Origin: an uncultured Planctomyces sp.
GTDB taxonomy: Bacteria; Planctomycetota; Planctomycetia; Planctomycetales; Planctomycetaceae
NCBI GenBank assembly: GCA_937904325.1
Contig: CALGTK010000062.1
Location: forward strand, 1-41,685
DNA: 41,685 nt
Direction of reading: 5' to 3'
A program made the position numbers and the translations under genes. Below are positions 1 to 41,685 of the stretch, piece by piece. Position 1 is the first letter of the stretch. Every line of letters begins with the position of its first letter. Under the pieces are notes generated by a model. The model had not been told where the DNA came from. It saw only the letters and a program-made list of their open reading frames with translations, and ran no database searches.

Positions 1-1256
1 CTCAGACACGCCGCTTCAATCTCCAACGCCGACAGCTTGTAGCCGCCGCTTTTGATAATGTCGACAGACTGTCGTCCCATGATCCGGTAGTAGCTGGATT
101 CACGTACGGCGACGTCGCCAGTTCGAAACCAATCATCATCAAACGACTCTGCCGTAATTTTCGGGCGGTTCCAGTATTCGAGGAACACACCCGGTCCGCG
201 AACCTGAATCTCGCCCGCCTCGTCTTCACCCTCGACGATGTCGCCGGCCTCGGACTTCAATCGAATCTCGACGCCCGGCAGCGGCTGGCCAACCGCTCCC
301 GGTCGACGCTCACCTTCGTACGGGTTGGACAAACCCATTCCGATCTCAGTCATGCCATATCGCTCAAGTAGCTTCTGACCGGTCAGCTTAAACCACTTGT
401 CATGAACGCTTGCCGGCAGCGCAGCCGACCCGGAGATCATCAGTCGCATCTTAGAAAACCCCCGCACAATGGGATCGCATTCCGACTCGGGCATCAGGTC
501 CAATGCATGGATCAACTTGACGTAAATCGTCGGCACAGCCATGAAGACCGAGTACTCTCGCGCGGCGATACGCTCCAGGACTGATGCCATTTCAAAACGA
601 GCAAACGTCTCAACAGCAGCACCCGCCCACAATCCGCAGGTCAGGATATTGATGATCCCGTGGATGTGATGCAGCGGCAGAAACAGCGGAATACGATCCG
701 TACTTCCCCACTGCCACGCATCAATCAGCGATTCGATCTGCGATTCAATATTCGCATGAGTCGTCACCACGCCTTTCGGCTTACTGGTTGTGCCACTCGT
801 ATAAAGAATCATCGCTCGACGGTCGTTTTTGATAACCGGCAATAACGGCGAGTCATCACGTGGCACGGCGACTTCGTCAACAATCAATTGCCGCAAGCCA
901 AGCCGCTCACACAGCCCGCTTATCTTTTCGGCAAAGGCCGCCGTAATAAGGACACAGCTCGGTTGCGAGTCCGTCAACGTATACTCAAGCTCTGATTCTG
1001 TTGCAGATAACGACAACGGAACGGCAACACCACCTGCTCTCCAGATTGCCCATTGGACACTTACGTAATCAAAGCCGGGCGGTACGAGGTATGTGATTCG
1101 AGACTCGCTTAAATCGTCCACATCGGCCAGTAATGCAACTGCAAGATGTGCAGAGCGTTCGAGCAACTCATCGTACGACCATTCGTCAGTCCCCGACCGA
1201 ATGGCTACGGAACTGCCATGCCACCTCGCACGTGCAACAAGTTGAAGCTCTTCCAC
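1..1256 (-). CDS. matB: Malonyl-CoA synthetase-like acyl-CoA synthetase (3' end cut by window edge)
   Basis: AMP-forming acyl-CoA synthetase (ANL superfamily), read from the reverse complement. It most likely converts malonate, ATP and CoA to malonyl-CoA in the cytoplasm. About 418 codons are visible; the C-terminal end lies off the left edge. Visible motifs: the phosphate-binding loop YTSGTTSKPKG, the adenine motif RYGMTEIGM, the TGD motif (WFRTGD) and the hinge region GRQSVDIIKSGGYK. The start chosen is GTG at 1256, preceded by AGAGG about nine bases upstream; the frame is open further upstream without a better start. It lies 53 bases after madM on the same strand. Substrate specificity is inferred from the madLM neighbours, because ANL sequence alone does not fix the acid used. 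Alternative: another short-chain dicarboxylate or acyl-CoA ligase. Confidence 0.85.
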   Translation of the reverse strand, partial: MEELQLVARARWHGSSVAIRSGTDEWSYDELLERSAHLAVALLADVDDLSESRITYLVPPGFDYVSVQWAIWRAGGVAVPLSLSATESELEYTLTDSQPSCVLITAAFAEKISGLCERLGLRQLIVDEVAVPRDDSPLLPVIKNDRRAMILYTSGTTSKPKGVVTTHANIESQIESLIDAWQWGSTDRIPLFLPLHHIHGIINILTCGLWAGAAVETFARFEMASVLERIAAREYSVFMAVPTIYVKLIHALDLMPESECDPIVRGFSKMRLMISGSAALPASVHDKWFKLTGQKLLERYGMTEIGMGLSNPYEGERRPGAVGQPLPGVEIRLKSEAGDIVEGEDEAGEIQVRGPGVFLEYWNRPKITAESFDDDWFRTGDVAVRESSYYRIMGRQSVDIIKSGGYKLSALEIEAACL

Positions 1257-1309
1257 GACCTCAGTCCTCTCAGCTGAACGCTGCTGTGGGATTAATTCTC
1301 TTCCAACAC

Positions 1310-2080
1310 TTAAACGACAGTACGAACCACCAGAAAAATGATGGACGGTCCGAGTAAACAACCCAGTCCCGTATAAAACGTAGCAGTCATCGCTCCGTAG
1401 GGCACGAGTTCCGGGTCAGTGACAGCCAGGCCACCCGCGACTCCGCTGGTCGTCCCCATCAACCCGCCAAAAATGAGGGCAGACCGCGGATTATCAAGTC
1501 CAATATACGGCGCGACGAACGGCGTCATGATCATGACGAGCATCGACTTGATCAATCCCGCAGCAACGCTCAAAGCAATCACCTCCGACTCAACACCAAG
1601 AGCCGTCCCCGTGACTGGACCGACGATGTAAGTAGCCGCTCCGCCACCAATCGTTGTAAGGCTGGCGGCATCCCGGTATCCAAATGCATATGCAACGCAC
1701 ACCCCAACGATGAAGGAGACGATGACTCCAGCCAGTAACGAAACGATGCCGCTGATCCCGGTCTTGCGGAACTCTTCCATCCGAACACCAAATGCTGTCG
1801 CAACGATCGCCAGGTCGCGTAGCATCGCTCCGCCCATGACGCCAATTCCAGACAACACTTCGACGTCGGCAATCCCCTTCTTCCCGCCGGTCAGCAAGCC
1901 ACCAACGTAAGCCAGCAGCAGCCCCAGCAAAATCGCAATGGCCGAACCGTGCAAACGGCCTCGAGTCAATCGGTCAGAGATCAGGTAAGAAAACCATACC
2001 ATCGCACCGACGACCGCGAAGGCTGTCACCAGAGAATACTTTGCAAGTAATACCTGCATGGCTACGAGCAGCTCTGTCAC
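1310..2080 (-). CDS. madM: Malonate transporter subunit MadM
   Basis: Large membrane subunit of the MadLM malonate:Na+ symporter. The 256-residue product is almost entirely hydrophobic with glycine-rich helices (for example GGAATYIVGPVTGTALG and GGLMGTTSGVAGGLAVTDPE), as in the MadM family, and has the usual family length. It starts with ATG inside the end of madL, with a four-base overlap (ATGA), which implies translational coupling. The matB-like synthetase follows 53 bases downstream. Together they form an import-and-activate unit for malonate in the inner membrane and cytoplasm. I see no frameshift or missing part. Family assignment is by recognition of the protein, and the adjacent madL supports it strongly. 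Confidence 0.92.
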   Translation of the reverse strand: MTELLVAMQVLLAKYSLVTAFAVVGAMVWFSYLISDRLTRGRLHGSAIAILLGLLLAYVGGLLTGGKKGIADVEVLSGIGVMGGAMLRDLAIVATAFGVRMEEFRKTGISGIVSLLAGVIVSFIVGVCVAYAFGYRDAASLTTIGGGAATYIVGPVTGTALGVESEVIALSVAAGLIKSMLVMIMTPFVAPYIGLDNPRSALIFGGLMGTTSGVAGGLAVTDPELVPYGAMTATFYTGLGCLLGPSIIFLVVRTVV

Positions 2081-2481
2081 GGCTCGTCCTTCACCGACAG
2101 CGACTCACTCTGCACAGATTCAGCATCAGGCTGCCCGATCCGACTAATGACTGGCACCAGGATAAAGCTGATCAGCACAACGGACACTCCAGCGATTAGA
2201 GCAATCGGCCCGCCCTTTACAGCGGCGAGTACGTTCTGGCTGGCCGCCATCGCCACAACGATTGGGATATATATCGAACTCCAGAACAGGATGCCCTGCT
2301 TCGTGGGCGGCTGCATCCGGCCTGAACGTTGCAACCAATCGCTACCTGGAATCAACAGGAGCATCGCGATACCGACTCCGCCGATATTCTTATCAACGCC
2401 GACAAGATACCCGAGCATTTGCCCCGCGACGACTCCTGCAATCAGGCAGCCGGACAAAAGAGCTGTTCCGTAAATCGCCAT
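2077..2481 (-). CDS. madL: Malonate transporter subunit MadL
   Basis: Small subunit of the malonate:Na+ symporter, 134 residues with about four membrane helices. The N-terminal half carries the family pattern MAIYGTALL...GQMLGYLVGV, then NIGGVGIAMLLL. The hydrophilic tail (DAESVQSESLSVKDEP) is probably cytoplasmic. It is the first gene of the minus-strand malonate operon and overlaps madM by four bases. The start fits the family N-terminus, although the Shine-Dalgarno sequence before it is weak. No regulator gene (MdcY/LysR/GntR type) is visible upstream within the window, so control of the operon is unknown. Confidence 0.92.
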   Translation of the reverse strand: MAIYGTALLSGCLIAGVVAGQMLGYLVGVDKNIGGVGIAMLLLIPGSDWLQRSGRMQPPTKQGILFWSSIYIPIVVAMAASQNVLAAVKGGPIALIAGVSVVLISFILVPVISRIGQPDAESVQSESLSVKDEP

Positions 2482-2560
2482 CAGCCAACCAATCGAGGAG
2501 ACACTGACTCGGACACTTAATCAAGCACGTCGCGTTTGCAACCGAACTTCGATCACTCAA

Positions 2561-3535
2561 CTACTTCCAGTTATTGTCCGCAATCGCCTTGCCGTTGGTC
2601 GTCAGAATCTGAAAGTGATGAAATCCGGCGTTCATTCCCGAGTATCGCCAGACGACTTTCTTCTCACGTGTGACTTCGAAAAGTTTCACCGCGTTTCCAT
2701 TAGCATGGTAGCTGGTCACGACTGTATTTCCGTTTGGCAGCCGCTGCACACCGCAGGCATCGTCGAACAGCCTCTCCCCAAGGTCTTCGTTGGTGACACT
2801 CCAGACGATCTTCCCTTTCCCGTCCACTTCGATAATCCGATTTCCATTCGTGCAGCCGATCAGTGTGTTGCCATCCTTCAGGCGAATCGCCGTGAAGGGC
2901 CAGTCACGTTTGCCGCGACCACGATCGTCGGTTGGAAAACTGCTGACAACTTTGCCAGTGTCGGGCTCGTATTCTTTGACTGCGAAGTCCAGGAGGTGCG
3001 GCGCGATGTAGTTGCCGCTCGGAAGCACTCGCAACATCCGAGTCTGCATGTGCGCGTTTCCCTTCTGGCATTGAAACGGCATCTTGTGCAAAATTTTTCC
3101 GGATCGATTGATCACTATCGCTCGTGGTTCCGATCCTAGTTCAGCGACGAGATACCGATCATCAGCCAACTGCTGCACCGTGCTGATTTCTTTCTGCTGA
3201 CCCTGATACTCAAACACCGTTTCCTTAGTCGCACGCTCAACTTCGACCACACCGCCATTGGGAAACCCCTGAGTTGGATAAAGTGCCAGCAGAACGTTGC
3301 CGTTCCCGAGTACCCATCCATCACTGGTTGGCTTGTCATACTTCCATTGAACCTTGCCGTCCTCGTCGACTATTACCGCTCGATTGGCTTTCCCACACCC
3401 AAGGAACGAATGTTTGATTACATCGTCCGCGTTTGCACAGGAAACCAACAGCGTCGCGCAGATCGCCAGAGCAAATCCGGCAGTCCCGCAAAACGGGGCA
3501 CAATTGAACGAACGAGTCGATGCGATTTTTGTCAT
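2561..3535 (-). CDS. Secreted beta-propeller (PQQ-like repeat) protein
   Basis: About 324 residues from the start chosen here, ATG at 3535, which has AGGA about eleven bases upstream; a longer frame from 3598 has no such support. The N-terminus is basic then hydrophobic (MTKIASTRSF...GFALAICATLLVSCA), a signal peptide with a possible lipobox-like LVSC. The rest is a series of blade-like repeats of the type G-K-x-x-W...L-x-N-G-N, e.g. GKVQWKY, LGNGNVLLA, GKIVWSVT, LPNGNTVVTS and KKVVWRYSG. This indicates a propeller of the PQQ-like or arylsulfotransferase-like class, working in the periplasm or at the cell surface. No catalytic residues can be assigned. It is followed on the same strand by nothing related to malonate, so its role is unknown; an extracellular binding protein is as likely as an enzyme. 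Confidence 0.75.
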   Translation of the reverse strand: MTKIASTRSFNCAPFCGTAGFALAICATLLVSCANADDVIKHSFLGCGKANRAVIVDEDGKVQWKYDKPTSDGWVLGNGNVLLALYPTQGFPNGGVVEVERATKETVFEYQGQQKEISTVQQLADDRYLVAELGSEPRAIVINRSGKILHKMPFQCQKGNAHMQTRMLRVLPSGNYIAPHLLDFAVKEYEPDTGKVVSSFPTDDRGRGKRDWPFTAIRLKDGNTLIGCTNGNRIIEVDGKGKIVWSVTNEDLGERLFDDACGVQRLPNGNTVVTSYHANGNAVKLFEVTREKKVVWRYSGMNAGFHHFQILTTNGKAIADNNWK

Positions 3536-3670
3536 ACGAAGTAAATTCCTGAAGATGAAACAAAACGCGTACGTTGACCAGAGGGGACGGAAACCCACTG
3601 AATTTATAACCGGCCGCAGTCCAGCGATCGACAGAAACGGTCTGTTATCTCCGTTGAATGCTGGATCGGC

Positions 3671-4906
3671 TTACTTCAGCAGTTCGAGAATTCCCTCGCC
3701 GAATCCCGTGCCGATCTGTGCAAAGCACCACGGGCTTCCGTAATAGTGATATGGGTGGTCGTTTCCGAACTGTCGCCACGTATCGACGTCCTTGCTCCAT
3801 CCGCCGGGGCCGGTGTAGATCGCGTGAGCTTCCATGTCCCAATACTTGTCCGTCTTCACGCAGAGCACGTTGCCTTTGAACTCTGGGTATTCCGGAACGT
3901 TCGCCTGCGCCTTCTTGATGAAATCTCGCGGTGAACCTTCCGTGTCAGGCTTCATTCCGTCGTGCCCCATTTGGCCGATGACGAACTTCATCTCCGAAGC
4001 TTTGAACTCCTTGCGAACGTCACGAACGAAGTTGGCCATATTTTTTTCATATGTCAGCCAGCGGTCCTTGTACTGGTCGTTCCAACCCTGAAACCAGACG
4101 AACCCTTCAATCTCGTACCCCTGCCCTTTGTAACCCGGGAAACGCCCTTTCAGATCCGCAAGGCAGCCGTGAACCTCGCTCACCATGTTTCGATAGTCTT
4201 TGCCGAACTGATCTTTATATTGCTCCATAGTGACGATCTCTTTCGGCTTGAACGTCCTTAATCGTTTCTTCTTTTCTGCCGTCTTATTTTGCTCAGTGAC
4301 TCGCTTGTTGTACGCATCGATCTTAGCCGGCTCGGCTTTGTTCCATGCTTCATTTTCAGCATTCTGAGCGACAGCCAGGTCGGCATATTCCTCATCGCTC
4401 AACATTGACGACGGAGGCAGAAAGCCACGAGCCAGCGCTCGCCCGCCCCATGACGTCTTGATGATCAATACCTGCTCGTCAAAGTGGTTTCCGACGACGT
4501 GGCCAAAATTGAACTCCGGTCCGAAACCTTCTTTCGGAGCCCCATAGCCAACCATCAGGTCTCCATGCTTGCCAAGATAATTGATCCAGACGTCCTGCCG
4601 ACTGCTCCACAGATACGTCGGAGTCTTGCGTCGATCATCCGAATCTCTGGTCTCAGCGACCTTCGCATTGAACGCGTCGAAATCGCCACCCTTGATGAAG
4701 TGTTCATAGCGACTCCTGTACTTCTCCTGAGTGACCTGCCACGACAACGGCTCCGGGAAGCCTCGGCCTTCCATATTTGATTGCCCGGCCAGGATAAAAA
4801 CTTTGACTTTCTCTGAACTTGTTGACGCAGCAAAATTGGGATTCGCCGCAAAGACTGAAGACCCAGATACAGTCGCCAACGTAAGGACGATGAGTCGAGA
4901 AAACAT
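3671..4906 (-). CDS. Secreted SGNH/sialate O-acetylesterase-like carbohydrate esterase
   Basis: About 411 residues. The start ATG at 4906 is preceded by GGAGAAG eight bases upstream and opens a signal peptide (MFSRLIVLTLATVSGSSVFA); upstream in-frame ATGs at 4969 and 4921 are less likely. Right after the signal is VFILAGQSNMEGRG, the block I motif of the SASA/DUF303 family with the nucleophile Ser in GQSNM. Further family motifs are GFVWFQGWND in the middle and a late GNDHPYHYYGS that may hold the catalytic His. A charged insert around residues 150-200 (AENEAWNKAEPAKIDAY) is long for the family. It probably removes acetyl or other acyl groups from extracellular polysaccharide. Family membership is seen in the sequence; the substrate is not known. 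Confidence 0.85.
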   Translation of the reverse strand: MFSRLIVLTLATVSGSSVFAANPNFAASTSSEKVKVFILAGQSNMEGRGFPEPLSWQVTQEKYRSRYEHFIKGGDFDAFNAKVAETRDSDDRRKTPTYLWSSRQDVWINYLGKHGDLMVGYGAPKEGFGPEFNFGHVVGNHFDEQVLIIKTSWGGRALARGFLPPSSMLSDEEYADLAVAQNAENEAWNKAEPAKIDAYNKRVTEQNKTAEKKKRLRTFKPKEIVTMEQYKDQFGKDYRNMVSEVHGCLADLKGRFPGYKGQGYEIEGFVWFQGWNDQYKDRWLTYEKNMANFVRDVRKEFKASEMKFVIGQMGHDGMKPDTEGSPRDFIKKAQANVPEYPEFKGNVLCVKTDKYWDMEAHAIYTGPGGWSKDVDTWRQFGNDHPYHYYGSPWCFAQIGTGFGEGILELLK

Positions 4907-5209
4907 TTGTAACTTCTCCATCAAAATCGTGAACTGTCCATCAATACTTATCGCCCATGTTACTCGCATCGCCCGATTTTTTCGCGGAATCGACCAGAAG
5001 AACGCCCATGTTGTGTAACGAGGATCTGAGAATCAGGCTCAGAGACAAATCACTTCTTCATTAGTCCGAACTGTTTTGACCTCGTAAACACAAGCGGTAA
5101 CAGAACATTCGACTCGTTATTGAATCCTGTACCTCTATCTCCCTGAATTTCTCAGCCAGCATCCGTGACGCTGCGTTCGGCGATACGCCCGATACAAGAG
5201 GTCTGGCTC

Positions 5210-5612
5210 GGCATGACCGATACGGAATGTGACTTTGCGACTCTGATCAGCAAGGCTCGTGGGCGGCACGACGCAGCGTTATGCGAGCCGCCGGGCTATC
5301 GGTTAATGAAGCCTCGCCGGTCGAAGCTCGAGCAGTTCCTGCCGGTCATCCATGATAATTCTGGAGAGTAACCGGCACGTCCTCCGGACGCAGCGTCACA
5401 AGCGTCAGCGTATCTGCTACCGATTACGGTAGGAGCATGGTTAAACAAGCGGTCTGAAGATCGTGCAGGAAGCGGTGCGCGAGTAGAAGAAAAGCCACTG
5501 CGAAGTCTGCCTGACGCTGAGCCATCGTCCGAGCAACGGCGACGGAGGGTGTCCTTCTGTGGAAAACGCGTGCGAGACAACGGTGCAGGGATTCCCGGGA
5601 GCCCTCGATTTT
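5210..5612 (+). pseudogene. IS21-family istA transposase relic
   Basis: Fragments of an IstA-type transposase can be read across several frames. EPPGYRL and KPRRSKLEQFLPVI (5285-5350) match the end of the helix-turn-helix and the linker. After a frameshift near 5355 comes ESNRHVLRTQRHKRQRICYRLR (5361-5430 region), equivalent to the IstA KQRHTAKRIFERLRDE motif, and then an in-frame stop. A further shift gives VQEAVRE-stop-KKSHCEVCLTLSHRP (5463-5525), like IstA REWKR...EVFVPLSHRPGEAQ. A last piece reads to FPGALDF near 5611. The DDE domain end and istB are missing. The element is dead and much decayed. Its true outer ends and inverted repeats could not be placed, so the boundaries are approximate. 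Confidence 0.7.
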
Positions 5613-5740
5613 TAAGATCAAAGCCCTTTCATGTGGTCAGTGATTGACTGGTTCCTATAAATCAATTGTTCGGACAAACACAGGGCCAGCCAAGTCACTC
5701 TTAAACAAACACATTACCCGTTATCTACAGGATATTAGAC

Positions 5741-6925
5741 ATGCTCTTAAACCGACGCACTCTCTTGTCACTCACTCTGGCCGGACTGATACTAACGATT
5801 TCTGGATCATCCAGAGCTGGCGACAAAAAAGACATCATCGACACGGCAATCGCTGCCGGTCAATTTAAAACCCTTGCTGCAGCCCTGCAGGCCGCAGACC
5901 TGGTCGACGCGTTGAAGGGCAAGGGTCCATTCACTGTCTTTGCTCCTACCGATGACGCGTTCTCGAAACTGCCGAAAGGTACTGTTGAAGGGCTACTCAA
6001 ACCCAAAGCGAAAGGGGCTCTCGCAGGCATTCTCACCTACCACGTGGTAGCGGGAGCGGTTGATTCTGGAAAAGTGGTGAAGCTGTCGAACGCGACCACA
6101 CTCAACGGTCAACGCGTAGACATTTCAGTACAGGACGGCGGCGTAATGGTGGACAACGCCAAAGTATTGACGACTGACATACATTGCTCCAATGGGATCA
6201 TCCATGTCATTGACTCAGTCATTCTGCCGGCGAGTGAAACCATTCCGGCTACAGCAATAAAAGCCGGAACCTTCAAGACACTGGTGGCTGCTGCAAAGGC
6301 TGCGGGTCTGGTTGACGCCCTTTCCGGAGATTCACCGCTAACCGTCTTCGCCCCGACCGACGAAGCATTTGGACGGCTGCCGGAAGGTACCGTTGCCACT
6401 CTTCTGAAGCCGGAAAACATCGACCAGTTAAAGCGAATTCTGTTGTACCACGTCGTTGAGGGTCGGGTGTACTCCGATCAAGCTCTTAAACTGAAAGAAG
6501 CATCCTCTTTAGCAGGTCCAACTTTGCGGATTCGTGCTAACAGGAAAGGTGCATTCGTCAATAAGTCGAAGCTAACGGCTCTTGATATCGAAGCTTCGAA
6601 TGGTGTGATTCATGTAATCGATGCCGTCCTGATGCCACCAGCGAAAAAGGTCACGAGTGCTGATGCTAAATCGGCGATTGAACACGCAGTGGCTCGAGGT
6701 ACCACCCTTTATAACTCAGGTGACAGTGATGCTTGTGCCCGTCAATACATGTCGACGGCAATATCGCTACTCGGTAGTGATCACGAAATGCCGGCTCACG
6801 CTGTTCGTCATCTCCAGACTGCTGTCAAACATGCAAGTGCTTCGGACTGCAGCATCTCCAGGAGCTGGACCATGCGTGGCGGCCTCGACGCTGCTTACAG
6901 AGTCATGATGACTGACATTCGCTAG
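5741..6925 (+). CDS. Secreted protein with two fasciclin (FAS1) domains
   Basis: 394 residues, ATG preceded by AGGAT about nine bases upstream. A signal peptide spans about residues 1-27 ([22 protein letters not shown]...RAG). FAS1 domain 1 is roughly residues 30-160 and domain 2 roughly 165-305. Both show the hallmark blocks [17 protein letters not shown] / [25 protein letters not shown] / LLYHVVEG and [14 protein letters not shown] / [16 protein letters not shown]-terminal extension of about 90 residues contains two Cys (ACAR, SDCS) and no family I recognise. FAS1 proteins act in adhesion or binding outside the cytoplasm; here the neighbouring pterin and photolyase genes suggest membership of a stress locus. 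A strong terminator follows, so this gene is probably transcribed alone. Confidence 0.93.
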
Positions 6926-6958
6926 TCATACTTCGATCAGCGATCCATTACGCCATAA

Positions 6959-6995
6959 GAGGCGAAGTTGGCAAATGCCACTTCGTCTCATTTTT
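6959..6995 (+). terminator. Rho-independent terminator after the fasciclin gene
   Basis: Hairpin with left arm 6959-6973 (GAGGCGAAGTTGGCA) and right arm 6976-6989 (TGCCACTTCGTCTC). It pairs over 14 base pairs with one bulged T and a two-base loop, and is followed by ATTTTT. It starts 33 bases after the fasciclin stop codon and separates that gene from folE. Confidence 0.88.
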
Positions 6996-7033
6996 CACAT
7001 TCGACCGCTAACCCGCCATCAGGAATTTTCAGC

Positions 7034-7717
7034 ATGGTCCTCGATCTCATGACGGCATCTGCGTCAAACACCAACGAATCATACGCTTTCAATGAATCGT
7101 CCCCCCAACCGCACGCGGGCGCACCTGACAAAGACTCGTCGGCCAATCCTCGGCAGGCCGTCAACAAATCGGCAATCGAAAATGCGGTTCGCACAATCCT
7201 GGAGGCTGTCGGTGAGGATGCACTCCGGGACGGCCTGCTGGACACTCCTGCGCGTGTCGCACGAATGTACGAAGAGATGTTTGCAGGATTGCACCTTGAC
7301 CCCGCACGTCATCTCGAAACAACCTTTCCTGAGGAATATGACGAGATTGTCCTCGTAAGAGACATCCCGTTCACAAGCATGTGCGAGCATCATCTGCTTC
7401 CGTTTACTGGCGTCGCTCACGTAGGCTACCTGCCGAATGGTCGAGTCGTCGGTCTGAGTAAGCTGGCTCGCGTTGTAGAAGAAGTCGCTCGGCGTCCACA
7501 GGTTCAGGAGCGGATGACACAGACTGTCGCCAACATGCTTGAGGAGAAACTCAACACAAAGGGCGCCGCCGTCGTTATCGAGTCGGAGCACTCGTGCATG
7601 GCTTTACGGGGCGTCCGTAAAGCGGGAACGCTAACGGTTACCAGTTCATTACGCGGTATCTTTCGCACCAGTCAGGCCAGTCGTTCCGAAATTATGACGC
7701 TGATCAACGTCAGATAG
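7034..7717 (+). CDS. folE: GTP cyclohydrolase I
   Basis: 227 residues. It converts GTP to 7,8-dihydroneopterin triphosphate, the first step to folate and to other pterins. The start ATG at 7034 has AGGAA eight bases upstream; an in-frame codon at 6968 lies inside the preceding terminator and is rejected. Residues 1-45 are a low-complexity, poorly conserved extension. The catalytic core has the zinc ligands Cys117 and His120 in MCEHHLLPF and Cys188 in [10 protein letters not shown], plus [10 protein letters not shown] and [10 protein letters not shown] pterin-synthase homologue follows after 40 bases, so the two form an operon. The neighbourhood suggests a dedicated pterin branch rather than housekeeping folate synthesis; a second folE elsewhere in the genome would support that. 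Confidence 0.96.
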
Positions 7718-7757
7718 ACCCCGTTTTCCCCCTTCAACAACATTTCGAGGTACCGAG

Positions 7758-8255
7758 ATGATTATCCAAAAGCAGTACAGGTTCTATGCCGCTCACCGCA
7801 ATGAGGAGTTACGGGACAAGTGCAGCAATATTCACGGCCACCGCTACGGCCTCACTTGTTTCTTCGATGTGGAACGCACTGGAAACCTGACGACTCTTTT
7901 TAGCGAATTCGACGCACGGATCGAACCATTATTGAAGAACGAGTACGACCATGGGATGCTGATTCATCGTCACGATCCGTTATTCGAAACGTTGAAAATG
8001 CATGCGGAACGCACTGGCGAGCATTTTCGGCTCAAGGTGCTTGAATTCCCGACAAGTGTCGAGAACGTTTCCTACGTCCTGTTCACAGCAATTGTCGAAC
8101 TAGGGTTTCAGTTGAATCGAATCGAACTACGGGAAACTGACACTTCAGTCGTGGAATACACGCGAGAAGACTGGGTTGCTGACAACCGCCGCTTCAGTGA
8201 TGTCTCCATGAAAGACAACGGCGAACAGGTTAATCAGATTGATCTGCCACATTAA
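7758..8255 (+). CDS. 6-pyruvoyl-tetrahydropterin synthase / QueD family protein
   Basis: 165 residues, with GAGG seven bases before the ATG. It is a T-fold enzyme acting on dihydroneopterin triphosphate, the product of the folE gene 40 bases upstream. Zinc ligands expected in the family are visible as His13 (FYAAHRNEEL) and His26/His28 (CSNIHGHRY). Cys22 sits four residues before the first His of HGH, where the catalytic Cys of PTPS/QueD lies. A late Glu is in LRETDTSVVEY. The spacing between His13 and HGH is short and the protein is longer than QueD, so it may be a divergent PTPS (pterin side-chain branch) rather than the queuosine enzyme. No queC or queE is adjacent, which favours the pterin role. 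The function split is inferred. Confidence 0.88.
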   Translation: MIIQKQYRFYAAHRNEELRDKCSNIHGHRYGLTCFFDVERTGNLTTLFSEFDARIEPLLKNEYDHGMLIHRHDPLFETLKMHAERTGEHFRLKVLEFPTSVENVSYVLFTAIVELGFQLNRIELRETDTSVVEYTREDWVADNRRFSDVSMKDNGEQVNQIDLPH

Positions 8256-8518
8256 TCGACACAGGCGTTTGAGTGACAAGGACAGAGATTCAGTCTCACA
8301 CGAGGATGTGGTGAATTCAACTCAGACGCTCCCAAACAGAAGACATCATCCGGAAGCTTCCAACGACCTTGAAATAACCAACAGTTCAGCGTTCATCGCA
8401 GCCACATAGGGGCCGACAAACAACTGAATTACGAAGCTGTAGTCCACTGGTTCTCCCGGCTTTCAACGGTGGCACTTTGTCAGCCTCTCGGTACATGGGT
8501 CAAGAATAAGAAACGAAT

Positions 8519-8959
8519 ATGTCGGAATCCGACTTACGAGATGTCATACCAAACCGTCCCCCCTACTTGTGGGTGGATGACGTTGTCTCAGTCGATGAGA
8601 ACGAAATTCATACGACAAAGATCATCTCACCAAAGCTTGAGCTGTTCAACGGGCACTATCCCGATTTTCCAGTGTTTCCGGCAGCCCTTCAGTGTGAGTG
8701 TGCCTTCCAGGCGTCAGCGATTCTGATCGCCACGCTCGGAGTGTCCACAGGTGACAAAATCCCGGTCGTCGCGAGAGCGAACAATCTGAAATTTCGTCGA
8801 ATGGTTCGCCCCGGTGACAAGCTCGATATCTACGTCAAGCTGGACCATCGAGTAAATGACGTCTTCTACCTGAAGGGTCGCATCCTGTGCGACGATGTGA
8901 CGATGGCAACTCTCGATTTCACCACGACCGCTGCATCGCCAGATGCGATTTCACGATAA
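8519..8959 (+). CDS. FabZ-like 3-hydroxyacyl-ACP dehydratase (hot-dog fold)
   Basis: 146 residues, typical FabZ length. The N-terminus has IPNRPPYLWVD, matching the FabZ signature I-P-H-R-P-P-F-L-L-V-D. The catalytic His is His46 in FNGHYPDFP and the catalytic Glu is Glu60 in LQCECAFQ, separated by 14 residues as in FabZ. It would dehydrate 3-hydroxyacyl-ACP in the cytoplasm. It is not next to other fatty-acid genes, so it is probably a specialised paralogue rather than the housekeeping copy. The gene sits 263 bases after the PTPS gene on the same strand; that gap has no clear terminator or gene. The substitution of PGVL by PAAL before the Glu is unusual. Confidence 0.88.
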   Translation: MSESDLRDVIPNRPPYLWVDDVVSVDENEIHTTKIISPKLELFNGHYPDFPVFPAALQCECAFQASAILIATLGVSTGDKIPVVARANNLKFRRMVRPGDKLDIYVKLDHRVNDVFYLKGRILCDDVTMATLDFTTTAASPDAISR

Positions 8960-9142
8960 AACGGAAGCGATTACTCGACTGCCAGAGACACTCCACACTG
9001 TTGGTTGTTCACACAAAAAGGCGTACCAGCAGGACAACAAAAGCATTCCTTCTAGACAAATTTTCGAGGTATGCTGAAAGCTGATGGTCATGTGACTTTC
9101 GCAGTCTAGAAATCGTGCCGGAGGATGAGAGCCTCCGACTTC

Positions 9143-9201
9143 GATCGCGGCAGTAATCGACGCGGTGAATGGCCCTTCCCGCTAGATTCTCTGCCGCGAT
9201 C
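9143..9201 (+). promoter_or_regulatory. Long inverted repeat in the leader of the VOC gene
   Basis: Perfect 11-base inverted repeat: GATCGCGGCAG at 9143-9153 and CTGCCGCGATC at 9191-9201, with a 37-base loop that itself holds GCGG...CCGC. It ends only a few bases before the AGGA ribosome site of the gene starting at 9221. A second short hairpin (CGGAGG 9119-9124 / CCTCCG 9132-9137) lies just upstream. There is no T-run, so a translation-control or protein-binding element is more likely than a terminator. Confidence 0.5.
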
Positions 9202-9220
9202 ATACTTTCAGGACTTCGAA

Positions 9221-9550
9221 ATGACAGAAGCACATCGGCAACTCGACAGCCTGCACCACGTGGCATTCACGGTGCGTAGTGTCCCCGATGCTGTACAGTG
9301 GTATCAGTCGCGTTTCCACTGTGAAGTAGCATATGAAGATGAGACCTGGGCCCTGCTGAGATTCTCAAACTCTGATCTCGCACTTGTAAGAGGCGGTGAC
9401 CATCCGCCACACATTGGAATTGTATCCGCAACAGCACTTGAAGTCGGTCCAATGACGACGCATCGAGATGGCACGCGATCGGTATACATCACTGATCCGT
9501 CAGGGAATGCTGTCGAACTTCTCGATCCGGCGTCCGTTAGAACTGTCTGA
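9221..9550 (+). CDS. Glyoxalase/bleomycin-resistance (VOC) family protein
   Basis: 109 residues, a single pair of VOC half-modules. The start ATG at 9221 has AGGA eight bases upstream; a longer frame from 9125 would run through the hairpin at 9143-9201 and is rejected. Visible family features are the N-terminal LHHVAFTVRSVPDAVQWYQ with a metal-ligand His, the middle HIGIVSATA, and the C-terminal SVYITDPSGNAVELLDP with the metal-ligand Glu. It may be a glyoxalase, an isomerase, a dioxygenase or a binding protein; sequence alone does not decide. Because of the structured leader, its translation may be regulated. It stands alone on the plus strand with 263 and 443 base gaps on either side. Confidence 0.85.
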   Translation: MTEAHRQLDSLHHVAFTVRSVPDAVQWYQSRFHCEVAYEDETWALLRFSNSDLALVRGGDHPPHIGIVSATALEVGPMTTHRDGTRSVYITDPSGNAVELLDPASVRTV

Positions 9551-9993
9551 GCCCAGCAACGCGGTACTTTGCCAACCTTCCGGGTGTTGTCTGTCTCGCC
9601 GTAAGTGCTCAAGTCATTTTATTGCAGCAACTGCCAAATGCCGTGTCATGAAACTGAATCAGGCCACGAGGCATGACAGTAACTCGCTGTATTGGACGCA
9701 ATTCTCTTTTCCAGCCAAACACCAGTGTCTGGATTGTGTGACTAAGCGCTCAGCCAAGACGTGACAAATACGGCATAAGGACTATCCCGATAAAAAGAGC
9801 GGATGGTCAGTTCATGTATGAAGACTTCTGAAAGCATCGTTTCATCGCAAACACAACTGATTACCTCTTTCTTTCGTCGTACTGCTGTCTATGACTGTAT
9901 CTTAGCAAGCGTTGTGTTTTCGCAATGCGGTTGGCAGTGGCGAAGAGCCATGAATTACTGAATCATCGCCTTAAATCATCCAGGACCATTCAC
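9551..9993. other. Intergenic stretch without a recognised gene
   Basis: 443 bases between the VOC gene and the small membrane proteins. Open frames here are short, lack ribosome sites and show no protein-like pattern in any frame. No hairpin with a T-run and no tRNA fold was seen. Confidence 0.5.
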
Positions 9994-10167
9994 ATGTCGA
10001 AGCAGGCAATTGCAAAAGCCACCTATGTAGCCGGAGCCGGCCTCTCATTTATATTGTCTGTTTATCTGTGGTTCACAGGCAGTAAGGAACAGGGGCTCTA
10101 TGTTGGACTCTGGGTACCATCTATTCTGTCTTTTGGGACACTGATGCTGGGTGGTCGCCATGAGTGA
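9994..10167 (+). CDS. Small two-helix membrane protein
   Basis: 57 residues from ATG 9994 (MSKQAIAKATYVAGAG); an in-frame codon at 9925 gives an implausible hydrophilic extension. It has two hydrophobic stretches, about residues 12-26 (VAGAGLSFILSVYLWF) and 38-52 (VGLWVPSILSFGTLML), joined by a short polar loop (TGSKEQGLY). This is a helical hairpin in the inner membrane. The end overlaps the next small gene by eight bases (ATGAGTGA), so the two are likely made together. I do not recognise a family. The Shine-Dalgarno sequence is weak. Confidence 0.65.
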   Translation: MSKQAIAKATYVAGAGLSFILSVYLWFTGSKEQGLYVGLWVPSILSFGTLMLGGRHE

Positions 10168-10306
10168 TCTCACCCTTTTAGTAATTGGTTTCGGAATATT
10201 TGCCTCATGCATGCTGGCTACAATCGGGATGGCTATCGGGACTTCTCAACCTCCAGATCGTAGTAAATCGAAGTCCGTCAATTCCAGCTCCAACGGCAAT
10301 AATTGA
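10160..10306 (+). CDS. Tiny single-helix membrane protein overlapping the previous gene
   Basis: 48 residues. The ATG lies inside the last codons of the upstream gene, with overlap ATGAGTGA and the upstream stop at 10165-10167. It has one hydrophobic segment, about residues 4-28 (LTLLVIGFGIFASCMLATIGMAI), then a polar tail rich in Ser, Lys and Asn (SKSKSVNSSSNGNN). The likely topology is a single transmembrane helix with a short soluble tail. The coupling to the previous two-helix protein suggests subunits of one small membrane complex. Family unknown. The clean hydrophobic/hydrophilic split and the coupled overlap are the reasons for calling it a gene. Confidence 0.6.
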   Translation: MSDLTLLVIGFGIFASCMLATIGMAIGTSQPPDRSKSKSVNSSSNGNN

Positions 10307-10915
10307 TAACCACTCAGACACGTTCACAACATTAGATCAATGACAAAATCCTGTGCTGATTTATAAATGCAGTCTCTCAGAATCCATAGCGGTTTCATTG
10401 GCATATCCCGACTTGAAGTAGAACATAGCTGATCTCAGATCAGGTTAGGACAAACGGAATTTCGCCTCTATCGTCCTTGGCTATCACGATTCAGGTGTGT
10501 GGCGTTGGTGAATGGCGGATGAGGCTTCAAGTCGGTTTGCTGCTGGATAGTGGACACCGCAGGTGGTTGGATAGTTGGTGTAAGCAATCCACTGTCCAAC
10601 TCAGTCTATGAGATGTTGTTCCAACAGCTTACACCTGAGGAATGTGAAGTCATCTCCCAGATGCATTATTCCGGCAGCGTTCCGACACCAATCGGATTAG
10701 TCATTCGTCACGACGCGTTTGGTTCTTGTGCAAATTCTGATGACGTTTAATTTCAGCGATGACGGTCGTATCAGCAGCGGTCAGTTAAGGTTAGCGCGCA
10801 CATTGGTGCAGCAAAACTGGTAGGATGACTGTCGCTTTGCGATTTTGTCTGGTAGAACCTCGTGTGGTTTGCGTCGACAGGGAGCCCTCGTGATTTGACA
10901 GCACGGGGGTTTAGC
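10307..10915. other. Gene-poor stretch with a perfect palindrome
   Basis: About 600 bases between the small membrane proteins and the ISAs1 relic. At 10429-10443 there is a perfect palindrome CTGATCT-C-AGATCAG (7+1+7), with no T-run, so it is a possible operator or recombination site rather than a terminator. A weak 66-codon frame at 10550-10750 is listed separately. Nothing else is recognised. Confidence 0.45.
10550..10750 (+). CDS. Doubtful small hypothetical protein
   Basis: 66-codon frame in an otherwise gene-poor stretch. Its middle part (YEMLFQQLTPEECEVISQMH) looks like a soluble helical segment, which is the only reason to keep it. There is no clear ribosome site and no recognised family. 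It could be a fragment of a gene destroyed when the neighbouring insertion element arrived. Confidence 0.2.
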   Translation: MDTAGGWIVGVSNPLSNSVYEMLFQQLTPEECEVISQMHYSGSVPTPIGLVIRHDAFGSCANSDDV

Positions 10916-12062
10916 ATGTCGGATGACGTTGTGGCACGGATGGCGGGTTTGGAGGAGCGGTTTGATAAACTGCCTGATCCGCGGTCCTCGATCAATCGGC
11001 GGCATTCGCTGGTGCACGTGGTAGCAATGAGTGTGTGGTGTTCTGGCCGGAGCGGACGGTCCGACGGCGATTTTCATATGGGCCCATTGCTCAAATGACT
11101 GGCTGGTCCGGTATCTGGACCTGCCTCACGGAATCCCTTCGAAAGACTGCATCCGACGTGTGCTGATGCGATTGCACCCGCAGGCGTTTCAGCAGTGCTT
11201 TGCCGAGTAGACCAATTCGCTGGTCGGTCCTGCAGGGGCAAATTTTCTCAGCATCTACGACAAGACGCTGCGGCGGTCGCATGATGGAAGGCATCAGCTC
11301 GGAGCGTTGCATCTGGTGAGTGTCTGGGCCTGCGAGCAGGGCTTGACTCTGGGGCAGGTCGCAACAGCGGAGAAGTCCAACGAGATCACTGCGAGCCCGC
11401 TGCTGCTGGTTCTGGTGGACGTCAAAGACGCGAGCGTCAGCATCGACGCGATGGGCACTCAGACGACGATCGCCGGAAAGATCATCGACAAAGGCGGCGA
11501 CTACGTGCTGCCAGTGAAAGGCAACCAGGGGCTGCTGGAAGAGAACGTGAAGACGCTGCTGGAAGCGTACCTGGAGAATGACTTCGCTGGCGTGAAAGTG
11601 AGTCGCCAAGAAACGAGCGAGACGCGTCATGGTCGCATCGAGCAACGGTGGTATTACCAGGTGAACGTGCCGAAGACGCTGCGTGGTCTGAAGAAGTGGA
11701 AAGGCCTGTGGATGCTCGGCCTGGTCATTCGCACGCGAGAGACCGGTGGCATCGAAAGCGGCGACGTGCAGTATTACATCTCCATCCTGAAGCGTAATGT
11801 GAACGTCTTCGCCGATCAGTTCGCGGCCACTGGAGCATCGAGAATACCTGCCCACTGAAGCATGGACATGACGTTCCGCGAGGCCGAAAGTCGTACACGA
11901 AACCGACACGCCGCCCAGAACCTGGCCTGGCTCCGTCGATTCACTCTGAGTCTGATCAAACAACATCCGGGCAAAAAGCACAGCCCCGTCATGAAGCGAC
12001 GCATGGCCATCTGGAACCCCAGCTTCCTCGCCGAAATCCTGTTCGCCAAACGATTTAGTATG
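10916..12062 (+). pseudogene. ISAs1-family transposase, frame-shifted and with stops
   Basis: The ancestral transposase (H-repeat/ISAs1 type) can be followed in order over several frames. From 10916: MSDDVVARMAGLEERF, LPDPRSSINRRHSLV; a frameshift near 11035-11090; then DWLVRYLDLPHGIPSKDCIRRVL; a TAG near 11207 (CFAE-stop-TNSLVGP); then GALHLVSVWACEQGLTLGQ, NEITASPLLL, SIDAMGTQ and GGDYVLPVKGNQ in one long intact frame (about 11307-11810). At least two more shifts near 11815-11865 lead to MDMTFREAESRTRNRHAAQN and NPSFLAEILFAKR, ending near 12062. It is clearly inactive. The large intact central frame suggests decay more recent than that of the IS21 relic at 5210. Terminal repeats could not be identified with certainty. 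Confidence 0.9.
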
Positions 12063-12311
12063 CACTGGCCCTGGCGGCCAGTCAGTATTGAAGCAGGATG
12101 TCTACCGCCAATCACATACATCAACGAAACCTGCCACGAACTCTTGAGGAAGAAGCCAGCACTGGGTGACATCCCTTCACACATCAGGTCAAGCTGAGGA
12201 ACCTGTTCGTACAAAAGATAAACGTCGTCAACAATGCGTTCTACGCAACACTGTGAATCCGAAAATTTCATTTGGGATCGTGAAGCAGATCATGACCAAT
12301 CTTCGAATCCG

Positions 12312-13868
12312 CTACTCATTGCCAGTCATCTTTTCCTGTAGCAGACGAGACTGCTCGAGAATGGACGACATCTCATCAACATCTTCACGACGTTTCTCAA
12401 GGTTCTTGACGGCAAATGTCATACGATGATTGTTCTTCAATCGGTCGTAGTGGCGGTCGAGAAAGTTCCAGTAAAGAGTTGTGAAAGGGCAAGCATCCTC
12501 GCCAATTCTCTTGCGGTGATCAAATCGACAGTTTTTGCAGAACGGGCTCATTCTGTTAATGTAATTACCGGTTGAGCAGTATGGCTTTGTGCCGACTGTT
12601 CCGCCGTCTCCGAATTGGCTCATACCGAGTGTGTTCGGCAAGGAAACCCAATCGACCGCATCGACATACATCGCCATGTGCCATTCGTGAAACTTCAGGG
12701 GGTGGACGCCGAGTAGTTGAGCCAGATTCCCTAAGACCATGAGTCGATGGATATGGTGTGAGTACCCGTGTTCGATGACGTGCTGCATGGATTGTCGCAC
12801 GCATTCCATGTCTGTGTCACCGTCCCAGAAAAACGATGGGACATCGCGGTCAGCCTCCAGAAAGTTCCGTTTTGAATAAGACGGCATCTCAACCCAATAT
12901 ACGCCTCGAACGAACTCACGCCAGCCGAGAATCTGCCGCACGAAACCTTCCACGCTGTTCAATGGCGCCAATCCATTCTGGTAGGCGATAACCGCCGCAT
13001 TGACGCATTCGTGAGGGGCCAACAGTTTCACGTTGAGTGCTGCAGAGAGTCGCGAGTGATAGAGAAAAGCTTCCCCCGTCCACATGGCGTCTTCAAACAG
13101 CCCAAACTTCGGCAGCGTGTCTTGAATGAAATGTCGGAGCATGGCGGACGCCTGTCGACGTGTCACAGGCAGCAGGAAGTTTTCGAGGGATCCGGGATGA
13201 TCAGCGAACCGCTGCTCGACCATTGCAATCACAACACGCGTGATGTCATCCGGCTTAAAAGTCTTTGGCGAGTAACTGTCGACCGGTCCGCTTTTGCCAA
13301 AACTTTTGCGGTTGTCGCGGTCAAAATTCCATTCTCCACCTACCGGTTTTCCACCAGGCTCCATAAGGATGTCATGCTTCTTCCGCATCCAACGGTAGAA
13401 GAACTCCATGACAAGAGTCTTTCTGCCACTCACCCATTCCTTAAAGTCTTCTACAGAACAATAGAAGTGCCGGTCGGGTCTTATTTCCAGTTTAATTCCC
13501 AGTGCATCGGCTGCAGTCTTCAATGCTTCCTGAACACGCCAGTCTCCAGGCTCGACTACAATGAGTTTTTGCGGAGCATACTTTTGAACATCCAATTCCA
13601 GCACTTCTGCAAAAGTGCTGCGACAATCATTCTGTGGCTGTACCGTTAGCTCGTGGTAACAGACTTCGATGTTTCGCGATTCAAGATGGTTTCGAAAATG
13701 CCGCATCGCGGACAGAAAGAATGCGATGCGCATCTTGTGACACCAGACGTGTGTATTTTCCTCGGCGACCTCGGCCATCCAGACTCGATCTTGTGTCTTG
13801 TCAAACCCATCAAATGCTGCAGATTCGGCATCAAGCTGATCACCTAAGACAAGTACAAGATTTCGCAT
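12312..13868 (-). CDS. Iron-sulfur photolyase-related protein (FeS-BCP / PhrB type)
   Basis: 518 residues from ATG 13868, which is preceded by GGAAAG seven bases upstream and begins with the family N-terminus [13 protein letters not shown]; further upstream codons are less likely. The N-terminal alpha/beta antenna domain (about 1-130) is followed by the helical FAD-binding domain. Four Cys match the [4Fe-4S] ligands of PhrB-like (6-4) photolyases: Cys356 (DMEC), Cys444 and Cys447 (FCKNC) and Cys460 (EDACPF), with spacings of 88, 3 and 13 as in PhrB. Other conserved parts are [11 protein letters not shown] and LYWNFLDRH. It should use FAD and light to repair (6-4) photoproducts or to sense light. 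The nearby folE/PTPS operon could supply a pterin or lumazine-related antenna; that link is inference. Confidence 0.95.
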
Positions 13869-14278
13869 GGCAACACTTTCCATGATCTTCGGTCTAACAC
13901 GCTGGAATGACATTGGCGGCTGTCATCAACAGCCAATGCCGCTCACAAATTGGCTGACCACCAGTAATTTCCCTGCAAGTTCTTACGCGCAGATCATCAA
14001 TACGAAGTCAAAGGCATCAACCCGGCGTGCATCTTCAGTGCCGACAATGCAGTCGCGAGGAATTCGAAGCCAGACAGGTTTTGTTGTGGTGCAGATTCAA
14101 TATCCAGGTAAACCTGCGGAGAATAAAGTTGCAGTGTGGGTCGCCTTCAAGACGCTCAGCCTGAATAAACCCCGACTGGCCGTGCTTCCTGGATAGTCAC
14201 CGAGCAGGCGTGACTGTTTGATCCTGGAAAACTGCCACAGAAACAACGAAGACTTCAATTGGAATCCACCTTTGCAGC
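13869..14278. other. Intergenic stretch upstream of the photolyase gene
   Basis: About 410 bases holding the probable promoter of the photolyase gene. An imperfect hairpin (GGCTGT...ACAGCC, about 13918-13937, flanked by ATTGGC/CCAATG-like sequence) lies about 50 bases before the photolyase start and may be an operator. No convincing coding frame was seen. Confidence 0.4.
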
Positions 14279-14728
14279 CTAACAGGGAATTCGGCAACAG
14301 ACGATTGTCGTCATGAGAAGCCCGCGAACAGTCCACGCGATCGTCCGGATCCAGTTTGTTGCGACAAGCGCCGAGTGACACTTTGTCGAGAAACCACTTT
14401 CCGCCAGGGCAGAGTGTCGGGGGACCTGCAAAACAGCAGTCGACAGCCAGTTGACAAATACAAGCACGATGCCAGCCCACAGCCAGCTTGCAGGGATACC
14501 TTGCGGCGACTGATAAATAAGCCCGACTGCCGTGAAGGCTTCCAGCAGCATGAAGGGAGCAACGACCCATGTAGTCCTTCGCTGATGCCGCCGGATGTAC
14601 GTTAAAAACGAATCTTCTCCAACGTTCTCGAACATCGGGTAGTGGACGATTTGCACAAACCAAATCAGACCAACCATTGCCAGTGTAGAAAACAGATTCA
14701 GCCCGAGCAGCAGACGTATTGAAGTCAT
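14279..14728 (-). CDS. Four-helix membrane protein of unknown function
   Basis: 149 residues from ATG 14728, which overlaps the end of the SDR gene by four bases (ATGA); upstream in-frame codons fall inside the SDR gene. There are about four hydrophobic segments: residues 5-25 (LLLGLNLFSTLAMVGLIWFV), 55-75 (TWVVAPFMLLEAFTAVGLIY), 84-102 (WLWAGIVLVFVNWLS) and 130-145. Conserved-looking polar residues inside or near the helices are QIVHYPMF, RRHQRRTT and VPRHSAL; paired His residues of this kind could bind a metal or haem, but that is speculation. I know similar small membrane proteins only as uncharacterised. Translational coupling ties it to the SDR. Confidence 0.75.
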   Translation of the reverse strand: MTSIRLLLGLNLFSTLAMVGLIWFVQIVHYPMFENVGEDSFLTYIRRHQRRTTWVVAPFMLLEAFTAVGLIYQSPQGIPASWLWAGIVLVFVNWLSTAVLQVPRHSALAESGFSTKCHSALVATNWIRTIAWTVRGLLMTTIVCCRIPC

Positions 14729-15468
14729 CGTGCCACCTTTGGACGGCCAAGAACTGAGGACAATCCACCGTCTACGCCAAAGATCTGTCCTGTTACCCAA
14801 CTTGTTTCCGTCGAAAGCAGCCAGTAGATCATCGCAGCTACATCTGCTGGCTCTCCGAGTCGCCCCAACGCGTGCATTCGAGTCGACGCTTCAGCAGAAG
14901 TTTTGTTCTCCCACAGATGCTGGGTCATCCGTGATCGAGTGAGTCCGGGGGCGACAGCGTTGAAGCGTAATCCACGAGCGGCATACGAAGCCGCAGCCGA
15001 GACCGTCAACCCCTCAACTCCTGCTTTGGCTGCAGCGATTGCCTCGTGATTCGGCATTCCAATCCGAGCTGCCGCACTCGACACAAGAACAACCGACCCG
15101 CCATTCCTTTTCATCAATCGACCAGCAGCTCTCACCGTTGCAAAGGCGGAAAACAGATTGGCAGTGATCGTTTCGTGAAATTCACCGTCGGTCGTCGAGT
15201 GGGCAGGCTTTAATAGCAGTGAGCCAACACAATTGGCCACTCCCGTAACCTCACCGAACGATTCCACGGTTGCCTTGAAACAGCGCTCGAAACTCGTCGG
15301 CTCGGAAGCGTTAACCAACGCTGAGGGGCAACAAAGCTCTTTTGAAATTTTTCCCAGGCGGTCCGCATCACGGCCCGCCAGCAAAACATTGCAGCCATCA
15401 TTGACAAGACGTCTGGCGAGATTTTCTCCAACAGACCCAGTTGCACCAAGAACCAGGAAGGCCGACAT
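14725..15468 (-). CDS. SDR-family protein lacking the catalytic Tyr
   Basis: 247 residues from ATG 15468 (GGAG seven bases upstream, MSAFLVLGATGSVGENLA). The Rossmann glycine motif is GATGSVG, and the later NAG-like region reads ANCVGSLL. The catalytic Ser is present (VLVSSAAARIG, Ser130/131). In the Tyr-x-x-x-Lys motif the Lys is present (Lys148), but the Tyr position holds Ile144 (NHEAIAAAKAG). The substrate and C-terminal parts look normal (RFNAVAPGLTRSRM, GEPADVAAMIYWLLS, GQIFGVDGG). It therefore resembles a classical FabG-like SDR with altered or absent redox catalysis. It overlaps the membrane protein gene downstream by four bases. Its placement beside pterin and photolyase genes suggests a cofactor- or pigment-related role, unproven. 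Confidence 0.9.
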   Translation of the reverse strand: MSAFLVLGATGSVGENLARRLVNDGCNVLLAGRDADRLGKISKELCCPSALVNASEPTSFERCFKATVESFGEVTGVANCVGSLLLKPAHSTTDGEFHETITANLFSAFATVRAAGRLMKRNGGSVVLVSSAAARIGMPNHEAIAAAKAGVEGLTVSAAASYAARGLRFNAVAPGLTRSRMTQHLWENKTSAEASTRMHALGRLGEPADVAAMIYWLLSTETSWVTGQIFGVDGGLSSVLGRPKVAR

Positions 15469-15700
15469 ATGACAACTCCAGTATTGCTGTTTCTCACTGC
15501 GAAAGACGAGCTCGTCCAATTATTCGTCAATGGGAATTACATAATTTCAAGCATTGAAAATCTGTTGATGATGGTTTCAGTCCACTTCACAGTTGGCTGA
15601 ATAACCGTCGAAAGCCGCGGCGATTGGGATTCGCAGGAACTGGCCAACATTTGGGAGTGGAAGAATCGAGGTCATTCAAAATATTTATAAACATGAGAGA

Positions 15701-16885
15701 TCAGACTGGATCGTTATACCCGGGAGTCTTCCGAGGGTGCTGACGGAGATGATTTGGAAAGTCTCGGACACATTTGCAGCAAATTTGTTCCATGACCTGA
15801 TTCAACTGAGTTTTGAGAATTGAAACGGTGTGTTCACCACCACGGCTTCCCAATGCGGCTGTGCCGTACATGAAGGCACGGCCAAGGAAGGTAAATTCAG
15901 CCCCGCAAGCCAAAGCTCGTGCGATATCGGGGCCGGATCTCACTCCACTATCCATCATAATTGTAATCCGCTCGCGACATTCATTCACAATATCCCTGAG
16001 AGAACTGATTGCCGACGGTCCAGCGTCCAATTGCCGGCCGCCATGGTTAGAGACGATGATCCCGTCGAGCCCCAGTTTGATTGCACGCTGCGCATCTTCA
16101 ACACTTGCGACGCCTTTCAGAACCAGCTTGCCAGGCCACATGTCACGAATCGGCTTAATTTTCTCTTCATTCAGCCGACCCGAGAATGTCTGATCCATGA
16201 ACTGTCCAAGCTGTTTCAGATTGAGTCCGGCGGGCATGTAACGCCGCAACGTTTCAAAATTCGGCTGTCCAGCCAGCAGGGTTCTAACTGCCCAGTTCGG
16301 GCGACCAAGAATCTGCAGAATGTTGCGGAACGACATCTTTGGAGGCATTGCCAGGCCATTACGGATGTCGCGGGGGCGAAAACCGAAGACAGGTACATCG
16401 CAAAGAATCACCAACACGGGACAGCCTGCGACTTCGGCACGCTTGATGATGTCATCACGAACCGAATTATCCGTGGGATGGTAGAGCTGAAACCAGAAGT
16501 CTCCTCCCGTAATCTCAGCGATCGTCTCAATGCTGCTTGTCGAAACTGTGCTCAATACGAAAGGTACGTTTTGCTGCTTCGCGGCTCGTGCAAGAATTTC
16601 CGGCGCACGCGGCCAGATCAACCCCTGCAGGCCAACAGGTGCGATGCCGAAAGGTGCATCGTAGGTGCGTCCGAACAGTTCAGTGCGCATATCAGATCCG
16701 TGATGTTCGGTCAGATACTGCGGTGTGAGATCGACCTCTCGCAGGTCAGTCGTGTTACGTCGGAGATTAACGTCTTCATTGCAGCCACCATCCAGATACT
16801 CAAACGCAAATCGCGGGATCCGGCTTTGAGAACGCTCGCGAAGGTCCTTAACTGTCGGATAGCGATAGTCGTATTGGTTATTCAT
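15701..16885 (-). CDS. FMN-dependent alpha-hydroxy-acid oxidase/dehydrogenase (lactate/glycolate type)
   Basis: 394 residues, a TIM-barrel flavoenzyme that oxidises L-2-hydroxy acids to 2-oxo acids. Active-site elements are all visible: the N-terminal Tyr (RFAFEYLDGG), FWFQLYHP with the second Tyr, the FMN-contacting Lys in LVLKGVASVEDA, the catalytic His and Arg in SNHGGRQLDAGPSAI, and the phosphate-binding end in MMDSGVRSGPDIARAL...LGRAFMYG. Length is usual for LldD/glycolate oxidase. The C-terminal part is a little long and has two adjacent Cys (QICCKC). If it is an oxidase it makes H2O2, which would fit an oxidative-stress neighbourhood; a quinone- or cytochrome-linked dehydrogenase is the alternative. 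Start ATG 16885 has GGAG about eleven bases upstream. Confidence 0.95.
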   Translation of the reverse strand: MNNQYDYRYPTVKDLRERSQSRIPRFAFEYLDGGCNEDVNLRRNTTDLREVDLTPQYLTEHHGSDMRTELFGRTYDAPFGIAPVGLQGLIWPRAPEILARAAKQQNVPFVLSTVSTSSIETIAEITGGDFWFQLYHPTDNSVRDDIIKRAEVAGCPVLVILCDVPVFGFRPRDIRNGLAMPPKMSFRNILQILGRPNWAVRTLLAGQPNFETLRRYMPAGLNLKQLGQFMDQTFSGRLNEEKIKPIRDMWPGKLVLKGVASVEDAQRAIKLGLDGIIVSNHGGRQLDAGPSAISSLRDIVNECRERITIMMDSGVRSGPDIARALACGAEFTFLGRAFMYGTAALGSRGGEHTVSILKTQLNQVMEQICCKCVRDFPNHLRQHPRKTPGYNDPV

Positions 16886-16954
16886 CGGCTAAAATACTCC
16901 AGGGCCGCTGCAGCATGATCGCGGCTCGATCTACAAACCGGAGACTCGAGTCCC

Positions 16955-17851
16955 TTAACTGGCGACGTCACTGCCACTCTTCACGATCGCCGGGCGCTCA
17001 ATTCTCTCAATTGGGATCTGAAGCTCGTAGAACGCGCGATCTGCAGAAATGAACGGACTGTTGTAGCCCATCCTGCGAAGCACCCCGCACTTACGATATT
17101 CGTCTCCGTGCAATCTGAGCCAGGCAAGTAGAGCACGATGTCCGCGTAAAACCGACTCCGAACTCATACGACCCCGAATACCAATCGAGACGACATCCTG
17201 CTTTGGAAGATCCACTACTTCAACACTTTTGTCGGACGGGTCCTGACCTGTCGATCCAAGTTTACGCGAACCGTAAAGAAAGGCCATCGAGGCCACTTCA
17301 GTGGCGTCATCATTACTTGAGTAGTCCAACTGCACCGGCGCAGTCATCGCAATGTCGTGGCGATTAATGTGACTGAATAATTTCCAGAAAGCTCCATTAT
17401 CGCGTTTGCGCTGGGGATCCTGCATCGATGCTCTAGCCATACGATAATCAGGCAGGGTTTTAACCTCGATGTGATGTACCGGCGTGAATCGCGGAAAACC
17501 TTCGGGAAATTCAGCTTCCAACCATGGACGAAAGGTCAGCGATTCAACGACACGCTCAACAGAGTTACATAATTGTTCGTTGTCAATTTTCGAATCTTTC
17601 TGAGCAGTAAGAAGCATCTGTGTCGCGAAGTGCTCCTCTCCAAGAAATGCGACTGCCAGTGATATTTTCGTGCTGACAACGGCCATGCTTGAGTCCCGAC
17701 CAATGGCCTTCAGGATCTGCACGGCATCTTTTACGGAAGTGCTGTCGAGACTAGGGTGTTTTGCAGGCTCCCCCGCTCCAAGCAAGCTTGCCCGCCAAAA
17801 TAACCCGGCGCTGATCGCGATAACGGCAAGGATCAATGACACCTTCAACAT
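16955..17851 (-). CDS. SOUL haem-binding family protein with N-terminal membrane anchor
   Basis: 298 residues from ATG 17851, preceded by a strong AGGAG eight bases upstream; the longer frame from 17905 is rejected. The N-terminus is a signal or anchor (MLKVSLILAVIAISAGLFW). Residues about 35-105 are an extra helical region without a known family. The SOUL domain follows, with VHHIEVKTLPDYRMA and the hallmark LFSHINRHDIAMTAPV. It ends with VVSIGIRGRMS, HRALLAWL and a GYNSPF block. Proteins of this family bind haem or porphyrin and occur beside photolyase-type genes in several bacteria. Here it would face the periplasm or be membrane-tethered. Whether haem is bound cannot be told from the sequence. 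Confidence 0.9.
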   Translation of the reverse strand: MLKVSLILAVIAISAGLFWRASLLGAGEPAKHPSLDSTSVKDAVQILKAIGRDSSMAVVSTKISLAVAFLGEEHFATQMLLTAQKDSKIDNEQLCNSVERVVESLTFRPWLEAEFPEGFPRFTPVHHIEVKTLPDYRMARASMQDPQRKRDNGAFWKLFSHINRHDIAMTAPVQLDYSSNDDATEVASMAFLYGSRKLGSTGQDPSDKSVEVVDLPKQDVVSIGIRGRMSSESVLRGHRALLAWLRLHGDEYRKCGVLRRMGYNSPFISADRAFYELQIPIERIERPAIVKSGSDVAS

Positions 17852-18000
17852 TGCGATTGCTCCTAATCTGCGCGATCTCAATTGCCCTGCCAATACTGAC
17901 AGCATTCATGCACGGTGATCTTAGACGGAAGCAAAGCGTCGACCATCGGTTTCCTGGCAGTGTGTCGTTACACGCTGCCAACTCGGTCCCGCTGATCGTT

Positions 18001-18900
18001 TTATCGGCTGAACCCGAAACGCAGCACGACTCCAGGCGAAAATTCAACGATCTCCTGACTGTGTTCCAATTGCAGTTCCCGTCCAAACCCTACTCCGAAC
18101 TCACAAAAACCTCGTCCAAACCGACCGTTCTTAAGATCGACACCAATCGTCGTCTGGAATTCTCGAAGCGACAGTTCGTCCGAGGTTCCGTCAGCTCGTC
18201 GGACATCGAACGTCCCCCCATTCAGTGCCCCCGCAACATAGAGCCATGACTCCAGTGGTTCTCTTTGAGTCAGACGTAGCGAGACCTTCGGACGCGGCAG
18301 TATCAGTGAAACATTCCAGTCGTCGTTTGGTCTCCATTCCACGCCGGCGGCAGGTACGACTCCAATGTCTCTCCGGCCAAGCCAGGCTGCCCCGGCCGTC
18401 AATCTGAGTTCATCTGGAATACAGTCCCACCCGACGGCCCCCATTGCGAAGACGCGGACACGATGACCGAACTCCTTTTTGTCGCCGCTGACTGATGGGT
18501 TTGCAGAGACCGTCAGAACCATGTCTCTGTTGATTCGTTCAATCCACATCGTACTGATGCCTGCTGAATACAGACGGGCTGGAGTATCCAAAGGGGAATC
18601 GAGCGTGTAAGCAGCAAAGGACGGCTTTACGAGCAGCATCCTCTTCGGCGGATTGATCGGCAGCATCGCCGTAATGGAAGTACGACCTGTGGCAAAGGAA
18701 AAGCCGTCACCATGTGAACGGAAAATCTCAAATTGAGCCGTTGGCCTCCGATTGGACAGACTCGATTGTTTTTCAGATACGTCGGCAGCATCAACATCGA
18801 TCGAACGCAACTGACAGAAGCCACAGCTCAAGTCAGCAAATCCAGCAATCAGAACCAGTACAGAAACTCTGAACATTGGCCGACGGGCAAACATTCGCAT
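18001..18900 (-). CDS. Putative outer-membrane beta-barrel protein (DUF6268-like)
   Basis: 299 residues from ATG 18900 with AAGGA upstream. The N-terminus is a signal peptide (FRVSVLVLIAGFADLSCGFCQ, cleavage near residue 30). The rest is a series of short alternating strands with aromatic girdle residues, e.g. FSFATGRTSITAMLP, WIERINRDMVLTVSA, RVRVFAMGAVGW, LRLTAGAAWLG and WNVSLILPRPKVSLRL. It ends in VVLRFGFSR, close to the aromatic C-terminus of outer-membrane barrels. This fits the planctomycete barrel family DUF6268, though I cannot confirm the family number from sequence alone. Its role could be a small porin or structural protein. Confidence 0.65.
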   Translation of the reverse strand: MRMFARRPMFRVSVLVLIAGFADLSCGFCQLRSIDVDAADVSEKQSSLSNRRPTAQFEIFRSHGDGFSFATGRTSITAMLPINPPKRMLLVKPSFAAYTLDSPLDTPARLYSAGISTMWIERINRDMVLTVSANPSVSGDKKEFGHRVRVFAMGAVGWDCIPDELRLTAGAAWLGRRDIGVVPAAGVEWRPNDDWNVSLILPRPKVSLRLTQREPLESWLYVAGALNGGTFDVRRADGTSDELSLREFQTTIGVDLKNGRFGRGFCEFGVGFGRELQLEHSQEIVEFSPGVVLRFGFSR

Positions 18901-18941
18901 CAATAGTCATCCTTGACTGTTTGGGGCTCATTGAAAGCCTG

Positions 18942-19544
18942 TCAGAAGCCGGCCTGAATCCCACCAAAATGAAATTGACAAGTGACAACTCGGGCAGTGT
19001 GGTCTTTCGACGCCATCGTCGTGTGAGTTGATGCAGAATCAGCTCCGTCAAACTTTCTCAAAATCTCATACACTCGTTTGCGATTCACGCCAAAATCGGA
19101 GTGGCCGACTCTCGATGCCGAGCGAACATGAATCACTGACGCGTCACAATCCAGCACTAATTCCAGATCATCGACAAAGCCAAAAATCGGCGTTGAGAAC
19201 TCGCAGTGAACGTAATCATCATCTTTCGCGACAATTCGAACGCCGTCCATCCCCGAAACAATATCAACCACTGTCTGCAACGCGGCTTTCGGTTGACCGT
19301 CGAATGTAATGGGTGGGATAAAATGCATTGACTCTGTGGCGAAAGATGACACACAGTTTGGCGAATCCGGACACACTGCAAGCGTACCATCGCGATTTCC
19401 CAGATCAGTTCGTCGAGTACTGGCACGACTCATAAATGCCACTCCGGCGACCGCGACGATGCTGCCCGTTAACACCAATGCAAGAAGCACTTGAACGAAC
19501 TTCCAACCGCCGAATTTCACACGACGCATCCCTGAATCGATCAT
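18942..19544 (-). CDS. DUF1499 family protein with membrane anchor
   Basis: 200 residues. The start chosen is ATG 19544, which overlaps the stop of the phosphatase gene by four bases (ATGA). One membrane segment occupies about residues 14-35 (VQVLLALVLTGSIVAVAGVAF). The DUF1499 domain follows, with the signature LAVCPDSPNCVSS near residue 60, then MHFIPPITFDG, the pattern YVHCEFSTPIFGFVDDLELVLD and SASRVGHSDFGVNRKRVYEI. DUF1499 proteins are uncharacterised, and several lie near fatty-acid or photolyase genes. The coupling to the PPM phosphatase suggests joint expression. Function is unknown. Confidence 0.9.
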   Translation of the reverse strand: MIDSGMRRVKFGGWKFVQVLLALVLTGSIVAVAGVAFMSRASTRRTDLGNRDGTLAVCPDSPNCVSSFATESMHFIPPITFDGQPKAALQTVVDIVSGMDGVRIVAKDDDYVHCEFSTPIFGFVDDLELVLDCDASVIHVRSASRVGHSDFGVNRKRVYEILRKFDGADSASTHTTMASKDHTARVVTCQFHFGGIQAGF

Positions 19545-20449
19545 GGCGAGAGTGTCTCTGACGGCGTGGACGCCTGTATTTCTGACGGTTGTGGACCGCG
19601 AATTGTTACCCGGTCTGAGAAGAGGTTCCTCAGAAATCGCCACGGCGCCATAAGTGAATCTGCGAGAGACACGGTTCTGGTTGTTGCCTCAAAAAGCATG
19701 ACCGTCACATCGTCCCGGTCAAGATTTCCAGAACAAGCTGACTCCAAACGTTTCAACAATTCCTCAATCAAGCCGTCGGGCTTAATGCCGCGAATTGACT
19801 CGAGGACGTCCCTTAATCCAGCCGTTAAAATGTGATTACCATCGGCGTCGACTGACTCAGACAGCGCATCAGTATAACTCAGGAGAAGGTCACCTGGGTT
19901 AAGCTTGATCCGATACTCGCTATAGCCAGTCTGCTCATCAATTCCCAACGGCATATTCTGCATCGCGACTCGTTTCCTGGGTCTCGCCTCGCACACATCC
20001 CATCTGTCTGTTGCCGCGCGATACAGCATCGGAATCGGGTGTCCGGCGTTACTGAGAACCATTTCAGAGGTCGGCGTAAACCATGTCCCGATCAGAGCAG
20101 TCGCGAAACGGCCGGATATATCTGCGACCGCAAGTTCGCGGTTGACGGCTTGCACAAGTTGCGTCTGACGAATTCGGTTGATGTTTTGCCGCATCAGATC
20201 ACGCAGAGCAGTTGCGCCAGCTGCTGCTGACTGGCCATGACCACAGACATCAGCCAGAAGAAACCGGGTCAATCGTCCTGAAGCGCAAGACGACAGATAG
20301 TAGACATCGCCGCCGGCATCGCCATCACCAAATGACTGGCTGTAGACGCGGCACGACAGCCCTGGACGATCGATGGAAGTGTCTGTTGCGATATTGCCAC
20401 CCCAGACTTCCATGCAAGACATCTGGGATATTTTCTGAGCTGTCTGCAT
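19541..20449 (-). CDS. SpoIIE/RsbU-type PPM serine phosphatase
   Basis: 302 residues, start ATG 20449 with AGGA about six bases upstream. It is a metal-dependent PPM phosphatase of the SpoIIE class, which dephosphorylates Ser/Thr on partner-switching proteins. Metal-binding motifs are visible in order: GDGDAGGDVYYL, LLADVCGHGQSAA, VLSNAGHPIPMLY, LLSYTDALSES and the late DRDDVTVMLF. No sensor domain (PAS, GAF or HAMP) is attached, only the catalytic domain with a C-terminal tail of about 60 residues. It could control a sigma factor or anti-sigma partner for this stress-like locus, but no STAS or anti-sigma gene is visible here. It overlaps the DUF1499 gene by four bases. Confidence 0.92.
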   Translation of the reverse strand: MQTAQKISQMSCMEVWGGNIATDTSIDRPGLSCRVYSQSFGDGDAGGDVYYLSSCASGRLTRFLLADVCGHGQSAAAGATALRDLMRQNINRIRQTQLVQAVNRELAVADISGRFATALIGTWFTPTSEMVLSNAGHPIPMLYRAATDRWDVCEARPRKRVAMQNMPLGIDEQTGYSEYRIKLNPGDLLLSYTDALSESVDADGNHILTAGLRDVLESIRGIKPDGLIEELLKRLESACSGNLDRDDVTVMLFEATTRTVSLADSLMAPWRFLRNLFSDRVTIRGPQPSEIQASTPSETLSP

Positions 20450-20636
20450 ACTATTCCTGCGAGCGAGAATTTCTTAAATGACGTGATGGAATACATTACA
20501 CATTCATCTCAACCGGTTGTAGACGTCTTGGGTGCCTGGCCCAACTGTCAGTTCAATGATACTGGTACAGAACGCTGGCCTCTCGCCGGGATTGTTGGAG
20601 ACAAAACTGCAGTCAGCCGGACACTGGTTAGCAGAA

Positions 20637-22136
20637 TCAGCTCACGCCGGCATTTGTGTCGGTCTTGTCCTCGACAGTCCTGTCTTCGTTTGCAGCACGT
20701 TCAGCGGATCGAGCGATCCCACGGAGCATGCCGCCGAAAACAGCTTCGTGCAGCGGATAAATCCCGTACCAGTAGCTTAGCCCGAATAAGCCGAGCGGAT
20801 CGAAGATCGCAGTCTGTCGGATCGTTGATCTCGAAGGACCCTCGGAAGTGATTTCGAACTCCAGCCAGGCTCTTCCTGGCAGCTTCATCTCCGCTGAGAG
20901 TCTGAGAAGACGATTTGTTTCGACCGTCTCGACTCGCCAGCAGTCAAGTGGCTCTCCCGCGTGAATTTCTTCGGGATCACGGCGGCCGCGACGCACCCCT
21001 ACTCCCCCTGCAAGCAGGTCCACGAAGCCGCGAATCTGCCAAAGCCAGTTACCATAATACCAGCCATTTTTCCCGCCAATACGACGAACGGGTTTGAATG
21101 CAGCAGGTGCCGGAACGTCGATTGTTATCGACCGAGAATCAACCAGACGATTTCCGAACTTCTCGCCACCCCATCGTTTCTGGTGACCGCCCGAGGACAG
21201 TGCGTCCGACCAGCGAGTCATCGCAAACTCGTTGTCTTCATTTTCAAGAGCTCTCTGGACGGCAGCAGCAACGTCCCTTGGTTGCATATCGAAGATCGCG
21301 TTAGCTGAGTTGTCACGTACAATTGTCGGATTCTTCAAGCTGTCAACCAGCTTTCGTCCAATTCTGGCGTAGACGGGCGTAACCAGTCCCAGCCAGAGGC
21401 TGGACAATCTCGGAGTCAGAAACGGAACGGAAATCATCAGCCGCTTCAACCCGCACTGCTTCGCATACTCCCTCATCAGCTCGCGATACGTTACCTGATG
21501 CGGTCCACCGATCTCAAATATATGATGCCCCGCAGGCTCATAATTCAGAGCAGCAGTCAGAAACCCAAGGACGTCTTCGATGGCAATTGGTTGCGCCGGA
21601 GTCTGGACCCACTTTGGACAAATCATGAATGGAAGCCGTTGCACGAGTGCCCGGATCAGTTCAAAGGACAGGCTCCCGGATCCAATGACGATTGAGGCGC
21701 GAAACTCAACGACCTGCGCACCGGATTCAGCAAGCACCTGACCGACTTCCTGCCGACTTCGAAGATGTGCCGAGAGTTTCTCGTCAGAGTCACCAAGCCC
21801 ACCAAGGTAGACGATTCTCTTTACTCCGGCAGCACTGGCAGCAATTGCAAAGTTACGGGCTCCTTGACGATCGTCCGACTCGAAGTCACGACCAGTACCC
21901 ATCGAATGAACCATATAATAGGCGGTTTCGACCCCATCGAGTGCCTCATCCATGGAACCCGGTTGAAGCACATCACCAAAGACGACTTCCGTGGATTTCG
22001 CGACTTTCGTCCTTAACGATTCTGGCCGCCTCGCCATACAACGCAGCGGCATCCCCGATTTTTCCAGTATCGATATGAGGCGGCCACCAACATAACCGCT
22101 ACCGCCCGTAATCAGTATTTCAGGTGAATGAGGCAC
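20637..22136 (-). CDS. NAD(P)-binding epimerase-like protein fused to DUF2867
   Basis: 499 residues from GTG 22136, with AGGGA eight bases upstream. The N-terminal half (about 1-300) is an extended/atypical SDR: ILITGGSGYVGGRLI, VFGDVLQPGSMDEAL and VEFRASIVIGSGSLSFE; it lacks a clear Tyr-x-x-x-Lys pair. The C-terminal half (about 330-485) is a DUF2867 domain, with GWYYGNWLWQIRG, LDCWRVETVE, MKLPGRAWLEFEI and the closing LSYWYGIYPLHEAVF. This fusion is widespread in bacteria, often near photolyase and DUF-rich stress genes. It probably binds NAD(P) and a lipid or quinone-like ligand, but no activity is established. Confidence 0.93.
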   Translation of the reverse strand: MPHSPEILITGGSGYVGGRLISILEKSGMPLRCMARRPESLRTKVAKSTEVVFGDVLQPGSMDEALDGVETAYYMVHSMGTGRDFESDDRQGARNFAIAASAAGVKRIVYLGGLGDSDEKLSAHLRSRQEVGQVLAESGAQVVEFRASIVIGSGSLSFELIRALVQRLPFMICPKWVQTPAQPIAIEDVLGFLTAALNYEPAGHHIFEIGGPHQVTYRELMREYAKQCGLKRLMISVPFLTPRLSSLWLGLVTPVYARIGRKLVDSLKNPTIVRDNSANAIFDMQPRDVAAAVQRALENEDNEFAMTRWSDALSSGGHQKRWGGEKFGNRLVDSRSITIDVPAPAAFKPVRRIGGKNGWYYGNWLWQIRGFVDLLAGGVGVRRGRRDPEEIHAGEPLDCWRVETVETNRLLRLSAEMKLPGRAWLEFEITSEGPSRSTIRQTAIFDPLGLFGLSYWYGIYPLHEAVFGGMLRGIARSAERAANEDRTVEDKTDTNAGVS

Positions 22137-22380
22137 AAATATGTTCCCTGTTTAAATTTCGAATCAACTCTCTTGTTATCAGCATTTTGTAGACGGGTCT
22201 CGCTTAAAACGGGAAATAAATACGAGCCCCGAGCACCTTCGTTGGCGACTGACACGGGATATTTGCTTGGTTCTGAAATACAGACTCCGAAATTTGCCGC
22301 CGCTCACATTTTCACTACAAACAGCTTTGAAAATCGCTGCTGTTCGTTGAGTCCCAGTTCAAAAGAAAAGTTTAATTTCC

Positions 22381-22716
22381 ATGCCATATTTCGAGGTAGA
22401 CGGCGAGCTTGATATCGAGACGTGTAATGGAGCAATTCGGTGCGTTGGAACCGGTTCTTCGTTCGAAATTATTTTCCAGAATTTTCGGCAAATGTTCAGA
22501 GTTGGCAAGCAGGTTCGATCGCCCCTGACCGCTTCAGCTTTCGCACCATTGCTGCCCATCGCACACGCGACTGGCATTAAAGTAACCATGCGAATTGGAA
22601 AAAGAACCGTCGGAGAAATCATTTATCAGGATGGTCAGGATCTCCCTCGCGTCAAGCTTCGACTTCTTAAACTCGCTGCAGCCGCAGTCCTGGGCGGAAA
22701 TTCGATTCAACACTGA
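22381..22716 (+). CDS. Small hypothetical protein
   Basis: 111 residues, ATG 22381. No recognised family. The first half looks beta-rich (YFEVDGELDIETC, GAIRCVGTGSSFEIIFQNF) and the second has an amphipathic helix ending in LRLLKLAAAAVLGG. No signal peptide. The ribosome site is only a purine run (AAAGAAAAG) some ten bases upstream. It is divergent from the epimerase-DUF2867 gene, 244 bases away, so the two may share a control region. Composition and coding pattern look genuine. Confidence 0.5.
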   Translation: MPYFEVDGELDIETCNGAIRCVGTGSSFEIIFQNFRQMFRVGKQVRSPLTASAFAPLLPIAHATGIKVTMRIGKRTVGEIIYQDGQDLPRVKLRLLKLAAAAVLGGNSIQH

Positions 22717-22867
22717 GATACAGGTCCTTGTCAGTTCTCTTAAACGATCTACAACCTGCCAGTACCTGACGAGAGTTATCCTGTGGTTTCTGAACCAGTC
22801 GCTGGCTCTCGATCGATTCATGCAGATAAACCTCTGCCAACCATCTAATGATTTACTGGAGAAAGAC

Positions 22868-23077
22868 ATGTCGGAACACACAGGCACGACAAACTGGCCG
22901 GAACTGGCGATTGGACTCTACGATCGGCTAACTGGCCGGCAGGCAGAGATCTCTTATGAGTTTCAGAATTTCAGTGTTGACATACCAAGCAGCACTTCCG
23001 CAGATGCCGAGCATGCACACTGGAAAATGAACGGCACTCTGCGAATCAGCACTCAGGACCACGCCCACTCCAGTTAA
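22868..23077 (+). CDS. Small hypothetical protein with good ribosome site
   Basis: 69 residues, ATG 22868 preceded by GGAGAAAGAC, which fixes the start. Soluble, acidic and probably beta-rich in the middle (YDRLTGRQAEISYEFQNF), with a His-rich polar end (EHAHWKMNG...DHAHSS). Four His near the C-terminus could bind a metal, but this is a guess. No family recognised. It lies between another small unknown gene and the M48-like membrane protein, all on the plus strand. Confidence 0.55.
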   Translation: MSEHTGTTNWPELAIGLYDRLTGRQAEISYEFQNFSVDIPSSTSADAEHAHWKMNGTLRISTQDHAHSS

Positions 23078-23259
23078 CGGCAGGCTGCTTCCTGCAACTC
23101 CGACGCGAGTCAGAGTTAAAGCGTTTTTCCTAACTTGAACGCATTGAGATGGTGACGGTGATTCGAAATCAGTCGACTTCATGTCGATGCAGTCGACAAA
23201 AAATTGGTTTTGAAATTTGTACAGCAGACGGCAACCATCTAATAAGAAAAAGTATTGCT

Positions 23260-24390
23260 ATGTCGTATGGGCGATCACGTCTCATGCTTGGTATGACGGC
23301 TGTCGGTCTTGTCACTTTGACCGCCGCCATACTTTCAGTCTCTCAGGTTCACACCCTGAGATTGCCCAGGACGAATGCTGATGGCTCATGGGAATTTTTA
23401 CTCCTGCTCACCGTTGTCTCGGTCTGGGCAGCATTATTACTGCCTTTTGACTTCATTGGCGGCTACCTCCTTCCAAAACGTTTCCGTCGTGCCGACACGG
23501 GTTTAACCGATTTTATGCTTAGCTGGGTCCGCGGTACGGTTGTCCAGATGACATTAATCACTTCCATGCTCTGGTGTCTTCTCCAAGTTGGTCAAACTCT
23601 GGGACTTGTAGCCGCAGTTTCTTTCGTCGTTATGACTCAGGTTGGACTTCTGGCGTTCCAGAAGCATGTGGCCGCGAGTGTGGCTCATCTGCCGATGAAA
23701 TCGGCTAAATTGAACCGAGAGTCGGGTGTGGGATCTGGCTATGCTGAATCTGCCCACACCGACTCGGGTTTCACTGGAAGCATCGTCGGGTTACCTGGCT
23801 TCGAAGAGGTTGTCCTGCCTCGATCCTGGCACATCAAGCTAGCTCCAGATCAGCTTCGCGCAGAACTTACAAGGAGGCTGGGTGCCATCCGATCCGGAAG
23901 CCGGACGCGGGGCGTTTTGCTGGCGATTGCCATGAACACACTCACATTTACGACTTGCACCTTCTTCCCAGCGGCCGGCGTCTCGACGGTTAGTGAACTT
24001 GTTTCAACATCGCTCTACTTCACGATTTTCTCGTTCTTCTGGCTCCTGGTACTTCCAAAGTGGAGTCGTGAGGGAGTCTTCGAAGCGGATCGGTTCGCTT
24101 TCGAAGATGGAATTCCATTCAAGGTCATCGAGACCGCTGCGAAGACCATTGAGGCACTCCACGATGACGATCCTGAGCGGTCCAGACAACTGGAAAGTAT
24201 CTTTCACCCGGTGCCCTGCGTCAGACGACGGATGGCCGAATTGTCACTCAGGATCAGGTCAATTCATGGCTACTGGAATGTCGCTCGATTGTCACTTTTC
24301 CTTTCGTGGCCCTGTGGTGGGTTTCTGTCTCGGGCCGTCCACTGCAACATCGGACGGCCCGAACTCTGGGTTCTGCTGCCGACAGATTGA
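23260..24390 (+). CDS. M48-peptidase-like membrane protein without the zinc motif
   Basis: 376 residues from ATG 23260. Membrane segments lie at about 8-28, 45-65, 95-130, 217-240 and 245-265. The layout follows M48 membrane peptidases: a short extracytoplasmic VVLPRSWHIKLAPDQLRAEL, where the family has a segment leading into HExxH, then a hydrophobic helix, then REGVFEADRFAFEDG like the E-x-x-A-D region, then FHPVPCVRRRMAEL like the C-terminal H-P-x-x-x-x-R. At the expected HELGH site the sequence is RRLGA (residues 205-209), so both His ligands and the catalytic Glu are gone. The third-ligand Glu also seems displaced. It is therefore probably a non-catalytic relative. The reading frame is intact. 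The M48 link is by pattern only. Confidence 0.65.
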   Translation: MSYGRSRLMLGMTAVGLVTLTAAILSVSQVHTLRLPRTNADGSWEFLLLLTVVSVWAALLLPFDFIGGYLLPKRFRRADTGLTDFMLSWVRGTVVQMTLITSMLWCLLQVGQTLGLVAAVSFVVMTQVGLLAFQKHVAASVAHLPMKSAKLNRESGVGSGYAESAHTDSGFTGSIVGLPGFEEVVLPRSWHIKLAPDQLRAELTRRLGAIRSGSRTRGVLLAIAMNTLTFTTCTFFPAAGVSTVSELVSTSLYFTIFSFFWLLVLPKWSREGVFEADRFAFEDGIPFKVIETAAKTIEALHDDDPERSRQLESIFHPVPCVRRRMAELSLRIRSIHGYWNVARLSLFLSWPCGGFLSRAVHCNIGRPELWVLLPTD

Positions 24391-24424
24391 CACTTCGCCC
24401 TGCAGTGGTTCTCGTGTCAGGAGA

Positions 24425-24443
24425 CTCTACAATCCGTGTAGAG
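24425..24443 (+). promoter_or_regulatory. Small hairpin before the DUF3050 gene
   Basis: Perfect 7-base inverted repeat CTCTACA (24425-24431) / TGTAGAG (24437-24443) with a five-base loop. It lies 22 bases before the DUF3050 start and 34 bases after the preceding stop. There is no T-run, so an operator or RNA-stability element is as likely as a terminator. Confidence 0.4.
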
Positions 24444-24465
24444 CTTCACGACTAGAGGAATCAAA

Positions 24466-25266
24466 ATGACTGAACTTGATCAACTCCGACGTTTACTTGC
24501 TCCTATTCGAGAGCAACTTATAAATCACCGCTTGTACAAACGGCTGCACTCGGTCGAAGCGATGCAGATCTTCATGCAGCACCACGTCTTTGCTGTCTGG
24601 GACTTTATGTCTCTGTTGAAGTCTCTGCAGCGGAAACTGACCAGCATCGACATACCATGGTACCCATCCTCAAACCGCATTGGCTGTCGGCTGATCAATG
24701 AAATCACCCTCGGCGAAGAATCGGACGACGACGGGCAAGGTGGGTTTGCCAGCCACTTTGAAATGTATCTCTCTGCGATGGATCAGTGTGGGGCAGACAC
24801 GTCCAAAATCGGGGCAGTCATCACCAGTCTGCAAGTTGGAGCAACTCGTGAAACGGCTTTCGCCGCAGCGTCAGTGCCTGCATCGGTTCAGGAGTTCGTC
24901 GAAACGACCTTCAGCATCATTGAAAATTGTGAAGTTTGTGCCGTCGCAGCAGCCTTTACTTTTGGCCGCGAAGATCCACTGCCTGATGTGTTTGAGGAAG
25001 TTGTCTCCGCCGTTAATGCTGGATCCGCCGTATGTCTCGATCGTTTCGAGTATTACCTCAAAAGACACATTGAGCTGGACGGGGACCAGCACCGGGGTAT
25101 GGCACAACAACTCGTGCAGGAATTATGCGGTCACGATGCCAGCCGTTGGGAAGCTGCACAAATTACTGCCGTTCAGTCACTCAACGCCCGACTCCATCTG
25201 TGGGACGCCATCGCAGACCAGATTGACTCCAGTGTGCCGGAGCCGTTTATCGAAGGTCTTTCCTGA
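24466..25266 (+). CDS. DUF3050 protein (haem-oxygenase-like fold)
   Basis: 266 residues, ATG 24466 with AGAGGA just upstream. It matches the DUF3050 family along its whole length: LLAPIREQLINHRLY near the N-terminus, then FMQHHVFAVWDFMSLLKSLQ, INEITLGEESDDD, GGFASHFEMYL, and the late FEYYLKRHIELDGDQHRG. Conserved His and Glu residues (QHH, EITLGEE, HFEMY, RHIELDGDQH) are placed as in the haem-oxygenase-like diiron group, so a metal-dependent oxidase role is possible. No such activity is established for DUF3050. It lies between the M48-like protein and the ferritin-like protein on the same strand. Confidence 0.88.
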   Translation: MTELDQLRRLLAPIREQLINHRLYKRLHSVEAMQIFMQHHVFAVWDFMSLLKSLQRKLTSIDIPWYPSSNRIGCRLINEITLGEESDDDGQGGFASHFEMYLSAMDQCGADTSKIGAVITSLQVGATRETAFAAASVPASVQEFVETTFSIIENCEVCAVAAAFTFGREDPLPDVFEEVVSAVNAGSAVCLDRFEYYLKRHIELDGDQHRGMAQQLVQELCGHDASRWEAAQITAVQSLNARLHLWDAIADQIDSSVPEPFIEGLS

Positions 25267-25715
25267 GTCGCATTCCGGACAGATCATGAATGCTGGAAAG
25301 GAATATCGATTTCGAACAATTTCATGATTGAGATGCTCTCTGTCGACGGCAGGCCGCTCTGAGTGCGTGAGACACGCACCCTGCAGATGCGGGCTAGGCT
25401 TCATTGAATCAAGCTCACAAACATCGCCGACGCCAGCTTCAGCCTGCAGGTTCCCGGCAAATCCTGCACAGGCATGGTGGGCGATATCCACGGTCACCGA
25501 CCCGATGATGGTCGGGTAATCGGCACCGAAGTGTCCAGACGGCTCTAAGCATCGGTCATACTGGTCGTCTGGCAATAATCAACAGACTTCAACTAACCCG
25601 ACAGTTGATGGATGTCGGCAAAGGATTGTTCGCGAGGAATCGACGCAAGCTGACAGAACACTGTGACGACACCTGGCCTTTACCCGCCGCTAACCAATAA
25701 CCAGAAGAGAAGATT
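25267..25715. other. Intergenic stretch without a convincing gene
   Basis: About 450 bases. A minus-strand frame over 25177-25575 is open for 132 codons but has no ribosome site or recognisable family and runs into DUF3050. It is treated as chance, or possibly an old gene fragment. No transposase motif was seen. Confidence 0.4.
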
Positions 25716-26183
25716 ATGTCTCACGACAAACGCGATCAGATCATTGAGGAACTCAAGGCCGCGTATTGGATGGAGATCGAAACGGTCACCAATTACATCG
25801 CCAATTCGATCAATCTGGACGGCGTCCGTGCGGAAGAGATCAAGAAGGCTCTGCAGGCTGATGTTCAGGAAGAATTGACTCACGCACAGACACTCGCTCG
25901 TCGCATCAAAACGCTTGGCGGCCGCGTTCCCGGAAGCCTCGACTTTGTGGCAGCCCAAAAGTCTCTACAGCCACGAAAAGACTCCACAGACGTCGTTTCC
26001 GTTATCAAGGGAGTGATCGACGCTGAGAACGCGGCAATCACTCAATACAATAAGCTGATCCAGCTCTGTGATGGGATCGATTACGTCACGCAGGACCTCT
26101 GCATCCAATCGCTCTCTGATGAAGAAGAACACCGCCGTGACTTCATCGGATATCTGACTGAATACCAAACTTATGACTCGTAG
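25716..26183 (+). CDS. Ferritin-like (bacterioferritin-type) protein
   Basis: 155 residues, an all-helical four-helix bundle. Metal-ligand patterns of the ferritin-like superfamily are visible: Glu in YWMEIETVTNYI, the E-x-x-H of VQEELTHAQTLARRI, Glu in DAENAAITQYNKLI, and E-x-x-H in LSDEEEHRRDFIGYL. This gives the two paired sites of a diiron centre. It may oxidise and store iron or detoxify peroxide; a role in stress defence fits the neighbouring genes. Start ATG 25716 follows a purine-rich site (AGAGAAGATT). No methionine haem ligand of true bacterioferritin can be assigned with certainty. Confidence 0.88.
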   Translation: MSHDKRDQIIEELKAAYWMEIETVTNYIANSINLDGVRAEEIKKALQADVQEELTHAQTLARRIKTLGGRVPGSLDFVAAQKSLQPRKDSTDVVSVIKGVIDAENAAITQYNKLIQLCDGIDYVTQDLCIQSLSDEEEHRRDFIGYLTEYQTYDS

Positions 26184-26315
26184 AGTCTCGCTGTTTCAGA
26201 AGAGATCACAGCAGCTGCAATGCGATCTCGTCACGGTAGTGACCTGCCCGCCCTTCACCGGAACCAGTCTCTGAGAGGTCGATCCTGATTCTGATCTAAG
26301 GGCGGAAGGCATGAG

Positions 26316-26715
26316 ATGCCACGCAGACGACTTCGGGCAGAAGAGATCATCCAGAAGATTAGTGAAGCGGATGTTCTACTTCCTCAGGGGAAGAGTATTT
26401 CAGTGGCTTGTCGTCAGCTGGGTGCGACGGACAACACTGATGACCGGTGGCGGAGGTATTCGGAGCGATCAGGCGATGCGTTTGAAAAAGCTTGAGAGGT
26501 AGAATGCCCGGCTGAAGAAGCTGGTGGCTGAGGCGGAGCTGGAAAAGGCGATTTCAGGGAAGCAGCTGTGGGAAACTTCTGAGCCCGGCGAAGCGTCGTC
26601 TTGCTGTGGAGCATGAGCGTGATGTTCTGGGACGTGATCGTGTCTCAGGGCGTCGTGCCTGTCACGTGCTAGCTCATTCACGTTCGACGCATCTTCGGGA
26701 GCTGCACCGGTGAAC
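26316..26715 (+). pseudogene. IS3-family orfA/orfB relic
   Basis: A broken orfA starts at 26316 (MPRRRLRAEEIIQKISEADVL...GKSISVACRQLGAT), equal to the IS3 OrfA helix-turn-helix part. It shifts frame to GIRSDQAMRLKKLER, a TAG stop, then NARLKKLVAEAELEKAI, which is the OrfA leucine-zipper region. A further shift reads LLSPAKRRLAVEHERDVL...GRRACHVL, the start of OrfB. The catalytic DDE part of orfB is missing. Ends and inverted repeats could not be located. Confidence 0.85.
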
Positions 26716-26761
26716 GACAGCACGCTTCCAGTGACAAGTCCGGACGGCATGCATGTGTAGT

Positions 26762-27286
26762 TTAGACTGATGGTCGTTTACTGAGTCTACCCCACGGTTT
26801 GAAAACTGAAATCACGATCACAGTGGCCAGCAGTCCGATTTGCAGGACCCCGAAGATAAGTGCTTTTGAGTTCGCAGATTGATACGCGGGAGAATCGAAG
26901 GCTTGTAATCCCAGCTTTGCTGCAACCTCAGCCGTCTTGTTTATCCACGGGCCAAGAAACAGTGCTCCAAAACATACCATCCCCACAGTCGCAGCGATTT
27001 TGAAGACGATCCAGTACCACTGAAAGAATCCCCACTTGGTCTTCCAACTTAGGAACAGGCCGGTGACCAGCGAACCTCCGGCCGAGGCAATGATCATATA
27101 GTCATCAATAATTTTGACGCAGTTGCAGTGGACTACCAATGATTCTGCAGACTCAAAGGACGGGGGCCGCAGTGCGATCAACAGCACCATGGCAATGGCG
27201 GCTCCAAACCAGAGCCCCACGAAGATCAGGTGGATACTCAAGGTCCACTTTCGGCCGAGAGGTGTCAAAGGCAGTGTTCGAGTCAT
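26762..27286 (-). CDS. DUF2269-like integral membrane protein
   Basis: 174 residues with four membrane helices: about 15-35 (LSIHLIFVGLWFGAAIAMVL), 62-82 (DDYMIIASAGGSLVTGLFLSW), 90-112 (YWIVFKIAATVGMVCFGALF) and 146-165 (LIFGVLQIGLLATVIVISVF). The conserved His in the first helix and the Trp-Lys-Thr-Lys-Trp-Gly loop fit DUF2269-type proteins. The start ATG overlaps the stop of the DUF4013-like gene by four bases, with GGAAAG right before it, so the two are translationally coupled. Function is unknown; the ordered helix bundle with buried His could carry haem, but that is a guess. Confidence 0.75.
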   Translation of the reverse strand: MTRTLPLTPLGRKWTLSIHLIFVGLWFGAAIAMVLLIALRPPSFESAESLVVHCNCVKIIDDYMIIASAGGSLVTGLFLSWKTKWGFFQWYWIVFKIAATVGMVCFGALFLGPWINKTAEVAAKLGLQAFDSPAYQSANSKALIFGVLQIGLLATVIVISVFKPWGRLSKRPSV

Positions 27287-28239
27287 TGCTTTCCGTCATT
27301 GGACAAGGACCGCGAAACGGGCAAAGGCACAAAGACAGGTCCGATTTTCAATGCCAGCACGGGACACGTGTCGCTTCGAAATGCTGTAGAGGCTGGCGTG
27401 AACTTTTGTGTCCAGCGAGTTGCATAACAATCCATACGATCCCAGTACAGGGAGTCCATTTTGCGGAACCACGATTCCGCGAGGTAGTTCACGTCATTGT
27501 GTTGTGACTTCCTGAGTGGAATGTCGTTGAATAAGTAAACAATGACCAGATACGCCCACACAACCCCCCATGGGCTGAGTGGGAAACAGAAATGTCCGAT
27601 AAGTGCCACAATCGAGGAACCAATCCATGCCTCTGCGTAAGAACGGAAGTTGCGTCTTATCGTTCGAAATATCCATGAGATCTGAAATGCCTTCAGGTAA
27701 CTGCCCGTTCGCGTCACGTTCATGAAACCCGCCGGAATGATGAATGTGACCAGGCCAAACAAAAGACTGACAGTAAGAGCTTCCGGGAATGTGATGGCCG
27801 GCTCAGGCAGTCCGAATTGCGAGAACCACACCAGCACAGGCACGGTCATAGTCGACAGGATCGGCACGCTTACAATGAAAACGGCCAAAGTGACCCATGG
27901 AACGAGATCGCTATGGGGGCTCTGATTCAGCTGCACCACCAGCCAGATGAGTAGCGGGGCGTACCAAGTGTTGATGACAAGGACCGCCTTCAGTCCCTTG
28001 AAAATGTAATCTCCCAATTTGTTTCGCCAGTCGGGCAGCAGCGGAAGTTCACCGCCGACCAGATAAGTAATGGCCTCCGTCCGATAACCGAGGATCGCTG
28101 GCCAGCCAATGATGGGGATCAGTAATACCCACCCGCCGATACCAATTTTGTTTTTCCATTTCGGATCGGTTGCCATGAATAGACAGGCCGATCGCCAGTC
28201 GCGGGAGTAAAATTTCGGGGCAACTGAGGATGGTGCCAT
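27283..28239 (-). CDS. DUF4013-like membrane protein
   Basis: About 318 residues from ATG 28239; a TTG at 28287 in the same frame (AAGG upstream) is an alternative that adds 16 residues. The N-terminus has KWKNKIGIGGWVLLIPIIGW, then GYRTEAITYLVGG, the DUF4013 pattern. Hydrophobic segments follow at about 75-95, 112-132, 155-180 and 205-235. The C-terminus (from about 255) is soluble and rich in Trp, Tyr and Cys (SLYWDRMDCYATRW). It probably sits in the inner membrane. It overlaps the DUF2269-like gene by four bases. No activity is known for the family. Confidence 0.7.
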   Translation of the reverse strand: MAPSSVAPKFYSRDWRSACLFMATDPKWKNKIGIGGWVLLIPIIGWPAILGYRTEAITYLVGGELPLLPDWRNKLGDYIFKGLKAVLVINTWYAPLLIWLVVQLNQSPHSDLVPWVTLAVFIVSVPILSTMTVPVLVWFSQFGLPEPAITFPEALTVSLLFGLVTFIIPAGFMNVTRTGSYLKAFQISWIFRTIRRNFRSYAEAWIGSSIVALIGHFCFPLSPWGVVWAYLVIVYLFNDIPLRKSQHNDVNYLAESWFRKMDSLYWDRMDCYATRWTQKFTPASTAFRSDTCPVLALKIGPVFVPLPVSRSLSNDGKQ

Positions 28240-28373
28240 TGCTGCATCACTTACGGCATGAAGAATGAGGCGATCAATTCCAAGCAAGAAGTGCCTTGGG
28301 GGATTGACCTGGTCCAGAAATGGCAGCAGGTTCTACGCGACAGGGTGGTGTGGTTTATTCGCCGTAATGACAG

Positions 28374-28937
28374 CTAGCAAGAGCCGCAGCATTCAGAGGT
28401 CCGCTTCAGCTCCCCTTCATATTTGACGATCAGGCCAAGCAGTGGCAAAGAGAGTGTTACCAGGATACTGAAAACGTCATAAGACTCGGGCACCGTGTTG
28501 CTCGGACTGGCACACACGTGAATCCGAGGCCATATACAGTACGGCATTGATAGTCCCATCACCTTGCAACCGATCGTCCTGAAAAGTAAAGCACCGGCTT
28601 CCTCGCGCAACTGAAAAGCAAAATGCACACAGCCAACAGCTTCAATCAACGTACCGCCTTCTTCCCACATTTGACTCTGGAATGACTGGGTCCCGAAGTT
28701 ACGATTCCAGTGTTCGCCACGTGGGCAGGCAGTGATCTGCAACGTCACGGGGACAGCGACCGCCGGCTGGGGAAGCCTCATGATCCATCCCATTGCATAA
28801 GAGAACGGGCCATTTCCGCGTGTGATGCGAAACAGGCCTTCGGCACGTGCTCCAGGTCCCGTCCCGTGAAACTTAGCGACAGCCGGGTGAAGCTGTTCGA
28901 AGTCATCACCGAGGACTGCTGGAAAAAGGGCTGACAT
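28374..28937 (-). CDS. DUF4166 protein
   Basis: 187 residues, ATG 28937 with GGAGAAG upstream. It opens with the DUF4166 signature region LFPAVLGDDFEQLHPAVAKFH, then GLFRITRGNG, WIMRLPQP and VPVTLQI. The middle has RNFGTQSFQSQMW and the late part the recurring pattern MGLSMPYCIWPRI. In other bacteria DUF4166 is often fused to or beside a saccharopine-dehydrogenase-like or epimerase domain and stress genes. The C-terminus ends in clustered Cys (SECCGSC). Cytoplasmic by composition. Function unknown. Confidence 0.88.
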   Translation of the reverse strand: MSALFPAVLGDDFEQLHPAVAKFHGTGPGARAEGLFRITRGNGPFSYAMGWIMRLPQPAVAVPVTLQITACPRGEHWNRNFGTQSFQSQMWEEGGTLIEAVGCVHFAFQLREEAGALLFRTIGCKVMGLSMPYCIWPRIHVCASPSNTVPESYDVFSILVTLSLPLLGLIVKYEGELKRTSECCGSC

Positions 28938-28964
28938 CTAATTTTCTTCTCCATAGACGATCAT

Positions 28965-29711
28965 TCAGCAACGCTCGTTCAGCCACCCCTTAACCTTAAT
29001 GTCTTTAGCAAAAAGCAGATGTGGCTCATCGTGGCTTTCAAGCCCAATGGAAGCAAGCATAGTATTTGAATCCGGCTCAAACTCTGCCGCCTGTAATGGC
29101 CAGGGTGAATGGTCAATTTCACCACGAAGTAGCCTGCCGGATCGATCCTGAGCGTACAGGCAGTAGCGTGCCGTCAACCAGTATTCTAAAGAACCGGGCT
29201 GCGCATAAAACACTTCACCAACGGGTCGATAGCGAGCGACAAGGCTAGCTGAGGGCTCGCCCCGATGAGTCCTGTGACTGCGATAGTTGTACCAATCGGC
29301 ATCCTGCTCTATCGACATCTCTGCATCCATGTACGGCAAGTGGAATGCCAACCGGGCCACGCGAACAGCGATCGGATTTGTGGCATCAAGACTGAAGAAC
29401 CACACGCCCGGTTTTCCGTCGATCGAAACGTATGTCCGAATGTTCAATTCGGGAAAAGCGGACAACCAGGGAACGGCCGGTACAAATCGCGGAGCCACAT
29501 CCGTCATCCGGAACGGCACCACCGCAACCCACGCCTTGCCATCGAAAGCATCGACTTCCAGCCCCTGAGGCAACAATGCAGCGATGTCTTCTTTCGGGAA
29601 ACTCCAATGGGCAAACAACAAATCATGCCAGCGCATGCGCATGGCGTAGGATCGAAGGGGAAGCGGCCATGTCCGATCTGTGCCGGGGCACCTGGTGTTT
29701 GCGTTGTTCAT
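28965..29711 (-). CDS. DUF2071 (YqjF-like) protein
   Basis: About 248 residues from ATG 29711 (MNNANTRCPGTD); the site is not strongly marked and the next in-frame start would shorten the N-terminus by about 20 residues. The DUF2071 pattern is clear: RWHDLLFAHWSFPKEDIAALLP near the start, GLEVDAFDGKAWVAVVPF, NIRTYVSIDGKPGVWFFSLDA, then PLQAAEFEPD and HLLFAKDIKVKGW at the end. Cytoplasmic, probably beta-rich. It lies 27 bases upstream of DUF4166 on the same strand, so the two are an operon. No activity is known. Confidence 0.88.
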   Translation of the reverse strand: MNNANTRCPGTDRTWPLPLRSYAMRMRWHDLLFAHWSFPKEDIAALLPQGLEVDAFDGKAWVAVVPFRMTDVAPRFVPAVPWLSAFPELNIRTYVSIDGKPGVWFFSLDATNPIAVRVARLAFHLPYMDAEMSIEQDADWYNYRSHRTHRGEPSASLVARYRPVGEVFYAQPGSLEYWLTARYCLYAQDRSGRLLRGEIDHSPWPLQAAEFEPDSNTMLASIGLESHDEPHLLFAKDIKVKGWLNERC

Positions 29712-30221
29712 AATGTTGATTTTCAGACGGCGCCGTGGCAGTTGGTCTACCTCAGTAATGATGCCACTTTTAAATAGTGGACAGTTAGTGTGAGGAAATG
29801 CCTGCTGACGTAAGCACACTCACTGATCCGGAAGCCGACGGCATCAAACTGGACGAAAATGCCTGACGATCTCTATATGTCATCTACATCAATCACACCA
29901 CCATCGACGATGGTAAACTTGTTTTACGCATTACTGCAGGCAAACCGTATTTTAAACGGTACTCTAACTGTTCGTGCCAATGTGCTGTATAAATACCTGA
30001 GTTTCTTGAGTCGAGCATCAAGGATGCCCGAAGAGGTGTCGCCGCCAAACCTTCGCTGTCAGACGGAGCTTTTGGGCAACTAAGGCGGCAGTAACCTGCC
30101 TGGCGACTGTTCCGAACCGGATCTGCAGCTTTCTGTTCAGATCAGGAATACCGCAAATGGCTTCCTTTGCGTGCTCGGCATCGCACGCGTCCCTGACTGG
30201 TATTCGACGAAGGAGTTCAAC
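29712..30221. other. Divergent control region without a gene
   Basis: About 510 bases between the DUF2071 gene (minus) and the peptidase-like gene (plus), so it should hold both promoters. A 74-codon plus-strand frame at 29859-30083 has no ribosome site or family and is not called. A minus-strand frame ending at 30018 looks protein-like over some 50 codons (GTVARQVTAALVAQKLRL) but has no start of its own; it may be an old gene fragment. Confidence 0.4.
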
Positions 30222-31796
30222 GTGTTTTTGAAAAACACTGCCATAGCTTGCGTGCTGATGCTCGCGGGTTCGACTTTCAGCCTCGGTCAGGGCGAGAAGC
30301 AAGCCGAACCGAGCAAGCGAACAACTGACGCAAGAACAGCGATTCCGTCGGTTGCTCAACGAGTAAAGCAATTGGACAAGGACGGCGATGGAAAGCTGAC
30401 AGCTAAAGAGGTCAGCGAGACTCCATTTGCCCGGACTTTCATGCGTTGGGATGACAACCTTGACGGCACGGTAACTGAGGCTGAAATTGGCAAGTATCGC
30501 CGTTCGCGAGGGATTCCGATTGAAGGTATTGTCGCAGCGCGCTCTCGACAGCAATCGCCCGATGTGAATGTGGCCGCAAAGCTTACGATTCCAGATGTCG
30601 ATGATCTCCTGAGAGTTAGCCGCGGGACTCGTCCGCCGCGTCAAGCGATCCAGAATTCGGCGTACGTGATCAAGACGAAACCGCACGCCGTCGATGGCGA
30701 GAAATACGTCATCCTGACTGACCACAAGGGACAGGACTATCTTAAGTCGCTGCAGCGATTGGCAAAGCACCGTGACGGACTGATTCTGCGTGTCGATGAT
30801 CTGGCCGTACTGTCCAGAAATCCGGACGACATGAACATCATGCGCGAGCAACTTCGGAAAGCGAACGTTCGCTATCTGGCAATTGCGCCGCGCATGGAGA
30901 CATATCGTGAGAACACTCTGCTGGGAATGTGGGAGCTGATTTCGACGATCGACAGCGACCCGCAACTCGATGCTTTTCCGGGGGTACTGCTGGCCTCAGA
31001 CGAGGAGAAGTTCTCAGGGCTGGTCGACAGGTCCATCAATTACACACCGCAGAGTGCACAGGACATTCGGCCGTTCGCAATCAGTCAGGTTCCGTCGAAG
31101 CGGGAACTGCGCTCGCTGCAGAAGTCTGGCATTCTCAGAAAGCTGTTCTCCGAACACGGAGCCAGAACACCGACCATGGGAATCTACAGTGCGGAGGCGG
31201 CTGATGCCCCCAGGCTTCCAGGCGATCAGTTCTGGAGCTATCAGGCAAAGAGTCGAAGTGATTACCTCAAGCAGTTTCCTGATGAAGCGGCGCAGGAGTT
31301 TGATCGGGCGTCGCTGCTCGTCATGCATGGCCACGGCATTCCTGGCATGTCCTGTGGTGTCGATAATGAAGCGATTTCCGGTGTACTGTCCGCGAGCGTC
31401 GTGCTGTGTGGATCTTGTTTTTCCGCATCGCCGAAGAAATCGGACTTTCCAGCCATGCGTCGGGCACCAGGTGGATACAACGTTGAAGTCCGTGACGCAT
31501 TCACCGTGCGAGCGATCGACAATGGGGCCTGTGTGGCGTTCGGCCACATGCGTCTGAGTCAGGGGTTTCCACATCTGTATCCGGTACTGGAAACCTGGAT
31601 GAAGGGAAGAACCGTTGGCGAGGCGTACCAGGAACTGGTGAATGGTATCATTGAAATGCAGGGGACAGAGTCTGGTGGTTTCGTGGTGACAGAGCCGTCT
31701 GCCAACGGGCGACAGCCGCGGCAGAACCTTCTGCTGTACGTGGTCTTCGGCGATCCTGCTGTTCGACCGTTTGAGCAGATGGTGCGATCGCGATAA
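30222..31796 (+). CDS. Secreted EF-hand protein with C25-like (gingipain-type) cysteine peptidase domain
   Basis: 524 residues. The start chosen is GTG 30222, six bases after AAGGAG. A signal peptide follows (FLKNTAIACVLMLAGSTFSLG). Two EF-hands have complete calcium loops: residues 52-63 (DKDGDGKLTAKE) and 77-88 (DDNLDGTVTEAE). The C-terminal half resembles clan CD peptidases of the gingipain/C25 kind. His371 lies in LLVMHGHGIPG and Cys399 in VVLCGSCFSASP, spaced like a His/Cys dyad. Then come NGACVAFGHMR, ETWMKGRTVGEAYQELV and the typical ending LYVVFGDPAVRP. It probably cuts proteins outside the cytoplasm in a calcium-dependent way; activity is not proven. The next gene (23 bases away) encodes a metallo-beta-lactamase fold protein in the same operon. 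Confidence 0.82.
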   Translation: MFLKNTAIACVLMLAGSTFSLGQGEKQAEPSKRTTDARTAIPSVAQRVKQLDKDGDGKLTAKEVSETPFARTFMRWDDNLDGTVTEAEIGKYRRSRGIPIEGIVAARSRQQSPDVNVAAKLTIPDVDDLLRVSRGTRPPRQAIQNSAYVIKTKPHAVDGEKYVILTDHKGQDYLKSLQRLAKHRDGLILRVDDLAVLSRNPDDMNIMREQLRKANVRYLAIAPRMETYRENTLLGMWELISTIDSDPQLDAFPGVLLASDEEKFSGLVDRSINYTPQSAQDIRPFAISQVPSKRELRSLQKSGILRKLFSEHGARTPTMGIYSAEAADAPRLPGDQFWSYQAKSRSDYLKQFPDEAAQEFDRASLLVMHGHGIPGMSCGVDNEAISGVLSASVVLCGSCFSASPKKSDFPAMRRAPGGYNVEVRDAFTVRAIDNGACVAFGHMRLSQGFPHLYPVLETWMKGRTVGEAYQELVNGIIEMQGTESGGFVVTEPSANGRQPRQNLLLYVVFGDPAVRPFEQMVRSR

Positions 31797-31818
31797 AGCT
31801 GAGTCCGAAGGGTCAGAG

Positions 31819-32814
31819 ATGAATCAGATGCGAGTGATAAATGCCATCAGCCGAAGAGTACTTATCAGTTTCGCAACAGGCGTGCTGGTACTGGCGTTGA
31901 ATGACCATGCGATATGCCAGCCCCTCAAAACAATCGCTTCGGCTCAGAACGCTCCTTACGTTGTTGTTCTGGGAATCACCCAGGACGGCGGTTATCCGCA
32001 GGCCGGTTGTCGGAAGGAATGCTGCCGACTGCACTTGAATGTTCCTCAGAAGCACCGACACGTGGTGTGCCTGGCCATCGTCGACCCAGCGAGTCATCAA
32101 CGCTGGTTAGTGGAATGCACACCGCACTTTCGCGAGCAACTTCACCGGCTTGATCAAATCTCGCCCTCTACCGATCGTATTGGCCTTGATGGAATCTTTC
32201 TAACACATGCGCACATCGGCCACTATGCGGGATTAATCCATCTTGGCCGCGAAGTCATGGGGGCCGATCGCGTGCCGGTCTACTCGATGCCTCGCATGAA
32301 ACGTTTTCTAGAGACCAATGGTCCGTGGAGTCAGCTCGTTACAGCGAAGAACATCGCGATTCGCGAGTTGGAGGATGTTCGGGCGGTCAAGCTCAACGAA
32401 CGCCTCAGCATTACGCCGCTGCTGGTCCCGCACCGTGATGAGTACTCAGAGACAGTGGGCTTCCGCATCCAGGGTCCGACGCGGTCTGCGCTGTTTCTTC
32501 CCGACATCGATAAGTGGGATCGGTGGGATACAAAAATTGAGGACGTCATCCGGGATGTCGACGTCGCCTGGCTCGACGGCACATTCTTCGCCGACGGCGA
32601 GTTGCCAGGCCGCGATATGTCGAAGATCCCGCATCCCTTCATAGCCGAGAGCATAAGACGATTCTCTGACCTCCCCGCAGTTGAACGAAACAAAATCCGA
32701 TTCATTCACTTCAATCACACCAATCCTGTACTCGACCCGCGCAGCCCCGCCACGAAACGTATTCAGAACGCGGGCCACCATTCCGCTGCTGAAGGCGAGC
32801 ATTTTCAACTTTAG
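31819..32814 (+). CDS. Secreted PqqB-like metallo-beta-lactamase-fold protein
   Basis: 331 residues from ATG 31819, with a hydrophobic signal (RRVLISFATGVLVLALN). The fold is that of PqqB-like hydrolases: YVVVLGITQDGGYPQAGC with nearby RKECC, DGIFLTHAHIGHYAGLIHLGREVMG, later PLLVPHRDEYSETVGFRI, FLPDIDKW, and a final IRFIHFNHTNP. In the metal motif the usual HxHxDH reads His130-Ala-His132-Ile-Gly134-His135, so the Asp that binds the second metal is Gly. It may bind one metal, or act like PqqB relatives. PqqB itself is cytoplasmic, whereas this has a signal, so the substrate probably lies outside. It follows the C25-like gene by 22 bases in the same operon. Confidence 0.85.
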   Translation: MNQMRVINAISRRVLISFATGVLVLALNDHAICQPLKTIASAQNAPYVVVLGITQDGGYPQAGCRKECCRLHLNVPQKHRHVVCLAIVDPASHQRWLVECTPHFREQLHRLDQISPSTDRIGLDGIFLTHAHIGHYAGLIHLGREVMGADRVPVYSMPRMKRFLETNGPWSQLVTAKNIAIRELEDVRAVKLNERLSITPLLVPHRDEYSETVGFRIQGPTRSALFLPDIDKWDRWDTKIEDVIRDVDVAWLDGTFFADGELPGRDMSKIPHPFIAESIRRFSDLPAVERNKIRFIHFNHTNPVLDPRSPATKRIQNAGHHSAAEGEHFQL

Positions 32815-33620
32815 ATCGACGGTTACGAGAATAGATATAAGCCACCGACCCGACAGCGACGACTGACAAACTGGTGTGTACGAAGCGAGCGAATGACAAT
32901 TAAACAATGGTCGTCCGAAAGCAACGATCGGTTCGGCGCAGTCACTGGGCTCCAAATACGGCTAGCGATTGACTGTTCGACGCCGCGGCCCATAAGCGTG
33001 AACTCGCAGGGTCAAACAACTCTGCCAAAATCACAATGCCGTGAAACACTGGAAATCCTGCTGCTTCCGAACAAGGCCGTGAACTTGAGTTTCTGCGGGA
33101 CGTCTGGTTAAACCTCGATTCAGATGTCCGGTACCTCTTCGTGAAACCTGCACGTCAGGCTGCATCAATTTTCGGGCGTAATGCTTGAGTCCATGTCATC
33201 GAGTGTGTCAGAGCAGGTTGCCAGGAAACGTCTACGCGTCAATTCAAGACAGCTTGATACCACTTCAGAGTGAATCGCCTCATAGACGGGCAGCTTCCAG
33301 CGAACTTTTTCCCCTCGAAGTCACAGCGTCTGAACTCGTCGCAGAGGCCTCGTTACCCAAAGTCAACATTCCGGAGTCACCTGACTTATCGCTCGAATGT
33401 TATTTGTTCGCGAAGCCAGATGTGTTGCCGAATTGCTACACACCCGACTGATCCGCAGCGAGGCAAGCCGACTTCGCCATAGTCCACAGCGATCAAATTG
33501 ACGCGCCCCAGGTATGGTCCAAGCTTGTGGAACAATATTGAAACGTCTGCTCCAGACACCACGCCAATAGATAATTGGCGAGTTCCCTTGTGATTGTTCA
33601 GACCAGAACGAGACATCAGC
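32815..33620. other. Long intergenic stretch before the biosynthetic cluster
   Basis: About 800 bases. Frames at 32893-33111 and 33185-33451 are short, without ribosome sites, and do not look coding. No terminator, tRNA or repeat was found. It should contain the promoter of the asparagine-synthetase-like gene at 33621. Confidence 0.45.
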
Positions 33621-35582
33621 ATGTGCGGAATTGCAGGTATTCAGCGATTTGACGGACAGCCGGTGCGGCGTGACACGCTTGGGTCAATGGTCGCAACGCT
33701 GGACCACCGTGGGCCGGACGCGAATGGGGTTAAGCTAAGCGGTTCGGTTGGTCTGGGACACACACGGTTAAGCATCATCGATATCTCCGGAGGCGTGCAG
33801 CCGATGGAGTTCAAAAGCAAGGACGCCGAAAACCTCATCACGTTCAACGGCGAGATTTTCAACTATATCGAACTGCGTGAGGAGTTGATCGGCTGTGGAC
33901 GACGATTCGCGACCACTTCGGACACCGAAGTCGTACTGCAGGCGTATGCTGAATGGGGAGAGGACTGCGTCAAGCACTTCAACGGCCAGTGGGCCTTTGC
34001 CATCTGGGACGCTCGACGCCGGAAACTTTTTCTGTCTCGCGATCGGCTTGGAATGCGACCACTGTTTTACACGATCAGTGGCCAGACATTTCTGTTTGCT
34101 TCCGAAGTGAAGGCCATTTTCACCCATCCGGGGGTAAGCAAGGCGATTGATCCAGTTGGGCTCGATCAACTTTTTACGTTCTGGTCGGCTCAGCCGCCGC
34201 GTACAATCTTTGCGGGGATCAACCTGCTGCCGCCGGGCCACTCGCTGACCGTTGAAGACGGTAAGCTGACAGTCTCACAGTATTGGGATGTTGATTTCTC
34301 TGAGACTTTGGAACACGTCCCGGCTCGTGAACTTGAAGAACAGCTGCTCGACCTTCTGACAGATGCGACGAGGCTGCGACTTCGCAGCGATGTACCGGTC
34401 GGGGCGTACCTCTCAGGCGGTCTCGACTCGTCAATAACGGCGGCACTGGCGAAAGACCTCAACCGCGAACAGCTAAGTACGTTTTCGGTCGAGTTCGAGA
34501 ATCCCGAATTTGACGAAAGCATCTTTCAACACGAAGTTGTCAGGCGGCTCAAGACGGAGCATCACACTGTCCGCTGCTCACACGACGCCATCGGCCGTAT
34601 CTTTCCGCAAGTCATCCGACACACTGAGACCCCGGTTCTGCGAACGGCGCCGGCTCCATTGTTCCTGCTTTCGAAGCTCGTACATGAGGCGGGCATCAAG
34701 GTTGTGTTGACCGGCGAAGGGGCAGACGAAGCATTCGGTGGCTACGACATATTTAAAGAGGCGAAGCTGCGGCGGTTCTGGTCACGGCAGCCTGACTCAA
34801 AAATTCGCCCGCTACTGCTCAAGCGGCTGTATCCGTACATGAAAAACATTCAGTCGCAGCCGCCGGCATATCTGCGGGCATTCTTCGGGGTGAAGCCGGA
34901 GACGGTCGGCCATCCGTTCTTCTCGCATCTGCCACGATTTCAGCTGACCAGCAAACTGAAAGCATTCTTTACGCCGGACGTTCTGGCGGCGACGTTTGAC
35001 CACGATCCATTGAGTGACGCCGAGGATCGATTGCCAGACGCCTTCCATGGGTGGGACGCATTTGAAAAATCGCAGTACCTGGAAACCCGTGGTTTGATGC
35101 CGGGCTACATTCTGTCGTCACAGGGCGACCGGATGACGATGGCCAACAGCATCGAAGGGCGTTTCCCGTTCCTCGACCACCGCCTGGTCGAGTTTGGCGC
35201 GAAACTGCCACCACGACTGAAAATGGCAGGCCTCGATGAGAAGCACATTCTTAAGAATGCCACGAAACATCTCGTGCCGGATTCGATTCGACAGCGAGCC
35301 AAGCAACCATACCGTGCGCCAGACGCGAATAGTTTTTTCGATACCGACTCCGGCATGGCACGCTTCGAATATGTCGACGCGTTGCTTTCGCCTGCGGCGA
35401 TTGCAGACGCAGGACTGTTCGATCCTGACGTCGTCGGCAAGCTGATCGATAAAACTCGCAGCGGGGCCGCCATCGGAACGAAAGACAACATGGCACTGGT
35501 CGGCGTTCTGTCAGCTCAGCTTGTGGTTGAGCAATTCATAAAAGGACGTCCAGTCGATGTGCCGGGAGCGATTCCGGTGTGA
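33621..35582 (+). CDS. AsnB-type glutamine-dependent amidotransferase (asparagine synthetase family)
   Basis: 653 residues. The start must be ATG 33621, because Met is followed by the nucleophile Cys2 (MCGIAGIQRF), exposed after Met removal. The glutaminase domain (about 1-210) shows LDHRGPDANG, GHTRLSIID, FNGEIFNY and SRDRLGMRPL. The synthetase domain has the ATP motif SGGLDSS (265-271), LTGEGADEAFGGYD, and DRMTMANSIEGRFPFLDHRLVEFG. It makes ammonia from glutamine and joins it, or an amine, to a carboxylate activated as acyl-AMP. Being first in a run with carrier protein and ligase genes, it probably amidates a specialised substrate rather than making bulk asparagine. Similar proteins occur in exosortase-linked polysaccharide loci. 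Confidence 0.92.
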   Translation: MCGIAGIQRFDGQPVRRDTLGSMVATLDHRGPDANGVKLSGSVGLGHTRLSIIDISGGVQPMEFKSKDAENLITFNGEIFNYIELREELIGCGRRFATTSDTEVVLQAYAEWGEDCVKHFNGQWAFAIWDARRRKLFLSRDRLGMRPLFYTISGQTFLFASEVKAIFTHPGVSKAIDPVGLDQLFTFWSAQPPRTIFAGINLLPPGHSLTVEDGKLTVSQYWDVDFSETLEHVPARELEEQLLDLLTDATRLRLRSDVPVGAYLSGGLDSSITAALAKDLNREQLSTFSVEFENPEFDESIFQHEVVRRLKTEHHTVRCSHDAIGRIFPQVIRHTETPVLRTAPAPLFLLSKLVHEAGIKVVLTGEGADEAFGGYDIFKEAKLRRFWSRQPDSKIRPLLLKRLYPYMKNIQSQPPAYLRAFFGVKPETVGHPFFSHLPRFQLTSKLKAFFTPDVLAATFDHDPLSDAEDRLPDAFHGWDAFEKSQYLETRGLMPGYILSSQGDRMTMANSIEGRFPFLDHRLVEFGAKLPPRLKMAGLDEKHILKNATKHLVPDSIRQRAKQPYRAPDANSFFDTDSGMARFEYVDALLSPAAIADAGLFDPDVVGKLIDKTRSGAAIGTKDNMALVGVLSAQLVVEQFIKGRPVDVPGAIPV

Positions 35583-35678
35583 TTTACGAAGTGGGTCAAG
35601 TCTTCGCGGCCCAGTATGTTCATTCTCTGTTGGTGGGTCGCGATGACTCGATCCGCCAGACGCTTTCGAAAGATAAAA

Positions 35679-35936
35679 ATGCCTGCGATTGAAACCGATA
35701 TTCGTGAGTTCGTCACCGATAACTTTCTTTTTGGCCGCAAAAACGTGTCGCTTTCGGGCGATGACTCGTTGCTTGAAGAAGGGCTCATCGACTCAACAGG
35801 AGTGCTCGAACTGGTAATGTTCATTGAGGGAAAATTCGACGTCACAGTCGAAGACGAAGACCTCGTGCCTGACAACCTAGATTCGATCAACTGCCTGATC
35901 TCATTCATTGAGAGCAAGCTTGAAGAAGCGAAATAG
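35679..35936 (+). CDS. Acyl carrier protein
   Basis: 85 residues from ATG 35679; the in-frame extension from 35616 is unlikely. The phosphopantetheine-bearing Ser is Ser39 in EEGLIDSTGVLEL, where most ACPs have D-S-L/M. The rest is a short helical bundle (MFIEGKFDVTVEDEDLVPDNLDSI) of strongly acidic composition. It is a stand-alone carrier, 96 bases after the amidotransferase gene and 139 before the AMP-ligase gene, so the ligase most likely loads it. It resembles D-alanyl or aminoacyl carrier proteins as much as fatty-acid ACP. Substrate unknown. Confidence 0.9.
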   Translation: MPAIETDIREFVTDNFLFGRKNVSLSGDDSLLEEGLIDSTGVLELVMFIEGKFDVTVEDEDLVPDNLDSINCLISFIESKLEEAK

Positions 35937-36075
35937 CCCAGCGTGACAAAGTTAATCGAACGTTCTCAAGCAGGTGCGTTTGTCAGCGCATTCCTGAGAC
36001 ATTGCACTCGCAGCCGTACCGTCTCACGTCGGCTCGATCGCCGAGTCACTCGGATCCATCAACGGAACACGACCT

Positions 36076-37620
36076 ATGCAACTTGAAGAGTTTCTCGAAC
36101 AGACAGCAGCGCGAACTCCAGACAAGATCGCATTGATCTGTGAAAAACGCCAGGTCACGTATCGCGAGATCGAAACCGAAGCAAATCAACTCGCCCACGG
36201 CTTGATCGCACGTGGTGTACAGCGAGGTGACCGTGTTGTCCTGTTCCTCGATAACTGCATCGAGGCAGCCGTCGGCGTGTGGGCCGTACTTAAGGCCGGG
36301 GCCGTATTCGTGATGGCGAACCCGACCACGAAGCCAGACAAGTTAACCTATCTACTCAATAATTCTCTTGCGTCCTGTGTTATTGCGCAGAGTAAGCGGT
36401 TGCGAGGTTGCGAGACAATCTGGGCAGAGACACCGCATTTGAAAAACGTGGTTGTCGTCGGAAATGCTGAGGATGTCGTCGACTGCACGCATCCGCTGAC
36501 AAACTGGAATGATCTCGTCGCCGAGCACAAAGAGAAAACGCTACCACCGACGAAGTGTTGCATCGACGTCGACCTGGCTTCGCTGGTTTACACCTCAGGC
36601 TCAACTGGCCATCCAAAGGGAGTGATGCTGACGCATGCCAATATGGTTGCTGCGAACAACTCCATCACAACGTACTTGCAGAACACGCCCGACGACATTG
36701 TGCTCAATGTGCTTCCTCTGAGCTTTGATTACGGGTTGTACCAGTGGCTCATGTGCTGCAACTTCGGCGGCACGCTGGTCCTGGAAAAGTCATTCACTTA
36801 CCCACATGCAATCTTAGACAGGATTGTAAAGCTGGGAGTCACCGGATTCCCAATCGTCCCGACAGTGGTGGCCATCCTGCTGCAAATGGATTTAACGAAG
36901 TACGACCTGTCGAAACTGCGTTACTTCAGCAACACCGGGGCTGCGTTCCCGGTTGAGTACATTCTGAAGCTGCGAAAAATCCTACCAGACGTGACAATTT
37001 TCTCGATGTTCGGTCTGACCGAGTGCAAGCGAGTCAGCTACCTGTCTCCAGAAGAGATCGACCGGCGGACGGACTCTGTCGGCAAACCGATGCCGAACTG
37101 CGAAACCATGATTCTCGATGACGACGGCAATGAAGTTGGACCGGACGAAGTCGGCGAACTGGTGGTGCGTGGTTCGAACGTGATGAAGGGATACTGGTCA
37201 GCTCCGGAGCTGACCGCGCAGCGACTGAAGCCTGGGAAAATCCCAAACGAGATGTGGCTCTACACGGGAGATCTGTTCCGATCCGACGAAGAAGGTTTTC
37301 TGTACTGGGTCGGCCGTAAAGACGACATCATCAAGAGCCGCGGAGAGAAGGTCAGCCCTCGCGAAGTTGAAGACGTCCTGCATCAACATCCGCACATCGC
37401 CGAAGCCGCTATCGTCGGTGTCGCCGACGCTGTCCTGGGACAGGCCGTGCGAGCAGTTGTACGACTGCAACCTGGAATCGATCTGACCGTACGCGACGTG
37501 CAATCTCATTGCCGATCATTCCTGGAAGACTTCATGGTTCCACAACAGGTCAAATTCTGCGACGCATTGCCAAAAACACCGAACGGCAAAATCGATAAGA
37601 AACTTTTAGTCCAGGCGTAA
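36076..37620 (+). CDS. AMP-forming acyl/aminoacyl ligase, probable carrier-protein loader
   Basis: 514 residues of the ANL superfamily. Motifs: YTSGSTGHPKG (172-182), FSMFGLTECKRVSYL for adenine/substrate, LYTGD, the hinge YWVGRKDDIIKSRGEKVSPREVE, and the catalytic Lys505 in PKTPNGKIDKK. It activates a carboxylic or amino acid as acyl-AMP and passes it to a thiol, presumably the ACP encoded just upstream. The GLTE-K-R-x-S-Y-L-x-P-E-E-I-D-R-R pattern is like ligases annotated with exosortase A polysaccharide loci, though no exosortase is visible here. Other possibilities are a D-amino-acid carrier ligase or a fatty-acid ligase. A long inverted repeat follows the stop codon. Confidence 0.9.
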   Translation: MQLEEFLEQTAARTPDKIALICEKRQVTYREIETEANQLAHGLIARGVQRGDRVVLFLDNCIEAAVGVWAVLKAGAVFVMANPTTKPDKLTYLLNNSLASCVIAQSKRLRGCETIWAETPHLKNVVVVGNAEDVVDCTHPLTNWNDLVAEHKEKTLPPTKCCIDVDLASLVYTSGSTGHPKGVMLTHANMVAANNSITTYLQNTPDDIVLNVLPLSFDYGLYQWLMCCNFGGTLVLEKSFTYPHAILDRIVKLGVTGFPIVPTVVAILLQMDLTKYDLSKLRYFSNTGAAFPVEYILKLRKILPDVTIFSMFGLTECKRVSYLSPEEIDRRTDSVGKPMPNCETMILDDDGNEVGPDEVGELVVRGSNVMKGYWSAPELTAQRLKPGKIPNEMWLYTGDLFRSDEEGFLYWVGRKDDIIKSRGEKVSPREVEDVLHQHPHIAEAAIVGVADAVLGQAVRAVVRLQPGIDLTVRDVQSHCRSFLEDFMVPQQVKFCDALPKTPNGKIDKKLLVQA

Positions 37621-37629
37621 GTGCCACAC

Positions 37630-37695
37630 AGCCGCGTTTCGCCAGAACGCAGCCACTCACGAGTTCCAAAACCCGCGTTCTGGCGAAGCGGGGCT
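37630..37695. repeat. REP-like palindrome between ligase and NAD-synthetase-like genes
   Basis: Two 21-base arms, 37630-37650 (AGCCGCGTTTCGCCAGAACGC) less its first base for the perfect core, and 37675-37695, pair with two mismatches around a 24-base loop. The inner 13 bases (TTCGCCAGAACGC at 37638-37650 with GCGTTCTGGCGAA at 37675-37687) are perfect. It fills most of the 88-base gap and lacks a T-run. It looks like a dispersed palindromic unit; other copies were not seen in this window. Confidence 0.75.
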
Positions 37696-37708
37696 ACGGA
37701 CACAATTC

Positions 37709-38698
37709 ATGGTCATCACAACAAAAGCGTTTTCTCAAGACCTCCTGAAACTCGATGCTGAAGCTGAGGTCGCCCGCATTTGCGACTGGATGCGCGAGAC
37801 CGTCGCTGTGGACTTTAAACGCAAAGGACTCGTACTCGGCCTGTCAGGCGGAATTGATTCGACCGTGTGTGCAGCGCTGGCCGTGAAAGCATTCGGTCCG
37901 GATCGACTCTTCGGGATCATGATGCCAGAGCGAGATTCCGAAGCCGATAGTCTCGTGCTGGGTGAATTACTGGCGGAATCGCTGGGCGTTGAATCAACGA
38001 TTGAAAACATCACTCCCATGCTGGACGGAGCCGGATGCTATCAACGCCGCGACGCTGCAATTCAGAGCGTCATTCCAGAATTTCAACCGGACTGGAAAAG
38101 CAAACTCGTCCTGCCACCACTGATGCAAGGTGCACGCTTCAGCCTGTCGAGCGTCGTGGTACAGTCGCCCGATGGTGAACGCCAGCAGGCTCGACTGACG
38201 CTCGACGCGTACCAGACGGTGGTCGCCGCCACAAACTTCAAACAACGCTGTCGCAAGATGATGGAGTACTACCACGCAGACCGACTTCGCTACGCGGTCA
38301 TCGGAACTCCGAATCGGCTCGAATACGACCAGGGATTCTTCGTCAAGCAGGGTGACGGGGCATCCGACATCAAACCAATCGCGCACCTCTACAAGACGCA
38401 GGTCTATCAGTTGGCCGAGTATCTCGACGTTCCGGAAGTGATTCGGATGCGACCACCAACGACGGACACGTACTCACTACCGCAGAGCCAGGAAGAGTTT
38501 TTCTTCAGCGTCCCGTATGACAAGCTCGATTGCTGCCTGTTCGGCCTCAATCATGGCTTCGACGCCGAAGATGTTGCGACGGGAACTGGCTTGAGCGTGG
38601 ACCAGGTGAAGTTTGTTTACAACGACATCGTTTCGAAGCGCAAGGCTACCGGTTATCTGCATCGCGCGCCGGAACTGATTGAGCCGGTGCTGGAATAG
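37709..38698 (+). CDS. NAD synthetase (NadE)-like ATP-dependent amidase/ligase
   Basis: 329 residues of the N-type ATP pyrophosphatase superfamily. The P-loop is SGGIDS (46-51), followed by the NadE body: NFKQRCRKMMEYYHADRL, VIGTPNRLEYDQGFFVKQGDGASDIKPI, LYKTQVYQLAEYLDVP, and MRPPTTDTYSLPQSQEEFFF in place of the usual P-P-S-A-D-L-x-x-G-Q-x-D-E. No glutaminase domain is fused, so it needs free ammonia or an amine. The length exceeds plain NadE by about 50 residues, mainly between 100 and 165. Its setting beside an AsnB-type enzyme, ACP and ligase suggests a recruited amide-forming step rather than NAD synthesis, but a true NAD synthetase cannot be excluded. Confidence 0.9.
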   Translation: MVITTKAFSQDLLKLDAEAEVARICDWMRETVAVDFKRKGLVLGLSGGIDSTVCAALAVKAFGPDRLFGIMMPERDSEADSLVLGELLAESLGVESTIENITPMLDGAGCYQRRDAAIQSVIPEFQPDWKSKLVLPPLMQGARFSLSSVVVQSPDGERQQARLTLDAYQTVVAATNFKQRCRKMMEYYHADRLRYAVIGTPNRLEYDQGFFVKQGDGASDIKPIAHLYKTQVYQLAEYLDVPEVIRMRPPTTDTYSLPQSQEEFFFSVPYDKLDCCLFGLNHGFDAEDVATGTGLSVDQVKFVYNDIVSKRKATGYLHRAPELIEPVLE

Positions 38699-38897
38699 AT
38701 GACAGGAAACAATTGACTCCCAGTTCCTGTGTCGAAGCATTTACAGCCGATATCTGCGTGAAGAATGTGTAATTTCTGGTTCGACTGCCAGGTCAACAAT
38801 TCGACGCAGCAGGTCAAACAAACCGCCCCCGGCGGACGACACGACTTTGATCAGTTGGAAGCCAGAGGCGAATCTCAACCAGAGGGTGGCAGCTGCA

Positions 38898-39983
38898 ATG
38901 AACCAATCTGTAATAAGCAGGTCGTCGGTCCCGGCGGACGCAGCCAGCGTGACACTTGCCGACATGGTGCTTGACCGCGATGAAATCGAAGGAGTCTGGC
39001 GCCGATCTTTCGGTGAATCTCCCAGACGCTTCGAGAACTATCTTACCAACCCCTATGCCGAGGCCATGATCTGGGTGTACCGGCCAGAAGGACATGCGAT
39101 CCATGGAGCATTTGGTCTGCACGCGCAGCAATTGAGTCTCGGCGACCAGATTCACTCGGTTGGTCAGATTGGCAATCTTGCCGTGGACAAGGATTATCGC
39201 AGTGCCGGTCCGGCACTGCGTCTACAACGCACCTTGCTCGGATCGCTCGCTGATAGCGACCGGACGCTCCTCTTTGGCATAACGGAAGAGGCGATTCCTC
39301 TGTTGCGGCGTGCTGGATGCAAATCCGTCGGGACCGTGGAACGCTGGGTAAAAATCATTAAATCAGAGACACAGCTCAGAAAACGACTCCGGCCGACATG
39401 GCTGGCGAAAGTGGCCGCCCCAATGGTCGACGTGGGTTTGCGGTTGAAGTCCCGTGAAACGTTCCCATCACGTTCTGCCGAGGTGACCGTGGGAGTTGGA
39501 CATACGTTCGACTCTCGATTCGATCGGCTCTGGGAACGAGTCGGTTCCCGCTTTCCGATTGCGACGCAAAGAACCTCGGATTACCTGACGTGGCGATTTC
39601 ATGGAGGTGAAGAATCAACTTTTAAGACCTTCTGGATGGCCGACACTGAGGGCGAACTCATCGGCTATATCGTGTTCGAGGTTCTTCGTAATGCCAACAT
39701 TGAAGTCGCCGATGTTATGTTTGATGGCACGCCAGCTCTGGACCGACTGTTAAGTGAATTTCTACGCAGAATGCGATCGCGGGAGTATCGCGCCACTGCG
39801 ATCACTGCATGCTGCTTCGGCGCAAATCTGCTCGTGGAGCGGTTGCAGAAATTTGGTTTCAACCGTCGACCGGAAAAGAGCCAGGTATTCATTTATGGAG
39901 ACTCAGCGACGCTCAACGACGCCGATCCACAATTCTTCGACCCGCAACGCTGGTATCTTACCGGCGCAGATGGGGACGTTTAA
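38898..39983 (+). CDS. GNAT-family acyltransferase
   Basis: About 361 residues from ATG 38898 (GAGGGTGG upstream; the longer frame from 38847 has no ribosome site). An N-terminal GNAT-like domain (about 20-140) has IGNLAVDKDYRSAGPALRLQR, where the acyl-CoA loop V-x-x-x-x-R-x-x-G-x-x is partly kept. A second GNAT-like half near 230-345 includes FDRLWERVGSRF and YLTWRF, as in FemAB/double-GNAT proteins. It ends close to residue 361 with no signal peptide. As the last gene of the carrier-protein cluster, it may transfer the carrier-bound acyl or aminoacyl group, or modify the product; the exact role is inferred. It lies 199 bases after the NadE-like gene. Confidence 0.82.
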   Translation: MNQSVISRSSVPADAASVTLADMVLDRDEIEGVWRRSFGESPRRFENYLTNPYAEAMIWVYRPEGHAIHGAFGLHAQQLSLGDQIHSVGQIGNLAVDKDYRSAGPALRLQRTLLGSLADSDRTLLFGITEEAIPLLRRAGCKSVGTVERWVKIIKSETQLRKRLRPTWLAKVAAPMVDVGLRLKSRETFPSRSAEVTVGVGHTFDSRFDRLWERVGSRFPIATQRTSDYLTWRFHGGEESTFKTFWMADTEGELIGYIVFEVLRNANIEVADVMFDGTPALDRLLSEFLRRMRSREYRATAITACCFGANLLVERLQKFGFNRRPEKSQVFIYGDSATLNDADPQFFDPQRWYLTGADGDV

Positions 39984-40751
39984 TGTGTGCCCGCGGTTCG
40001 ATTTAATCCAGCATGACGGTCGGATCCAGTCATGGAATGCAACGACGACTGGTCCTTCATGCTGCCAGGCAGTGACATACTTTCCTGCCACACGGGCCGG
40101 GTGCAGGTGCAGTCGACACAGCTCCTGATTATGGCCGTGTGGTCGAAAATCCCGACCTGACTCAGCATGCAGTAAAACACGGAACTTACGGCATATCAGA
40201 GTATTCTATCTCAGCGGCTTATCACCGACTGCGGTCGCAGCAGTACCTGCCAATACTTCCGCATGGTCGGCAAACTTATGAGATTTTCCGGAAACATTTC
40301 CGTCGACGCACCTTGAATGACAGCCCGTGCTGTTCCCCTCTGCAGTGACCGAGTTGCCACAAGCCGAGTCCGAATGCCAGTCAACAAGGTTACGGCCGTT
40401 GCTGTGGACCGACGTGGTACACCTCGTATATCGACCGTAATCACTGAGCAAGCAACTTTTCTACAATCTTGCCCACCGTCTCGCCAATCAAAGACCACTC
40501 TTCTCGTCGAACCGCTCGAGAAACAATCTGGGTAGAGCTTCCTTGAGCGGTATCGCGACTCACGTTTGGACGTTAGACCGGTCACGATGCGTGTGTTGAG
40601 ATCATCGCCGGCCGCAGCCTGCTGGCACAGTTCTGACTGACGTCGAATTCCAAACGCGGACTGGCTGCGAGTAAGGCGGAGGTTTTTGATCCTACGGGGA
40701 GATTAGATGAGAATGTCTTTGCTGGGGAATATGATCGGCTAAAGTGATGTA
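39984..40751. other. Long intergenic stretch with doubtful fragments
   Basis: About 770 bases. The frames present are short and none looks convincing. A minus-strand 40-codon frame at 40441-40563 (GTG start, reading RAVRREEWSLIGETV) is protein-like but too short to call and may be an old fragment. No terminator, tRNA or repeat was identified. Confidence 0.4.
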
Positions 40752-40990
40752 ATGCTGAGAAGGCAATGTGTAATCGCTATTTTGGTAGCAATTTCGATAT
40801 GTGCCGGGCCGAATGCTCCCACTTATGCCGCGGAGCGGACAGCAACTGAGCAACCCAACATCCTGTTCATTCTGGCTGACGACTGGAGTTATCTGATGTT
40901 CACGAGAAGCTGGAGTGGCACTTGATGAGCGAACGGGTGCAGTCGGGTGATCCGCGCATGATTGACGAGTACGATGTCTTTGAAAGCTGA
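40752..40990 (+). pseudogene. Sulfatase relic with internal deletion
   Basis: ATG 40752 opens a signal peptide (RRQCVIAILVAISICAG) followed by EQPNILFILADDW, the N-terminal metal-binding signature of type I sulfatases. The next bases switch frame straight into a sulfatase C-terminus (DVHEKLEWHLMSERVQSGDPRMIDEYDVFES, ending at 40990). The whole catalytic middle, including the C-x-P-S-R formylglycine site, is lost. The gene is a deletion remnant, not a small gene. Confidence 0.85.
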
Positions 40991-41056
40991 AAGACTGTCA
41001 ATCACACGGACGCACAGCAGAAAAAACGATACGTAAAACAGGAAAGAGCCTTATCG

Positions 41057-41685
41057 ATGAACAACTATCGTCCAACAGGAAACAGTTGCCTGCTCAATAA
41101 GATTCAATCAAGAACAACCCTCTGTTTGATCGTGATGTTTTTTGCGAACTGTGGCGTGTCAGTCGCTGGCGAGCTTTTCGATATGGACGCCATTCGAAAT
41201 CCAAAGACCCTCGAAGTCAAGGTTCATCAGGAGTGGCACGTCGTCGAGGGCCTGGTCGCCACACGACAGAAGCTCGTCACCATTAACGTCGGAGACATGT
41301 GGCCCGGTCAGGAATACCGCGTGCCTGTTCGTATGGTGGTGCCCGCAGACCGAAAGGCAAACGGCTTTCATATTACCGGCGCAAGTACACCGACGCGACT
41401 GCAACAGGACACAAAACCGAATCCCCTGGAACGGGAATTACTGCAAGGAGGCGTCGGGCTTGTTTTCACGGTCGTTCAGGAACCGGGAACGTACGGGCAA
41501 CGAGAAATGGCGCAGGCTGCCGACAAGCGATTCGCCGAAACGCTCAACCCGCGATACAAAATTCAATACTGGGCATGGCCCGCGACCTTGATGCGGGCGA
41601 TCACGACCGCTTACGCTGAGGCGGAACATTTCGACAAAGACAAAATCGCCGCGACTGGCGGATCGAAAAACGGCGCGTCGCCCTC
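41057..41685 (+). CDS. Secreted alpha/beta-hydrolase (esterase-like), 3' end cut by window edge
   Basis: About 210 codons are visible. The ATG at 41057 follows GGAAAGAG eight bases upstream. A signal peptide (TTLCLIVMFFANCGVSVAG) leads to an export-type protein. The visible end contains IAATGGSKNGAS, a G-x-S-x-x-G nucleophile elbow as in alpha/beta hydrolases of the PhoPQ-regulated PqaA or carbohydrate-esterase CE15 sort. The Asp and His of the triad lie off the right edge. It probably acts on an ester or peptide substrate outside the cytoplasm. The frame is open throughout. Subfamily is uncertain because only the first half is present. Confidence 0.75.
   Translation, partial: MNNYRPTGNSCLLNKIQSRTTLCLIVMFFANCGVSVAGELFDMDAIRNPKTLEVKVHQEWHVVEGLVATRQKLVTINVGDMWPGQEYRVPVRMVVPADRKANGFHITGASTPTRLQQDTKPNPLERELLQGGVGLVFTVVQEPGTYGQREMAQAADKRFAETLNPRYKIQYWAWPATLMRAITTAYAEAEHFDKDKIAATGGSKNGASP

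Follow-up and report, generated by a model that had tools for sequence, protein, structure and literature searches.

A conserved gene cassette linking an AsnB-type amidotransferase, a free acyl carrier protein, an AMP-forming ligase and a NadE-like enzyme in planctomycetes and other bacteria

The genes for an AsnB-type amidotransferase, an acyl carrier protein (ACP), an ANL ligase and a NadE-like enzyme form a conserved four-gene cassette, found here in an uncultured Planctomyces sp. next to a GNAT gene. The gene set is widespread and apparently undescribed; no prior description was found in the open-access literature that was searched. We give a nearly even chance to a pathway in which the carrier protein would be used to make an amidated acyl group that is passed to an amine, most likely on surface polysaccharide. 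The window, which is the whole stretch of DNA that was analysed (41,685 nucleotides), carries these genes as follows:

33621..35582, plus strand: AsnB-type glutamine-dependent amidotransferase, with Cys2, SGGLDSS and KQPYRAPD (PF00733 305 bits, PF13537 151 bits, TIGR01536 510 bits)
35679..35936, plus strand: ACP of 85 aa, with the phosphopantetheine Ser39 (codon 35793-35795) in IDSTG; start read from the sequence
36076..37620, plus strand: AMP-forming ligase with a VinN-type pocket, D218, T287, M311, K318 and R319 (PF00501 314 bits)
37709..38698, plus strand: predicted NadE-like amide synthetase without a glutaminase domain, with SGGIDS, an extra segment at about residues 105-160 and an altered substrate loop (NF002048 494 bits, cut-off 313)
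38898..39983, plus strand: predicted tandem-GNAT acyltransferase (PF13527 32.9 bits, cut-off 25)

The initial annotation had placed five plus-strand genes in this order, and profile matches and motif reading confirmed both the genes and their coordinates. The mechanical open reading frames of the ACP and the GNAT open at 35616 and 38847, and the starts were called at 35679 and 38898. NCBIfam ACP models match the ACP, all of them under cut-off. Promoter and terminator scans gave no excess over shuffled sequence.

All four core genes are present together at 61 of the 73 NadE-like loci that have at least 5.5 kb of flanking sequence on each side (AsnB at 65, ACP at 69, ligase at 67), while none of the 15 controls, which are the regions around ordinary NadE genes, has AsnB, ACP or ligase. 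The grouping is therefore more than chance, and a chance neighbourhood can be ruled out. The gene order of the window is kept in 48 out of 99 loci, with median intergenic gaps of 20, 18 and -4 nt in the loci of canonical order. The cassette is present in Planctomycetota, Rhizobiales, Nitrospira, Nocardioides and others, and the divergence of its four proteins is correlated. A single species-level genome collection contains at least 570 loci that code for a relative of the NadE-like protein. Two outcomes had been named beforehand as possible refutations of the initial annotation, a gene order that is not conserved in relatives and a NadE-like gene that is the sole NAD synthetase of its genome. 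The order is kept far beyond the planctomycetes and the second did not hold either, as the genome encodes a full glutamine-dependent NadE of 566 aa on contig C156.

This complete NadE excludes the NadE-like protein as the only NAD synthetase of the genome. Another NadE is present in all of the relatives checked (22/22) as well as in the genome of the window, and it is therefore unlikely that the NadE-like enzyme is the sole cellular source of NAD from deamido-NAD. With the NH3-dependent NAD synthetase NadE it shares the fold, as seen in its predicted structure, the SGGIDS ATP-binding loop and the conserved GT.NR.E, K.GDG.AD and YK residues. It differs from NadE in an extra segment of about 50 residues, in its linkage to an ACP and a ligase, in having another NadE in the genome, and in its substrate loop. 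The PSAGLWxGQTDE loop of NH3-dependent NadE is absent from the NadE-like protein, where the sequence reads PTTDTYSLPQSQEEF, and the altered loop, PTTDT...Q.QEEF, is invariant across the cassette members.

The AsnB-type protein has Cys2 and the ATP site and passes the TIGR01536 cut-off of 267 bits; this model is broad and does not by itself fix the substrate. Among aligned cassette members Cys2 is found in 78 of 80 and SGG in 80 of 80. The check for other asnB genes that had been proposed found four further AsnB-type genes above the cut-off of the model in the genome. Automatic annotation as nadE and asnB, and the passing of the NF002048 and TIGR01536 cut-offs, are what would be expected if these were housekeeping paralogues, one of them a spare NAD synthetase and the other an asparagine synthetase, that are adjacent by accident. 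This is very improbable given a linkage that is conserved across phyla and missing from the controls, the extra NadE in every genome checked, the altered NadE substrate loop and the correlated divergence of the four proteins.

VinN attaches (methyl)aspartate to a free ACP through the side-chain carboxyl of the amino acid. Across the pocket of the cassette ligase, VinN is the best solved relative. All five published VinN pocket positions, which were taken from papers later than the VinN structure paper, align with the ligase, with Asp230, Ser299, Met323, Lys330 and Arg331 corresponding to D218, T287, M311, K318 and R319; the second of these is Thr where VinN has Ser. The DTMKR pocket is present in 51 out of 82 cassette ligases and the Arg in all 82, whereas the Asp that is predicted to read the amino group is missing from about one third. 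No positions in NadE, AsnB or ACP were found that track the two ligase pocket classes. The ACP has Asp-Ser in 77 of 77 aligned cassette members. The proposal that the ligase and ACP load an acid thus gains support from the VinN-type pocket. Phage matches of the ligase are limited to generic ANL relatives with less than 35% identity.

VinN, VinL and VinO make up the vicenistatin module, which has relatives in BolO/BolC, AfcQ and FlvN (PMC11284099, PMC7756342, PMC12186527). The cassette has in common with these a stand-alone ligase, matching pocket residues and an adjacent free ACP. It differs from the vicenistatin module in having AsnB and the NadE-like enzyme instead of a PLP decarboxylase, in that no PKS or NRPS was noted in the window, and in the polysaccharide context of its relatives. 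A VinO-type decarboxylase is absent from 98 out of 99 loci, with a single match in the remaining one. AsnB-type enzymes with a dedicated ACP are also found in oxytetracycline biosynthesis (OxyD, malonamyl-ACP) and with glutarimide polyketides, a precedent for the amidation of a carrier-bound dicarboxylic acid. The pairing of an AsnB-type enzyme with a free ACP is shared with the OxyD type, from which the cassette differs in having no PKS, a VinN-type ligase of its own and the NadE-like second enzyme.

That the GNAT belongs to the set, as originally proposed, is supported in part. The same gene follows NadE in 9 other planctomycete loci, and it is homologous to a diverged GNAT whose gene adjoins the rhizobial cassette (E 1.1e-8). 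A GNAT homologue is modelled as a tandem GNAT fold, and one relative has a GNAT-ACP-ligase trio without AsnB and the NadE-like gene. On the other hand, the GNAT has no fixed place. In some planctomycetes it comes after NadE, in Rhizobiales it flanks the cassette, and the sole homologue in genus g3 is unlinked to it. One g3 genome (G227) has the GNAT and no cassette, which rules out the homologue in this genus as a cassette-dependent gene. No sequence similarity was found between the GNAT and the FemAB of Nitrospira loci, which is therefore regarded as a functional parallel only and not as a member of the same family.

In relatives the cassette lies among polysaccharide genes (exosortase W, glycosyltransferases, DegT and deacetylase), and exosortase, deacetylase, glycosyltransferase and DegT genes are beside many cassettes and also beside GNAT homologues. 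The initial annotation saw no link to polysaccharide, to which the gene context of the relatives points. Its statement that exosortase and glycosyltransferase genes are absent is true of the window, and there is no PF09721 match for exosortase in the genome; both however adjoin the cassette in relatives. No glycan genes are near the cassette in the window or its contig, and for some cassettes, that of Sinorhizobium medicae among them, the nearest polysaccharide genes are about 10 kb away.

The N-acetylglutaminylglutamine amide system combines an AsnB-type enzyme that amidates the alpha-carboxyl with a GNAT domain that acetylates the amine. The cassette might likewise make a small soluble amidated metabolite, such as an osmolyte, siderophore part or signal, with the GNAT acetylating an ACP-bound amine or releasing the product and no decoration of glycan. 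Among the NCBIfam matches of AsnB, TIGR03104 ranks third, and some cassettes, including that of the window, have no adjoining glycan genes. Such a product is nonetheless rather unlikely, as the TIGR03104 cut-off is missed (395 against 570 bits) and genes of the polysaccharide kind are beside many cassettes and beside GNAT homologues.

The exosortase-A (XrtA/PEP-CTERM) loci have a related ligase (TIGR03098) and AsnB-type protein (TIGR03108), these models being the best or second-best NCBIfam matches of the cassette proteins. Exosortase W adjoins the cassette in Nitrospira-type loci, and together with the exosortase-A associated hydrolases 1 and 2 it is beside several cassettes. The cassette could be a divergent version of the exosortase-A associated group of ligase, ACP and amidotransferase, with a product common to both, NadE only adding an ammonia step that is done there by another enzyme. 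Both cut-offs are missed (TIGR03098 494 against 592 bits, TIGR03108 442 against 817 bits), the NadE-like gene is added, and the genome has no exosortase and no match above cut-off for the decarboxylase TIGR03099. This origin is accordingly judged improbable.

The pathway to an amidated acyl group that is preferred here would have four steps. Strong homology to VinN suggests that the substrate of the ligase is an aspartate-like dicarboxylic acid, often aspartate, which it would adenylate via one carboxyl and load onto the ACP; this would leave the other carboxyl exposed and, in most members, the amino group too. The AsnB-type enzyme may then amidate the exposed carboxyl with ammonia from glutamine, replacing the decarboxylation of the VinN pathway. 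In the weakest step, the NadE-like enzyme may adenylate one of the pathway's carboxylates and join ammonia or an amine to it. The tandem GNAT would move the completed acyl group off the carrier and onto an amine. This amine probably belongs to an amino sugar, which the deacetylases or DegT aminotransferases encoded beside the cassettes of relatives would provide. Members of the PrmC family methylate a glutamine amide, and a PrmC-like methyltransferase is in or beside ten cassettes.

Counting for this pathway are the linkage and correlated divergence, the second NadE, the NadE catalytic residues kept with a changed loop, the VinN pocket, the rarity of a VinO-type decarboxylase, the GNAT homology and trio, the polysaccharide context and the PrmC-like gene. 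Against it, two amide enzymes are redundant if just one carboxyl is amidated, and it is also opposed by the ligases without the Asp, the g3 GNAT without a cassette, the lack of glycan genes near the cassette in the window and its contig, and the distance of polysaccharide genes from some cassettes such as that of S. medicae. More tentatively, the descendant of NAD synthetase could be an amide synthetase acting on, or together with, a carrier-bound acid, and with the AsnB-type enzyme it might turn isoaspartyl-ACP, or another dicarboxylyl-ACP like it, into an amidated donor for a polysaccharide-decorating tandem GNAT, a route to sugar acyl groups that has not been described before. The initial annotation is overall partly supported, since the place of the GNAT is not fixed, the polysaccharide link was missed and amidation once or twice is a prediction.

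The VinN-type pocket match, the tandem-GNAT partner beside rhizobial cassettes and the polysaccharide setting in relatives are new here. The cassette genes are annotated as nadE, asnB and AMP-binding protein, and metabolic models may therefore include a second NAD synthetase that is false. If true, the pathway would show a way, open to testing and starting from a named amino acid, in which bacteria place amidated acyl groups on their surface sugars. It would also offer a likely rationale for the ligase and amidotransferase genes of exosortase loci, which are related and unexplained.

Five plus-strand genes lie in the window where the initial annotation placed them and in the order that it gave, with names that are backed by Pfam or NCBIfam models:

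33621–35582, plus strand: AsnB-type amidotransferase (Pfam and NCBIfam)
35679–35936, plus strand: ACP of 85 residues, Ser39 in IDSTG (NCBIfam only, below cut-off)
36076–37620, plus strand: AMP-forming ligase (Pfam and NCBIfam)
37709–38698, plus strand: NadE-like protein without a glutaminase domain (NF002048)
38898–39983, plus strand: GNAT (Pfam and NCBIfam)

The NadE-like protein belongs to the NF002048 subfamily (494 bits against a cut-off of 313). Immediately upstream on the same strand, a gene that weakly matches the EF-hand (30171–31796) overlaps a PqqB-like metallo-hydrolase gene (31771–32814); this pair showed no conservation with the cassette among the loci searched. A second AMP-forming ligase fragment (3–1361, minus strand; TIGR03098, 106 bits) is at the contig edge, far from the cassette.

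With each species represented by a single genome, a scan gave at least 589 stretches matching the NadE-like gene, at least 570 of them confirmed, and the best 80 of 570 were fetched. Partners were counted by tblastn in 99 loci, 73 of which have at least 5.5 kb of flank on either side of NadE. Within these 73, AsnB is present in 65, the ACP in 69, the ligase in 67 and all three in 61, counts that are weighted to the loci nearest the query and come from loci that are not phylogenetically independent. As controls, 15 loci with an ordinary NadE were taken from the window's genome and 14 relatives, and they contained none of the three. The possibility raised in the initial annotation, that the order is not conserved in relatives, was not borne out, the AsnB-ACP-ligase-NadE order being seen 48 times in the 99 loci, with median intergenic gaps of 20, 18 and -4 nt (39 loci measured). 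Pairwise distances of the four cassette proteins are correlated (rho 0.42 to 0.62, 53 sequence sets; shuffles at most 0.27). Among planctomycetes, the NadE-like gene was found at E <1e-40 in 19 of 392 genomes, 9 of these being from the window's family. In three Rhizobium-type genomes (L119, L126 and L128) AsnB is not beside the cassette, and an AsnB that is 51–53% identical is located elsewhere in each. A diverged planctomycete NadE-like protein (L040, 6002–6964; 40% identical) has no cassette partner nearby. L122, which has the record title Bacillus subtilis SK6B4, carries a cassette and neighbours that resemble those of L111 and L093, both Brucellaceae loci, and seems to be a contaminated or misnamed record.

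The other possibility raised there, that the NadE-like gene is the sole NAD synthetase of the genome (7.97 Mb, 99.9% complete), was not borne out either. Contig C156 carries a further NadE, a 566-aa frame (TIGR00552, 190 bits) with an N-terminal part that, read by eye, resembles the usual glutaminase domain. Likewise, five AsnB-type genes pass TIGR01536, four besides that of the cassette. An additional NadE-type frame is present in all 22 relatives checked, those of two actinobacteria being slightly under the model cut-off.

The predicted structure of the NadE-like protein (pLDDT 87) has the NadE fold, and 89 sequences show little or no variation in the ATP loop and conserved catalytic-region residues. 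While these are kept, the substrate loop is altered, PSAGLWxGQTDE of two solved NadE sequences being PTTDTYSLxQSQEEF, and a segment of about 50 residues is added, in which Tyr111, Arg113 and Lys132 are invariant or near-invariant. We infer that carboxylate adenylation is retained and that the substrate has changed.

Over the substrate pocket, the best solved relative of the cassette ligase is the vicenistatin ligase VinN, with D218, T287, M311, K318 and R319 aligning with Asp230, Ser299, Met323, Lys330 and Arg331. In VinN, recognition of methylaspartate is proposed to involve Asp230 for the alpha-amino group and Ser299 and Arg331 for the alpha-carboxyl group (PMC7756342), and a part in shaping Lys330 and Arg331 is suggested for Met323 (PMC9484153). 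Subtracting 16 from the chain index gives all five published VinN numbers, a check on the register of the alignment. The related ligase AfcQ has the same arginine and activates L-Asp, at the side chain by its authors' reasoning (PMC12186527). The exact DTMKR pocket is found in 51 of 82 aligned cassette ligases, including that of the window, and the arginine in all 82. The 27 ligases without the Asp (or Asn) all carry Ala at the Thr287 position, which suggests that their substrate is a dicarboxylic acid without an amino group. VinN loads methylaspartate onto the free ACP VinL, for decarboxylation by VinO (PMC11284099). No VinO-type decarboxylase was found in 98 of the 99 loci, using the genome's own TIGR03099-like protein as query.

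A gene for a PrmC-like methyltransferase, nearly always with an NPPY motif, is within or beside ten cassettes (L078, L083, L089, L099, L123, L135 and four more), only where the ligase has the pocket Asp. PrmC methylates a glutamine side-chain amide, therefore this gene fits an amide-bearing product.

The same GNAT directly follows NadE in nine planctomycete loci as well as in the window. In most Rhizobiales loci the cassette is adjoined by a gene of about 370 aa with hardly any Pfam match (19 members in one cluster, others by profile). The GNAT domain is matched by 7 of 17 members of this family, its profile aligns with that of the planctomycete GNAT over 290 columns (E 1.1e-8), and the predicted structure of one member is a tandem GNAT fold. 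In genus g3 a GNAT homologue lies apart from the cassette, and it is also present in one g3 genome from which the cassette is absent. Planctomycete genome G087 has the GNAT, ACP and ligase together without AsnB or NadE (L176, 7066–10222), which argues that the acyl group used by the GNAT comes from the carrier beside it. A UDP-sugar dehydrogenase lies about 5 kb from this trio.

Nitrospira-type cassettes are flanked by an XrtA-type deacetylase with NusG on one side and by exosortase W on the other; downstream are a FemAB-type transferase, a DegT aminotransferase and a glycosyltransferase. Among further neighbours are matches to exosortase-A associated hydrolases 1 and 2 and to EpsC-like acetyltransferases. 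The closest relatives among the matches listed, L057 and L059 (NadE 90% identical), have all five genes together with a polysaccharide deacetylase, DegT aminotransferase and two glycosyltransferases. Exopolysaccharide and glycosyltransferase genes adjoin the cassette in Shinella and are about 10 kb away in Sinorhizobium. Sugar dehydrogenase, sugar transferase, DegT and flippase genes are near GNAT homologues that lack the NadE cassette. No glycan genes were found around the cassette within the window, nor an exosortase in its genome.

The VinN-type loading pair, AsnB-type amidotransferase and GNAT are of known kinds, and NCBIfam models tie similar AsnB and ligase genes to exosortase loci. No description of the AsnB, ACP and ligase set with a NadE descendant and without a decarboxylase was found among the open papers covered by the search. 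While gene content, linkage, the pocket match, the changed NadE loop and GNAT homology are observed, each reaction is inferred. In the reading judged best, an aspartate-like acid would be loaded on the ACP and its exposed carboxyl amidated, where the VinN-type route decarboxylates. No NadE or AsnB position was found to follow the ligase pocket class, therefore both enzymes may act on the carboxyl that the invariant Arg reads, a part of the substrate shared by the two classes. The GNAT would hand the acyl group to an amine, probably that of an amino sugar; bacterial polysaccharides with aspartic acid-acylated sugars are known, one form being aspart-4-yl (PMC10609480).
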